In this document: one piece after another, positions 1 to 36,901 of the stretch | Layout: each line of letters starts with the position of its first letter | Position numbering within the stretch: the first letter of the stretch is position 1 | Virus record (IMG/VR): IMGVR_UViG_3300044712_002254 | Location: 1-36,901 of that record | DNA: 36,901 nt | Source of the DNA: a virus | Direction: 5' to 3' (one strand) | Made by a program: the position numbers and the translations under genes | The notes under the pieces: generated by a model | Databases searched by the model: none | The model's input: only the letters and a program-made list of their open reading frames with translations | What the model was told of the DNA's origin: nothing

Positions 1-910
1 GGCGGGGGAGATCGTAGGTGAGCCTGTAGCCGTCGTGGCGCATCTTTTCCATGATCAGCCTGGCGTGCTGCTTGGGGGTCAGGGAGTCGTTGCAGGAAAC
101 CGTCACATAGGGCTTGTAAAAGGGAAAATTTGGATCCGGAACTGAACCATCTAGATTTACCTTGGTTAAATCCAGACCATCAGTGACAGCACCCTGTTTC
201 TGGCCTATCACGGTCACCTTGGAATAGCGCCGGGCGATGTTGGCCTCCTCTTCTCCGGACAGGACATTGACGCCGATCCCCTCGCGGTTCACGTTCAGCT
301 CGTAATCGGGCGGCCCGCCGGCCATGGGCCTGCCGAATACGAATGACCCGTCCGGGAGGCTGAAAAACATCTGCCCCCTGGAGATGGCATAGGTGGACAG
401 GACCTGGAAGACCGTCATGCCAGGCTGAATATGCGCCAGCGGCTCTGCCGAGTCGGCGCCGAATATCCCGGCAAGGCCGTAATCAACCTGGTGCTTTTTC
501 TTCGTTTTCAGTTTCCCCACCAGATCCTGCTGGAAGAGTATCCTGGCCCGGTTGATGAATGGGACTGTTTTCAGGACCATGGCGGTCAGTTCAGACAACT
601 TCTTTTTTTCAACATCGTCGAATTTCTCACAATACGAATCCACCAGGAGGCCCATCTGGTCGCGCCCCTCGATGACCATCCTGGCCCCCTGCTTGTCATA
701 GCGCCGGGACCTGCGGTCCACTATGCCGGTCAGCTCCATCTGGTCGTTGACGTAGAGCCTGCACTCCTTGCCCGGCTCGATGTCGAACTCGGGCCGGCCG
801 ATCTCCAGGGAGAAGGCGTGGTCCGCCACGTAGATGTCGGCCTCCACCGTATAGGAGAGGAAATTGGCGACCTTCCTGCCGTCCGCTTCCAGATAGATGG
901 AGTCGCTCAT
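1..910 (-). CDS. Mu gp44/P-like baseplate hub protein (3' end off the window)
   Basis: I translated this open frame from the ATG at 910; it runs off the left edge after 303 codons. The product begins MSDSIYLEADGRKV and continues with a beta-rich domain typical of the Mu P / late-control-D hub fold (residues about 1-90). A charged stretch and a second beta-rich domain follow. In Mu-like phages this protein is the baseplate hub at the tip of the tail tube and is encoded just after the DNA-circularisation-type gene, as here. The start is fixed by an ATGA overlap with the stop of the upstream gene (907-910). Family assignment rests on position and sequence character; the C-terminus is not visible. 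Confidence 0.75.
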   Translation of the reverse strand, partial: MSDSIYLEADGRKVANFLSYTVEADIYVADHAFSLEIGRPEFDIEPGKECRLYVNDQMELTGIVDRRSRRYDKQGARMVIEGRDQMGLLVDSYCEKFDDVEKKKLSELTAMVLKTVPFINRARILFQQDLVGKLKTKKKHQVDYGLAGIFGADSAEPLAHIQPGMTVFQVLSTYAISRGQMFFSLPDGSFVFGRPMAGGPPDYELNVNREGIGVNVLSGEEEANIARRYSKVTVIGQKQGAVTDGLDLTKVNLDGSVPDPNFPFYKPYVTVSCNDSLTPKQHARLIMEKMRHDGYRLTYDLPR

Positions 911-2244
911 GACGCGGCCCCCGGCATATAGATCCAGCAGTCGCCCTGAACGAAGCTGGGGTTGAACATGTCGCGGTTGATGGTGACGATGCGCTCGGCG
1001 CAGTTGTAGTCCAGGCCGTATTTGAGGCATATGAGATGGAGCGGCAGGGGGTTGACCGAATGGATGGAGATGATCCGCTCCCTCTCCAGCTTCACGCCGG
1101 AGACGTGGCGCAGAAGCTCCAGGGCCATGTCCTTCAGGGACTGCATCACCCTGGCGGTGTCGACGCCGGACTGGAGGCGGGTCCTGATGGTCGCCAGGCT
1201 GGACTCCAGGTCCCTTACGTTCATGATATAGGGCATGGGCATCGCCGTGTAGTTCCCCATGATGTCGAAGTTTTTAGCCTTCTCCGCACGGCGCACGGCC
1301 TGGCGGCTCTGCTCATCAACGGCATAGCAGTATGCCGACTCCATGGCCAGCCGCTGGGCCGATGAGATGGCCAGGTGCTTTGCGATGACGGCCCTTGTCC
1401 TGATGGCCTGCTTGGTCTTGCTGTTGGAAAAGATCGCAGCGCTGGAGCCAAGGGAGAGCAGGGCGGCGTCCAGGCTCGCCATGTAGCGGGCCGGGGAGTC
1501 CAGGTTGCCGTCATAGAGCCGGGCAACCCGCTCCACGCATTTGGTTATGGCCTCCAGCACCACGCCGGGGATGGTGTCCAGGAAGGTGATGGTGGCCACC
1601 AGGGAGTTGGTCGGCTGCGCCACCAGCCCGGCGGTCGCCCTGAACGCAGCCAGGTAGACGTCGATCTCCTTGGCCACCTCGCGGACAGGCAGGGAGACGC
1701 CGCTGATCTGCTCCAGCACCGTTCTCTCCGGATCGATGACAAGCTCCGGATCGATGCCCAGGCCGATCATGTCTTCTGCCAGCTCGTCGTACTGTTCATC
1801 CACGGAGGCCAGATAGTTCCCCTCCATGGCGGCTTCCACGTCGGTGATGGGGCCTGCGGCGATCACGCCGCGCATCTGCTCCAGGAAGGTGATGTCCACC
1901 TCGGCGTGGCGGATGCGGTCGTCATGACGGACAAAAACGTCGCGCACCTTGCCCTTCATTTCGCCGTACTTGGGATGGAAGAGCGTCCAGTCGCTCTTCT
2001 TGGCAAGGGCGTTGACCAGGTTGATGTGGTTGTCGTAGGTGGTGTGGCTTGTCTCGCCGGCGTCCCAGAAGAAACAGCGGATAGTGACTAGATGGGTGTC
2101 CTGGCCCATGTCCTCCAGGTCGGAGCCGTCCATGAACGGATACTTGAACTCCGCTATCACCTTGGGGAAACGGTCGTCGATGGTCTCCATTTCCAGGGTG
2201 ATGTCGTCGAGCCTGCCGTCCTGTAAGTATGCCGGGTTGACCAT
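907..2244 (-). CDS. DNA circularisation N-terminal domain protein (Mu N-like tail/baseplate protein)
   Basis: 445 residues. The N-terminal ~130 residues (FKYPFMDGSDLEDMGQ, a WDAGETSHTTYDNH stretch, then WTLFHPKYGEMKGKVRD) fit the DNA_circ_N family, represented in Mu by protein N (gp43), a tail/baseplate component needed for infection. The middle is helical. The last 50 residues (LICLKYGLDYNCAERIVTINRDM) look like a LysM-type or tail-hub binding module. The gene starts immediately after the tape measure stop (TAG then ATG, no gap) and overlaps the hub gene by 4 bp, so it belongs to one translationally coupled tail operon. Confidence in the family is good; the exact structural role is inferred from Mu. 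Confidence 0.82.
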   Translation of the reverse strand: MVNPAYLQDGRLDDITLEMETIDDRFPKVIAEFKYPFMDGSDLEDMGQDTHLVTIRCFFWDAGETSHTTYDNHINLVNALAKKSDWTLFHPKYGEMKGKVRDVFVRHDDRIRHAEVDITFLEQMRGVIAAGPITDVEAAMEGNYLASVDEQYDELAEDMIGLGIDPELVIDPERTVLEQISGVSLPVREVAKEIDVYLAAFRATAGLVAQPTNSLVATITFLDTIPGVVLEAITKCVERVARLYDGNLDSPARYMASLDAALLSLGSSAAIFSNSKTKQAIRTRAVIAKHLAISSAQRLAMESAYCYAVDEQSRQAVRRAEKAKNFDIMGNYTAMPMPYIMNVRDLESSLATIRTRLQSGVDTARVMQSLKDMALELLRHVSGVKLERERIISIHSVNPLPLHLICLKYGLDYNCAERIVTINRDMFNPSFVQGDCWIYMPGAAS

Positions 2245-4044
2245 CTAGTGACTCGCTATCGGCGCGAAGAAACCACCCCGCGGCACGGTGTTGATGCTGG
2301 TGTTGAGGTCGTTGGAGCGGCTGAATACCCGGCCGCTGCCGTCGATCTGGATGTCGAGCTTGATGTCGTTTTTGATGCCGCGGCCGCCGATCCCCATGAC
2401 CTCGTATTCGCGGCTGTTGTGGCCGTAGGTGCGGGATGACCAGCCGTTCTGGCGGGCGGCTTCGGACATCCAGAATGAAAAGGGTATCCCGGCCAGCGCT
2501 GCTCCCGCCACGCCGGCCCCTGCTATCCAGGGCAGCCTTTTACCCGCCGCGACCACCGTTGACCCACTCTCACCGCCGAGGCCGCCCATGGATGCCGGCC
2601 AGTTGGTGACGAATACGGGGGTGACACCGGTGGCGGCCTCGACCGCCTTGCCTTCGGCGATCCCCAGGGATGTCTTGCCCATATTGCTTAGAATCCCCTT
2701 TATGCCGCCGAGCCCCTTCAGCACCCTGGCGCCTGCAAGGCCGCCACGGCCGAGGCTGTAAAGCCCATATGCCCCCACGCCGAGGAGCGCCCCGCCAAGG
2801 ATGGCGTTGGCCCCGGCAGTGGCGCCCGGATGCCGGCCTGCCAGTAGTCCCAGCGCAGCTACGGCATCATTGGCGAGCGATGCCATCTCCCTCAACGGTC
2901 GCAGCCACGGGTCGAAGACAGCGGCCGCGGTGGTGGTGCTTGTGCCCATGAGTGATTTTATATTGGCGGTCAGACCCTCCATCCTGGTGTCCAGTTTGGC
3001 TGCCGCATCGGCCGCCTTGCCCACGCCGGCCGCCACCTCTTCCCATGATCCCGCGCCCTGGTGGATAAGGGCAAAGGCTGCGCGGGCGCCCTCTGCGCCG
3101 AATATCTTCTGGAGGACAAACATCCTCTTCTGGTCGGTGAGGCCGCCGAGGCTGGTTCGCAGGTTGTTGATTATGGCGGGAAGAGATTTAAGATGACCAC
3201 CCTGGAAAAACTCAAGCGGCGCCTTGCCCGATGTGCGAAGCTCGTTGTTGAGCCCCTCAAGGACCTTGCGCTCGATGCGCGACGTGCCGACCATCCGGAT
3301 CAGGAAGTCATTGAGAGATGTGCCGGCCATAGAGCCGCGCAGCCCCTGCTGGCTCATGGCGCCCATGGCGGTCAGGGTGTCCTGCCAGGAGACCTTCATG
3401 TTGGCGGCGGTTCCTGCCACGTATTTCATCCCCTCGACGATCTCGGGGATGGTGGTTACGGAAGCCTGGTCGATCTTCTGAATGAAATTGGCCAGCTCAC
3501 CGAACTGGCCCCCCTTGATGTTGAATGGCGAGGCCATGGAGATCAGGCCCTCGCCCATGGCCTGCGGCGATTCGCCGCTTATGGTGGCCAGGGCCGCGGC
3601 CGCCCATGCCGCGCCCCCCTTGGCGGTGACGTCCTTCATGTTGAGGCCCGCCTTCAGGAGCACGTTCTCTATGCCCATCACTTCCTTGGCGCCGAATGGC
3701 ATCTGCTTCTGGATATCGATGGCGGTGGCGCGGACGGTGGCGAGCTGCTTGGCCAGGTCGCCGGCGTTCTGGCCCGACTCCATCAGGTTCATCTTGACGT
3801 TTAGCGTGGCCTCCTGAAGGGAAGCAGCCGCGGCAATGCCCGGCCTGAGGCGGTTGATGCTGTAGTTGACCACCGCGACGGCCTTGAGCCCCCTGGTGAT
3901 GGAGCGCTCCATTATGTCGAAATCGCGCTGGACCTTCCTGGCGTCGTCGCCCAGGGCGCGGATGTTCCTGCGCATCCTGTCGAGCCCGGCGGACGCGATG
4001 TCGATGAATGACAACTGGAGTGCAAGTTTAAGCTCGTTGTTCAT
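2245..4044 (-). CDS. Phage tail tape measure protein
   Basis: 599 residues, a modest tape measure for a contractile tail. The N-terminus is helical (LQLSFIDIASAGLDRMRRNIRALGDDARKVQRD). It is followed by a TP901-type core at about residues 90-330 with MPFGAKEVMGIENVLLKAG and GLRGSMAGTSLNDFLIRM segments. A Gly/Ala-rich hydrophobic region at about 390-530 is the usual membrane-interacting part. In the tail, this protein sets length and is ejected ahead of DNA. The start ATG overlaps (ATGA) the stop of the frameshifted tail chaperone frame at 4041-4044, not the stop of the zero-frame product at 4111. That coupling supports the frameshift described separately. Confidence 0.88.
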   Translation of the reverse strand: MNNELKLALQLSFIDIASAGLDRMRRNIRALGDDARKVQRDFDIMERSITRGLKAVAVVNYSINRLRPGIAAAASLQEATLNVKMNLMESGQNAGDLAKQLATVRATAIDIQKQMPFGAKEVMGIENVLLKAGLNMKDVTAKGGAAWAAAALATISGESPQAMGEGLISMASPFNIKGGQFGELANFIQKIDQASVTTIPEIVEGMKYVAGTAANMKVSWQDTLTAMGAMSQQGLRGSMAGTSLNDFLIRMVGTSRIERKVLEGLNNELRTSGKAPLEFFQGGHLKSLPAIINNLRTSLGGLTDQKRMFVLQKIFGAEGARAAFALIHQGAGSWEEVAAGVGKAADAAAKLDTRMEGLTANIKSLMGTSTTTAAAVFDPWLRPLREMASLANDAVAALGLLAGRHPGATAGANAILGGALLGVGAYGLYSLGRGGLAGARVLKGLGGIKGILSNMGKTSLGIAEGKAVEAATGVTPVFVTNWPASMGGLGGESGSTVVAAGKRLPWIAGAGVAGAALAGIPFSFWMSEAARQNGWSSRTYGHNSREYEVMGIGGRGIKNDIKLDIQIDGSGRVFSRSNDLNTSINTVPRGGFFAPIASH

Positions 4045-4295
4045 TTGGTCTTTTTCACCTTGTACTTCTTGCCCGGCTTCCGCGGGTTGGAGAGCTCGTC
4101 ATAGGCCCGGTCATAGCTTTTCACCATCCCCCTGCTCATCTCCAGAATCCGCTCCGGGGCCGGGAAGCCCATCTTGAGCATCACCAGGATGTCCTTCCTC
4201 ATGGGGAGCAGTTTCCTTTCGAAAAAGATCCCTCCGTTTTTCGAGGGTGGCGGACAGGGAGAGGAGGAGCTGGCCGTCGGCGCGGGGGAGGGCAA
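4041..4295 (-). CDS. Tail assembly chaperone, frameshift extension (Mu gp42-like)
   Basis: This open frame lies in the +1 (= -2) frame relative to the 4111-4545 gene and overlaps its 3' half. It has no ribosome-binding site for an independent start. The credible protein part is the last ~65 residues (KNGGIFFERKLLPMRKD, then LVMLKMGFPAPERILEMSRG, ending with a lysine-rich tail). It ends in an ATGA overlap with the tape measure start. I infer that it is made as a C-terminal extension of the upstream chaperone by ribosomal frameshifting in 4215-4245. Two slippery tracts are present there: GAAAAAC (reverse complement of 4236-4242) and CTTTTTC (reverse complement of 4220-4226). The alternative is a sequencing error or a true frameshift mutation. 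Confidence 0.6.
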   Translation of the reverse strand: MPSPAPTASSSSPCPPPSKNGGIFFERKLLPMRKDILVMLKMGFPAPERILEMSRGMVKSYDRAYDELSNPRKPGKKYKVKKTK

Positions 4296-4545
4296 GGACC
4301 TGCTCGGGCGTTACCTTGCCCAGCCCTTCCACCTTGAGCCTCTTTGCAAGGACCGCCGCGGAATAGTACGCCTCGTCCGGGGCAATGCCCTTCTTTTCGT
4401 CCCCTGCGAGCCTCGCCCAGTCCTGGTCCGGGTCGTTGGAGACCGCCAGGGTGTGGCCGAAGGTATCCTCCTCGAGGATGAAGTCAGTGAACCATTTGCC
4501 CTTGGACACGATGCCGTGACTGAATACTCCGCTTTCGGTGAGCAT
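4111..4545 (-). CDS. Tail assembly chaperone, zero-frame product (Mu gp41-like)
   Basis: 144 residues from an ATG preceded by a GGAGG about 8 bases upstream. The first ~105 residues look like genuine protein (DFILEEDTFGHTLAVSNDPD, then LAKRLKVEGLGKVTPEQVLALP). The last ~40 are rich in Gly, Asp, Glu and Pro and look like out-of-frame sequence. Its place between tail tube and tape measure is that of the chaperone pair that coats the tape measure during tail assembly. In many phages the second chaperone is made by programmed frameshifting, and Mu has been described as using a -2 shift. A second frame covering 4041-4295 encodes a credible continuation. Confidence 0.72.
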   Translation of the reverse strand: MLTESGVFSHGIVSKGKWFTDFILEEDTFGHTLAVSNDPDQDWARLAGDEKKGIAPDEAYYSAAVLAKRLKVEGLGKVTPEQVLALPRADGQLLLSLSATLEKRRDLFRKETAPHEEGHPGDAQDGLPGPGADSGDEQGDGEKL

Positions 4546-4548
4546 CCG

Positions 4549-4908
4549 CTATGCCTCCCTGCGACCGCGGCAGCATATGAAGTCGATGGTCTTGACCGCC
4601 TCGTTGTCCTCGTCGTACTTGATCTGGCCGACCTTCTCGGTGCAGAGCCCCAGGAACATGATGCGCCGGCCGTTATCGTAATCGATGGTGAGGGTGCCGT
4701 CCTCGATGCCGTCGAAGTCAATCTCGGGGGTGTCGCTGGGGATGACATAATCAAGGGAGACGGTGGGGCGCGGGGTGACGGTGGAGAAACCGGTCTTGTT
4801 CATGAGCCGGACCGGAGCCCGGAGGGTGCGCTCCCCCTCGGTGACGCTCTTGAAATCGGTGATCTCCAGGCCGTTTATCTCCAGGGATATCTTTCTTACG
4901 TATTCCAT
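4549..4908 (-). CDS. Phage tail tube protein (Mu M/gp40-like)
   Basis: 119 residues, the usual size for the Mu-type tail tube family. It has the beta-rich pattern of the tube fold (SLEINGLEITDFKSVTEG, then RPTVSLDYVIPSDTPEIDF and GTLTIDYDNGRRIMFLGL). The protein polymerises into the inner tube of a contractile tail. The start ATG at 4908 has a clear AGGAG eight bases upstream. The gene lies directly after the sheath gene and before the tail chaperones, the Mu order. Identification relies on fold pattern and synteny. Confidence 0.85.
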   Translation of the reverse strand: MEYVRKISLEINGLEITDFKSVTEGERTLRAPVRLMNKTGFSTVTPRPTVSLDYVIPSDTPEIDFDGIEDGTLTIDYDNGRRIMFLGLCTEKVGQIKYDEDNEAVKTIDFICCRGRREA

Positions 4909-4920
4909 TGGGAATCTCCT

Positions 4921-6348
4921 TTAGAGGTACAGGTCTATCACGGCTGCGAATACATGCAGGCCGGGCACCACCGGCGCCGGGATGCGGGCGTTCAACTGGC
5001 CGACATTCTGCAGGTCCTTCTCGACGATGAGCTGGTCCTTGTACGAGTCGATATCGTCCCATATCTCCAGGAGCTCGAGCTTGTACATGACGTCGAGGAT
5101 CTCGCCGCGCACCTTCTGGATCGTCTTCCCCTTGGTGCTGATCTTGTTGCGCGGGAAGCGCAGCGCAATGCGCTCGCGGATCGCCTTTCGCCCGTAATCG
5201 AGGCTGGTGATGGTGGTGGCGTCCAAAAGCGAAACGTCGGGGATGCCCTGGGGGTTGAGGGTGTATGTGGAGATGAGGCGGACGATCTGGACCCTTTCGC
5301 CGGGTCCGACCTCCAGGGGGGTTATGCCGTTGTGGAGGCAGCTCTCCTGCTCGGTGCGCGACAGCCGCTGGTCGATGGCCGGTGCGGCAATGGTGACCAG
5401 GGCCAGGGTATTGAGGGGCCGGGCCGGGTCGGGCTCGCGGCACCAGACGGCTGCCAGCGCGGCGGCGACCTCGTAGGCCGGGGAGATGGATGCGCGGATC
5501 AGACCGCCGAACAGCCTGCCGTCGTCGATCTGCCCGGCCAGGGTGGTGGAGGACGCCAGGGACCCGGTGAGGCCGAATACGCCGACGCCGGGGCGCTGCT
5601 CCAGCGGGCCGGAGACATTGGCCAGGTGGTTGCGCAGGGCGGTGAGGCTGGTCTGGTCGTTGTAGGGGGTGGCGACCTTGTTGTACTCGTTGGCGTATAC
5701 CTTGGCCAGGGCCGTGGTGATGTCCGGATCGGTGGCGCCGTTGGCCATGGTGACGATGGCGGCTGTGACGCCCGCCGCGGTGCACCTGGATGTGAGGAGG
5801 ACCTGGTTGCCGACCGCTCCCTTGTGCCGGTAGGTGAGGGTGACGACGTTGGCGTTGACCGCATTGGTGACCGGCAGCGCGGCCTCGTTGCCCAGGGCGG
5901 TGTTGAGCGCCGCTGCGATGGCGTTCTGGGCATCGCCGCTGGCAATGGCGATCTCAACCCGGCGGCTGCCGATATAGAGGTCAAGGATGCCGGGGCCGGT
6001 GGCCGGGCCGGTGATGGTAATTGTGCCGGTGGCCTGGGCGCCCGCCGCGTTGTCGTTAAGTGCGCAGACGGTGAGATCCAGGTAAGGATTCTCGGCGATG
6101 GCGGTCTTGACCATCAGGTGGGCCATGGAGCCTGCGCCGAAGTACCCGGCGGCCTGGGCCTCGCTGAATACCTGGGTGGGGACCAGGGCGTTGACTGTGC
6201 CGGTGGCCAGCCGCTGTGCTATTATCAGCATCTTCTGGGCGTTGTCCGGCAGGGTGGAGACCGCGTTGGCGGTGTTGTACTCCAGGTACTGGCCGGGCTT
6301 CCTTACCCCTGCCGGAATCTGTGAAAACTGAACATTCTGGGAACTCAA
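4921..6348 (-). CDS. Contractile tail sheath protein (Mu L-like)
   Basis: 475 residues, normal for the Mu L family. The N-terminus (QNVQFSQIPAGVRKPGQYLE) and the recurrent AAGYFGAGSMAHLM and YDYGRKAI-type segments fit the sheath family. The C-terminal part (TIQKVRGEILDVMYKLELLE and the last strand IDLYL) matches the conserved sheath C-terminus. The start codon is TTG at 6348; no ATG fits. A strong AAAGGAGG lies about 7 bases upstream, and the TTGA overlaps the stop of the DUF2635 gene, so the TTG start is well supported. The sheath contracts to drive the tube through the envelope. Confidence 0.9.
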   Translation of the reverse strand: MSSQNVQFSQIPAGVRKPGQYLEYNTANAVSTLPDNAQKMLIIAQRLATGTVNALVPTQVFSEAQAAGYFGAGSMAHLMVKTAIAENPYLDLTVCALNDNAAGAQATGTITITGPATGPGILDLYIGSRRVEIAIASGDAQNAIAAALNTALGNEAALPVTNAVNANVVTLTYRHKGAVGNQVLLTSRCTAAGVTAAIVTMANGATDPDITTALAKVYANEYNKVATPYNDQTSLTALRNHLANVSGPLEQRPGVGVFGLTGSLASSTTLAGQIDDGRLFGGLIRASISPAYEVAAALAAVWCREPDPARPLNTLALVTIAAPAIDQRLSRTEQESCLHNGITPLEVGPGERVQIVRLISTYTLNPQGIPDVSLLDATTITSLDYGRKAIRERIALRFPRNKISTKGKTIQKVRGEILDVMYKLELLEIWDDIDSYKDQLIVEKDLQNVGQLNARIPAPVVPGLHVFAAVIDLYL

Positions 6349-6539
6349 ACGGCACCTCCTTTGTCCTTGGCCGGCGGCGCCGGTCTGTCGTCGCCGCAGA
6401 CGACGAGCGAGCCGTCGTCCACCAGGCGCCGGTAAAAGATCGAATCGTCAGGGACCTCCACCGGTTTGTCGGCGGTGATATATTCCCTGGGCTTCCCTTC
6501 CATCGGGCATCGTTCGCCCGGCTGCGCTTTGACTATCAT
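6345..6539 (-). CDS. DUF2635 family small tail protein (Mu gp38-like)
   Basis: 64 residues: MIVKAQPGERCPMEGKPREY, then a D..FYRRLVDDGSLVV core. This matches the short DUF2635 proteins that sit just upstream of the sheath gene in Mu-like phages (Mu gp38). The function is unknown; the position suggests a tail assembly factor. The start ATG at 6539 follows an AAGGAGG-type site. It is coupled to the sheath gene by the TTGA overlap at 6345-6348. It directly follows the block of large exported-looking proteins, which has no counterpart between Mu gp37 and gp38. Confidence 0.8.
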   Translation of the reverse strand: MIVKAQPGERCPMEGKPREYITADKPVEVPDDSIFYRRLVDDGSLVVCGDDRPAPPAKDKGGAV

Positions 6540-6562
6540 TTAAAGCCTCCTTGAAACTGCTG

Positions 6563-8551
6563 TTAATGCGTTATCGTGCATCCCCTGCAGCCGCTGTCGG
6601 CGCCGAGTGCCATGACCGGGGTGACCTGGGGCAGAGTGATCGTCGTTGACTGGGTACTGGCGTTACTCACGTTCCCCGCCGCATCCCGCGCCCAGGCGTA
6701 CCATGTGACCGCACCGGAACTGGAGGCGGTTGCTGTAGCCGGGGCCGATCCGGACCAGGAACAGCCGGAACTGGAGTTTGTGGTTGTAATGCAATAGCCC
6801 GTTACTGCCGTGTCATCCGTGGCGGTGAACGATGATACGTTGACGGTCAGGCTGGTAGCAGTTGATGGCATGGTGAAAGCCGTGATGGTTGGAGGGGTGG
6901 TGTCTCCGCCGCTCAAATTGTCCGTAATCGTCACTGCACTAATACCGTATGCTGCGCTGGTATTCGCCCCGCTAATAAACGCGCCTATTCCCGGCTGGCC
7001 TGTCGAATGGAGGTTGCTGTTATCAGTGTAATTGATAACGACGGTTTCCGTCCCATTGCGTATCTGCGAGCATGTGATATGATTGCCGACGACCTTCCCC
7101 CGCCATATATCCCCGGTCTGTGGTGTATACCCGCCTGTCCCGGTGGCCAGTGATGTGTACGACCCAACCGAGCCATTCCACGAAACAAGTTCACTGCCAC
7201 CCCCGCCGTTGAGAAGGCACTCGTAACCGGCAGTCGTAGTCGAGCCCTTCGTCATTCTCAAAAGAACTTCTATCTCCCCGGCATGGGCAGCATCGTTCAC
7301 TTTGATAGTGGATGACACTTGCTGATCATCCTGGAAACCAGTCTGTAGCGCATAACTGTCTGAATAATAACTGGTGCCTGGCTGCGTTCCAGTCGCAAAC
7401 CCCGCACTTGTAACGGCGATATTTGTCCAGTCGGACCCGGCATTTACCCACGCGCCCGATTCGGACAGCGGGTTTTCTACTGTTTGGAATGTGGTGGTAT
7501 AGGTTTTATATGGGCTGGCAGCAACAGCAACTGTAACTGCCTGCCCTGTTGAATTGGCGTTGCTACTACCATCAATACAGCGAACGTAATAGGTGGTAGA
7601 ACTGCCGTTAGTCAGCCCCGAAAGAGTCTGACTGTGACTGGTCGTGCCAGTTGTTGAGAATGTATTAGGGAGACTGGCATATGCGACATCTGAGGTGCCG
7701 TATTTACAGGTGGCGTTCTCGTCCGTCGTCAATGACATATTGGTTGACGTGGTGCCGTAGGCTAGTGTACCAGTTGGATTTGTGACCGTAATAACAGGAG
7801 CCGTGGAATCCGTGCCGATTCCCAAAAATGAATCAACCTCGGCTTTTGTAGAGGCTATAACGACATCATCGAAATAGGTAGACTGGTTGCCCCACCCATC
7901 CCTAGATTGGTAGCCGAAAACAAACTGGTTGCCATCTCCTGAGTCAAAGGAAGTTCCGTTGTATTGTGGGGAACCGGACCACGTTATCAGCGTCCCATCA
8001 TACCACCCCTGAAGCGTTCCCCCAGCCGGATTGATGTACCACACGAAAGAGTGCCACGACGTATCATTCAGCCACGCACTTTGGGACGAATCGGGCAGGT
8101 TGGTGGAACAATAGCCATACGATGATGATTCCCCCAAACGGTTAAAAAGACATACTGCATTTCCATAATGCGACAACATATTTCGCTTCCCGCCCACCTG
8201 TGGGAAATATATCCACTTATCCTGATTATCCGGCCCCCACACCCACCCTGAAGAGTGCCGCCACCAATAGCCGACATAGACCGCGCCTAGTCCGGCAGTT
8301 GCACTGTAGGGGGAGGCTATGCCATAACTTGCAATCCCGGTTGACCAATCATATCGTAACCCCATCCCTGTTTTGCCGAGGCTGTCAGCGATTTGCCCGG
8401 ATCCACAGGGGTTGCAAAAATACTCATCCCACGGAGAGGGCGGATCACCGGCTGTATATACCCAGTTAGTTGAAAAGTGGTCACTGAAATAGACCGTGGC
8501 GTTCGCCGTGGTGTTTATTAACAGGATTATGATTATTAAATATTTTTTCAT
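6563..8551 (-). CDS. Large secreted-looking protein with LamG-like and Ig/FN3-like domains
   Basis: 662 residues when started at the ATG at 8551, which overlaps the upstream stop (ATGA, 8548-8551). A further ATG at 8569 is open in frame but less likely. It begins MKKYLIIIILLINTTANA, a textbook Sec signal peptide. Residues about 25-235 look like a concanavalin/LamG-type jelly roll, rich in Trp and Tyr. Two Ig/FN3-like modules follow, each starting near a D(S/T)(T/A)(P/A)P motif (DSTAPVITVTNPTG and DTTPPTITAFTMPS). A second jelly-roll-like stretch lies between them. Such modules usually bind or cleave polysaccharide. It could be a tail-spike or capsule-binding protein, or a host-type exported adhesin carried as cargo. 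I recognise no specific family. Confidence 0.6.
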   Translation of the reverse strand: MKKYLIIIILLINTTANATVYFSDHFSTNWVYTAGDPPSPWDEYFCNPCGSGQIADSLGKTGMGLRYDWSTGIASYGIASPYSATAGLGAVYVGYWWRHSSGWVWGPDNQDKWIYFPQVGGKRNMLSHYGNAVCLFNRLGESSSYGYCSTNLPDSSQSAWLNDTSWHSFVWYINPAGGTLQGWYDGTLITWSGSPQYNGTSFDSGDGNQFVFGYQSRDGWGNQSTYFDDVVIASTKAEVDSFLGIGTDSTAPVITVTNPTGTLAYGTTSTNMSLTTDENATCKYGTSDVAYASLPNTFSTTGTTSHSQTLSGLTNGSSTTYYVRCIDGSSNANSTGQAVTVAVAASPYKTYTTTFQTVENPLSESGAWVNAGSDWTNIAVTSAGFATGTQPGTSYYSDSYALQTGFQDDQQVSSTIKVNDAAHAGEIEVLLRMTKGSTTTAGYECLLNGGGGSELVSWNGSVGSYTSLATGTGGYTPQTGDIWRGKVVGNHITCSQIRNGTETVVINYTDNSNLHSTGQPGIGAFISGANTSAAYGISAVTITDNLSGGDTTPPTITAFTMPSTATSLTVNVSSFTATDDTAVTGYCITTTNSSSGCSWSGSAPATATASSSGAVTWYAWARDAAGNVSNASTQSTTITLPQVTPVMALGADSGCRGCTITH

Positions 8552-9486
8552 TGTGCGGTCACATGCCACCTGATAAGTTTATTTTCGTTAACCTCTGTAC
8601 CAGCTGGGAGTGTGGCGGGGAATGTCCCCTGGTTTGTAACGTAAGCAGATTCCCCACTAGACCCCGTTTGATAACTCCAATGCACTGTACTTGTCCCAGA
8701 GGGCGTAAGGAGCGCCGGTTTATAGACAGTGCCGCCGGTGCATGTGCAAGTGCCTGTGACTGATGATGTCACCTTCCACGATGGGGTACTCTCATAGGCT
8801 GTGAGGCTGACTGACCCTGAACATACAAGGGTGTTCCCATCCTGAGTGTATAGTGCAAGTGACGCTAGAGGTGTAGAGCCATCCCCGTAGCCATAAAACT
8901 CAGCCTTATCGAGTGTTCTGGTCCCGGTACCGGGGCATGTATAGGTCGTTTGAAGGGCAGATGATAATGTCTTGTAATATATGAGAACTTGGCCTGATCC
9001 ATTATCATCGCTGCTTGCCCCTGCAGTAGTCTGCATCCCGAAATATGCTGCAGCCTGACCGGCCGCTGCCGTCGTAACCGTATAAGTATCGCTCACCCCG
9101 CCGATTGTCACCACGTCGTTGACCGCCGTTGATGCGCTGGAGGATGATGTTATCCTTGCCATCACATATTGATTGTTTGTGATGTTACCCGGCGAGGTGG
9201 AGAATGAGCCGCATGTGCCTACAGTCGTCCCTGTGCAAATTGCCACCGTACCGCCGCTGGAGGTTACGGCAGATGCCGCGTTGATACCGGTTATCTGTAC
9301 CGCTGAACTGGTGTACTCCGTCGAAGTCGTGGCGCCTGTTGTGTCGGTGAAAGAGAAGGCGTCCGGGGTGGTGTCTGAGGTATTCTGAGCGACGATGACC
9401 CCCCGGATCTGGCCAGTGATGGCAGCGGAGGCGATGCAGGGGATAACGACGATCAACCCGATGATAAATGATTTAAGCATTTTCAT
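8548..9486 (-). CDS. Secreted-looking Ser/Thr-rich protein of unknown function
   Basis: 312 residues from the ATG at 9486, two bases after the TAA of the upstream fibre gene. It begins MKMLKSFIIGLIVVIPCIASAA, a clear Sec signal peptide with an AXA cleavage site. The mature part is rich in Ser, Thr, Gly and Ala with scattered Cys (VAICTGTTVGTCGSF, TYTCPGTGTRTLDKAEFYGYG, TGTCTCTGGTVY). It looks like beta-sandwich surface protein. The open frame extends upstream to 9672, but that part has no signal character and lies inside the neighbour, so the shorter start is preferred. The protein sits between two other signal-peptide proteins in one coupled block. Function unknown; a tail-tip or adhesin role is a guess. 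Confidence 0.55.
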   Translation of the reverse strand: MKMLKSFIIGLIVVIPCIASAAITGQIRGVIVAQNTSDTTPDAFSFTDTTGATTSTEYTSSAVQITGINAASAVTSSGGTVAICTGTTVGTCGSFSTSPGNITNNQYVMARITSSSSASTAVNDVVTIGGVSDTYTVTTAAAGQAAAYFGMQTTAGASSDDNGSGQVLIYYKTLSSALQTTYTCPGTGTRTLDKAEFYGYGDGSTPLASLALYTQDGNTLVCSGSVSLTAYESTPSWKVTSSVTGTCTCTGGTVYKPALLTPSGTSTVHWSYQTGSSGESAYVTNQGTFPATLPAGTEVNENKLIRWHVTAQ

Positions 9487-9487
9487 A

Positions 9488-12400
9488 TTAGCTCCCGCAG
9501 CTCCAGCCTTTAGCCGTCGCCAGCCATGACCCGGAGGCCCTGTATTGCAGTACCACGGCATCGCCGGTGGTGCCCGAATTGTAGATATCGTACCCGGCAG
9601 AGCAGGCCGTGCCGTTGAGGTAGATGACCTCGGAGCCGTTGGGATTGAGACGTGCGACCCCGGTCCCTTCAACGGTTACCGTCAGGTTCATCCCTGCCGC
9701 GACGGCCGGGAGATTGCCGGTCCCTGCCGCGTTGGCGATCCAGGTCCCGCCGTACATCCCCGCCCCGCTCATAGTCCAGTTGTCCGGGTCATTGATGGTG
9801 GGTGTTGCCGCGTACTGGACGGTATGGCCATAAGTGGCCAGGCCACCCGATGAGTCAACGGCATTTCCTGCCGCCGTGATAAACCCGGTTCCCTCATCCG
9901 TTAAAGCAGAACCTAAATTCGTCAAAGATGGCGTGGTTAAAAACGTCCTGACCCCTGAAGCCATAGTGAACCATGACAATTGGCCCACGTGGGATGAGAA
10001 AGAAGACACGTATGGCAAGCCTTCTGGTGAAGGCTCGGTTGTCCAAACATGAAGGCCGAAATCGTTGTCGGGCTCTGCGGCGGGGTTATCCAGGTAGAAG
10101 CCCCGCCCATTTGTGCCGTATCCGCGCCAGCGGAAAAGGTCCGGGGTTGTAGATGCCTGCTGGGGGGTGCTTAGGCTGGCCGCGGTGAGGTTGCCGTTGT
10201 CGTCCACGGTGGCGGCCGAACTCTGGATAGTCGCTCCGCCGGTGCCGTCGGCGCGGATGATTCTGTTGTCAGTGGAGCCCGTGGAGCCGCCGATGGAACC
10301 CGCGCCAAATGCCGTGTTGGTGCCATTGTGGCAATAATAGGGGACGCCGGCCACGAAGTTTATGCCGTAGACGCCCGCGCCGCATGTGTAGGAGCTGGTG
10401 TTGTTGCCAAGCGCCATGCCGTATGTGCCGTCTGATCCGGCCGGGAAGTATGAGTTGAAGGTGGAGGTGTTTAGTTTCTCCGCCAGGCCGGTGTCCACGT
10501 AGGCGGTGCTGGCGGCCTGGGTGGAGTTGTTCCCCTGGCTGGCCGTGGGGACCGTGGGTGTGCCGGTAAAGGCCGGGCTGGCCAGGTTGGCCTTTGTTGT
10601 ATCGGACGGGTGGACGTGATCGGCGCGGGCATAGAGGTTGCTCGATCCGGCCGCCTGGCTGCCGTTCATGGCGATGGTCCCGGCGGTGGAGTTGCCCTGG
10701 CCGAGGACGAAGGCGGTAGAGGCCGCCTGGGTGGTGTTGGTATTGGCGGCCGCCGTCGGCACGGTCGGGGTGCCGGTAAAGGCGGGAGAGGCCAGGTTGG
10801 CCTTTGCCGTATCGGACGGGTGGACGTGATCGGCGCGGGCATAGAGGTTGCTCGATCCGGCCGCCTGGCTGCCGTTCATGGCGATGGTCCCGGCGGTGGA
10901 GTTGCCCTGGCCCAGGACGAAGGCGGTGCTGGCCGCCTGGGTGGTGTTGGTATTGGCGGCCGCCGTCGGCACCGTCGGGGTGCCGGTGAAACCGGGTGAG
11001 GCGAGCGGGGCCTTGAGCGACAGGTCGGTGGTCAGGTTGCTGACGTCGGACTCGCCGATGGCCAGGAGCGCCTTGGCCTGGGCCACGGTCAGGTCAGCCG
11101 GGGCGGCCGCGGACCCGGTGTTGTTCCCTTTGAAGGTATTGGCCGGCATGTTGGCCAGCTTCAGGTTGTTGACCGCGCCGTCGGTGATGGAGGCGGTGGC
11201 GTTGCCCGGACCGGAAGCGGTGATGGCCCCGGTCAGCCCGGTGACATAGTTGCCGGTGGCCTGCTTGCCCGCCAGGCCGGTGTCCACGTAGGCGGTGCTG
11301 GCGGCCTGGGTGGAGTTGTTCCCCTGGCTGGCCGTGGGGACCGTGGGGGTACCGGTGAAAGCGGGGCTAGCCAGCGCGGCGCGGGTGCTGTCGGTCGGGT
11401 GGACATGGTCGGCGCGGGCATAGCGGAGGCTGGTGCCGGGGGCTGCCGTGCCGTCAATTACCGGGTTAGCCGAAGCTGCCTGGCCAACCACGTAGGCTGT
11501 AGAGGCGATCTGGGTGGTGTTGGTGTCTGCCGAGGCTGTGGGCGTGGTCGGTGTGCCGGTTATGGCCGGGGAGGTCAGGCTCTTGTTGGTCAGCGTCTGG
11601 GTGTCGGTAGTGCCGACAATGGCCCCGGAGGGCACTGCCACGGAATTGCCCCAGGCGCCGCCAGTAGAAACTGGTATCCCAGACGAGGGATAGACCATGC
11701 TGCCGCCCCCTTCGCCGGAGCCGCAGTCAGCTCCGGTGCCGCTCACTCTCCCCAGGGCGTCCACGTGGAGACACTGCACTGCGCCCGTGATGGCGAAGGT
11801 GGGGGTGCCCGTAAATGTCGGGTTGTTGATCGGCGCCTTGGCCGCCAAATCATTGACCAGGTTGGTAATGTCCGCCTGGCCAAGGACGATGTCGCCGGTA
11901 CGCCCGGCCACCGTCTGAATCGGAGCGGCGGCGGCTGCACGCTGCTGGGTGAAGTATTGGTTGCTCCCCTCGGGCACCACGCTGGTGTTGAGCGTCGCCA
12001 TTATTTTGTCGCCACGGATATACTGGAGGGATGTCCCCGGCGTGATGGCCGGCTCCTGGGCGACATCGAGGACATGTGAAAGACCGACGTCGTCCGCAGT
12101 CAATGAGACATTCCCGACCTTGCCGGCGACCGACTGGACCGGCGCGGCGGCGGCGGCGCGGGGCGATGTGAAATAGAGGTTCGTCCCTTCAGGCACGGCG
12201 CTGGTGTTCAGCGTCGCCATTACCTTGTCGCCACGGATATACTGGAGAGATGTCCCCGCCGTTATCGCCGGTTCCTGTGCGATGTCGAGGACATGGGAGA
12301 GCCCCACCTGGTTTTTCGATAGCCCGGTGAGCTGTGAGCCGTCGCCATTGGTGGCAAGCCAGGTGCCTCCATTGACTAGGCTGTAGAGCTGCGCCTTTTC

Positions 12401-12823
12401 AGCGGCGGTGTAAGCCTTGTTGACCGAGCCGTCGACAATAAAGTCGGCGCTCATGTTGCCGGTCTGGTTCGCCCGGACGAAGGGGCTGGAGTGGATACCG
12501 GTGGGGTCATAGACCGAGGCGTACATGTCGCCGCCGGTGCCGCTGCCGGGCCATGCGTTACCGTTCCAGAGGGGCTGGCCGCCCGACTCGGTGATTTTGG
12601 CAAGGGTCGCGCCGAGGATCAGGCTCTTTAGCGAGCCGATGGTAACGGTCCGGTCCCTGAGACCTTCAGGCTGGCTGGCATCGTAGAAAAGCGTATAGGC
12701 CCCGGTGGAGGGATTAGAGAGGGCCGGGTAACGGACCTGGTCGAGGATGGACCCGGCAAAGGCCGCCGCCGCGAAAACGATGATGGCCCCCAAGGCCGCC
12801 GCTAATCTGGATGTATGCCTCAT
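9488..12823 (-). CDS. Long tail-fibre-like protein with an N-terminal signal peptide and tandem repeats
   Basis: 1,111 residues. The first ~23 residues (basic start, [18 protein letters not shown]) look like a Sec signal peptide, odd for a phage fibre. Two ~74-residue repeats follow (GLSHVLD(I/V)AQEPAIT units with YIRGDK). Then comes a fibre shaft built from [26 protein letters not shown] and [12 protein letters not shown] motifs, known from tail fibres (phage_fiber_2-like). The C-terminal ~250 residues are unique and end with a Cys-containing sequence ([15 protein letters not shown]). Two shaft units are nearly identical 210-bp tandem copies. The start ATG overlaps the previous stop (ATGA, 12820-12823) and has GGGAG upstream. 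The likely role is receptor binding. Confidence 0.7.
10581..11000. repeat. Tandem 210-bp repeat in the fibre gene
   Basis: Two adjacent, almost identical 210-bp units (about 10,581-10,790 and 10,791-11,000) encode 70-residue shaft units containing [20 protein letters not shown] and YARADHVHP. They differ at only a few bases. Near identity at DNA level suggests recent duplication or homogenisation, and a site where fibre length can change by slippage or recombination. Related but more diverged units lie at about 10,480-10,580 and 11,270-11,400. Confidence 0.85.
11930..12330. repeat. Diverged tandem repeat near the fibre N-terminus
   Basis: Two diverged ~220-bp units encode the repeated GLSHVLDxAQEPAIT / [19 protein letters not shown] / VPEG(T/S)N(L/Q)YFT sequence, followed by RAAAAAP(V/I)Q(S/T)VAG. 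They lie just after the signal-peptide region of the fibre protein. The units resemble repeated stalk modules seen in other tail fibres. Confidence 0.7.
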
Positions 12824-13287
12824 TGCTGTTCTCCCGAATCGGTAAGGACCTCGCCGGTGGAGTCAGTGAATACCTCTCCGGTGGAATCCATGATGATGGC
12901 CTGGTCGCTGACGAGCTGCCTGCCGGTGACGAATTCGAACCAGGTGAGGGCCGAGCCGTCGCCGCTGGGGAGAGGCCTGGTTACCTGGTGGCGGCGGGGA
13001 TCGCCGTCGAGCTTCCAGCGGAAACAGTATTGCAGGGAATCGACCCCCCTGTCGGTGGGCCACAGCCTGGTGGTGAACTCCCCCGCCTGGAGCAGTTGCC
13101 CTGCGGAAGCCGCCACGGTGATCCTGCGCGGCCGCGAGAGGATATGATCGCCGCTGAACTTGTCCTGGGTATCGGCGGGGCGGCCGCTGCCGTCCACCAG
13201 CTCCACCACCATGGTGAAGCCGCCCAGGGCCGTGCCGTCGTTGTCGACAAAGGGCGTGCCGTGATTTGTCAGCTCCCTGGTGGTCAA
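12820..13287 (-). CDS. Small protein at the head of the fibre block, unknown function
   Basis: 155 residues starting at a TTG (13287) that overlaps the stop of the tail terminator gene (TTGA), with a G-rich site upstream. The sequence ([20 protein letters not shown], then [17 protein letters not shown]) suggests a beta-rich domain, with a short acidic repeat ([20 protein letters not shown]) at its end. It has no signal peptide, unlike the three genes after it. It may be a baseplate or fibre-attachment adaptor that joins the exported-looking fibre proteins to the tail, but this is inference from position. No family recognised. Confidence 0.55.
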
Positions 13288-13823
13288 CTAATGCCCCCTA
13301 TCTCCACGATATCCTCGGCGTCCATTACGTCGTCCCCAGGCTTGAGGAAATACTGGAGGGCGATGGAGATGAGATCCGTCTCGTCATCGTCCGGCAGGAT
13401 CTGGAGGTTGAAGGACGTGGAGAACGTGAGATCGTAGACGATCCTGTTCTGCTTGAAGTCCTCTTCCGTGGTGACGTCCTTGAAGGTGACCGGGATAAGA
13501 TCGGTGATGGCCAGTCCGAAACGCTGGCGGGCCAGGGACTGCATGACCGCCATGATGAGCGGGTTGACCTTGTCCCGACGGGCCTCCTCGCCGTCCGCCC
13601 TGGTGAGGCCGATCTGCACATGGACGGGGCAGTCGGCCCTGAATATAAGGCGGCCGATCCTGGTCAGTTTGCCGTCGAAGATGGCGACCGCCACCGACGG
13701 GTCGGTGAATATGTATCGCTGGTTCTGCTGCCGCCGGGCCGCCTTGAACTCCTCGATCTTGCGGACAAGCCATTCCTCGATGGCAATCTCAATGTCGGTG
13801 GGGCTTTTGACCGGGATAGGCAT
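13284..13823 (-). CDS. Mu gp37-like tail terminator (DUF1834)
   Basis: 179 residues. The core contains SPTDIEIAIEEWLVRKIEEF, then MAVMQSLARQRFGLAITDLIPVT and late motifs typical of the DUF1834/gp37 family in Mu-like phages. These proteins cap the tail tube at the head-proximal end. The gene starts one base after the DUF1320 stop and is coupled to the following small gene. Family call is by synteny (after DUF1320) and sequence character. Confidence 0.78.
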   Translation of the reverse strand: MPIPVKSPTDIEIAIEEWLVRKIEEFKAARRQQNQRYIFTDPSVAVAIFDGKLTRIGRLIFRADCPVHVQIGLTRADGEEARRDKVNPLIMAVMQSLARQRFGLAITDLIPVTFKDVTTEEDFKQNRIVYDLTFSTSFNLQILPDDDETDLISIALQYFLKPGDDVMDAEDIVEIGGIS

Positions 13824-13824
13824 G

Positions 13825-14247
13825 TCAGTATTTGTCCATTGTCTCGGTGTCGAATATCTTCGACCCCGGCCTTGCCTTGTACATCCCCGGCCCTTCGGCC
13901 GCGGGAGTTTCGTCCATCCCTATGGTTATCTTGCCGGCCGCCAGCATCTCGCAGGTTTTGACCGCATTGGCATGCCGCTCCTTCCTGTTCTCCGGGACGT
14001 TTTCCCGCCGGGAAAAGAGGTTATAGACCGCTATGTCCAAGGCGAGGGCCTTGATCAGCCTGGGGACCGGGCTGAAGGGGACGGTATAGCGGGTTGCGGC
14101 GTACCCGTCCACCAGGCTGTCGGCACTGTCGATGGCCTCCGATATTTTCCCCGTGTCCGGCACCCCCAAATTGGAGTCGTCGGTGAGCTGGATCAGGGTC
14201 TCTTCGGAGATTACGCCGTATATGTCGTCGATGATGATATAGGCCAT
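13825..14247 (-). CDS. DUF1320 family head-tail connector protein (Mu gp36-like)
   Basis: 140 residues starting MAYIIIDDIYGVISEETLIQ, with the conserved SEAIDSADSLVDGYAATRY segment and the RLIKALALDIAVYNLFSRR helix of DUF1320. In Mu-like phages this gene (gp36) follows the capsid genes and is thought to be a head completion or neck protein. The ribosome-binding site is weak (CTTCTTG region). The gene sits 34 bp after the major capsid gene. Confidence 0.85.
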   Translation of the reverse strand: MAYIIIDDIYGVISEETLIQLTDDSNLGVPDTGKISEAIDSADSLVDGYAATRYTVPFSPVPRLIKALALDIAVYNLFSRRENVPENRKERHANAVKTCEMLAAGKITIGMDETPAAEGPGMYKARPGSKIFDTETMDKY

Positions 14248-14281
14248 GGTTCAAGAAGGGGAGGCGGTTGCCCGCCCCCGG

Positions 14282-15268
14282 TTATGTTGCGTAAGTATCG
14301 ACCCAGAGGTAGCCGCAGTCGGCACCGGTGATGACGATGTCGGTCTCTTCGGCCACTTCGTAGACGTCCTGGTGTTCGGGGTTTTCCCGCCAGGTGGTGG
14401 TGCGGCGGGCAAGGCCCCCCTCGTAGGCGGTGCGGGCCTGGTATCCGGCCGAGGGGGTCTTCAGCCCCGGCGCGGGCGGCGACCAGAAAAGGAAACCCAT
14501 TCCCTTGCCGGCGTTCTTTTCCCAGATATAGGAGGAGGTGAAGTCGGTCCCGGCCTTGGTTTCTTTGGCGGAGGAATAGATGGCCCCGGCCACCAGCACC
14601 TCATCCAGGTCACAGAGGGCGGCCAGGAGTTGCATAGTGAGGACGCCGCGTTCGGTGTACTTGATCTTGTCCAGGATCGCCTCGCACTCCTTGAGGGCCT
14701 CGTAGGTGGCAAAATCGATTACCAGCCTGTTGGGAGTCAGCCCGGTATTGGACTGGATCGCCTTCCGGCCTTTCTTGATGTCCGCGATAAAGGTGTTGGT
14801 GTTACCGGCGGGGGACCAGAGCCCCTCCGTATCCTCCCCGCCGGCGTTGCCGTCGGCCCAGGTGGCCGCCAGGATTGCTGAGGCGATGCGGCGCTCCTTG
14901 GAAAGATCGACCTTGTCGGACGCAAAGGCGATGGCGTCCTGGTCGGGCTTGAGCGGCGGAGCGAAAGCTGACTGGGCAGCCCGGCGGTCCTCATCGGTGA
15001 CCTCGCTGGCGAAGGCGTATTCCTTGGTGGAGAGGCTCACGTAGTCGGTCGGGTAGCCGCCACGTTTCGCCCTGGCGCCCGGCCCGCGAATCCCCGCCTC
15101 GTCCCGGAACCATGCCCCCTTGAGATAGCGGGCTATCTTGGCCTTGGGGTCCACGTTGTCGATTATGGGGAAGACCCGGTCCCCGATGTAGGCTGCGTTT
15201 CTGTAGGCGATGGATACGTTGGCCAGAGGCCCTGTCACCATCTGCGCTCTTACGTCCGGCTGTGACAT
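14282..15268 (-). CDS. Major capsid protein
   Basis: 328 residues with an AAGGAG site eight bases before the ATG. The N-terminal part (NVSIAYRNAAYIGDRVFPII, then KAKIARYLKGAWFRDEA) and later segments (TNTFIADIKKGRKAIQSNTG, LVIDFATYEALKECEAILDK) fit an HK97-fold coat protein of the type found in many Mu-like prophages. It is not an obvious close match to Mu T itself. The gene lies immediately after the decoration protein and before DUF1320. The subunits would form the icosahedral shell. No N-terminal delta domain is present, consistent with a separate scaffold. Confidence 0.85.
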   Translation of the reverse strand: MSQPDVRAQMVTGPLANVSIAYRNAAYIGDRVFPIIDNVDPKAKIARYLKGAWFRDEAGIRGPGARAKRGGYPTDYVSLSTKEYAFASEVTDEDRRAAQSAFAPPLKPDQDAIAFASDKVDLSKERRIASAILAATWADGNAGGEDTEGLWSPAGNTNTFIADIKKGRKAIQSNTGLTPNRLVIDFATYEALKECEAILDKIKYTERGVLTMQLLAALCDLDEVLVAGAIYSSAKETKAGTDFTSSYIWEKNAGKGMGFLFWSPPAPGLKTPSAGYQARTAYEGGLARRTTTWRENPEHQDVYEVAEETDIVITGADCGYLWVDTYAT

Positions 15269-15328
15269 TTTATTCTCCTTTCAATGCCGGGAGGCGAGGG
15301 ATTACCCCGGCTCCCGCAGCACCTCTGT

Positions 15329-16096
15329 TTAGTGGACCACGGTCCCAAGGCTGTATATGGTGACCGCCTCGGCGGAGCCGGTGATATTGTCCATGACCGC
15401 CAGGAACCGCTTGCTGTTGTTCTGGGCGATGGTCATGGTGCCGCTCAGGGTGACGCCGGCGCCGGCCGTAATGGTGATGGTTTCGGCGGCGTCGGCGGTG
15501 TTGCGGATGGTAAACTCGAAGGATGACCCCACCTGGCAGCCGCCAAACCCGGCTACGATCTGGGCCGCCGTGGGCGTCACATCTGAGCGGTTGCCGCCGG
15601 CCGGATCGCGCAGGATCAGGCCGCCCAGGAGTTCCGCGGCGGTGTAGGTGCGTGCCCCTGCCGTGGCGTCGGTGGTGGCCGTGGTGAAGCCCCACTCGGT
15701 GGAGGCGGCGATGGCGGGGACCGGCGTGGTGAGGAGCACCGAGGCCAGGTCGTCCTCGGCCCCGGAAGCCTCGATGAGCATTCCCCTCGTATAGGCCAAA
15801 GCGCCGGTGGCGTCCTTCCCCTTGCCCGCGTCGGCAGCACTGACGTACTCGGCCTTGACAAACGTGCCGATGGCCTTGGCAAGGTTCATCTGGAGTTTGC
15901 TGATCCCCATGACCCTGACCACGGCGGCCTCGCCGGCGGCCGGGGCGTTCTGCAGAATGCCGATGAGTGTCTCCACCTCGCTGTCGGGCCGGCGGACCGT
16001 GCCGGTGGAGGTGGCGACCACGAATTTGTACTGGTCTTCGGTGAGGTCCTCCCCAGCGATGAAGGCGAGGTCCAGGATTCTGTTTTCAGTGGACAT
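15329..16096 (-). CDS. Capsid decoration / cement protein
   Basis: 255 residues. The N-terminal ~110 residues (NRILDLAFIAGEDLTEDQYK, then GILQNAPAAGEAAVVRVMGI) resemble the DUF2190 capsid-cement family. The C-terminal part is beta-rich with Thr/Ala repeats (AETITITAGAGVTLSGTMTI), perhaps an Ig-like extension. It sits between the protease/scaffold and the major capsid gene, the common place for a decoration protein. A GAGGAGA site precedes the ATG at 16096. The domain assignment of the C-terminal half is uncertain. Confidence 0.7.
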   Translation of the reverse strand: MSTENRILDLAFIAGEDLTEDQYKFVVATSTGTVRRPDSEVETLIGILQNAPAAGEAAVVRVMGISKLQMNLAKAIGTFVKAEYVSAADAGKGKDATGALAYTRGMLIEASGAEDDLASVLLTTPVPAIAASTEWGFTTATTDATAGARTYTAAELLGGLILRDPAGGNRSDVTPTAAQIVAGFGGCQVGSSFEFTIRNTADAAETITITAGAGVTLSGTMTIAQNNSKRFLAVMDNITGSAEAVTIYSLGTVVH

Positions 16097-16120
16097 TTGA
16101 TTCTCCTCTCACGGGGCGCT

Positions 16121-16666
16121 TCAGCCCCTGATCTCCTGGGCGTATTCATTCGCCAGGTCGGGGTTTTCGGACTGGGCCTCGTTGAAGGCCGCGGCATAGG
16201 TCAAGTCGCGGTTCTTCTCCATCTTGTCGCGGGTAATGGCGGTGAGCCTGTCCCCGGCCGTGCCGGTTGCCCTCTGCCCCGCCCGCTCTTTTCCGGCGAA
16301 CTCGCCGAACCGGATGGTCTCGGCGCGGGCGGAGAGCCTTGCCTTGAAGTCGTCGACGGCGGATCGGCTCCCTTTCCCGTCCCCTTCGCCGAACTCGACC
16401 GCTGGCGCTTTCCGCAGGTTCATCATCTGGTCGACCAGGGTGGGGATCTCGGCGGGGAGCACGCGGGTGGCGAGCCCCTCGCAGAATGCGGTGAACTCGC
16501 GGCGGGCGTTGGCGTCCTCGGTTTCGGCGAACCGGGTCTGAACCCCGGTGACGGTCTCGGTGATCTTCCTGATGCCGTCGGCGATCCCGGCGAGCTGCTC
16601 GTTGAACTTCGTTGTCTGCCCTTCCAGAGCCTTGTCTATCAGGGCCTGTACCTCTTCAGGTTTCAT
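16121..16666 (-). CDS. Scaffolding protein from an in-frame internal start (Mu Z-like)
   Basis: 181 residues from an internal ATG at 16666 (MKPEEVQALIDKALEGQTTK). A near-perfect AGGAGGA lies 5 bases upstream, stronger than the site of the full-length gene. The product is helical with coiled-coil character (FNEQLAGIADGIRKITETVTG). In Mu the scaffold Z is made the same way, as the C-terminal part of the protease gene product. What I see is the start and the ribosome-binding site; that both proteins are made is inferred from Mu. Confidence 0.75.
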   Translation of the reverse strand: MKPEEVQALIDKALEGQTTKFNEQLAGIADGIRKITETVTGVQTRFAETEDANARREFTAFCEGLATRVLPAEIPTLVDQMMNLRKAPAVEFGEGDGKGSRSAVDDFKARLSARAETIRFGEFAGKERAGQRATGTAGDRLTAITRDKMEKNRDLTYAAAFNEAQSENPDLANEYAQEIRG

Positions 16667-17254
16667 GTCTTCCTCCTGGTAGTGTGGCCCGAGGGCCGTT
16701 TCTTCGATTTCGGGAGGCGGGGTCAAGAGGTCCTGGACCTCCCAGGAGCCGATGATGTTGTCGGCCTTGTCCGCCCCCTCCTTTTCCACTAGGTAATCGC
16801 GCAGTTTCATGACGATCCGGCCGACGGTGGACATCCGCCAGTCGCTGAATTCGAATGTGATGGCCTCGCCCTTGTCGCGGAAGGCGATGTCGGCCAGCCC
16901 CTTGACGGCAGGTGGCATCCCCCCCAGGAAGCCGATGTGGCGAAGGGTAAGATCGGGGTAGAGGGCGATGGAGCGCTTCTTGTATGTCCCCTTCTTGACC
17001 AGCTCGGCGAACTCGTCCGGGACGCTCTTCAGCCTCGCCATGAGGAGCTTGCCTTCGCGCTTGAGGGCCTCCACCCAGCCGAAGGCGGGGGAGTCATGTT
17101 CCGGGTGCCCGACGACTATGGGCGCCTGGTGGTCGGCCTGGCCGTTGTAGGCGGAGACGATGGTGTCCAGGTCGGCGTCGGTCCACTCCCTGGTATTGCC
17201 CGCCGAGTCGGTCTGCCTGCCCCCCTTGAAAACCTCGATCCATTTACCGTTCAT
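16121..17254 (-). CDS. Mu I-like head maturation protease with C-terminal scaffold
   Basis: 377 residues from the ATG at 17254; a second ATG at 17257 is too close to the GGAGG to be preferred. The N-terminal ~200 residues (WIEVFKGGRQTDSAGN, then QADHQAPIVVGHPEHDSPAFG) match the Mu-like prophage protease family. GHPEHD and the KKRSIALYPD segment are likely active-site regions. The C-terminal ~180 residues are helical and charged, as in scaffolds. In Mu, genes I and Z share a frame, with Z starting internally; the same layout appears here. The protease would remove scaffold during head maturation. Confidence 0.87.
   Translation of the reverse strand: MNGKWIEVFKGGRQTDSAGNTREWTDADLDTIVSAYNGQADHQAPIVVGHPEHDSPAFGWVEALKREGKLLMARLKSVPDEFAELVKKGTYKKRSIALYPDLTLRHIGFLGGMPPAVKGLADIAFRDKGEAITFEFSDWRMSTVGRIVMKLRDYLVEKEGADKADNIIGSWEVQDLLTPPPEIEETALGPHYQEEDMKPEEVQALIDKALEGQTTKFNEQLAGIADGIRKITETVTGVQTRFAETEDANARREFTAFCEGLATRVLPAEIPTLVDQMMNLRKAPAVEFGEGDGKGSRSAVDDFKARLSARAETIRFGEFAGKERAGQRATGTAGDRLTAITRDKMEKNRDLTYAAAFNEAQSENPDLANEYAQEIRG
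16671..16677 (-). promoter_or_regulatory. Internal ribosome-binding site for the scaffold
   Basis: AGGAGGA read on the minus strand, 5 bases before an in-frame ATG inside the protease gene. Its strength and spacing decide the internal start of the scaffold product. Confidence 0.75.
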
Positions 17255-17267
17255 CATGCCTCCGGAC

Positions 17268-17287
17268 GGGCGGTTCGCGAACCGCCC
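17268..17287. repeat. 20-bp palindrome copy 1 (GGGCGGTTCGCGAACCGCCC)
   Basis: A perfect 20-bp palindrome just upstream of the protease gene ribosome-binding site. Six copies occur in the window (others at 23445, 24784, 27255, 29081 and 30938). All but the copy at 24784 are followed on the plus strand by CCTA(C/G). Confidence 0.9.
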
Positions 17288-17300
17288 CTAGTTTTTCCTG

Positions 17301-17320
17301 TACGATGCTTCCGCATCGTA
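17301..17320. other. Short hairpin in the G-protease gap
   Basis: TACGATGC - TTCC - GCATCGTA forms a perfect 8-bp stem with a 4-base loop. No clear T-run follows on either strand. The rest of the 17,255-17,498 gap holds only a loose TGTGGCTG/CAGCCACA inverted pair (about 17,412 and 17,456) and no gene that I can support. Confidence 0.5.
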
Positions 17321-17498
17321 TACCCCTCGCCCCTCATATCCGGAATAAACCGCTTTAAAAATTCCAGTGCCGATTCTCAAAACCGTCTTAAAACCCTCTT
17401 TAAAATTTTGTGTGGCTGGCGTTCCCCTCCGAATGCGTAGGTGGATACCCTCAAACAGCCACAGGGGAAATTTGGGGCTTTAAACCCAAAACTCAAAT

Positions 17499-17611
17499 TT
17501 ACAAGGATGGACAGGATGAACAGGATAAAACCTTAAAAACTTATTCTGGGGTTAACCCTTAAAATCTTTTGATTTTGAATCCATCCTGTATATCCTGTAT
17601 ATCCTTGTTAA
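17499..17611. repeat. ~110-bp bipartite inverted repeat, copy 1
   Basis: The left arm contains ACAAGGATGGACAGGATGAA and the right arm the inverted form TCCTGTATATCCTGTATATC. A core of CCTTAAAA...TTTT lies between them. On the minus strand it begins at the stop of the virion morphogenesis gene; the final TTA of the element supplies that TAA stop. Confidence 0.9.
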
Positions 17612-18147
17612 TACGCCTTTGCGTAAAAGCTCCTGGCCGCGGTGAGGATCTTCTGCAGGTCGACCGGCTCCAGGTGGAGGAAGGGCCGGGCGGGGATGGT
17701 GGCCTCGTAAGCCTTGCCGCTCACCCAGAGGATGCGGTTTGCCTTCTTCGGTTTGCTGAACCTCTTGCCGCTGAAATGGAGCGTCCGCTGCCGGGCCGCA
17801 TGCTTGGTTGCTCCTCCGAAGTGCTGGATCTTCGCATAGACCACGTTGGTGCCAACCGCTGCATTGTTGTTGTCCGCCCTGGTCTGGATGGAGGCGGCCA
17901 ACCGCCCCCTTACCTGGAGGATCTTGCCGGGCCAGTGGCCCTTGGCTTTCCGCTGGCGGATGGTAGATTTCGCCAGGAGCGCCCACTTGCCTGGGCGGCC
18001 TTCCTTTTCGAAGTTCTCCTCAACTGCGTCGTGCATGATCCCGGCGATCTCGTTCATGAGGGGCTCGCGGTGCTCCACCTTGTTGAAGATCATGTCCATG
18101 ACCCGGAGGCATTCGGCGTCGTCTATTTTTATCTCGACCAGGCTCAT
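17608..18147 (-). CDS. Virion morphogenesis protein (Mu G-like)
   Basis: 179 residues. The pattern LMNEIAGIMHDAVEENFEKE, then GRPGKWALLAKSTIRQRKA fits the phage virion morphogenesis family (Mu G/gp31), proposed to act in tail completion or head-tail joining. Later segments (VVYAKIQHFGGATKHAARQR and RPFLHLEPVDLQKIL) are characteristic of the family. The gene lies after the F gene, as in Mu, but the two are separated by a 110-bp repeat, and another repeat follows it. Its TAA stop lies in the terminal bases of that second repeat. Upstream ribosome-binding signal is weak. Confidence 0.85.
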   Translation of the reverse strand: MSLVEIKIDDAECLRVMDMIFNKVEHREPLMNEIAGIMHDAVEENFEKEGRPGKWALLAKSTIRQRKAKGHWPGKILQVRGRLAASIQTRADNNNAAVGTNVVYAKIQHFGGATKHAARQRTLHFSGKRFSKPKKANRILWVSGKAYEATIPARPFLHLEPVDLQKILTAARSFYAKAY

Positions 18148-18160
18148 AACAATCTCGTAT

Positions 18161-18268
18161 TTACAGGGATGGACAGGATTAACAGGATAAAACCATAAAA
18201 GCTATTCTGGGTTAAAACCTTAAAACCGTTTTTGAATTTATCCTGTATATCCTGTATATCCTTGTTAA
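18161..18268. repeat. ~110-bp bipartite inverted repeat, copy 2
   Basis: Same architecture as the copy at 17,499: TTACAGGGATGGACAGGATT on the left, TATCCTGTATATCC... on the right. It fills the gap between the F gene and the G gene, and its end overlaps the F stop codon (18265-18267). Confidence 0.9.
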
Positions 18269-19050
18269 AATAATGCCTTTATCTCCGTGCTGTACTTGCG
18301 CAGGTCGGGCTGGTACTCGACCTTGCCGGGGTTGTAGCTCCACCCCGCGTCGGGGCTGACCGTTACGCCGCCCGCCTTGAAGGTGGCGACGGTGGCGGTC
18401 TCGTCGGTATGGGCGGAGAGCGGCACCTCCTTCGACCCCAGGCGCCCGGCGGAGTCCTCTACCGTTATTCCCCGCTCGGCGATGTTGCCGTCGTCCAGGG
18501 CGCGAACCCGGCAACGGCAGCGCCAGCCGTTGGGCGGATAGTAACTCTCCCAGAACGGGTCGTCGGCGCGGAAGGTCATGCCGTTGAGGGCTGCATGTGC
18601 GGGCCTTGTCCTGGCATCCATGACGGCCACATACTGCCAGTATGGGCGGGCGGCGACGTTGGCCATCTGGGAACGGTAGCGGCCCACGTTGTAGGCGGTC
18701 TGGACGTTCTGGTCGAAGATGGTGCGGAGCCGCCAGGGGCCGACGGTGGCCACTTCGCCGGTGGCCTCGTTGACCACCTCGCCCCACCACCCCTTGGCCT
18801 TTAACTGCGGCTCCAGGTTCTTTTTGAATTCCTGGAAGGTGATGCCGTTGTCAAGGGCGTCCTGGATGCCGTCATGCATATCCTGGAGCACGTCCATGCG
18901 CATGACCTTGGCGACGGTGAAGGCGCGGGCGTGGGCGTCCTGCCACAGCTCCTTCCAGTCCCAGGTGATCGCATACCCCTTGGCCTGGAAATACTTGATG
19001 GCCTCTTCGGGCTTGAGGCCGAAGGCGTATGTGAGGTCAGGCGTTGCCAT
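18265..19050 (-). CDS. Minor head protein, Mu F-like (phage head morphogenesis)
   Basis: 261 residues. The Mu F signature is clear in the second half: RTIFDQNVQTAYNVGRYRS, MDARTRPAHAALNGMTF, then DDPFWESYYPPNGWRCRC. The conserved R.AH..L.G..F and PPNGWRCRC motifs are the family marks. The protein is a minor head component found with the portal. It overlaps the portal stop by 14 bp and so is coupled to it. The protein ends next to a repeat that supplies its TAA stop. Length is short for Mu F but normal for this family in other Mu-like prophages. Confidence 0.9.
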   Translation of the reverse strand: MATPDLTYAFGLKPEEAIKYFQAKGYAITWDWKELWQDAHARAFTVAKVMRMDVLQDMHDGIQDALDNGITFQEFKKNLEPQLKAKGWWGEVVNEATGEVATVGPWRLRTIFDQNVQTAYNVGRYRSQMANVAARPYWQYVAVMDARTRPAHAALNGMTFRADDPFWESYYPPNGWRCRCRVRALDDGNIAERGITVEDSAGRLGSKEVPLSAHTDETATVATFKAGGVTVSPDAGWSYNPGKVEYQPDLRKYSTEIKALF

Positions 19051-20596
19051 CGACCTGCAGCCTCCCCCAGACTTCTGAGACGAAGATCACCCTGGCCAGC
19101 ATGTTCTGGAGATCCGCGGCGTCCATCCGCGGGAAGAGGCGGGCCAGCTCGCCCATGCATTCTGTGAGATCGCCGCTTTCGTTAAAGAGCTTGAAAACGG
19201 GCTTTAAAACGCCTTTCATCACCCCTTGAAGCATCTCCGGGGTGAACGATTCGACCAGGGCATCCAGCTCGGCCTCGCCGGGGATCTCCGCAGAGATCTC
19301 CCCAAATTTAACCCCCCCCTGCCCCCCCTTATCTAAGAGGGGGAGGCCGGAGGCCGGGGGAGTTACGGTCGGTTTGTCCTCCACATCCCCCTCCTCCAGG
19401 CTGTAGGTCCGGAGGTAATAGGCCCGGCTGAGTTTGAGGCCGCTCTTCTCCATGGCCGTGGTAAGTGCAACATCCCGCGTGGCCTGGTCCTGGTCCACAT
19501 CCTCCTCTTCCCAGAGGCAGAAGCGGGGAGCGTCCTGAGCCCCTCCCCAGTTCTCGATGCAGATCCAGTCGATGAGGGTGTTGAGGGTCTCCTCCACCAG
19601 GGTTTTGTCCGAGTCGCGGATGTCCTGGCGGATATCCATGGCGACCTCTTTGCCGCCCAGCTCACCCTGGACCGATTCGCCGGCCCCGGCATGGCCGAGC
19701 CAGATGGTGGAGATCGCGGTGTTGGCGTCGGCGATGATGGCGTGGTAGAGATCGGAGGTCCCCCCCTTGGAGGAGCTTTCCAGGAACTCGACGCTGCCGT
19801 CGTCGGGAATGACCGCCACGCCGTCGGAAACCATCTGCTCCAGGATGTCCAGAAGCTCGTCGCGCATCTCCGCGCCGGCGGAGCGGGGGAGCTTGCCCAC
19901 CGGCCAGACGGCCCCGTATTTCTCGGCGAATTTGACGCGGAAGCGCCAGCCCCCTTTTTTGAACGTGACCGGCCAGAAGCATCGGGAGAGGAGCCCCAGG
20001 CCATAGGGGTTATCGTATGACGCCTCGCTCGTCGGGCATAAAAAGCGCCGGACGGGCAGCTCCTCGCCGATCATCATGTTGGCATGGGAAAGGAACCGCA
20101 GTTCGTTGTCCTGGCCGAAGACGAACCACCGCTGTGGCTTGGCGATAACGGCGACGGGGGCGTTGAGGCCGTCCCCCCTTTTCGTCCAGACCGTCTCCAT
20201 GGGCTGGTAGCCGTAGCCTCGGGCGCCGCGGATGATATGCTCGATGATCATGTTGAGGGGGAGGGCGGCGAGCACCTCCTGGACGAACCGGGCCTTGCGG
20301 CTCTTGGAGCTTTTGCCGCGGTCGATCTCCCAGTCAAGGGCCAGGGTGGCGTTGACCCGGTTGATCATGGAGCCGCCGACGCGATCGTCACTCAATAGAT
20401 CGGTGTAGACCTGGATGTCCTTCCCCTGTTTTTTGAGGACCGGGTCGGGGTTGGGGAGATACATGGCGCCGATGGAATAGAAATCGATGCTCCTGGAGCG
20501 GACGGCGATCTCGGAGGCGAACGGATCGCGCATGGCCGGGTCGGCGAATTTCAAAAAAGTCCCGTCGGGGAGATATAGGCCGTTTTTACGCTGCAT
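19037..20596 (-). CDS. Portal protein (DUF935, Mu gp29-like)
   Basis: 519 residues from the ATG at 20596; a TTG at 20602 is open but too close to the AAGGA. Conserved segments include DPVLKKQGKDIQVYTDLLSD, NATLALDWEID, GYGYQPMETVW and AISTIWLGHAGAGESVQGE. These fit DUF935 portals. The portal is the dodecameric DNA gate and terminase dock. Residues near 410-430 (VTPPASGLPLLDKGGQGGVK) come from a GC-rich repeat read through in frame (19307-19365), in the linker before the helical C-terminus. It overlaps the terminase gene at its start and the F gene at its end. Confidence 0.9.
   Translation of the reverse strand: MQRKNGLYLPDGTFLKFADPAMRDPFASEIAVRSRSIDFYSIGAMYLPNPDPVLKKQGKDIQVYTDLLSDDRVGGSMINRVNATLALDWEIDRGKSSKSRKARFVQEVLAALPLNMIIEHIIRGARGYGYQPMETVWTKRGDGLNAPVAVIAKPQRWFVFGQDNELRFLSHANMMIGEELPVRRFLCPTSEASYDNPYGLGLLSRCFWPVTFKKGGWRFRVKFAEKYGAVWPVGKLPRSAGAEMRDELLDILEQMVSDGVAVIPDDGSVEFLESSSKGGTSDLYHAIIADANTAISTIWLGHAGAGESVQGELGGKEVAMDIRQDIRDSDKTLVEETLNTLIDWICIENWGGAQDAPRFCLWEEEDVDQDQATRDVALTTAMEKSGLKLSRAYYLRTYSLEEGDVEDKPTVTPPASGLPLLDKGGQGGVKFGEISAEIPGEAELDALVESFTPEMLQGVMKGVLKPVFKLFNESGDLTECMGELARLFPRMDAADLQNMLARVIFVSEVWGRLQVDGNA
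19307..19365. repeat. In-frame GC-rich palindromic repeat in the portal gene
   Basis: A ~59-bp element with a C-run, an AT-rich middle (TTATCTAAG) and a G-run, ending GGGGGAGTTAC. It lies in the opposite orientation to the copies at 23302 and 25322 but also leaves the frame open. It adds about 20 residues rich in Pro and Gly. Confidence 0.8.
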
Positions 20597-21902
20597 CGGC
20601 AAATCCTTTTAGTATGTCGTTTGACTGCCTGCGGCCGCGGGATGATGCCCAGACGGGGCCGGAATAGCTCCCCGCCGCGTTGAGCGCCAGGAAACATGCC
20701 CAGGTGCGGTCGGCATGGCCGATGTTGTCGGCCTCGGCGATAAAGCGAGCGTTGCCGGTGGGGCCGGTAACGCGCTGGAGTTTGTGGAGATCGGAGCGGA
20801 GCACGGAATCGCCCAGGGGTATCCTTATTTTCCTGTCCTCGAACGCCTCTTTGCCCCTGGTGGCCATGGTGAGCTTGTTGGGCATGGTGAAGAGCACCCC
20901 CTCGACCCGGCTGGAGCCATAGCGGCGCTGGGCGTCCTCGACGGGCTTTTCCCCCATGCCGGTCTGGTCCATGCAGCAGCGGAGCACGTTGTAACGCTGG
21001 AAGCAATCGTCCAAGAGGAAATCCTGCTCGGCAAAACTGATCCGCTTGCGGGCGATGATCTCGCGGGTCCAGTGGACGTCGCCCACCTGCTCCAGGACCC
21101 AGATGGCGAACAGGTCGTTGCGTGCGCCGATGTCCACGCCCAGGTAACAGGGGCCTCCGGCATAGTTCTCCGGCAACCCGGCCTTGTCGTTTTCCACGGA
21201 GTTGATCAGCTCGAAGGAGAGCCAGGCGGACGCCTCGTCAAGCCATTTCAGCTCGTATTCCTGCGCCCATGCGTCCTCGTCGTCCAGGGCGGTGCGAAGC
21301 TCCTCGATGTTGCGGGGGAGCCCATCGGCGACGGCCTGGTAGATGTCGGTGGTCTGCCTGTACCAGATGGCGTCGTCGCCGGTCATGAGGTCGTAGAATT
21401 TATTCCCCTTGCCGTTGGGGGTGGAGACGACCCGGAGCTTCCATCCGGCGGAGATGACCGGGAAGAGCGCGGCCCATATCTTGCGGCTGTCGGCGTGAAA
21501 AGCGAACTCGTCCAGGAAAACATTGGCGGAGAAGCCGCGGGCGGTGTCCGGGTTGGCGGGGAGCGCTGTGATGCGGGAGCCGTTGGGGAATTCCACCTCC
21601 AGCGCCCGATAGCTCGCCTCTCCCTTCCAGTCGAATTCGGCAGACCGGATAACGGAGCCGAGGGCTTGGCAATGCCTTTTGACCCCTTCCTCCATGGCCT
21701 CCTTTGCCTGGCGCTCCCCTCGGGACAGAATGACCCACCTGGTCCTCTTCCCATCCAGGTCGGCAAGCTGGCAGTCGCGGGCGATCTCAAAAGTGCTGGT
21801 GAATGTCTTGCCGGTCTGACGGCTGAACATGCCGATCTTGAAGCGGCTGTCGTTGCCCACCCATTGCTGCTGATAGGGATAAAAAAAAGGCTTAGACCCC
21901 AT
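20586..21902 (-). CDS. Terminase large subunit (Mu gp28-like)
   Basis: 438 residues. The ATPase shows a Walker A-like FSRQTGKT (about residues 27-34) and a Walker B-like NVFLDEFAF. The nuclease begins at YLGVDIGARNDLFAIWVLEQ, with the RNase H-type first aspartate, and later acidic residues follow. The enzyme packages phage DNA through the portal and cuts the headful, in Mu from integrated copies. It overlaps the small terminase-like gene by 11 bp upstream and the portal gene downstream. Length is a little shorter than the Mu protein. Confidence 0.9.
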   Translation of the reverse strand: MGSKPFFYPYQQQWVGNDSRFKIGMFSRQTGKTFTSTFEIARDCQLADLDGKRTRWVILSRGERQAKEAMEEGVKRHCQALGSVIRSAEFDWKGEASYRALEVEFPNGSRITALPANPDTARGFSANVFLDEFAFHADSRKIWAALFPVISAGWKLRVVSTPNGKGNKFYDLMTGDDAIWYRQTTDIYQAVADGLPRNIEELRTALDDEDAWAQEYELKWLDEASAWLSFELINSVENDKAGLPENYAGGPCYLGVDIGARNDLFAIWVLEQVGDVHWTREIIARKRISFAEQDFLLDDCFQRYNVLRCCMDQTGMGEKPVEDAQRRYGSSRVEGVLFTMPNKLTMATRGKEAFEDRKIRIPLGDSVLRSDLHKLQRVTGPTGNARFIAEADNIGHADRTWACFLALNAAGSYSGPVWASSRGRRQSNDILKGFADAA

Positions 21903-22455
21903 AACTCTCCCGGATGATCGCCCTCAGGCGCTCTGAGGTCATGGCCTTCTTGCCTTCGGCCTGCTCGACCTTGTCAACGGCTTTCGCCACATCGTCCAGC
22001 GCCTGCTTGCGGATCTCCTGCTCTCTTTTCAGGTTGACGCTGGCGGCCTGTTCGGTGCGCTGGAGGGCGCGGGTAAGTACATTAAGCTGGGCGATTGTGG
22101 CCTCCATGTTGTATTCGCCCAGGTCGGTGGTCTGGATCTGCCCCAGGAGGTCGTAAATCATGGTCTGCATGGCCTGGTTGAGTATGAGCCCCATGTGCCC
22201 CTGGCCACGAGCGTCCCCCATGAGCTGGGAGGTTATCTCGCGGGAACGCCGGAGCCTGACCCCGACGTCTTCGAAGGCGGCGATGCTGTCGGCGCGGGCG
22301 GCCTTGCGCGCGTCGTCCCACTCGTGGCCGGCCCGCTTTTTCCAGGCGCGGAGGCTGTTTTCGGAGACGCCCAGCTCCCTGGAGATGGCGGGGATTTCCA
22401 TGCCTTCGGCGTAGAGGCGGATGGCGGCTATTTCAAGTTCTTCACGTTTACCCAT
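21892..22455 (-). CDS. DUF1804-type terminase small subunit-like protein
   Basis: 187 residues. The N-terminus is a helix-turn-helix (AIRLYAEGMEIPAISRELGV, then SENSLRAWKKRAGHEWDDAR), followed by a long helical region (SREITSQLMGDARGQGHMGL and coiled coil at about 125-170). This pattern fits the DUF1804 family found directly upstream of Mu-like large terminases, where it is taken as the small terminase that recognises packaging DNA. It overlaps the large subunit gene by 11 bp. The assignment of packaging function is from family context. Confidence 0.8.
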   Translation of the reverse strand: MGKREELEIAAIRLYAEGMEIPAISRELGVSENSLRAWKKRAGHEWDDARKAARADSIAAFEDVGVRLRRSREITSQLMGDARGQGHMGLILNQAMQTMIYDLLGQIQTTDLGEYNMEATIAQLNVLTRALQRTEQAASVNLKREQEIRKQALDDVAKAVDKVEQAEGKKAMTSERLRAIIRESYGV

Positions 22456-22466
22456 AAAAACCTTTA

Positions 22467-22580
22467 TTCACAAGGATGGACAGGATGAACAGGATAAAAC
22501 CTTTAAAATCTTTTTCGGGTTAAACCCTTAAAATCTTTTGCTTTTGAATTTATCCTGTATATCCTGTATATCCCTGTTAA
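22467..22580. repeat. ~110-bp bipartite inverted repeat, copy 3
   Basis: The left arm CAAGGATGGACAGGATGAAC and right arm TATCCTGTATATCCTGTATA flank the usual core. It fills the gap between the gp26-like gene (stop at 22586) and the small terminase gene (start 22455), ending with GTTAATTGCC, the junction sequence shared by several copies. Confidence 0.9.
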
Positions 22581-22585
22581 TTGCC

Positions 22586-22876
22586 TTATGGCCTCGGGCG
22601 CTTGACACCGGGAACGACGGCGGCGCCGATGGCGACATCGATGCCCCTGCCGGTGGCGGTGGCGACGTAGCAACCTTCGACATCATCATAGGTCAACAGC
22701 CCCTGCTCACAGAGCCACGCTATCTGGGTCCGGATGCAGTCCCGACCGCACTTGTGGCCAAAACGGCCGACCACGGAGTGGAGTATGGACTCGTTGAGGC
22801 TGTAGCCCGGCACCTGCTCCAGGGCGCGGAGGATGATAAGGCGGATGTCCTCGGTGTATAGGTCGAGCAGGTTCAC
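22586..22876 (-). CDS. Mu gp26-like winged-helix protein (VpaChn25_0724-type)
   Basis: 96 residues starting at a GTG that overlaps the DUF2730 stop (GTGA, 22873-22876). It has a winged-helix look: DIRLIILRALEQVPGYSLNE, then IRTQIAWLCEQGLLTYDDVE and a short wing. Small proteins of this kind occupy the gp26 position in Mu-like phages, between DUF2730 and the terminase genes. The function is not established; DNA binding is plausible. Confidence 0.75.
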   Translation of the reverse strand: MNLLDLYTEDIRLIILRALEQVPGYSLNESILHSVVGRFGHKCGRDCIRTQIAWLCEQGLLTYDDVEGCYVATATGRGIDVAIGAAVVPGVKRPRP

Positions 22877-23184
22877 TTTTTGCCCCCCTGGTTGATGAGA
22901 AATTCATTTATCAGGTCAACGGCCCTGTTGATCCCGTCTAACCGGCCATCGATCTTGGAAAGCCCGGCATTCATTTTATCGAGCCGGTGCTCGAACTGCG
23001 GGTGATACTGACATTCGGGGGAGCGGGTTTCGAGCTTCGTGGTGCGCTCCTCAAGGATTATGAACCGCTTGTTGGTGATCTTGTCGCGGTTGGAAAGCCA
23101 GGTATAAACGGCGTTCGCCGCTACCACTATGAGGACGAGGATGTCTATCCAAAATTTCCAGGCGGCGTAATTAATTGGGTTCAA
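22873..23184 (-). CDS. DUF2730 family membrane-anchored protein (Mu gp25-like)
   Basis: 103 residues from a TTG start (23184) that overlaps the previous stop (TTGA) and has AGGAGG seven bases upstream. It has one N-terminal transmembrane helix (residues about 11-31, FWIDILVLIVVAANAVYTWL) and then a coiled-coil tail (ILEERTTKLETR, KMNAGLSKIDGRLDGINRAV). This is the DUF2730/Mu gp25 pattern. The role is unknown; its place just after the lysis genes suggests a membrane-associated function. Confidence 0.8.
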   Translation of the reverse strand: MNPINYAAWKFWIDILVLIVVAANAVYTWLSNRDKITNKRFIILEERTTKLETRSPECQYHPQFEHRLDKMNAGLSKIDGRLDGINRAVDLINEFLINQGGKK

Positions 23185-23474
23185 ACGGTCCTCCTTGACC
23201 TGCCCATTTCAAATTCAACCTGGCACGGGACGCAGCGGGTGCAGCCGGGAGCCGCCTGGCGGCGCAGCTCGGGTATGGGGAGGCCGCAGTCGAGGCAGGA
23301 AGTAACCCCCCCGGCTTCGCCATCCCCCCTTAAGTTAAGGGGGGGACGGGGGGAGTTATGCTTTCGCCGGTGCTCCTCCAGGGCCAGGTCGTTCAGTTCA
23401 TCTATGTACTGCTGTGCGCGATCGGCGTCGTCCATAATCAATCCGGGCGGTTCGCGAACCGCCCCTACATTCAC
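23181..23474 (-). CDS. TraR/DksA-type C4 zinc-finger protein
   Basis: 97 residues from a GTG that overlaps the spanin stop (GTGA); an ATG at 23435 (MDDADRAQQYIDELND) is the alternative. The zinc finger is CLDCGLPIPELRRQAAPGCTxCxxC-like, with C..C and C..C pairs at about 69-90, as in TraR/DksA-like regulators that act on RNA polymerase. Two repeats lie in its frame. The 20-bp palindrome encodes VGAVREPP at the N-terminus. A GC-rich element encodes PRPPLNLRGDGEAGGVT between helix and zinc finger. Small TraR-like proteins are common at this position in Mu-like phages. Confidence 0.82.
   Translation of the reverse strand: MNVGAVREPPGLIMDDADRAQQYIDELNDLALEEHRRKHNSPRPPLNLRGDGEAGGVTSCLDCGLPIPELRRQAAPGCTRCVPCQVEFEMGRSRRTV
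23302..23360. repeat. In-frame GC-rich palindromic repeat in the TraR-like gene
   Basis: A 59-bp element with core CCCCCCTTAAGTTAAGGGGGG (perfect arms), read on the minus strand as PRPPLNLRGDGEAGGVT. It has the same orientation and frame as the copy in the GemA gene at 25322. Confidence 0.88.
23445..23464. repeat. 20-bp palindrome copy 2
   Basis: GGGCGGTTCGCGAACCGCCC at the very start of the TraR-like frame, read as GAVREPP. Confidence 0.9.
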
Positions 23475-23803
23475 CCCTTCTTTATTTGTTCTGGCACTTT
23501 TCCGCCTGCTCCAGGAGCCGGGTCAACGCCGATTCCGAGAGCAGCCAGCCGCTGTTCGGTGCTGCCTGTCCCTGCTGGAGCCGCACCGCCTTTGCCTCCG
23601 GCATTATCACCGGCGGCTTGTGAGAGCACCCGGTCGATGCGAGCGGAAACAGCATCAGCGTCGCAATTAATAATATTTTCCCTACCGAGCTGGATGGCAT
23701 CTGCTCTCCTCTCCGCCACGGCTTCGGCGGATTCGTGGTGGTCGGCCCACGCCTTGACCAGGGCAAGCAGGCCGACGATGATCTGGAGGATGACTGCGGT
23801 CAC
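23471..23803 (-). CDS. Putative inner-membrane spanin (Rz-like)
   Basis: 110 residues from a GTG that overlaps the holin stop (GTGA). One N-terminal transmembrane segment (TAVILQIIVGLLALVKAWAD) is followed by a periplasmic helical part (EAVAERRADAIQLGRENI, then DAVSARIDRVLSQAA) and a Gly/Pro-rich end. This is the layout of an i-spanin, which spans the periplasm and joins an outer-membrane lipoprotein to fuse the membranes at lysis. A second frame inside it encodes a small lipoprotein, as in Rz/Rz1 pairs. Sequence similarity to known Rz is not obvious, so the call depends on architecture and position after endolysin and holin. Confidence 0.65.
   Translation of the reverse strand: MTAVILQIIVGLLALVKAWADHHESAEAVAERRADAIQLGRENIINCDADAVSARIDRVLSQAAGDNAGGKGGAAPAGTGSTEQRLAALGIGVDPAPGAGGKVPEQIKKG
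23482..23700 (-). CDS. Putative outer-membrane spanin lipoprotein (Rz1-like) nested in the Rz-like gene
   Basis: 72 residues, wholly inside the Rz-like gene in another frame. The ATG at 23700 has a strong GGAGAG five bases upstream. The N-terminus (MPSSSVGKILLIATLMLFPL) is a signal sequence ending in a lipobox (LASTGC), so Cys about 24 would be lipidated. The mature part is short with Pro (HKPPVIMPEAKAVRLQQGQA). Embedded or overlapping Rz1 genes are well known in tailed phages of Gram-negative hosts. Confidence 0.72.
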   Translation of the reverse strand: MPSSSVGKILLIATLMLFPLASTGCSHKPPVIMPEAKAVRLQQGQAAPNSGWLLSESALTRLLEQAEKCQNK

Positions 23804-23997
23804 TGTTTCGGCGGTTCGACGGTTGGCGCTTTGAGGTCGGGGATAAACGCCCCCAGAAGGCCCATGACGGCCAGGCCGCAGGCGATGATTGCCTCGCCGC
23901 GGTCAGGCGAGATCCCGACGCCGCAGGCGGTGATTAGGGCTATAATACCCCTCCAGGTGGATGCTTCGTTGAGACGTGCTGCGATCATTTTTAACAT
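23800..23997 (-). CDS. Holin-like small membrane protein
   Basis: 65 residues with two hydrophobic segments (STWRGIIALITACGVGI, then EAIIACGLAVMGLLGAFI) separated by a short charged turn (SPDRG). A strong AAAGGAG lies before the ATG at 23997. It sits between the peptidase and the spanins, as expected for a phage holin that permeabilises the inner membrane at lysis. The length and two-helix layout suit a class II type. Stop overlaps the spanin start (GTGA). Confidence 0.8.
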   Translation of the reverse strand: MLKMIAARLNEASTWRGIIALITACGVGISPDRGEAIIACGLAVMGLLGAFIPDLKAPTVEPPKQ

Positions 23998-24038
23998 TGT
24001 GGTCTCCTTTTTCGGGACGCGGCTACCGCGACCCTATG

Positions 24039-24491
24039 TTATGTCTCGTGCAGCCCCGGCAGGTAGACTGTCCGACCGTCCCGCCTTACGGCGCTTAAAA
24101 GTTGCATCCTCGGCACGCCGGTGGAGAGCCCCACATGGACCCATCCCGACTCGCCAAACTCGTATATGACCTGGTCCCACCCGGTGAACATGCTGGTGAT
24201 CTCCCTGGCCACCCACAGGTTGCTCCGGCCGTTCACCGTGAAGTCGCAGGCGAGGCCAAACCGGTGGGCGCTGGTAATGCTGCCCCCCACTGCCTTGTTC
24301 ACAGCCAGTGAGCGGTAGCCTGAGAGGACATGGATAGGGCGGTCGAAGTAGAGTCTCAACTCTTCCATAAAGATCGCCACACGCTTGATGTTTTCAAGTA
24401 CGTCGGGGGTCGGGAAGTTATCGAGGCCCAGGCGGGCGCCGGTGGCGCTGACCGTGAACTCCTCGAGGCTGAAATGGGTGGTGAGCTGCAT
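24039..24491 (-). CDS. M15-family peptidase endolysin
   Basis: 150 residues from the ATG at 24491 (MQLTTHFSLEEFTVSATGAR). The zinc motif is visible: SAHRFGLACDF (His and Asp ligands) and WVHVGL with the third His. IHVLSGYRSLAVNKAVGG is the conserved lead-in. The family cleaves peptide cross-links in peptidoglycan and serves as a phage endolysin; no signal peptide is seen, so it would need the holin. An upstream TTG at 24512 lies inside a repeat and is not preferred; a GAGG lies before the ATG. This is the first gene of the lysis/head block. Confidence 0.88.
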   Translation of the reverse strand: MQLTTHFSLEEFTVSATGARLGLDNFPTPDVLENIKRVAIFMEELRLYFDRPIHVLSGYRSLAVNKAVGGSITSAHRFGLACDFTVNGRSNLWVAREITSMFTGWDQVIYEFGESGWVHVGLSTGVPRMQLLSAVRRDGRTVYLPGLHET

Positions 24492-24505
24492 GCGTAAAAC
24501 CTCTT

Positions 24506-24582
24506 TTAACAAGGATGAACAGGATGAACAGGATAAAAACCTTAAAAGCGTTTCTTGGGGTAAAACCTAAAACCGATGTTAA
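24506..24582. repeat. Partial copy of the ~110-bp repeat (copy 4)
   Basis: Left arm and core only (AACAAGGATGAACAGGATGA, then CCTTAAAAGCG...GGGGTAAAACC); the inverted right arm is missing. It lies directly upstream of the endolysin gene. Confidence 0.8.
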
Positions 24583-24593
24583 CCGGGAAGATT

Positions 24594-24626
24594 GGGGGAG
24601 GCCCATCATGGACGGCCTCCCCCTTT
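24594..24626. other. GC-rich hairpin in the presumed late-promoter region
   Basis: GGGGGAGGCC - 10-base loop - GGCCTCCCCC, then TTT on the plus strand. It is a strong 10-bp stem but a poor T-tail. The 24,583-24,783 gap holds this hairpin and the one at 24727, and no credible gene. The Mor-dependent promoter of the lysis/head genes would be expected here; I cannot point to it. Confidence 0.5.
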
Positions 24627-24726
24627 CAGTGAGCAACTTCGTCGCTCTTATTGGTGCCCCTGGCCAGGATCACGGAGGCTGGGCGTCATCGGGGCGTGGT
24701 ATTTAAAGGATCGTTCGTTGCTGCTG

Positions 24727-24754
24727 TGGGGCAGCATAGCTGCCCCAGTTTTTA
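24727..24754 (+). terminator. Intrinsic terminator facing against the operon
   Basis: TGGGGCAGC - ATA - GCTGCCCCA (9-bp stem) followed by GTTTTTATT on the plus strand. It would stop plus-strand (antisense) transcription, since the genes on both sides are on the minus strand. The same dyad could instead be an activator-binding site. Confidence 0.6.
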
Positions 24755-24783
24755 TTACAAAATAAAGTAATTAAGAGATGTAG

Positions 24784-24803
24784 GGGCGGTTCGCGAACCG
24801 CCC
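24784..24803. repeat. 20-bp palindrome copy 3
   Basis: GGGCGGTTCGCGAACCGCCC one base beyond the stop codon of the Mor gene on the minus strand. Confidence 0.9.
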
Positions 24804-24804
24804 T

Positions 24805-25113
24805 TTAATCGAGGAGGGAGAGCTGGGAGGAGTCTTCGTGGTGGTCGCAGATCTGGCGGATCCAGACCTCGGTGAGCTTGTATTTGACGGCCAGGTCGCG
24901 GTAGCCCATGCCCCGGCTACGGTCGGCGCGGATCATATCGTCGCGCTTTTTCTGGAGGAGGGCATCGGGCTTGGGGACGTAGAACTGCAAGCCGCCGAAG
25001 TGCTCGGAGAGCTGGACGGTGGCGCGGACGCCGATGAGCTGGACGAGATCCTGGAACGCCCTGGGGAAGTCGGCGGCGGTCAACTGGTCAATCCATTCGC
25101 CTTCGTATTGCAT
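24805..25113 (-). CDS. mor: Mor-family transcription activator
   Basis: 102 residues, close to the usual Mor/C size. The N-terminal dimerisation part (LTAADFPRAFQDLVQLIGVR, ATVQLSEHFGGLQFYVPK) and the C-terminal helix-turn-helix (RGMGYRDLAVKYKLTEVWIR) match the Mor family. In Mu, Mor turns on the middle promoter for C, which then turns on late genes. No second Mor/C-type gene is present in this window, so this protein may activate the lysis and head genes directly. The ATG at 25113 has a strong AAAGGAGGT site, and the gene sits 3 bp after GemA. Confidence 0.92.
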   Translation of the reverse strand: MQYEGEWIDQLTAADFPRAFQDLVQLIGVRATVQLSEHFGGLQFYVPKPDALLQKKRDDMIRADRSRGMGYRDLAVKYKLTEVWIRQICDHHEDSSQLSLLD

Positions 25114-25116
25114 TTG

Positions 25117-25575
25117 TCACCTCCTTTCCAGCCACTTTTTGAGGGCCTCGATGACCCGGCTCGCCTGGGCGCCGTCGATCCACTGGACGGCGGAGACGCC
25201 GGTCATCCGGTGGATGTAGCTGTCGCATGATTTCTTGGATGGATTTTTGACCCGGCCGGCGGCATGGAGTTCCAGCCAGAGGGCCTTGATCTTGGTGGAT
25301 TGCGGATCGTCGGGCCAGTCTGTAACCCCCCCGGCTTCGCCACCCCCCCTTAAATTAATGGGGGGACGGGGGGGGGTACGCCTCTGCCAGACGGCGGCGG
25401 CGATGGCCTTCTTCTCCAGGTCGTCCAGGAGTTCCTCGGCCTGGTCGAATTTGAGGTCCTTGGAGGACTTGACACCGTAGGTCTTGAAGAGGATGAGGAA
25501 ACGGTAGTCGTCCTCGGAGATGCAGAGGGCGGTCTTTAATGTGTGGATCATTTTTATCTGGCGTTTAGTTGCCAT
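25117..25575 (-). CDS. gemA: GemA/gp16-like regulatory protein (DUF1018)
   Basis: 152 residues. The N-terminal half (ATKRQIKMIHTLKTALCISE, DDYRFLILFKTYGVKSSKDL) and C-terminal half (KIKALWLELHAAGRVKNPSK, then YIHRMTGVSAVQWIDGAQAS) are both typical of the GemA/gp16 family. In Mu this family affects host gene expression and DNA topology. Between them lies a repeat-encoded segment (PRPPINLRGGGEAGGVT, residues about 67-85) from the element at 25322-25380, read in frame. The family normally has a short linker here. It is directly followed by Mor, the usual Mu-like order. Confidence 0.88.
   Translation of the reverse strand: MATKRQIKMIHTLKTALCISEDDYRFLILFKTYGVKSSKDLKFDQAEELLDDLEKKAIAAAVWQRRTPPRPPINLRGGGEAGGVTDWPDDPQSTKIKALWLELHAAGRVKNPSKKSCDSYIHRMTGVSAVQWIDGAQASRVIEALKKWLERR
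25322..25380. repeat. In-frame GC-rich palindromic repeat in gemA
   Basis: A 59-bp element nearly identical to that at 23302, with core CCCCCCCTTAAATTAATGGGG. It is read in the same frame on the minus strand as PRPPINLRGGGEAGGVT. Confidence 0.88.
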
Positions 25576-25604
25576 TGAAACCTCGTTAAACAGTAAACCT
25601 TGAG

Positions 25605-25635
25605 TTTACAAGGATGGACAGGATAGACAGGATAA
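25605..25635. repeat. Single arm of the ~110-bp repeat (copy 5)
   Basis: TTTACAAGGATGGACAGGAT followed by AGACAGGATAA only; neither core nor opposite arm is present. It lies between gemA and the small Cys/His-rich gene. Confidence 0.8.
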
Positions 25636-25637
25636 CG

Positions 25638-25850
25638 TCAAGCCCACTTAGATGGGCGCTGCTCGAACCTGTCGCAGATACCGGCATGGTTTACGGTGTG
25701 CGACTTTCCGGACCCTGGACCGAGAATTTTGCAGTTATGCGGCTGATAATGGTTGTGGCCTTCGATATGGATGATGTGGATGCAACCGCCGCAGTTGGCT
25801 CCGGACTGCATTCGGCCTGTGCGGTATCTGTGTGTTTGTTTTGGGGTCAT
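25638..25850 (-). CDS. Small Cys/His-rich protein, likely zinc binding
   Basis: 70 residues from the ATG at 25850 (MTPKQTHRYRTGRMQSGANC). The body has CGGCIHIIHIEGHNHYQPHN, then further Cys, a density of Cys and His that suggests a bound metal. The open frame extends further upstream, but that part reads through a short repeat (25858-25890). The repeat ends in GGAGG eight bases before this ATG, so the repeat supplies the ribosome-binding site. No family recognised. Confidence 0.6.
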   Translation of the reverse strand: MTPKQTHRYRTGRMQSGANCGGCIHIIHIEGHNHYQPHNCKILGPGSGKSHTVNHAGICDRFEQRPSKWA

Positions 25851-25857
25851 GGTTATT

Positions 25858-25890
25858 CCTCCGCGATCTCCGCGTCTCCGCGTGAGACGA
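25858..25890. repeat. CTCCGCG repeat, copy 1
   Basis: CCTCCGCGATCTCCGCGTCT followed by CCGCGTGAGACG; an almost identical copy lies at 29043. Read on the minus strand it ends in GCGGAGG, just before a start codon. Confidence 0.85.
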
Positions 25891-25906
25891 TTTTCTGAGC
25901 ACCCGG

Positions 25907-26227
25907 CTAAAATAGCGCCATTTGCTCTTCTTCCCTTGGCTTGCACGTTTCATCCTTTAGCCGTGATGGGTCAATGCCGTAGGTATCAATGCCTGTCCGC
26001 ATCAGGCAGCTATGCTTTGCCTGGAGTTGGAGCTTAATAAAACTTGCACTGATGGTAATGCCATTAAGGTCATCCATCGGGTTTGAACACCTGGTGGCAT
26101 ATCTCTTGATCTTGGGGTGGTATACCAGCTCTGCGCCCCTTGTGAGTGCGACATAGACGGAATTCCAGGCAAGGGAATCGCTCCTCTTGGTCATCGATCT
26201 TATGCTTTCTCCGGTTTCGCCTTCCAT
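25907..26227 (-). CDS. Unknown protein of the leftmost (incomplete) cassette
   Basis: 106 residues from the ATG at 26227, which abuts the attC-like motif GTTAGAT (26228-26234 read on the minus strand); GGGAG lies eight bases upstream inside the attC-like site. The sequence (DSLAWNSVYVALTRGAELVY, then ITISASFIKLQLQAKHSCLM) is not one I recognise. Codon use is less GC-rich than in the phage core. If the 26228-26283 site is a true attC, this gene and that site belong to one cassette. The other cassette end, expected as GTTAGAT to the left of 25907, is not found, so the cassette looks truncated there. Confidence 0.6.
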   Translation of the reverse strand: MEGETGESIRSMTKRSDSLAWNSVYVALTRGAELVYHPKIKRYATRCSNPMDDLNGITISASFIKLQLQAKHSCLMRTGIDTYGIDPSRLKDETCKPREEEQMALF

Positions 26228-26283
26228 ATCTAACTCCCGTTGGAGCGGATTCGCTCCGCTCCCCGCTCAACTCAATGTTATAC
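26228..26283. repeat. attC-like recombination site D
   Basis: In plus-strand reading: R'' ATCTAAC (26228-26234), L'' TTGGAGCGG (26240-26248), a 14-base loop, L' CCGCTCAA (26263-26270), R' GTTATAC (26277-26283). L'' and L' pair perfectly except for one extra G after the outer TT, the place of the extrahelical base in known attC sites (usually C on this strand). The 3' part (CCGCTCAACTCAATGTTA) closely resembles classical attC ends. Confidence 0.7.
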
Positions 26284-26673
26284 CCGTTTCCCACCGTGAC
26301 GATGTTCGCGGGTTCTGTTTTTCTCGACCTTCGCCAGAATAGCGGCTTTCAGGTCGATCCCCATGCCGTGAGCCAGCCCAATCAGACGAATACCAATATC
26401 AGCAAGCTCTTCCTGAAAATTGGCCTTGTCATCCTTGCGGAAAGCCTCCAGTGCCTCAGATACCTCCGAATGAATCAGTGCCAGAACAGCCGGGATTTCA
26501 TGCGGATTTTGCCAATCCTCAGAAGTAGTGACTTTCCAGCCATGCCGGAGTTTGTTGGCGTGAATTTCATCCCCCACCTGAGCTAGCCAATCGGGTATAA
26601 CAAGCGGGTGGACCGCACTATTACCCATTTCAGCCGGTGTCGGTTCTTTCATTGATTCATCCATTGAGTACAC
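26278..26673 (-). CDS. MazG-type nucleotide pyrophosphohydrolase, cassette-borne
   Basis: 131 residues from a GTG at 26673 with GGAGGG upstream. The C-terminal 100 residues match MazG-like proteins: HSEVSEALEAFRKDD, then FQEELADIGIRLIGLAHGMG and KNRTREHRHGGKRV at the end. The E..E and EE..D acidic motifs would bind Mg. Such enzymes hydrolyse NTPs or dNTPs (house-cleaning). A MazG encoded in an integron cassette (iMazG) is known from Vibrio. The TAA stop is made by the first three bases of the cassette (TTA, 26278-26280). The first ~25 residues are encoded in the loop of attC-like site C, so the true start could be later. Confidence 0.78.
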   Translation of the reverse strand: MYSMDESMKEPTPAEMGNSAVHPLVIPDWLAQVGDEIHANKLRHGWKVTTSEDWQNPHEIPAVLALIHSEVSEALEAFRKDDKANFQEELADIGIRLIGLAHGMGIDLKAAILAKVEKNRTREHRHGGKRV

Positions 26674-26713
26674 GATGTTCCCTCCAAGGCGGTCACCCGC
26701 CGCCCCGTTATCG
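26595..26713. repeat. attC-like recombination site C (long form)
   Basis: R'' GTATAAC (26595-26601), L'' GCGGGTGGACCGC (26604-26616), L' GCGGTCACCCGC (26689-26700), R' GTTATCG (26707-26713). L'' and L' pair over 12 bases with a single extra G in L''. The ten bases CGGGTATAAC (26592-26601) are the exact reverse complement of GTTATACCCG at the other end of the same cassette (26277-26286). The ~70-base loop contains the start region of the MazG gene. Confidence 0.72.
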
Positions 26714-26812
26714 TTTCGTCAGAACATATGCCGTGGCCATCAAAACTACGGCAATAATGCCCCAAGCGGACCACGGAATAACGCTAAATGCCTGTATCAT
26801 CTGAGATTCCAT
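26708..26812 (-). CDS. 34-residue single-span membrane peptide in its own cassette
   Basis: I translated this short gene directly: MESQMIQAFSVIPWSAWGII, then AVVLMATAYVLTKR and TAA. It has one hydrophobic helix (about residues 11-31) with a Lys-Arg end. GGGAG lies six bases before the ATG at 26812. The TAA stop is the reverse complement of the first three bases of the cassette (26708-26710). The whole gene lies between attC-like sites C and B. It could be a toxin-like or regulatory membrane peptide; nothing in the sequence proves a function. Confidence 0.6.
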   Translation of the reverse strand: MESQMIQAFSVIPWSAWGIIAVVLMATAYVLTKR

Positions 26813-26838
26813 ATTGTCTCCCGCTGGCCATCGGATGA

Positions 26839-26887
26839 CGATAACCAGTCATCGGAGCGCACAAGGCGCTCAATTCAATCGTTATCT
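26839..26887. repeat. attC-like recombination site B
   Basis: R'' CGATAAC (26839-26845), L'' ATCGGAGCGC (26851-26860), loop ACAAG, L' GCGCTCAAT (26866-26874), R' GTTATCT (26881-26887). ACGATAAC is the reverse complement of the cassette start GTTATCGT at 26707-26714. L'' again carries an extra G relative to L' and one further mismatch. The loop is short for an attC. Confidence 0.65.
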
Positions 26888-27091
26888 GCTAAAATTCAGC
26901 AGCCCTCGCGCCATTTGCGACCGACGCCGAGCGCACTCTTTCCCCCCTTGATGCCGGAATGACCACCCCCGGAGTGAATGTTTCTTGCTGCCGTATATCC
27001 TGGCGGTTGCTACCTTCTTCGCTATCCCCTTTGCGATTAATGCTTCAACCATTGAATCCAAAACTTTTTTTGTTTCGCCGAAAATTTGCAT
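26882..27091 (-). CDS. Small basic protein of unknown function in its own cassette
   Basis: 69 residues from the ATG at 27091 with a G-rich GGGGGG site upstream. The sequence (MQIFGETKKVLDSMVEALIA, then KGIAKKVATARIYGSKKHSL) is basic, with a helical first half. The second half is rich in Arg and Gly. The TAA stop lies at the first bases of the cassette (26882-26884), as in the two cassettes to the left. The gene lies between attC-like sites B and A. No family recognised; nucleic-acid binding would suit the charge. Confidence 0.55.
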   Translation of the reverse strand: MQIFGETKKVLDSMVEALIAKGIAKKVATARIYGSKKHSLRGWSFRHQGGKECARRRSQMARGLLNFSR

Positions 27092-27117
27092 CGTTTTCCC
27101 CCCTTAAATTACCGCTG

Positions 27118-27168
27118 GCAGATAACCCGCGATTCGAGCGGACAGGCTGCTCACCCTTATCGTTAGAC
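27118..27168. repeat. attC-like recombination site A (right end of the array)
   Basis: R''-like GCAGATAAC (27118-27126) is the exact reverse complement of GTTATCTGC at the far end of the cassette (26881-26889). The inner boxes are weaker: TT[C]GAGC (27133-27139) can pair with GCTCA (27149-27153) around the extra C, which is the canonical extrahelical base. R' is GTTAGAC (27162-27168), a perfect match to the GTTRRRY consensus. Confidence 0.62.
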
Positions 27169-27196
27169 CATTTGGAGGACATCCTCTAAATGGTCA
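27167..27196. other. Inverted repeat at the right border of the cassette array
   Basis: GACCATTT and AAATGGTC flank GAGGA/TCCTC, giving a nearly perfect 13-bp stem interrupted by one base on each side. It overlaps R' of attC-like site A and the stop codon of the next phage gene, so it marks the join between array and phage backbone. It could serve as a terminator or a secondary insertion site. Confidence 0.5.
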
Positions 27197-27428
27197 TCCC
27201 TTTGCAATATTTCTCCCTGATCCGCTGTAAATACGGAGGGAGGGCGTCTTTTAAGGGCGGTCTGCGAACCGCCCCTACGTCAAACATTTCCACCTGGACC
27301 GCCCTGGGGAGGCCCCAGGTAGGGTCTTTATCCCACGGCCGCTCTTTCGCCAGCCGTTCGGCCTCGAGGCGGGGGAATCCGCCATCAAACTCGAGGATGG
27401 CGGCCCGCTCTTCAAATTCATAATTCAA
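27186..27428 (-). CDS. Small phage protein of unknown function with an in-frame palindrome
   Basis: 80 residues from a TTG at 27428; the ribosome-binding site is weak and the start uncertain. The N-terminus (NYEFEERAAILEFDGGFPRL, then EAERLAKERPW) has the FEERAAI.EFDGG pattern that I recall in small phage and plasmid proteins of unknown role. The degenerate 20-bp palindrome at 27255 is read in frame as VGAVRRPP near residue 52. It is the first backbone gene right of the cassette array. Confidence 0.55.
   Translation of the reverse strand: MNYEFEERAAILEFDGGFPRLEAERLAKERPWDKDPTWGLPRAVQVEMFDVGAVRRPPLKDALPPYLQRIREKYCKGMTI
27255..27274. repeat. 20-bp palindrome copy 4 (degenerate)
   Basis: GGGCGGTCTGCGAACCGCCC, two bases changed from the perfect form, inside the coding frame of the 27186-27428 gene. 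Confidence 0.8.
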
Positions 27429-27441
27429 ATCAATCCCGATT

Positions 27442-27550
27442 TTACAGGGATGGACAGGATGGTCAGGACAAAACCTTAAAAACCTTTTTGGGGTTTAAAA
27501 CCGGAAAGAGGTTTTGCCGTTGTCCTGTCTATCCTGTATATCCTTGTTAA
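27442..27550. repeat. ~110-bp bipartite inverted repeat, copy 6
   Basis: Left arm TTACAGGGATGGACAGGATG, core CCTTAAAAACCTTTTTGGGG and right arm TCCTGTCTATCCTGTATATC, then CTTGTTAATTGCC. The right arm and core form the C-terminal codons of the next helix-turn-helix gene. Confidence 0.9.
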
Positions 27551-27803
27551 TTGCCGGTGCAACCAGCCGGTACTGGGAGATCCTTCGGCCGTCCTCGGTC
27601 CTGCCGTTGTATCGCTGCTCGATGTGGATGCCGTTCTCGCGCAGCTCGTGGATGTCGGTGTGGAGCGCCTGGCTGCCGGTTTTGCCGGTGATGGCCGCCC
27701 CGTCATGCCACTGGAAGTCGAGCAGGATCGCAAGGGTCTGCTGGAGCCGCTGGCTGGATGCCAATGACGCGGCGTGGCTCTTCTTCTCGGCTGTTTCTCC
27801 CAT
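27495..27803 (-). CDS. Helix-turn-helix protein with a repeat-encoded C-terminus
   Basis: 102 residues from the ATG at 27803, which follows the previous stop by one base and has AGGAG upstream. The domain (ASSQRLQQTLAILLDFQWHD, then GAAITGKTGSQALHTDIHEL and RYNGRTEDGRRISQYRL) is a winged helix of the kind used for DNA binding. The last ~17 residues (NKDIQDRQDNGKTSFRF) are translated from the 110-bp repeat, since the shared GGCAATTAACAAGG junction is here read in a frame without an early stop. The natural C-terminus is probably near YRLVAP. Confidence 0.65.
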   Translation of the reverse strand: MGETAEKKSHAASLASSQRLQQTLAILLDFQWHDGAAITGKTGSQALHTDIHELRENGIHIEQRYNGRTEDGRRISQYRLVAPAINKDIQDRQDNGKTSFRF

Positions 27804-27804
27804 G

Positions 27805-28362
27805 TCAACTCCTGATGTTGAGGTCATATGGCCTGTCGAGTTTGACCAGGCATGTTACGATCGCAGAGATGACATCCGTGCCGGCGGTGATGGTTAGAGT
27901 CTTCGCGGATGTCGGACCGGCCGCGGCCTGCGGCGGGGTTTCCTTCCGTGTTTCTTCCTTTGGTGCCGGTGGCACGTCCTCTGCAGGGGGGGGTACAGCG
28001 GGGGTGGCTTGTTTCCTGGTGCGCCGGGTGGTGTAGGTGCCCGCATCTACGGCTTCTTTTTTACATTTCCAGCAGAGCCCTGCCCCGGCAATCTGGATGT
28101 CATCCCGTTTACACCCTTTACATGTCCCTCTAACGGCCATGGTGGCGTCCTTCCTTTCTTTATTTATCCGCTTCCACCCTGGCAACCGGCCCGGCGGCGG
28201 TTCCTGCGTGCCGACCACCTTTACCTGGCTGCAGACGGCACAGGGGCCGATGTCATTGCGGCGATTGACCTTGCACAGCCTGGGCTGTATCCGGGCGTGG
28301 AGCATCAGGCAATAAAATGTTTTTTCTGCCAGGAATCTGCTGATCTGTTCGTTTTCTTCCAT
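27805..28362 (-). CDS. Zinc-ribbon protein, possibly two fused or overlapping genes
   Basis: 185 residues if started at the ATG at 28362. The first ~70 residues hold Cys pairs (FYCLMLHARIQPRLCKVN, then IGPCAVCSQVKVV). A second zinc-ribbon follows (MAVRGTCKGCKRDDIQIAGA, then GLCWKCKK). A Pro/Ala-rich linker and a short beta end (LTITAGTDVISAIVTCLVKL) complete it. An internal ATG at 28140 with a purine-rich site (AAGGAAGG) could start the second part alone. The 5' part overlaps the gene ending at 28253 in another frame. No function can be named beyond probable metal and nucleic-acid binding. Confidence 0.5.
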   Translation of the reverse strand: MEENEQISRFLAEKTFYCLMLHARIQPRLCKVNRRNDIGPCAVCSQVKVVGTQEPPPGRLPGWKRINKERKDATMAVRGTCKGCKRDDIQIAGAGLCWKCKKEAVDAGTYTTRRTRKQATPAVPPPAEDVPPAPKEETRKETPPQAAAGPTSAKTLTITAGTDVISAIVTCLVKLDRPYDLNIRS

Positions 28363-28477
28363 GCTTTTTCTCTCGCCGCTGGCGCATTATGCTTAAAAGC
28401 CACGCAGTGTAGGCAACGTTGGCGTCTTTGAGCGGCCTGGTGTCGGTCCAGGTTTCGCCCTGACGGGTTCTGATCAT
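28253..28477 (-). CDS. Small basic protein of unknown function
   Basis: 74 residues from the ATG at 28477, joined to the previous gene by a TAATG overlap, with a strong GGAGGG upstream. The start (MIRTRQGETWTDTRPLKDAN, then VAYTAWLLSIMRQRREKKHG) is plausible; the second half is rich in Lys, Arg and Gln. Its last ~110 bases overlap the zinc-ribbon frame that follows, so one of the two may be partly wrong. The strong start signal favours this gene being translated. Confidence 0.5.
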   Translation of the reverse strand: MIRTRQGETWTDTRPLKDANVAYTAWLLSIMRQRREKKHGRKRTDQQIPGRKNILLPDAPRPDTAQAVQGQSPQ

Positions 28478-28725
28478 TATCCCTCCATGGGTTCGTGGGT
28501 GTGCCATTTGTCGCACACCTTGTCTTTTTCGGCCTGCCGGCCCACATGTTCACACCAGAGCCAGGGGACGCCGACTTTCTGGTCGCAGGTGTAGCAGCTC
28601 CGCTCGGGATCGTCGGCCCGGCGGAAGCGGTTGGCCTGGGCCTTGTCGATCAGTGCGGCCGGGTCCCTGGGGACTTCGATGCGGCCGGTGGCCTGGCCGG
28701 ATAAACATTCGTTTAAATCATGCAT
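28477..28725 (-). CDS. Small Cys-rich (C4) zinc-binding protein
   Basis: 82 residues with GGAGG four bases before the ATG. The Cys pattern CYTCDQKVGVPWLWCEHVGR, then VCDKWH suggests a small zinc site. Similar short Cys-rich proteins are frequent in the early regions of Mu-like phages, with unknown roles. It ends in a TAATG overlap with the next gene and lies just after the repeat at 28742. Confidence 0.6.
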   Translation of the reverse strand: MHDLNECLSGQATGRIEVPRDPAALIDKAQANRFRRADDPERSCYTCDQKVGVPWLWCEHVGRQAEKDKVCDKWHTHEPMEG

Positions 28726-28741
28726 ACAACCTCCAATTCAA

Positions 28742-28852
28742 TTAACAAGGATGGACAGGATGGACAGGATAAAGTCAAAGTCAAAAGATTTTATGGTTTA
28801 AACCAGAAATGCTTTTAGGTTTTATCCTGTATATCCTGTATATCCTTGTTAA
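28742..28852. repeat. ~110-bp bipartite inverted repeat, copy 7
   Basis: Left arm TTAACAAGGATGGACAGGAT, right arm TATCCTGTATATCCTGTATA, then TCCTTGTTAA. It occupies the whole gap between the 58-residue gene (stop 28861) and the C4 gene (start 28725). Confidence 0.9.
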
Positions 28853-28860
28853 ATATGCCG

Positions 28861-29037
28861 TTACGCCGCGGCCTCTTTACGGTTTCCAGCCCATAGGATT
28901 ATGCCGTTATCGTCGACGTCCACGTCCGCCTCGTCTATCTCCAACAGGCCATTTTCGTCGATATCCATATAGACTTCCTGATCACCGTGGATCTCGATGC
29001 ATCCATCAAGGATGTCTATTAGCTCAGATGCCTTCAT
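28861..29037 (-). CDS. Small acidic protein of unknown function
   Basis: 58 residues that I translated directly (MKASELIDILDGCIEIHGDQ, then EVYMDIDENGLLEIDEADVD and an Ala-rich end). It is very acidic, with beta-hairpin-like DxDxNGxxE turns. The GGAGGG before its ATG at 29037 is the end of a CTCCGCG repeat (29043-29074 read on the minus strand). The 110-bp repeat begins 9 bp after its stop. Acidic proteins of this kind can be DNA mimics or antirepressors, but nothing here proves it. Confidence 0.6.
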   Translation of the reverse strand: MKASELIDILDGCIEIHGDQEVYMDIDENGLLEIDEADVDVDDNGIILWAGNRKEAAA

Positions 29038-29042
29038 ACTTC

Positions 29043-29074
29043 CCTCCGCGATCTCCGCGTCTCCGCGTGAGACG
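29043..29074. repeat. CTCCGCG repeat, copy 2
   Basis: Almost identical to the copy at 25858. On the minus strand it ends in GCGGAGGGAAGT before the ATG at 29037, so it provides the ribosome-binding site. It abuts the palindrome at 29081. Confidence 0.85.
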
Positions 29075-29080
29075 GGGTTC

Positions 29081-29100
29081 GGGCGGTTCGCGAACCGCCC
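29081..29100. repeat. 20-bp palindrome copy 5
   Basis: GGGCGGTTCGCGAACCGCCC between the DUF3164 stop (29107) and the CTCCGCG repeat. Confidence 0.9.
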
Positions 29101-29106
29101 CTACAT

Positions 29107-29724
29107 TTACGCCGATATGTTCAAGTTCAGCTGCTTGTAGCTGCCGTCGGGCTGGCGCTCGTAGAACCGGATATAGCTCTTGGAACTGATGACCTGGACG
29201 CTGTCGGAGATGGCCTGCATGGCCTGCTGCCAGGTTTCGTCCTGGATCTCCATGCGCCTCAGGGACAGGACCCGCTTTGTATTGATCCGCCCTGTCTTGT
29301 CCACCTGGAAGGCATCGTTGACCAGCGTCCGGATCTCGGCGCCGGCGCCTTCTGACCAGCGCTTGAGGCACTGGTCTATCAGGTGTTTGGCCGCCTGGAG
29401 CCGCTCGTCGAATGTGATGTAGTCGTCGATGCTGCGGATGAGCTTGTAGCGGCCGTCGAAGGAAAATAGGGTGACATTCCCCTTGTTGCCGCCCAGCTTG
29501 GCGCCGTATTGCTCGCCGGAGAGTTCCACGAACGCCTCGATGTCGGCCATGGCGTGCTGCTTGAAACAGGCCAGGGTCAGGGCCAGTTCCTGGGCTCTGT
29601 GCATGAGGTCGATGACCAGGTCGTCGCGTTCGAGGTCGACGGCCTTGATGGAGGACTTGGGAACGAGCCGTCCCTGGGAGTCCTCCATGTATCCGCCCGG
29701 GATGGAAACTGCCTGTTGTGTCAT
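29107..29724 (-). CDS. DUF3164 family protein
   Basis: 205 residues. The pattern (GYMEDSQGRLVPKSSIKAVD, MADIEAFVELSGEQYGAKLG, GNKGNVTLFSFDGRYKLIRS, then RMEIQDETWQQAMQAISDSV) fits DUF3164, a family common in the early region of Mu-like phages between transposition genes and GemA/Mor. The function is unknown. The ATG overlaps the stop of the upstream membrane-protein gene (ATGA, 29721-29724). The full length is normal for the family. Confidence 0.85.
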   Translation of the reverse strand: MTQQAVSIPGGYMEDSQGRLVPKSSIKAVDLERDDLVIDLMHRAQELALTLACFKQHAMADIEAFVELSGEQYGAKLGGNKGNVTLFSFDGRYKLIRSIDDYITFDERLQAAKHLIDQCLKRWSEGAGAEIRTLVNDAFQVDKTGRINTKRVLSLRRMEIQDETWQQAMQAISDSVQVISSKSYIRFYERQPDGSYKQLNLNISA

Positions 29725-29966
29725 TTACGGTTCTCCTTTGCCGGCGGGTCGATGAGGACCAGGTCGGCCTGTTTGGTGTAGTAGTAATCCCTGGCCTGGT
29801 ATGACTGGATGGCTGCCTGGGATACGCGGTGGTCGTCGGACATCATGTGGCAGGCCCAGCCGCACATGAAGCCGATGACCAGGGCGGCAAGACCGCCGGC
29901 CAGGATGTCATCGGCCTTGACCTCGGTCTTGACCAGGTAATAGGTGACCTTGGCCTGATCGCTCAC
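29721..29966 (-). CDS. Small single-span membrane protein
   Basis: 81 residues from a GTG that overlaps the previous stop (GTGA, 29963-29966). One transmembrane segment lies at about residues 22-42 (ILAGGLAALVIGFMCGWACH). The C-terminal half is polar with many Tyr. It is coupled to DUF3164. No family recognised. Confidence 0.6.
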   Translation of the reverse strand: MSDQAKVTYYLVKTEVKADDILAGGLAALVIGFMCGWACHMMSDDHRVSQAAIQSYQARDYYYTKQADLVLIDPPAKENRK

Positions 29967-30157
29967 CGGTATGCCCCCACGTGATTTTTGTCGAAGTGCC
30001 TCTGGAACGCCATGTGGCAGGCGTCACATGTCTGGTAGTCGTGGCCGGGGGAGCCGAACCGGGCGCATGCCCAGGGCGGCCCGCAGTCGGGGATCTCGTC
30101 ACGTTCGTTGCAGACCTTGAGGCGGCGCCTGCAGTCTATTTCACATGTCTGTGTCAT
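29963..30157 (-). CDS. Small Cys/His-rich protein, likely zinc finger
   Basis: 64 residues from the ATG at 30157, which has a strong GGAGG five bases upstream. The product begins MTQTCEIDCRRRLKVCNERD and has CDACHMAFQRHFDKNH near the C-terminus, a probable zinc site. The frame extends further 5' to 30187, but without a ribosome-binding site. It lies next to the 110-bp repeat at 30181. Confidence 0.6.
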   Translation of the reverse strand: MTQTCEIDCRRRLKVCNERDEIPDCGPPWACARFGSPGHDYQTCDACHMAFQRHFDKNHVGAYR

Positions 30158-30180
30158 TAAACCTCCATTAAAAACCAGAT

Positions 30181-30290
30181 TTAACAAGGATGGACAGGAT
30201 GAACAGGATAAAACCTTAAAATCTTTTTCGGGGTTAAAACCTTTAAACCGGTTTTGCCTTTATCCTGTATATCCTGTATATCCCTGTTAA
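30181..30290. repeat. ~110-bp bipartite inverted repeat, copy 8
   Basis: Left arm TTAACAAGGATGGACAGGAT, right arm TATCCTGTATATCCTGTATA, then TCCCTGTTAA. It fills the gap between the 55-residue gene (stop 30295) and the zinc-finger gene. Confidence 0.9.
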
Positions 30291-30294
30291 TTGC

Positions 30295-30462
30295 TTATAG
30301 TGGTTTGCCTTTCGGGATGAGCCGGTTGCCCTGGCATCTTGTCAATGCGCCGGTGGCGACAAGCTGGATGATGGCGCGGCTGGTGGCGTTCTCCCTGAGC
30401 TGTTTTTTCAATTTGTTGAGCTTCTTGCGAGTTTCATATGCCGAGATGAGTTTCGCTATCAT
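30295..30462 (-). CDS. Small basic helical protein
   Basis: 55 residues that I translated directly (MIAKLISAYETRKKLNKLKK, then QLRENATSRAIIQLVATGAL). It is lysine-rich with a long first helix. AGGAAGG lies just upstream of the ATG at 30462. It overlaps the end of the membrane-peptide gene by 29 bp and ends five bases before a 110-bp repeat. Function unknown. Confidence 0.5.
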   Translation of the reverse strand: MIAKLISAYETRKKLNKLKKQLRENATSRAIIQLVATGALTRCQGNRLIPKGKPL

Positions 30463-30601
30463 GGCCTTCCTCTCCCTTTAGTCGTGGATTTCTGTTGTTG
30501 AGTTCGTCCATCCGGTCGTCGGCGTTGCTGCCGGATGTGCAGACGGCATAGAGCCATATGTATGCGATGGCGGTGCCAAGCAGTATGAGTGCGGTTTTCA
30601 C
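30434..30601 (-). CDS. Small N-terminally anchored membrane protein
   Basis: 55 residues from a GTG that overlaps the previous stop (GTGA, 30598-30601), with a G-run upstream. The N-terminal segment (KTALILLGTAIAYIWLYAVC) is a transmembrane helix; the rest (NADDRMDELNNRNPRLKGEE) is polar and acidic. The coupled start makes it a credible gene. Function unknown. Confidence 0.5.
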   Translation of the reverse strand: MKTALILLGTAIAYIWLYAVCTSGSNADDRMDELNNRNPRLKGEEGHDSETHLGI

Positions 30602-30912
30602 TGTTTCCCCCCTTTGCATTGCCGGCAGGCCCGGTAAAGCTGGACCCGGAGCGGATTGGTGGCGGCGAAGGGCCGCCGTTTGATCTCGGCGCATTTGCGC
30701 AGTGAGATCTCCCCCAGGATGGGGCAGTTGACGGTGGTCGTGCCGAAGATCTCCTCGACCCTGGCCAGGAAGCCCCCCAGGTCGGCCCCGTATTTGCCGC
30801 GGATGATGTTGGAGACGGCGGCGTCGGAGTAGCCGAGCCGGCGGGCAACTTCGGCCTGCCCGAGGTCGGAGCATTTCTCTTTTAATAGCTGCATGAGGTC
30901 AGGCCGCGTCAT
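30598..30912 (-). CDS. Helix-turn-helix regulator with a C-terminal Cys motif
   Basis: 104 residues. The N-terminal half is an XRE-like helix-turn-helix (AEVARRLGYSDAAVSNIIRG). The C-terminal half has CPILGEISLRKC and, at the very end, CRQC, a probable zinc site. Proteins with this HTH-plus-Cys layout are common in early regions of Mu-like phages. The ATG lies 12 bases inside the previous gene's end, so translation is coupled. DNA targets unknown. Confidence 0.7.
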   Translation of the reverse strand: MTRPDLMQLLKEKCSDLGQAEVARRLGYSDAAVSNIIRGKYGADLGGFLARVEEIFGTTTVNCPILGEISLRKCAEIKRRPFAATNPLRVQLYRACRQCKGGKQ

Positions 30913-31315
30913 GGGTCACCTCGTCGATTGCCTCTGCGGGCGGTTCACGAACCGCCCCTACATTTTCTTTTTCTTTCTCTCTTTCTTTCTTTTCCCCGCG
31001 ATCACAGATTTTTGTGGATATGGGCCACCCGCACAGGTCGCAGATGGTGGGGTATACGGGTTCTGAGCCGCCCCTGGCGAGGACGTAGTTCTGGGCGTCA
31101 CCGGCATTGCCCCCCTTGTAGCCGCCGATCTTGGTGATGTAGCCGTGGCGATGGAGCCGAAGGAGAAACTGGCTGCTATTCTTATAGGTTGCTCCGGGGA
31201 CGGTGACCTGTACCGACCGGATGGTGAATGTTTTCATGATCCTCATACTTCGCCACATATTGTTACGGAGGGCATCCGTCTTGGGTGATCTCCTCATTCC
31301 AGGCTTTCCTGGCAT
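30899..31315 (-). CDS. Winged-helix-like protein with C-terminal zinc motif and in-frame palindrome
   Basis: 138 residues from the ATG at 31315 (MPGKPGMRRSPKTDALRNNM), chosen because GGAGG lies six bases upstream; the frame itself extends far into the B gene. The middle (VTVPGATYKNSSQFLLRLHR, HGYITKIGGYKGGNAGDAQN) looks like a winged helix. CDLCGWPISTKIC is a probable zinc site. A charged stretch (EKKEREKEKE) and then the 20-bp palindrome, read as VGAVREPP, form the C-terminal tail. It overlaps the next gene by 14 bp. Confidence 0.62.
   Translation of the reverse strand: MPGKPGMRRSPKTDALRNNMWRSMRIMKTFTIRSVQVTVPGATYKNSSQFLLRLHRHGYITKIGGYKGGNAGDAQNYVLARGGSEPVYPTICDLCGWPISTKICDRGEKKEREKEKENVGAVREPPAEAIDEVTHDAA
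30938..30957. repeat. 20-bp palindrome copy 6 (one change)
   Basis: GGGCGGTTCACGAACCGCCC inside the C-terminal codons of the 30899-31315 gene. Confidence 0.85.
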
Positions 31316-31341
31316 CACATACCTCCTTGAGTGGATTTGGA

Positions 31342-32085
31342 TCAGGCTGCCATGGGCCGTTTTTTCCCTTTGAACACGGGTTGGTCGAAGTAGAGGGGAC
31401 GCTCGCCCCATTCCCTGGAGTTGATGATGTCGAAGCCGTTGGAGCGGGCGAAGAATTCGATCTTGTTGAGGGCGATGATGATGCGGCCGATGTTGCCGGT
31501 GGTCTCTCTGTGCAGATACTCGACCAGGTCGGAGGTGAGCTTGACTTCGCAGAGTTGGTGGGCGACCATGGTGGTGTCGTCCAGGTCGAGCCCCTGGAAT
31601 TCGATCCACTGGGTGATGCGCCGGGAGATCCGCTCGTTGGTCCGTATCCGGCGGGCGATATCTTCCATGCCGATGAGGATAACGGGGCATTTGCTCATGT
31701 CGTAGATGTCGCGGAGGGCGTCTACGATGTCGAAGTTACGGAAGCAGTAGTCGGCCTCGTCTACGAAGATTGGCCGGGCCATGCGGCTGTCACGGGTGAG
31801 CTCGTGGCAGATGTATTCGACCATGTCGGCCCGCCTCTGGAGGCGCTTGCCCCCCAGCTCGCGGCAGATGTCGCCCAGGATGGTGGTGACGGTGGAGCAC
31901 CCCAGCGCCCGGATGTAGACGCCGTCGTGGACGTTGGCGACGTAGGCGATGCTGGTGGTCTTGCCGGTGCCGGGGGCGCCCCACAGAAGGCCCATCCCCT
32001 CTGTGCCGGTGGAACGGTTGAGCAGGTCGTCAACTGCCTGCTCGAACTTCCTTACATCTTTTGTTTTGACCATCTCGGTTTTCAT
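31342..32085 (-). CDS. Transposition protein B (AAA+ ATPase, MuB-like)
   Basis: 247 residues. Walker A is GAPGTGKTTS (about residues 37-46) and Walker B PIFVDEADY; the sensor region and arginine finger area (IRTNERISRRITQWIEFQGL) follow. In Mu, B binds target DNA, stimulates the transposase and gives target immunity. This protein is shorter than MuB and lacks its N-terminal HTH, as is common in non-enterobacterial Mu-like phages. AAGGAGG lies before the ATG at 32085, inside a 12-bp palindrome (CCTTAGCTAAGG, 32098-32109) that may partly mask it. Confidence 0.92.
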   Translation of the reverse strand: MKTEMVKTKDVRKFEQAVDDLLNRSTGTEGMGLLWGAPGTGKTTSIAYVANVHDGVYIRALGCSTVTTILGDICRELGGKRLQRRADMVEYICHELTRDSRMARPIFVDEADYCFRNFDIVDALRDIYDMSKCPVILIGMEDIARRIRTNERISRRITQWIEFQGLDLDDTTMVAHQLCEVKLTSDLVEYLHRETTGNIGRIIIALNKIEFFARSNGFDIINSREWGERPLYFDQPVFKGKKRPMAA

Positions 32086-32131
32086 GCTATGATACCTCCT
32101 TAGCTAAGGTTTGCCCTTGTGAGGGCATGTG

Positions 32132-32170
32132 AAACCGCCGGTGTCGCAAGCATCGGCGGTTTTTTCTTTT
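32132..32170 (+). terminator. Intrinsic terminator facing against the A-B operon
   Basis: AAACCGCCGGTG - TCGCAAG - CATCGGCGGTTT gives a 12-bp stem (one G-T pair), followed by TTTTCTTTTTC on the plus strand. It would stop antisense transcription coming from the B side. A smaller hairpin (TGCCCT/AGGGCA, 32112-32127) lies beside it. Confidence 0.7.
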
Positions 32171-32180
32171 TCAACCTGAT

Positions 32181-32291
32181 TTAACAGGGATGGACAGGAT
32201 ATTCAGGATAAAGTCAAAATCGGATTTTAAGGTTTTACCCCCAGAAATGGGTTTAAGGTTTTATCCTGTTCATCCTGTATATCCTTGTTAA
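32181..32291. repeat. ~110-bp bipartite inverted repeat, copy 9
   Basis: Left arm TTAACAGGGATGGACAGGAT, right arm TTATCCTGTTCATCCTGTAT, then ATCCTTGTTAATTGCC. It lies between the transposase stop (32298) and the B gene. Confidence 0.9.
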
Positions 32292-32297
32292 TTGCCT

Positions 32298-34448
32298 TTA
32301 GCCTGTGGCCCTGAATCTGCCGGTGCAGGCCGGGTCATCCCTGTACAGCCCCACCCTCTTGACGCCGCTCAAGTCCTTGTCGTCGGCCCACTGGATCTCG
32401 TAGGGGTTAGCCTCCCCCCTTTTCTGCCTTTCCCGGATGTCGTCGTATATCTCGGCGGCGCTGGAGAAATATTGCCGGGACTGGGCGATCTGCCTCTCTT
32501 TCTCTTCTTTCTTTACTTCGTAGGCAATTACTTCCTGTGGCAGCTCCCGGTATTCGACCAGGACGGGCGCTGCCTGGGCCTCGGCCTCGACTTCGTCCAG
32601 GTGCCCCTGGAGAGTCTTGACGCGGCGGGCCTTGCGGTCTTCCCGCGCCTTTTCGACGAAGGGGACAGGATAAAAGGCTTTTTTGTTGGCGTCCCACCGG
32701 GCTACGGCGATGAGGCGCTCTTCCATGTCCTTGACGCAGACCTGGGCGGCGTCGTGGATGTCGTAGGAGACAATTACGGTTTCGCCTGCGTAATGGACCA
32801 GGTCGGCTGAGTAATAGATGTTGCCGAAGAGGCGGACCTCACCGCGCCTGGTGGTGACGGTGACATGGGGCCGGAAGAGGCCGTCCAGCTCGGCTGCCTC
32901 GGGGACTTCCGGCGTCCATCCTTCGGCCAGGAAACGGCTCCACATCTCCAGGGGGCACATGTTGCGGCGCAGGCCGTTGTTGGAGTCGGTGATCCTGGGG
33001 AGCCCCTGGTGGGGGCGGCGGTTGTACTCTTCGACGGCAACGGCGAGGAAGTCGAGGAAGTCACGCCAGGCCAGGAGGATGGGGGACTTGGCGCCCTGGC
33101 GGCCTTCGCGGAGGGCCTGTTTGACGTCCGTGTCCATCTGCAGGTAGACCTTGCGCTTGACCTGCTCGTCCATACCCTTGCCGGTGTAGGTAGGGAGCTC
33201 TTTGGCTGCCCTGACCCAGAGACTGGCCTGCATGCGCTCGATGCGGCCGCGGGCCTGGGAGTTGCCGGGGATGCCGGTGCGATAGGTTATGCCCAGGCGG
33301 GCGTACATGCCTATGAAGGGGTCGGAGTTGACAGTCGCCTCGTTGCCGGCGCCCTTGTCGGCGTAGAGGATGGCAGGGATGCCGCCGTAGAGCTTGGTTT
33401 CGTTGACGGTGACGGCATGGCGCACGGCGTCGGCGACGGTCTGGGAGGATTCGGCGAGCCCGGCGGACCACCCTATGCAGACACGTGTGACGGCGTCGAT
33501 TACGGCGCAGACCTCGGGTTTGAAGGGGCGGCCGTGGACGGGGTGGGCGACGTAAGCCTTGAAGGAGTGGCCGTCGCATAGGCAGATATCGAGGGGTTCG
33601 AACTGGCTGGTGTCGCGGCGGATGAAGCCCTTGACGCTCTTCAGCTCTTTGCCTGTCATTCGGCCGCGCTGGATGTCGAGGCGGCTGAATTTGTCCAGGT
33701 AGCGCCGAACCTGGTACTCGGAGGGGATTGGGATCTCTGCCGGGATGATGTCGGCCATGTCCTCTAAGGCGTGGACGATGGAGATCTTCTGGGGGACGCG
33801 GTAGCACTGGAGGAAGTAGGGCGCCCAGGGCGGGATTTCGCCGCGCTTGGGGCTCTTGGGGGCCAAGGCGGAGTAGTCGCAGCCGGCCCGCCTGTAGATG
33901 CCCCACCACCGCTCCAGGGTCTTTTCCGAGAGGGTGCGGGTATCCCCTGCGCGGCCGTTGGCCATGTGCAGGATCTCGGGGTGGAGCTGGCCGTCGGTGG
34001 CCTGTTTTACTATGGCTTTAATGGCCTTTGAAACGCCGATGGAGGGGGCCATGCTCTCGATGAGGCGGATGATTACGAGGCGTGCGTCCATGACCTGGGT
34101 CTGCCATTTCTTGAGGGTGGTGACGGGTTGCAAATCCCCCCGGCAGGCGGGCAGAGACCCAGTTCTCTGAGTCTCTATTGCGGGCAGGTTGACGGGTGGG
34201 GTTGAAGTGGATTGGGGGCGGGTTTCTTTGGTTGGCATGACAAGTGCATTATTTAATATATATGCCTGCGTTTCCTGGGGGAGGGATGTGAGAGGGTATT
34301 CCCGCCCGCCGCCGCGGCCCGCGCGGGGACGGGAGGGCCAGGATTCCCTGGTAGCCTTCTGGATTACTCCTTTGAATGTAGAGGGCAAACCCGGCATATT
34401 CGCTAGTTCCTTCGCCGTGTAATGTGTCTTTGATCCATCAGGGCTCAT
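32298..34448 (-). CDS. DDE transposase A (MuA-like)
   Basis: 716 residues, about the length of MuA. The N-terminus (HYTAKELANMPGLPSTFKGV, then REYPLTSLPQETQAYIL) is the MuA-type DNA-binding domain. The catalytic core shows the DDE triad: LDICLCDGHSFKAYVAH (first Asp), ILYADKGAGN (second Asp), GNSQARGRIERMQASLW (Glu). The C-terminal Mu transposase beta-barrel (FRPHVTVTTRRGEVRLFGNI) and a basic tail follow. It joins phage ends to target DNA. GGAGGG lies seven bases before the ATG at 34448. Confidence 0.96.
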   Translation of the reverse strand: MSPDGSKTHYTAKELANMPGLPSTFKGVIQKATRESWPSRPRAGRGGGREYPLTSLPQETQAYILNNALVMPTKETRPQSTSTPPVNLPAIETQRTGSLPACRGDLQPVTTLKKWQTQVMDARLVIIRLIESMAPSIGVSKAIKAIVKQATDGQLHPEILHMANGRAGDTRTLSEKTLERWWGIYRRAGCDYSALAPKSPKRGEIPPWAPYFLQCYRVPQKISIVHALEDMADIIPAEIPIPSEYQVRRYLDKFSRLDIQRGRMTGKELKSVKGFIRRDTSQFEPLDICLCDGHSFKAYVAHPVHGRPFKPEVCAVIDAVTRVCIGWSAGLAESSQTVADAVRHAVTVNETKLYGGIPAILYADKGAGNEATVNSDPFIGMYARLGITYRTGIPGNSQARGRIERMQASLWVRAAKELPTYTGKGMDEQVKRKVYLQMDTDVKQALREGRQGAKSPILLAWRDFLDFLAVAVEEYNRRPHQGLPRITDSNNGLRRNMCPLEMWSRFLAEGWTPEVPEAAELDGLFRPHVTVTTRRGEVRLFGNIYYSADLVHYAGETVIVSYDIHDAAQVCVKDMEERLIAVARWDANKKAFYPVPFVEKAREDRKARRVKTLQGHLDEVEAEAQAAPVLVEYRELPQEVIAYEVKKEEKERQIAQSRQYFSSAAEIYDDIRERQKRGEANPYEIQWADDKDLSGVKRVGLYRDDPACTGRFRATG

Positions 34449-34487
34449 CGGTCGCCCTCCTGTGGTGTCCGTGCCAAATGTGATTTG

Positions 34488-34533
34488 TTGACAAACCCGA
34501 ACAAAAGTTTATAATTGCGTAAAATATTACGCA
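34488..34533 (+). promoter_or_regulatory. Consensus promoter and operator in the ner-A gap, plus strand
   Basis: TTGACA (34488-34493) and TATAAT (34510-34515), both perfect, with a 16-base spacer. TGCGTAA-AATA-TTACGCA (34516-34533) follows at once and looks like an operator over the transcription start. It points away from the transposase, antisense to the Ner-like gene, towards the repressor gene at 34972. Further half-sites (ATTACGC, GCGTAAT) lie at about 34545 and 34902. Confidence 0.7.
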
Positions 34534-34548
34534 TTGATGCACCAAAAA

Positions 34549-34743
34549 TTACGCGGCCTTGCCCCATATTTTTTCATAGGGGAGGCCAAGACGTTCGGCG
34601 ATGTACTGTTTCGTCCTTTTGGAGGTGTGATGGCGGTTGATGACACCGCTGACGGTGCCGGGGCAGACATCCAGCTCTTTGGCGAGCTGGCGGACGGTTA
34701 TGCCCCTGTCTACGAGGATGGATCTGAGTCTGTTTGGGGTCAT
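34549..34743 (-). CDS. Ner-like helix-turn-helix regulator
   Basis: 64 residues, close to the size of Mu Ner. The single domain (RLRSILVDRGITVRQLAKEL, then DVCPGTVSGVINRHHTSKRT) is a helix-turn-helix. In Mu, Ner is the first gene of the early operon and shuts down the early and repressor promoters. Here it is likewise the first gene before the transposase, downstream of the promoter at 34813. AGGAG lies eight bases before the ATG at 34743. Confidence 0.82.
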   Translation of the reverse strand: MTPNRLRSILVDRGITVRQLAKELDVCPGTVSGVINRHHTSKRTKQYIAERLGLPYEKIWGKAA

Positions 34744-34812
34744 GGAAAACTCCTGGATGTTTTGTAATTCTGGTAAATTTCTTTACAAAATGGATTTTGT
34801 GTTTACGTAGAA

Positions 34813-34841
34813 TATATACCTAACAATTGTTAGGATGTCAA
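34813..34841 (-). promoter_or_regulatory. Early promoter with a palindromic operator as its spacer
   Basis: On the minus strand: TTGACA (34841-34836), a 17-base spacer, TATATA (34818-34813). The spacer contains the perfect 16-bp palindrome CCTAACAATTGTTAGG (34819-34834). It faces the Ner-like gene and transposase, as the Mu Pe promoter does. A regulator bound to the palindrome would sit exactly between the two hexamers. Confidence 0.8.
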
Positions 34842-34925
34842 TAACTTTTATTAGGTTAAAGTTCATTTTATTCTAAATATTATTTGTAATGTTGTAACTA
34901 TGCGTAATTCAAGGAATAAAAAATA

Positions 34926-34942
34926 CATTTACCTGGTAAATG
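34926..34942. promoter_or_regulatory. Second operator-like palindrome near the repressor start
   Basis: CATTTACC-T-GGTAAATG is a perfect 8+1+8 palindrome 30 bases before the repressor ATG. A related, weaker dyad (GTAAA...TTTAC) lies at about 34772-34785. These are probably regulator-binding sites; the whole 34,744-34,971 gap is AT-rich and holds no gene. Confidence 0.65.
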
Positions 34943-34971
34943 TTCACTTCGCCATAAGGTAATAGTTATTG

Positions 34972-35403
34972 ATGGAAGTTTTACCTAACAAAAGTTTTAG
35001 CGACAGGATATCCTGCCTGGTAGAACAGTTCGGATCTCAAGAAAGATTAGGGGAATTGTGTGGCATTTCTGGAGTAATGATCGGGAAATATGCTTCCGGC
35101 AAATCAGAGCCAACTAGAGAGAAATTATTAGCTATTGCTGAGGGGGCAAGGGTTAATATCTTATGGCTGATGACCGGAGAAGGCCCAATGGCCGTGGATG
35201 ACCCCCCAGTGGTGAAGGAGCCGGAAACGGCCTATGAGGACCAGGAGCTGATAAAAAAGGGGGACAGTACCCTGGAGACGGCAAAGACGGCTATCGAGGA
35301 TATTTTCTCGGGCAAATCGGAAACCGAGAGGTTGGATATTCTGCAGTTAGTGCTGGATCTGCGGGCCAAAAAAGTAAAGCCGCCCGAAGGCGGCAATACC
35401 TGA
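34972..35403 (+). CDS. Phage repressor-like XRE protein 1
   Basis: 143 residues from the ATG at 34972 (a TTG at 34969 is also in frame). The N-terminal helix-turn-helix (QERLGELCGISGVMIGKYAS) is followed by a short link and an acidic helical C-terminus (SETERLDILQLVLDLRAKKV). No LexA-type peptidase domain is visible. It is divergent from the Ner/transposase operon, the place of the Mu c repressor, and would keep the early promoter silent in the lysogen. It converges with a small minus-strand gene whose stop is next to its own. Confidence 0.82.
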   Translation: MEVLPNKSFSDRISCLVEQFGSQERLGELCGISGVMIGKYASGKSEPTREKLLAIAEGARVNILWLMTGEGPMAVDDPPVVKEPETAYEDQELIKKGDSTLETAKTAIEDIFSGKSETERLDILQLVLDLRAKKVKPPEGGNT

Positions 35404-35571
35404 TCATTTACCGTATTTTAGCAGGAGGTTCCTGGCCTCCCGGATGTTATCCCTTATTCCTTCCTGGTCAAGGATAAATAGAAGCAACAAAAGTAAATCC
35501 GATACTTTCAACCCCTGGCGCGACATCCGAGACATTACATCGAAACAAAAACACTTCTCCTGCGCATTCAT
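35404..35571 (-). CDS. Small protein convergent with the repressor gene
   Basis: 55 residues that I translated directly (MNAQEKCFCFDVMSRMSRQG, then LKVSDLLLLLLFILDQEGIR). It has a leucine-rich hydrophobic segment that may be amphipathic or membrane bound. A strong GGAGG lies before the ATG at 35571, and a fair promoter (35603-35631, minus strand) precedes it. Its stop directly abuts that of the repressor gene. It has no counterpart in Mu that I know. Confidence 0.55.
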   Translation of the reverse strand: MNAQEKCFCFDVMSRMSRQGLKVSDLLLLLLFILDQEGIRDNIREARNLLLKYGK

Positions 35572-35602
35572 TTCCTCCCTCCGGATTAGTTAAGATTAAC
35601 GC

Positions 35603-35631
35603 ATATTAATACTATAGATTATTAAAATCAA
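35603..35631 (-). promoter_or_regulatory. Putative promoter of the small convergent gene
   Basis: TTGATT (35631-35626), a 17-base spacer and TAATAT (35608-35603), read on the minus strand, ~30 bases before the start codon region. A 9-bp inverted repeat (TATTCAAAT at 35657, ATTTGAATA at 35686) in the same AT-rich gap (35,572-35,731) may be an operator shared with the plus-strand repressor 2 gene. Confidence 0.55.
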
Positions 35632-35731
35632 TGCTATTATGATATTTATCTGATAATATTCAAATACGGTTAAAGTTCTATTTAAATTTGAATAATTTGA
35701 CTTTTGGCGATATTTCAATGTAATGGAGGGC

Positions 35732-36076
35732 ATGAACCGTAGATTGCAAATAGGCCAGCGGATCAAGACGATCCGGAAAAGGCTGCGCCTGAGCCAGAAG
35801 GAGCTCGCGGAGAATTTGGGTGTCTCTGCAGGGGCTGTGTCTACCTATGAACTCGGCGACGCATACCCGTCAATTGAGACCCTGGCCAAGATCGCCCGCC
35901 TGGGCGGAGAAACGTTTAACTGGCTGATTATGGGCGAACAATTGCGTTCAGATGGGGAGGAGATCACTGAGCTGGAGAAGTATCTGCTGGAACAATTCCG
36001 GGCGGCGACAGAGGAAGGCCAGGAGCTGATCGTGCGGGTGGCGGAGATGGCAGCGAAGGAGAGGAGGGGGAGATGA
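35732..36076 (+). CDS. Phage repressor-like XRE protein 2
   Basis: 114 residues from the ATG at 35732; GGAGG five bases upstream favours it over the ATG at 35723. The helix-turn-helix is clear (LSQKELAENLGVSAGAVSTY), followed by a LAKIARLGGETFNWLIMGEQ segment typical of XRE repressors. A C-terminal amphipathic helix (TELEKYLLEQFRAATEEGQE) may dimerise. It is unusual to have two such genes side by side; one may control lysogeny and the other the lipoprotein gene it overlaps (ATGA, 36073-36076). Confidence 0.8.
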   Translation: MNRRLQIGQRIKTIRKRLRLSQKELAENLGVSAGAVSTYELGDAYPSIETLAKIARLGGETFNWLIMGEQLRSDGEEITELEKYLLEQFRAATEEGQELIVRVAEMAAKERRGR

Positions 36077-36450
36077 GAAGGCTGGTTGCAGCTTTGTTTA
36101 TGGTGCTTGCAATTTCCGGTTGTGGCTTCTCTGAATATCGGGAAAAGGAAAAAGCCCTCTCAAAGTCTGCAATTGAATCAGTACAAAAATCTGAAAGTGT
36201 TGTAAAAGGAACAAATACTCTTAATATCCTTGCACTTACCTTAAAATTAATAGAAAGTAGCGGGAAATATGTTAAGGTGGATGGATGGTCATGTGATAAA
36301 AATATAAAAGATGACTGTTACGATGTATGGTTTTCCGTGGCAATCAATGAAATCGATCAAAAGTACCATTGGATAATCAAAGGAAACGAGCTTATACCGG
36401 CAAATGATCTAGCTCAAACAGTTACAATCCGTCAAATGATCACGTTGTAA
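36073..36450 (+). CDS. Putative lipoprotein (possible lysogenic conversion gene)
   Basis: 125 residues. The N-terminus (MRRLVAALFMVLAISGCGFS) is a lipoprotein signal with lipobox LAISGC, so Cys 17 would be lipidated. The mature part has Lys-rich helices and a pair of Cys (WSCDKNIKDDCYDVWF). Base composition falls to AT-rich in the mature part, unlike the repressor before it. Co-expressed with repressor 2, it would be made in the lysogen, which suits a superinfection-exclusion or other conversion role. This is inference; no family recognised. Confidence 0.65.
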   Translation: MRRLVAALFMVLAISGCGFSEYREKEKALSKSAIESVQKSESVVKGTNTLNILALTLKLIESSGKYVKVDGWSCDKNIKDDCYDVWFSVAINEIDQKYHWIIKGNELIPANDLAQTVTIRQMITL

Positions 36451-36452
36451 AT

Positions 36453-36613
36453 TTACCCTCAAATCAAGCGCAAGATATTGCTCTATTCATCAAGTTACCC
36501 TCAAATCAGATGCATCATCCAAAATCACCTCAATCCACAAGAAAAGTACAAGATATCAGTAACTTCCTACAATCTCACCCTTAATACATTCAACTACTTA
36601 TCCCCCTCAAATC
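36453..36613. repeat. Direct repeats at the phage end (probable transposase-binding sites)
   Basis: TTACCCTCAAATCA occurs exactly at 36453 and 36495. Related forms lie at about 36525 (TCACCTCAATCCA), 36574 (CTCACCCTTAATACA) and 36598 (TTATCCCCCTCAAATC). Mu ends carry several MuA-binding sites of similar spacing. The region has no gene. The phage terminus is probably between 36,614 and 36,671; CTGCA at 36666-36670 would give the expected TG...CA type end. Confidence 0.6.
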
Positions 36614-36662
36614 TTTTACTCGTTTATAGATTGCCGCGATGACCCTTGGAGGGAGGAGATAA

Positions 36663-36746
36663 TATCTGCAGGGGGTGAAATGGGCATTTACGGCGCTCTT
36701 GAACAACCCCCCTGAAGACCAGGAAGATTTATTGAAAAAGGGTTAG
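36663..36746 (+). pseudogene. Possible 3' remnant of a host gene cut by the prophage
   Basis: An open frame of 27 codons ends GVKWAFTALLNNPPEDQEDL, then LKKG and TAG. It has no start and reads like a normal C-terminal tail. If the phage end lies near 36670, this is the part of a host gene left on the tRNA side of the insertion. It is short, so chance cannot be excluded. Confidence 0.35.
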
Positions 36747-36766
36747 CCTTGACCGGCTAACCCTTT
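36735..36766 (-). terminator. Intrinsic terminator of the tRNA-Lys gene
   Basis: On the minus strand, AAAGGGTTAGCC and GGCTAACCCTTT (36737-36766) form a perfect 12-bp stem with a 6-base loop, followed by further Ts. It lies eight bases after the tRNA 3' end. Confidence 0.8.
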
Positions 36767-36774
36767 GGATTTTA

Positions 36775-36850
36775 TGGTGGGCGCGCGCGGGATCGAACCG
36801 CGGACCTGACGATTAAGAGTCGCCTGCTCTACCAGCTAAGCTACGCGCCC
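36775..36850 (-). tRNA. tRNA-Lys, anticodon CTT
   Basis: 76 nt with encoded CCA. The acceptor stem GGGCGCG/CGCGCCC is perfect. The D-arm (TAGCTTAGCTGGTAGAGC), anticodon stem GGCGA/TCGTC, loop CTCTTAA (anticodon CTT, positions 34-36) and T-arm CGCGG TTCGATC CCGCG are all intact. It decodes AAG. It is host DNA next to the prophage; Mu-like phages do not need a tRNA att site, so the closeness may be chance. Confidence 0.97.
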
Positions 36851-36901
36851 ATTGAAGAAAACGGAATTCTTTTAATAGCTCAATATTGACCGAATGTCAA
36901 C

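Follow-up and report, generated by a model that had tools for sequence, protein, structure and literature searches.

Why would consecutive genes in the tail operon of a Mu-like phage encode large, fibre-like proteins with predicted Sec signal peptides (SPs)? Tailed phages are assumed to complete their morphogenesis in the cytoplasm, and as the tails assemble within the cell, SPs on fibres appear odd. A search of the open-access literature did not turn up any description of tail fibres with Sec signals. To our knowledge, the fibres of Mu carry no signal peptide and no genes lie between gp37 and gp38 of this phage, whereas the corresponding slot in the DNA studied here holds a candidate adaptor gene followed by three genes for SP proteins, designated g1, g2 and g3.

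The DNA analyzed (36,901 bases, subsequently designated the window) stems from a partial virus record, and nearly all of its genes are located on the minus strand. It encodes a Mu-type transposase, terminase, portal, Mu-type head proteins, gp36, a gp37-like protein, DUF2635, sheath, tube, tape measure and hub. The transposase (PHROG 310, E = 7e-143), gp36 (PF07030) and the Mu gene order identify a Mu-like transposable phage, which shares the DDE transposase, Mu-type head, gp36, DUF2635, sheath, tube, tape measure, hub and gene order with Enterobacteria phage Mu and Mu-like prophages. The left end of the window cuts the operon past the first baseplate genes and the usual 3' fibre region is therefore out of view. 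The sheath closest to that of the window (80% identity) is found in a Deltaproteobacteria MAG, and from the sequence we infer a Geobacter-type or Desulfuromonadia-type bacterium as host.

Additional genes between the gp37-like gene and DUF2635

Upstream, the block is preceded by a Mu gp36-like head-tail adaptor gene and then the gp37-like gene, while DUF2635 and the sheath gene follow (Table 1). The first-pass annotation had reported three large genes between the tail terminator and DUF2635. Their coordinates hold and all three start with ATG, but an additional gene for a 155-aa protein had been overlooked. This gene overlaps g1 by 4 bases (ATGA) and is part of the block, whose starts and stops generally overlap by 4 bases or sit 1–2 bases apart. 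Its product matches no PHROG and no Pfam family and has no relative among the surveyed related loci. Promoter-like or terminator-like sites were not found on the minus strand within 6563–13287 in a scan restricted to the sigma-70 consensus. We therefore discarded the idea of an independent moron: such an element should possess its own promoter and terminator on the coding strand, and the start/stop overlaps couple the block genes to their neighbours. The G+C content of g2 and g3 is ~51% as compared to 60–66% in the surroundings, which fits recent capture.

Table 1. Features of the block and its landmarks in the window.
Feature	Position	Strand	Basis
gp37-like neck/tail gene, opens the block	13284..13823	-	PHROG 490, position, homologues in related loci
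155-aa gene lacking a signal peptide, candidate adaptor/anchor for g1	12820..13287	-	ORF list; role suggested by position
g1, 1111-aa tail fibre with predicted Sec signal peptide	9488..12823	-	tail-fibre PHROGs, signal-peptide rule
g1 signal peptide, predicted cut after A23	12755..12823	-	signal-peptide rule
g2, 312 aa, predicted signal peptide and Ig-like module (about residues 35-145)	8548..9486	-	signal-peptide rule, module matches
g2 predicted signal peptide	9424..9486	-	signal-peptide rule
g3, 662 aa, predicted signal peptide and four modules	6563..8551	-	signal-peptide rule, relatives, profile match
g3 predicted signal peptide	8498..8551	-	signal-peptide rule
DUF2635 / Mu gp38-like gene, closes the block	6345..6539	-	precedes the sheath gene in most related loci too
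Tail sheath, landmark for finding related loci	4921..6348	-	PHROG 165, E 2e-155

The products of g1, g2 and g3 begin with predicted Sec signal peptides

Signal peptides were called by a rule that demands a positive n-region, an uncharged 9-residue h-region with a mean Kyte-Doolittle value of at least 2.2, and small residues at positions -3 and -1. The SPs noticed initially on all three products pass this rule. The leader of g1 comprises 23 residues with the predicted cut before G, and those of g2 and g3 read MKMLKSFIIGLIVVIPCIASA^A and MKKYLIIIILLINTTANA^T, respectively. All three display the n-h-c architecture of Sec/SPase-I signal peptides with an AxA-type site. Lipoproteins processed by SPase II were dismissed, as there is no lipobox and the Cys in the g2 leader is part of the sequence VIPC; Tat substrates were likewise dismissed as the leaders lack an RR motif. 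None of the other tail and head genes in the window passes the rule. Apart from g1–g3, the rule picks out two ORFs in the window, one of 65 aa at 23800 and one at 36073 that is lipoprotein-like.

For comparison, about 90 related loci were gathered by a search with the sheath, 79 of which are distinct. Across these, the rule is passed by 1/522 core structural genes and by 49/1056 other genes. An AxA-type cleavage motif follows the hydrophobic core in 42 of the 54 ORFs with an SP-like n/h region in the related loci (27.3 expected from shuffles; p = 4e-5), and is present in 23 of the same ORFs in a stretch further downstream. N-termini that are hydrophobic by chance, or mis-assigned start codons, appear very improbable as an explanation, given the background of 1/522 among core genes: three of three consecutive, ATG-started genes are positive, and the leader architecture is conserved throughout a six-member spike family.

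g1 is a tail fibre, while g2 and g3 resemble exported host proteins

That one of the products would be a tail fibre by its repeats is borne out for g1, which matches many tail-fibre PHROGs (best named tail-fibre family, E = 1e-43). Among named phages, its matches are confined to repeat regions of tail fibres of Rhodobacter and similar phages. In contrast, similarity to tail-fibre profiles was not detected for g2 and g3: g3 matches no PHROG and g2 only one weak, unnamed PHROG family, and neither matches Pfam. No relatives of g3 were found in named phages.

The LamG- and Ig-like modules announced for one product could be traced in g3 through its relatives. They comprise a putative polysaccharide-lyase-like jelly roll (about residues 19–245), an Ig/FN3-like module with a Cys pair (252–345), a second LamG-like module (347–545) and an Ig-like module (550–642). 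An exported protein of a host polysaccharide cluster (L136) shares 41% identity with the first domain, L138 contains a module 53% identical to the first Ig-like module, and L139 matches the second LamG-like module at 34% identity. Inspection of the genes in L136, L137, L138 and L139 identified these loci as glycosyltransferase/exopolysaccharide clusters. The LamG/Ig proteins encoded there begin with a signal peptide or a long hydrophobic leader and share the modules of g3 at 34–53% identity, but they are encoded among glycosyltransferase genes, whereas g3 resides in a phage operon. When g3 and its host relatives were combined into a profile, glucuronan lyase A came up as a match (2zzj, E = 5e-5); the host relatives, unlike g3 alone, match PF21294 and PF14099. 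A single-sequence structure model of the g3 N-terminus was too poor to use (pLDDT 33.5). Matches to g3 occur in 100/271 genomes of the related bacterial class, i.e. the class of the closest relative, and the type of its last Ig-like module is present in most of them; the Ig-like module of g2 is present in 19/271 of these genomes and in one phage contig. The make-up of both g2 and g3 is mosaic, with host-type modules from predicted exported proteins. The earlier proposal of an exchanged host cassette is well supported for these two genes, both by the module matches and by the deviating G+C content. In this respect, the gene set illustrates recruitment of host surface-protein modules by a phage.

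Predicted signal peptides recur on surface proteins of related phages

Inspection of related Mu-like prophages, as suggested by the first-pass annotation, revealed that SP proteins recur. They occupy the same slot between gp37 and DUF2635 in L023/L038, L039 and, by inspection, L027. SP-fibres and beta-helix SP-spikes are present at three operon positions, which include the interval between gp45 and gp46 (SP-fibres in L033, L045 and L140) and the 3' end of the operon (SP-spikes). Small SP surface proteins are encoded between the major capsid gene and gp36. As in the window, three SP genes follow each other in L057, but here they lie between the capsid gene and gp36. In L033, L045, L054, L067, L068, L081, L140, L150, L152, L239, L240 and L241, a Sec-type leader precedes a fibre or beta-helix spike, and most of these proteins are preceded by a small separate anchor lacking an SP, reminiscent of g1. 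However, they are encoded between gp45 and gp46 or 3' in the operon rather than between gp37 and DUF2635, and sequence similarity to g1 is confined to a short N-terminal motif, TESGGxPLWxGxxWP, which g1 has in common with the SP-fibres of L033 and L045. Several SP-spikes yield beta-helix, pectate-lyase-like or tailspike matches; for two that were searched against named phages, no relatives were found. Judged from these sequences, signal peptides are a trait of this phage lineage, predicted on spikes, baseplate fibres, small head-adjacent proteins and some major capsid proteins.

SP-spikes are paired with separate anchor genes

The 3' SP-spikes are preceded by a short separate gene carrying the baseplate-anchor motif DGLFHxGNPxxGxKGTxVTAxWLNA. 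The split anchor, itself without SP, is followed by an SP-spike in 11/11 distinct loci that have one (L039, L140, L150, L151=L033, L152, L153=L068, L155=L045, L162=L081, L168=L067, L239 and L241). Conversely, spikes to which the anchor is fused lack an SP in 5/5 related phages (L009, L035, L036, L047 and L108). The difference (11:0 versus 0:5) corresponds to an exact p of about 2e-4, with classes that were defined after the data had been seen. In the remainder of the virus collection, about 60 fibres bear an anchor but not one of them an SP, and several short anchors have no neighbour with an SP, which limits the link between anchors and SPs to this lineage. As a general rule, "a short anchor implies an SP-spike" fails: in L207, L208, L220 and L223, the gene following the short anchor has no SP. 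In L054 and L240, SP and anchor are combined within one protein. L241 additionally has a second type of anchor, in which the SP is joined to the fibre protein precisely at its start (MMFKRALFTLLILLLPVTAMA^GKTVF versus M-GKTVF in five SP-less relatives). This placement at the start residue of the relatives is as expected of an added export signal that is cleaved off.

The genes downstream also differ. Downstream of many SP-less fibres lies a gene of 115–213 aa that resembles fibre chaperones, a family assignment made by eye rather than by profile. Where the downstream flank of an SP-spike was readable, an adenine-methylase-like gene or nothing followed, and no fibre-chaperone-like gene, again judged by eye, was seen.

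Cysteines and capsid-protein leaders

The numbers of Cys residues in the mature parts of g1 (6), g2 (6) and g3 (12) are all even, but even parity is not general, as several SP-spikes have odd counts. Cys density in SP proteins exceeds that of the comparison set only modestly (1.06 versus 0.73 per 100 aa; p = 0.008). In view of this modest excess and the odd counts, disulfide formation is an unproven reason for export. In the small SP protein encoded beside the head genes, both Cys residues are invariant in 8/8 diverged copies. The structure model of this protein is of moderate quality (pLDDT 76) and yields only weak fold matches.

The gpT-like major capsid proteins of related phages usually begin with MIVN. 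In L067 (=L025), L073, L066 and L047 (=L048, start uncertain), the N-terminus instead consists of a hydrophobic, SP-like leader of 32–44 residues. In L067, a strong ribosome-binding site precedes the leader, and residue 46 is the first to be covered by the capsid profile match. As capsids have to form in the cytoplasm, where they enclose the DNA, an SP-like leader need not mean export. In this phage group, leaders of this kind may serve membrane-tethered assembly or may be outrun by folding.

Possible roles of the predicted signal peptides

SPs on fibres, spikes, baseplate-anchored fibres and capsid proteins suggest maturation after lysis, membrane-linked assembly, or exported matrix enzymes of phage origin. 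We tentatively favour the first of these, while giving it somewhat less than an even chance: g1–g3 would be late proteins that are exported via the host Sec pathway, acquire their fold and probably disulfides in the periplasm, and are released on cell lysis. g1, as the distal part of a fibre, and perhaps g2 and g3 would then dock on virions carrying only the anchor protein, which in the window is possibly the 155-aa product. g2 and g3 would contribute surface modules that bind polysaccharide or matrix and were taken over from exported host proteins; it is position alone that ties these two to the virion. For export and docking we counted the canonical SPs, the AxA enrichment, the recurrence in related phages, the split anchors, L241, the Cys residues and the missing chaperone-like genes; against it, the capsid leaders, the lack of a general Cys parity and a window adaptor without detectable relative. 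Use of export at lysis, one of the options raised initially, thus fits the comparative pattern of SP-fibres and SP-spikes, but the capsid-protein leaders weigh against it. The wider claim that a lineage of tailed phages completes its virions outside the cytoplasm, with fibres and spikes as Sec substrates that are oxidised in the periplasm and joined after lysis, is possible but more doubtful.

The capsid leaders of four phages could instead point to virion parts that are never exported, their leaders being real or remnant, either since fast folding and assembly beat Sec or since a membrane tether is kept or trimmed. This reading also accommodates the SP fibres that bear an anchor themselves (L054, L240 and L241), which otherwise must find the baseplate after lysis. 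We consider it a close but somewhat less likely rival, as it leaves unaccounted for the enriched cleavage motifs, the SP added exactly at the mature start in L241, the pairing of split anchors with SP-spikes and the two invariant Cys residues in the small SP protein. Slightly less likely still, the proteins might be exported late and never join the virion, acting as free or cell-surface binders or degraders of polysaccharide that loosen the matrix or stop re-adsorption to debris. The glucuronan-lyase-like N-terminus of g3 (profile 2zzj), its resemblance to exported proteins of host exopolysaccharide clusters and the beta-helix, pectate-lyase-like or tailspike matches of several SP-spikes are in line with such a role, but the classical fibre repeats of g1 are not, and the baseplate-anchor domains in several SP proteins would be useless to a free enzyme. 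The modules of g2 and g3 are those of host surface proteins, which lends some support to the earlier suggestion of host-surface adhesins made by the prophage, altering adhesion or superinfection exclusion of the living lysogen. A precedent is lambda lom, an exported-protein gene sited among tail genes, an arrangement that lom and other exported morons share with the block. However, lom is an outer-membrane conversion protein, whereas a fibre is encoded by g1 and no promoter of its own was detected for the block. Lysogenic conversion appears improbable, because start/stop overlaps tie the block translationally to the late operon, no internal minus-strand promoter- or terminator-like site was detected (sigma-70 consensus), and the large SP proteins of the relatives are mostly fibres or spikes.

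Proteins encoded together with a contractile tail and equipped with N-terminal targeting sequences, like g1–g3, are also represented by the effectors of extracellular contractile injection systems (eCIS, PVC), whose N-terminal signals load the payload into the tube (PMC11495950). The leaders of g1–g3 differ from these signals in being of the Sec type with n-, h- and c-regions.

Signal-peptide genes in related Mu-like loci

In one related locus (L057:3427-7042), three overlapping signal-peptide genes lie in a row, encoding products of 446, 194 and 565 aa, the third of which is Cys-rich. This triplet, located between the capsid gene and gp36, parallels the window's block g1-g3. Further loci encode in that interval a signal-peptide protein family of 130-150 aa with two invariant Cys residues and a predicted beta-sandwich, possibly representing head decoration or fibre proteins. 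Some Mu gpT-like major capsid proteins (MCPs), found in 4 distinct phages out of about 30 having this capsid type, carry a signal-peptide-like hydrophobic leader of 32-44 residues ahead of the usual MIVN start.

The interval between the gp37-like gene and DUF2635 harbors differing accessory surface-protein cassettes across several related phages, some of them devoid of signal peptides. In the prophages L162, L168, L140 and L152, a DNA adenine-methylase-like gene is regularly found 3' of the last fibre gene. In L011:2727-4980, a signal-peptide fibre fragment (103 aa) precedes a serine-recombinase-like gene, and a lipoprotein-like Ig protein is encoded next; this arrangement could be a fibre-switching cassette. 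Within its low-G+C right end, the window encodes a lipoprotein-like product (MRRLVAALFMVLAISGC...; 36073-36450, +), adjoined by a repressor-like HTH gene (35732-36076).

Features detected in related Mu-like loci
Feature	Locus	Position
Cassette, gp37-like/DUF2635	L035	6309-9691
Cassette, gp37-like/DUF2635	L036	6366-9700
Cassette, gp37-like/DUF2635	L023	8458-12265
Cassette, gp37-like/DUF2635	L027	5899-8732
Leadered MCP	L067	7280-8338
Leadered MCP	L073	7414-8463
Leadered MCP	L066	6771-7793
Leadered MCP	L047	first 334-aa MCP ORF
Methylase-like gene	L162	6391-7161
Methylase-like gene	L168	6293-7057
Methylase-like gene	L140	3460-4230
Methylase-like gene	L152	6457-7230
Small signal-peptide protein	L008	8305-8742
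Small signal-peptide protein	L033	8287-8709
Small signal-peptide protein	L034	3911-4321
Small signal-peptide protein	L039	7788-8183
Small signal-peptide protein	L045	8346-8762
Small signal-peptide protein	L050	7310-7729
Small signal-peptide protein	L068	8139-8534
Small signal-peptide protein	L108	6399-6797
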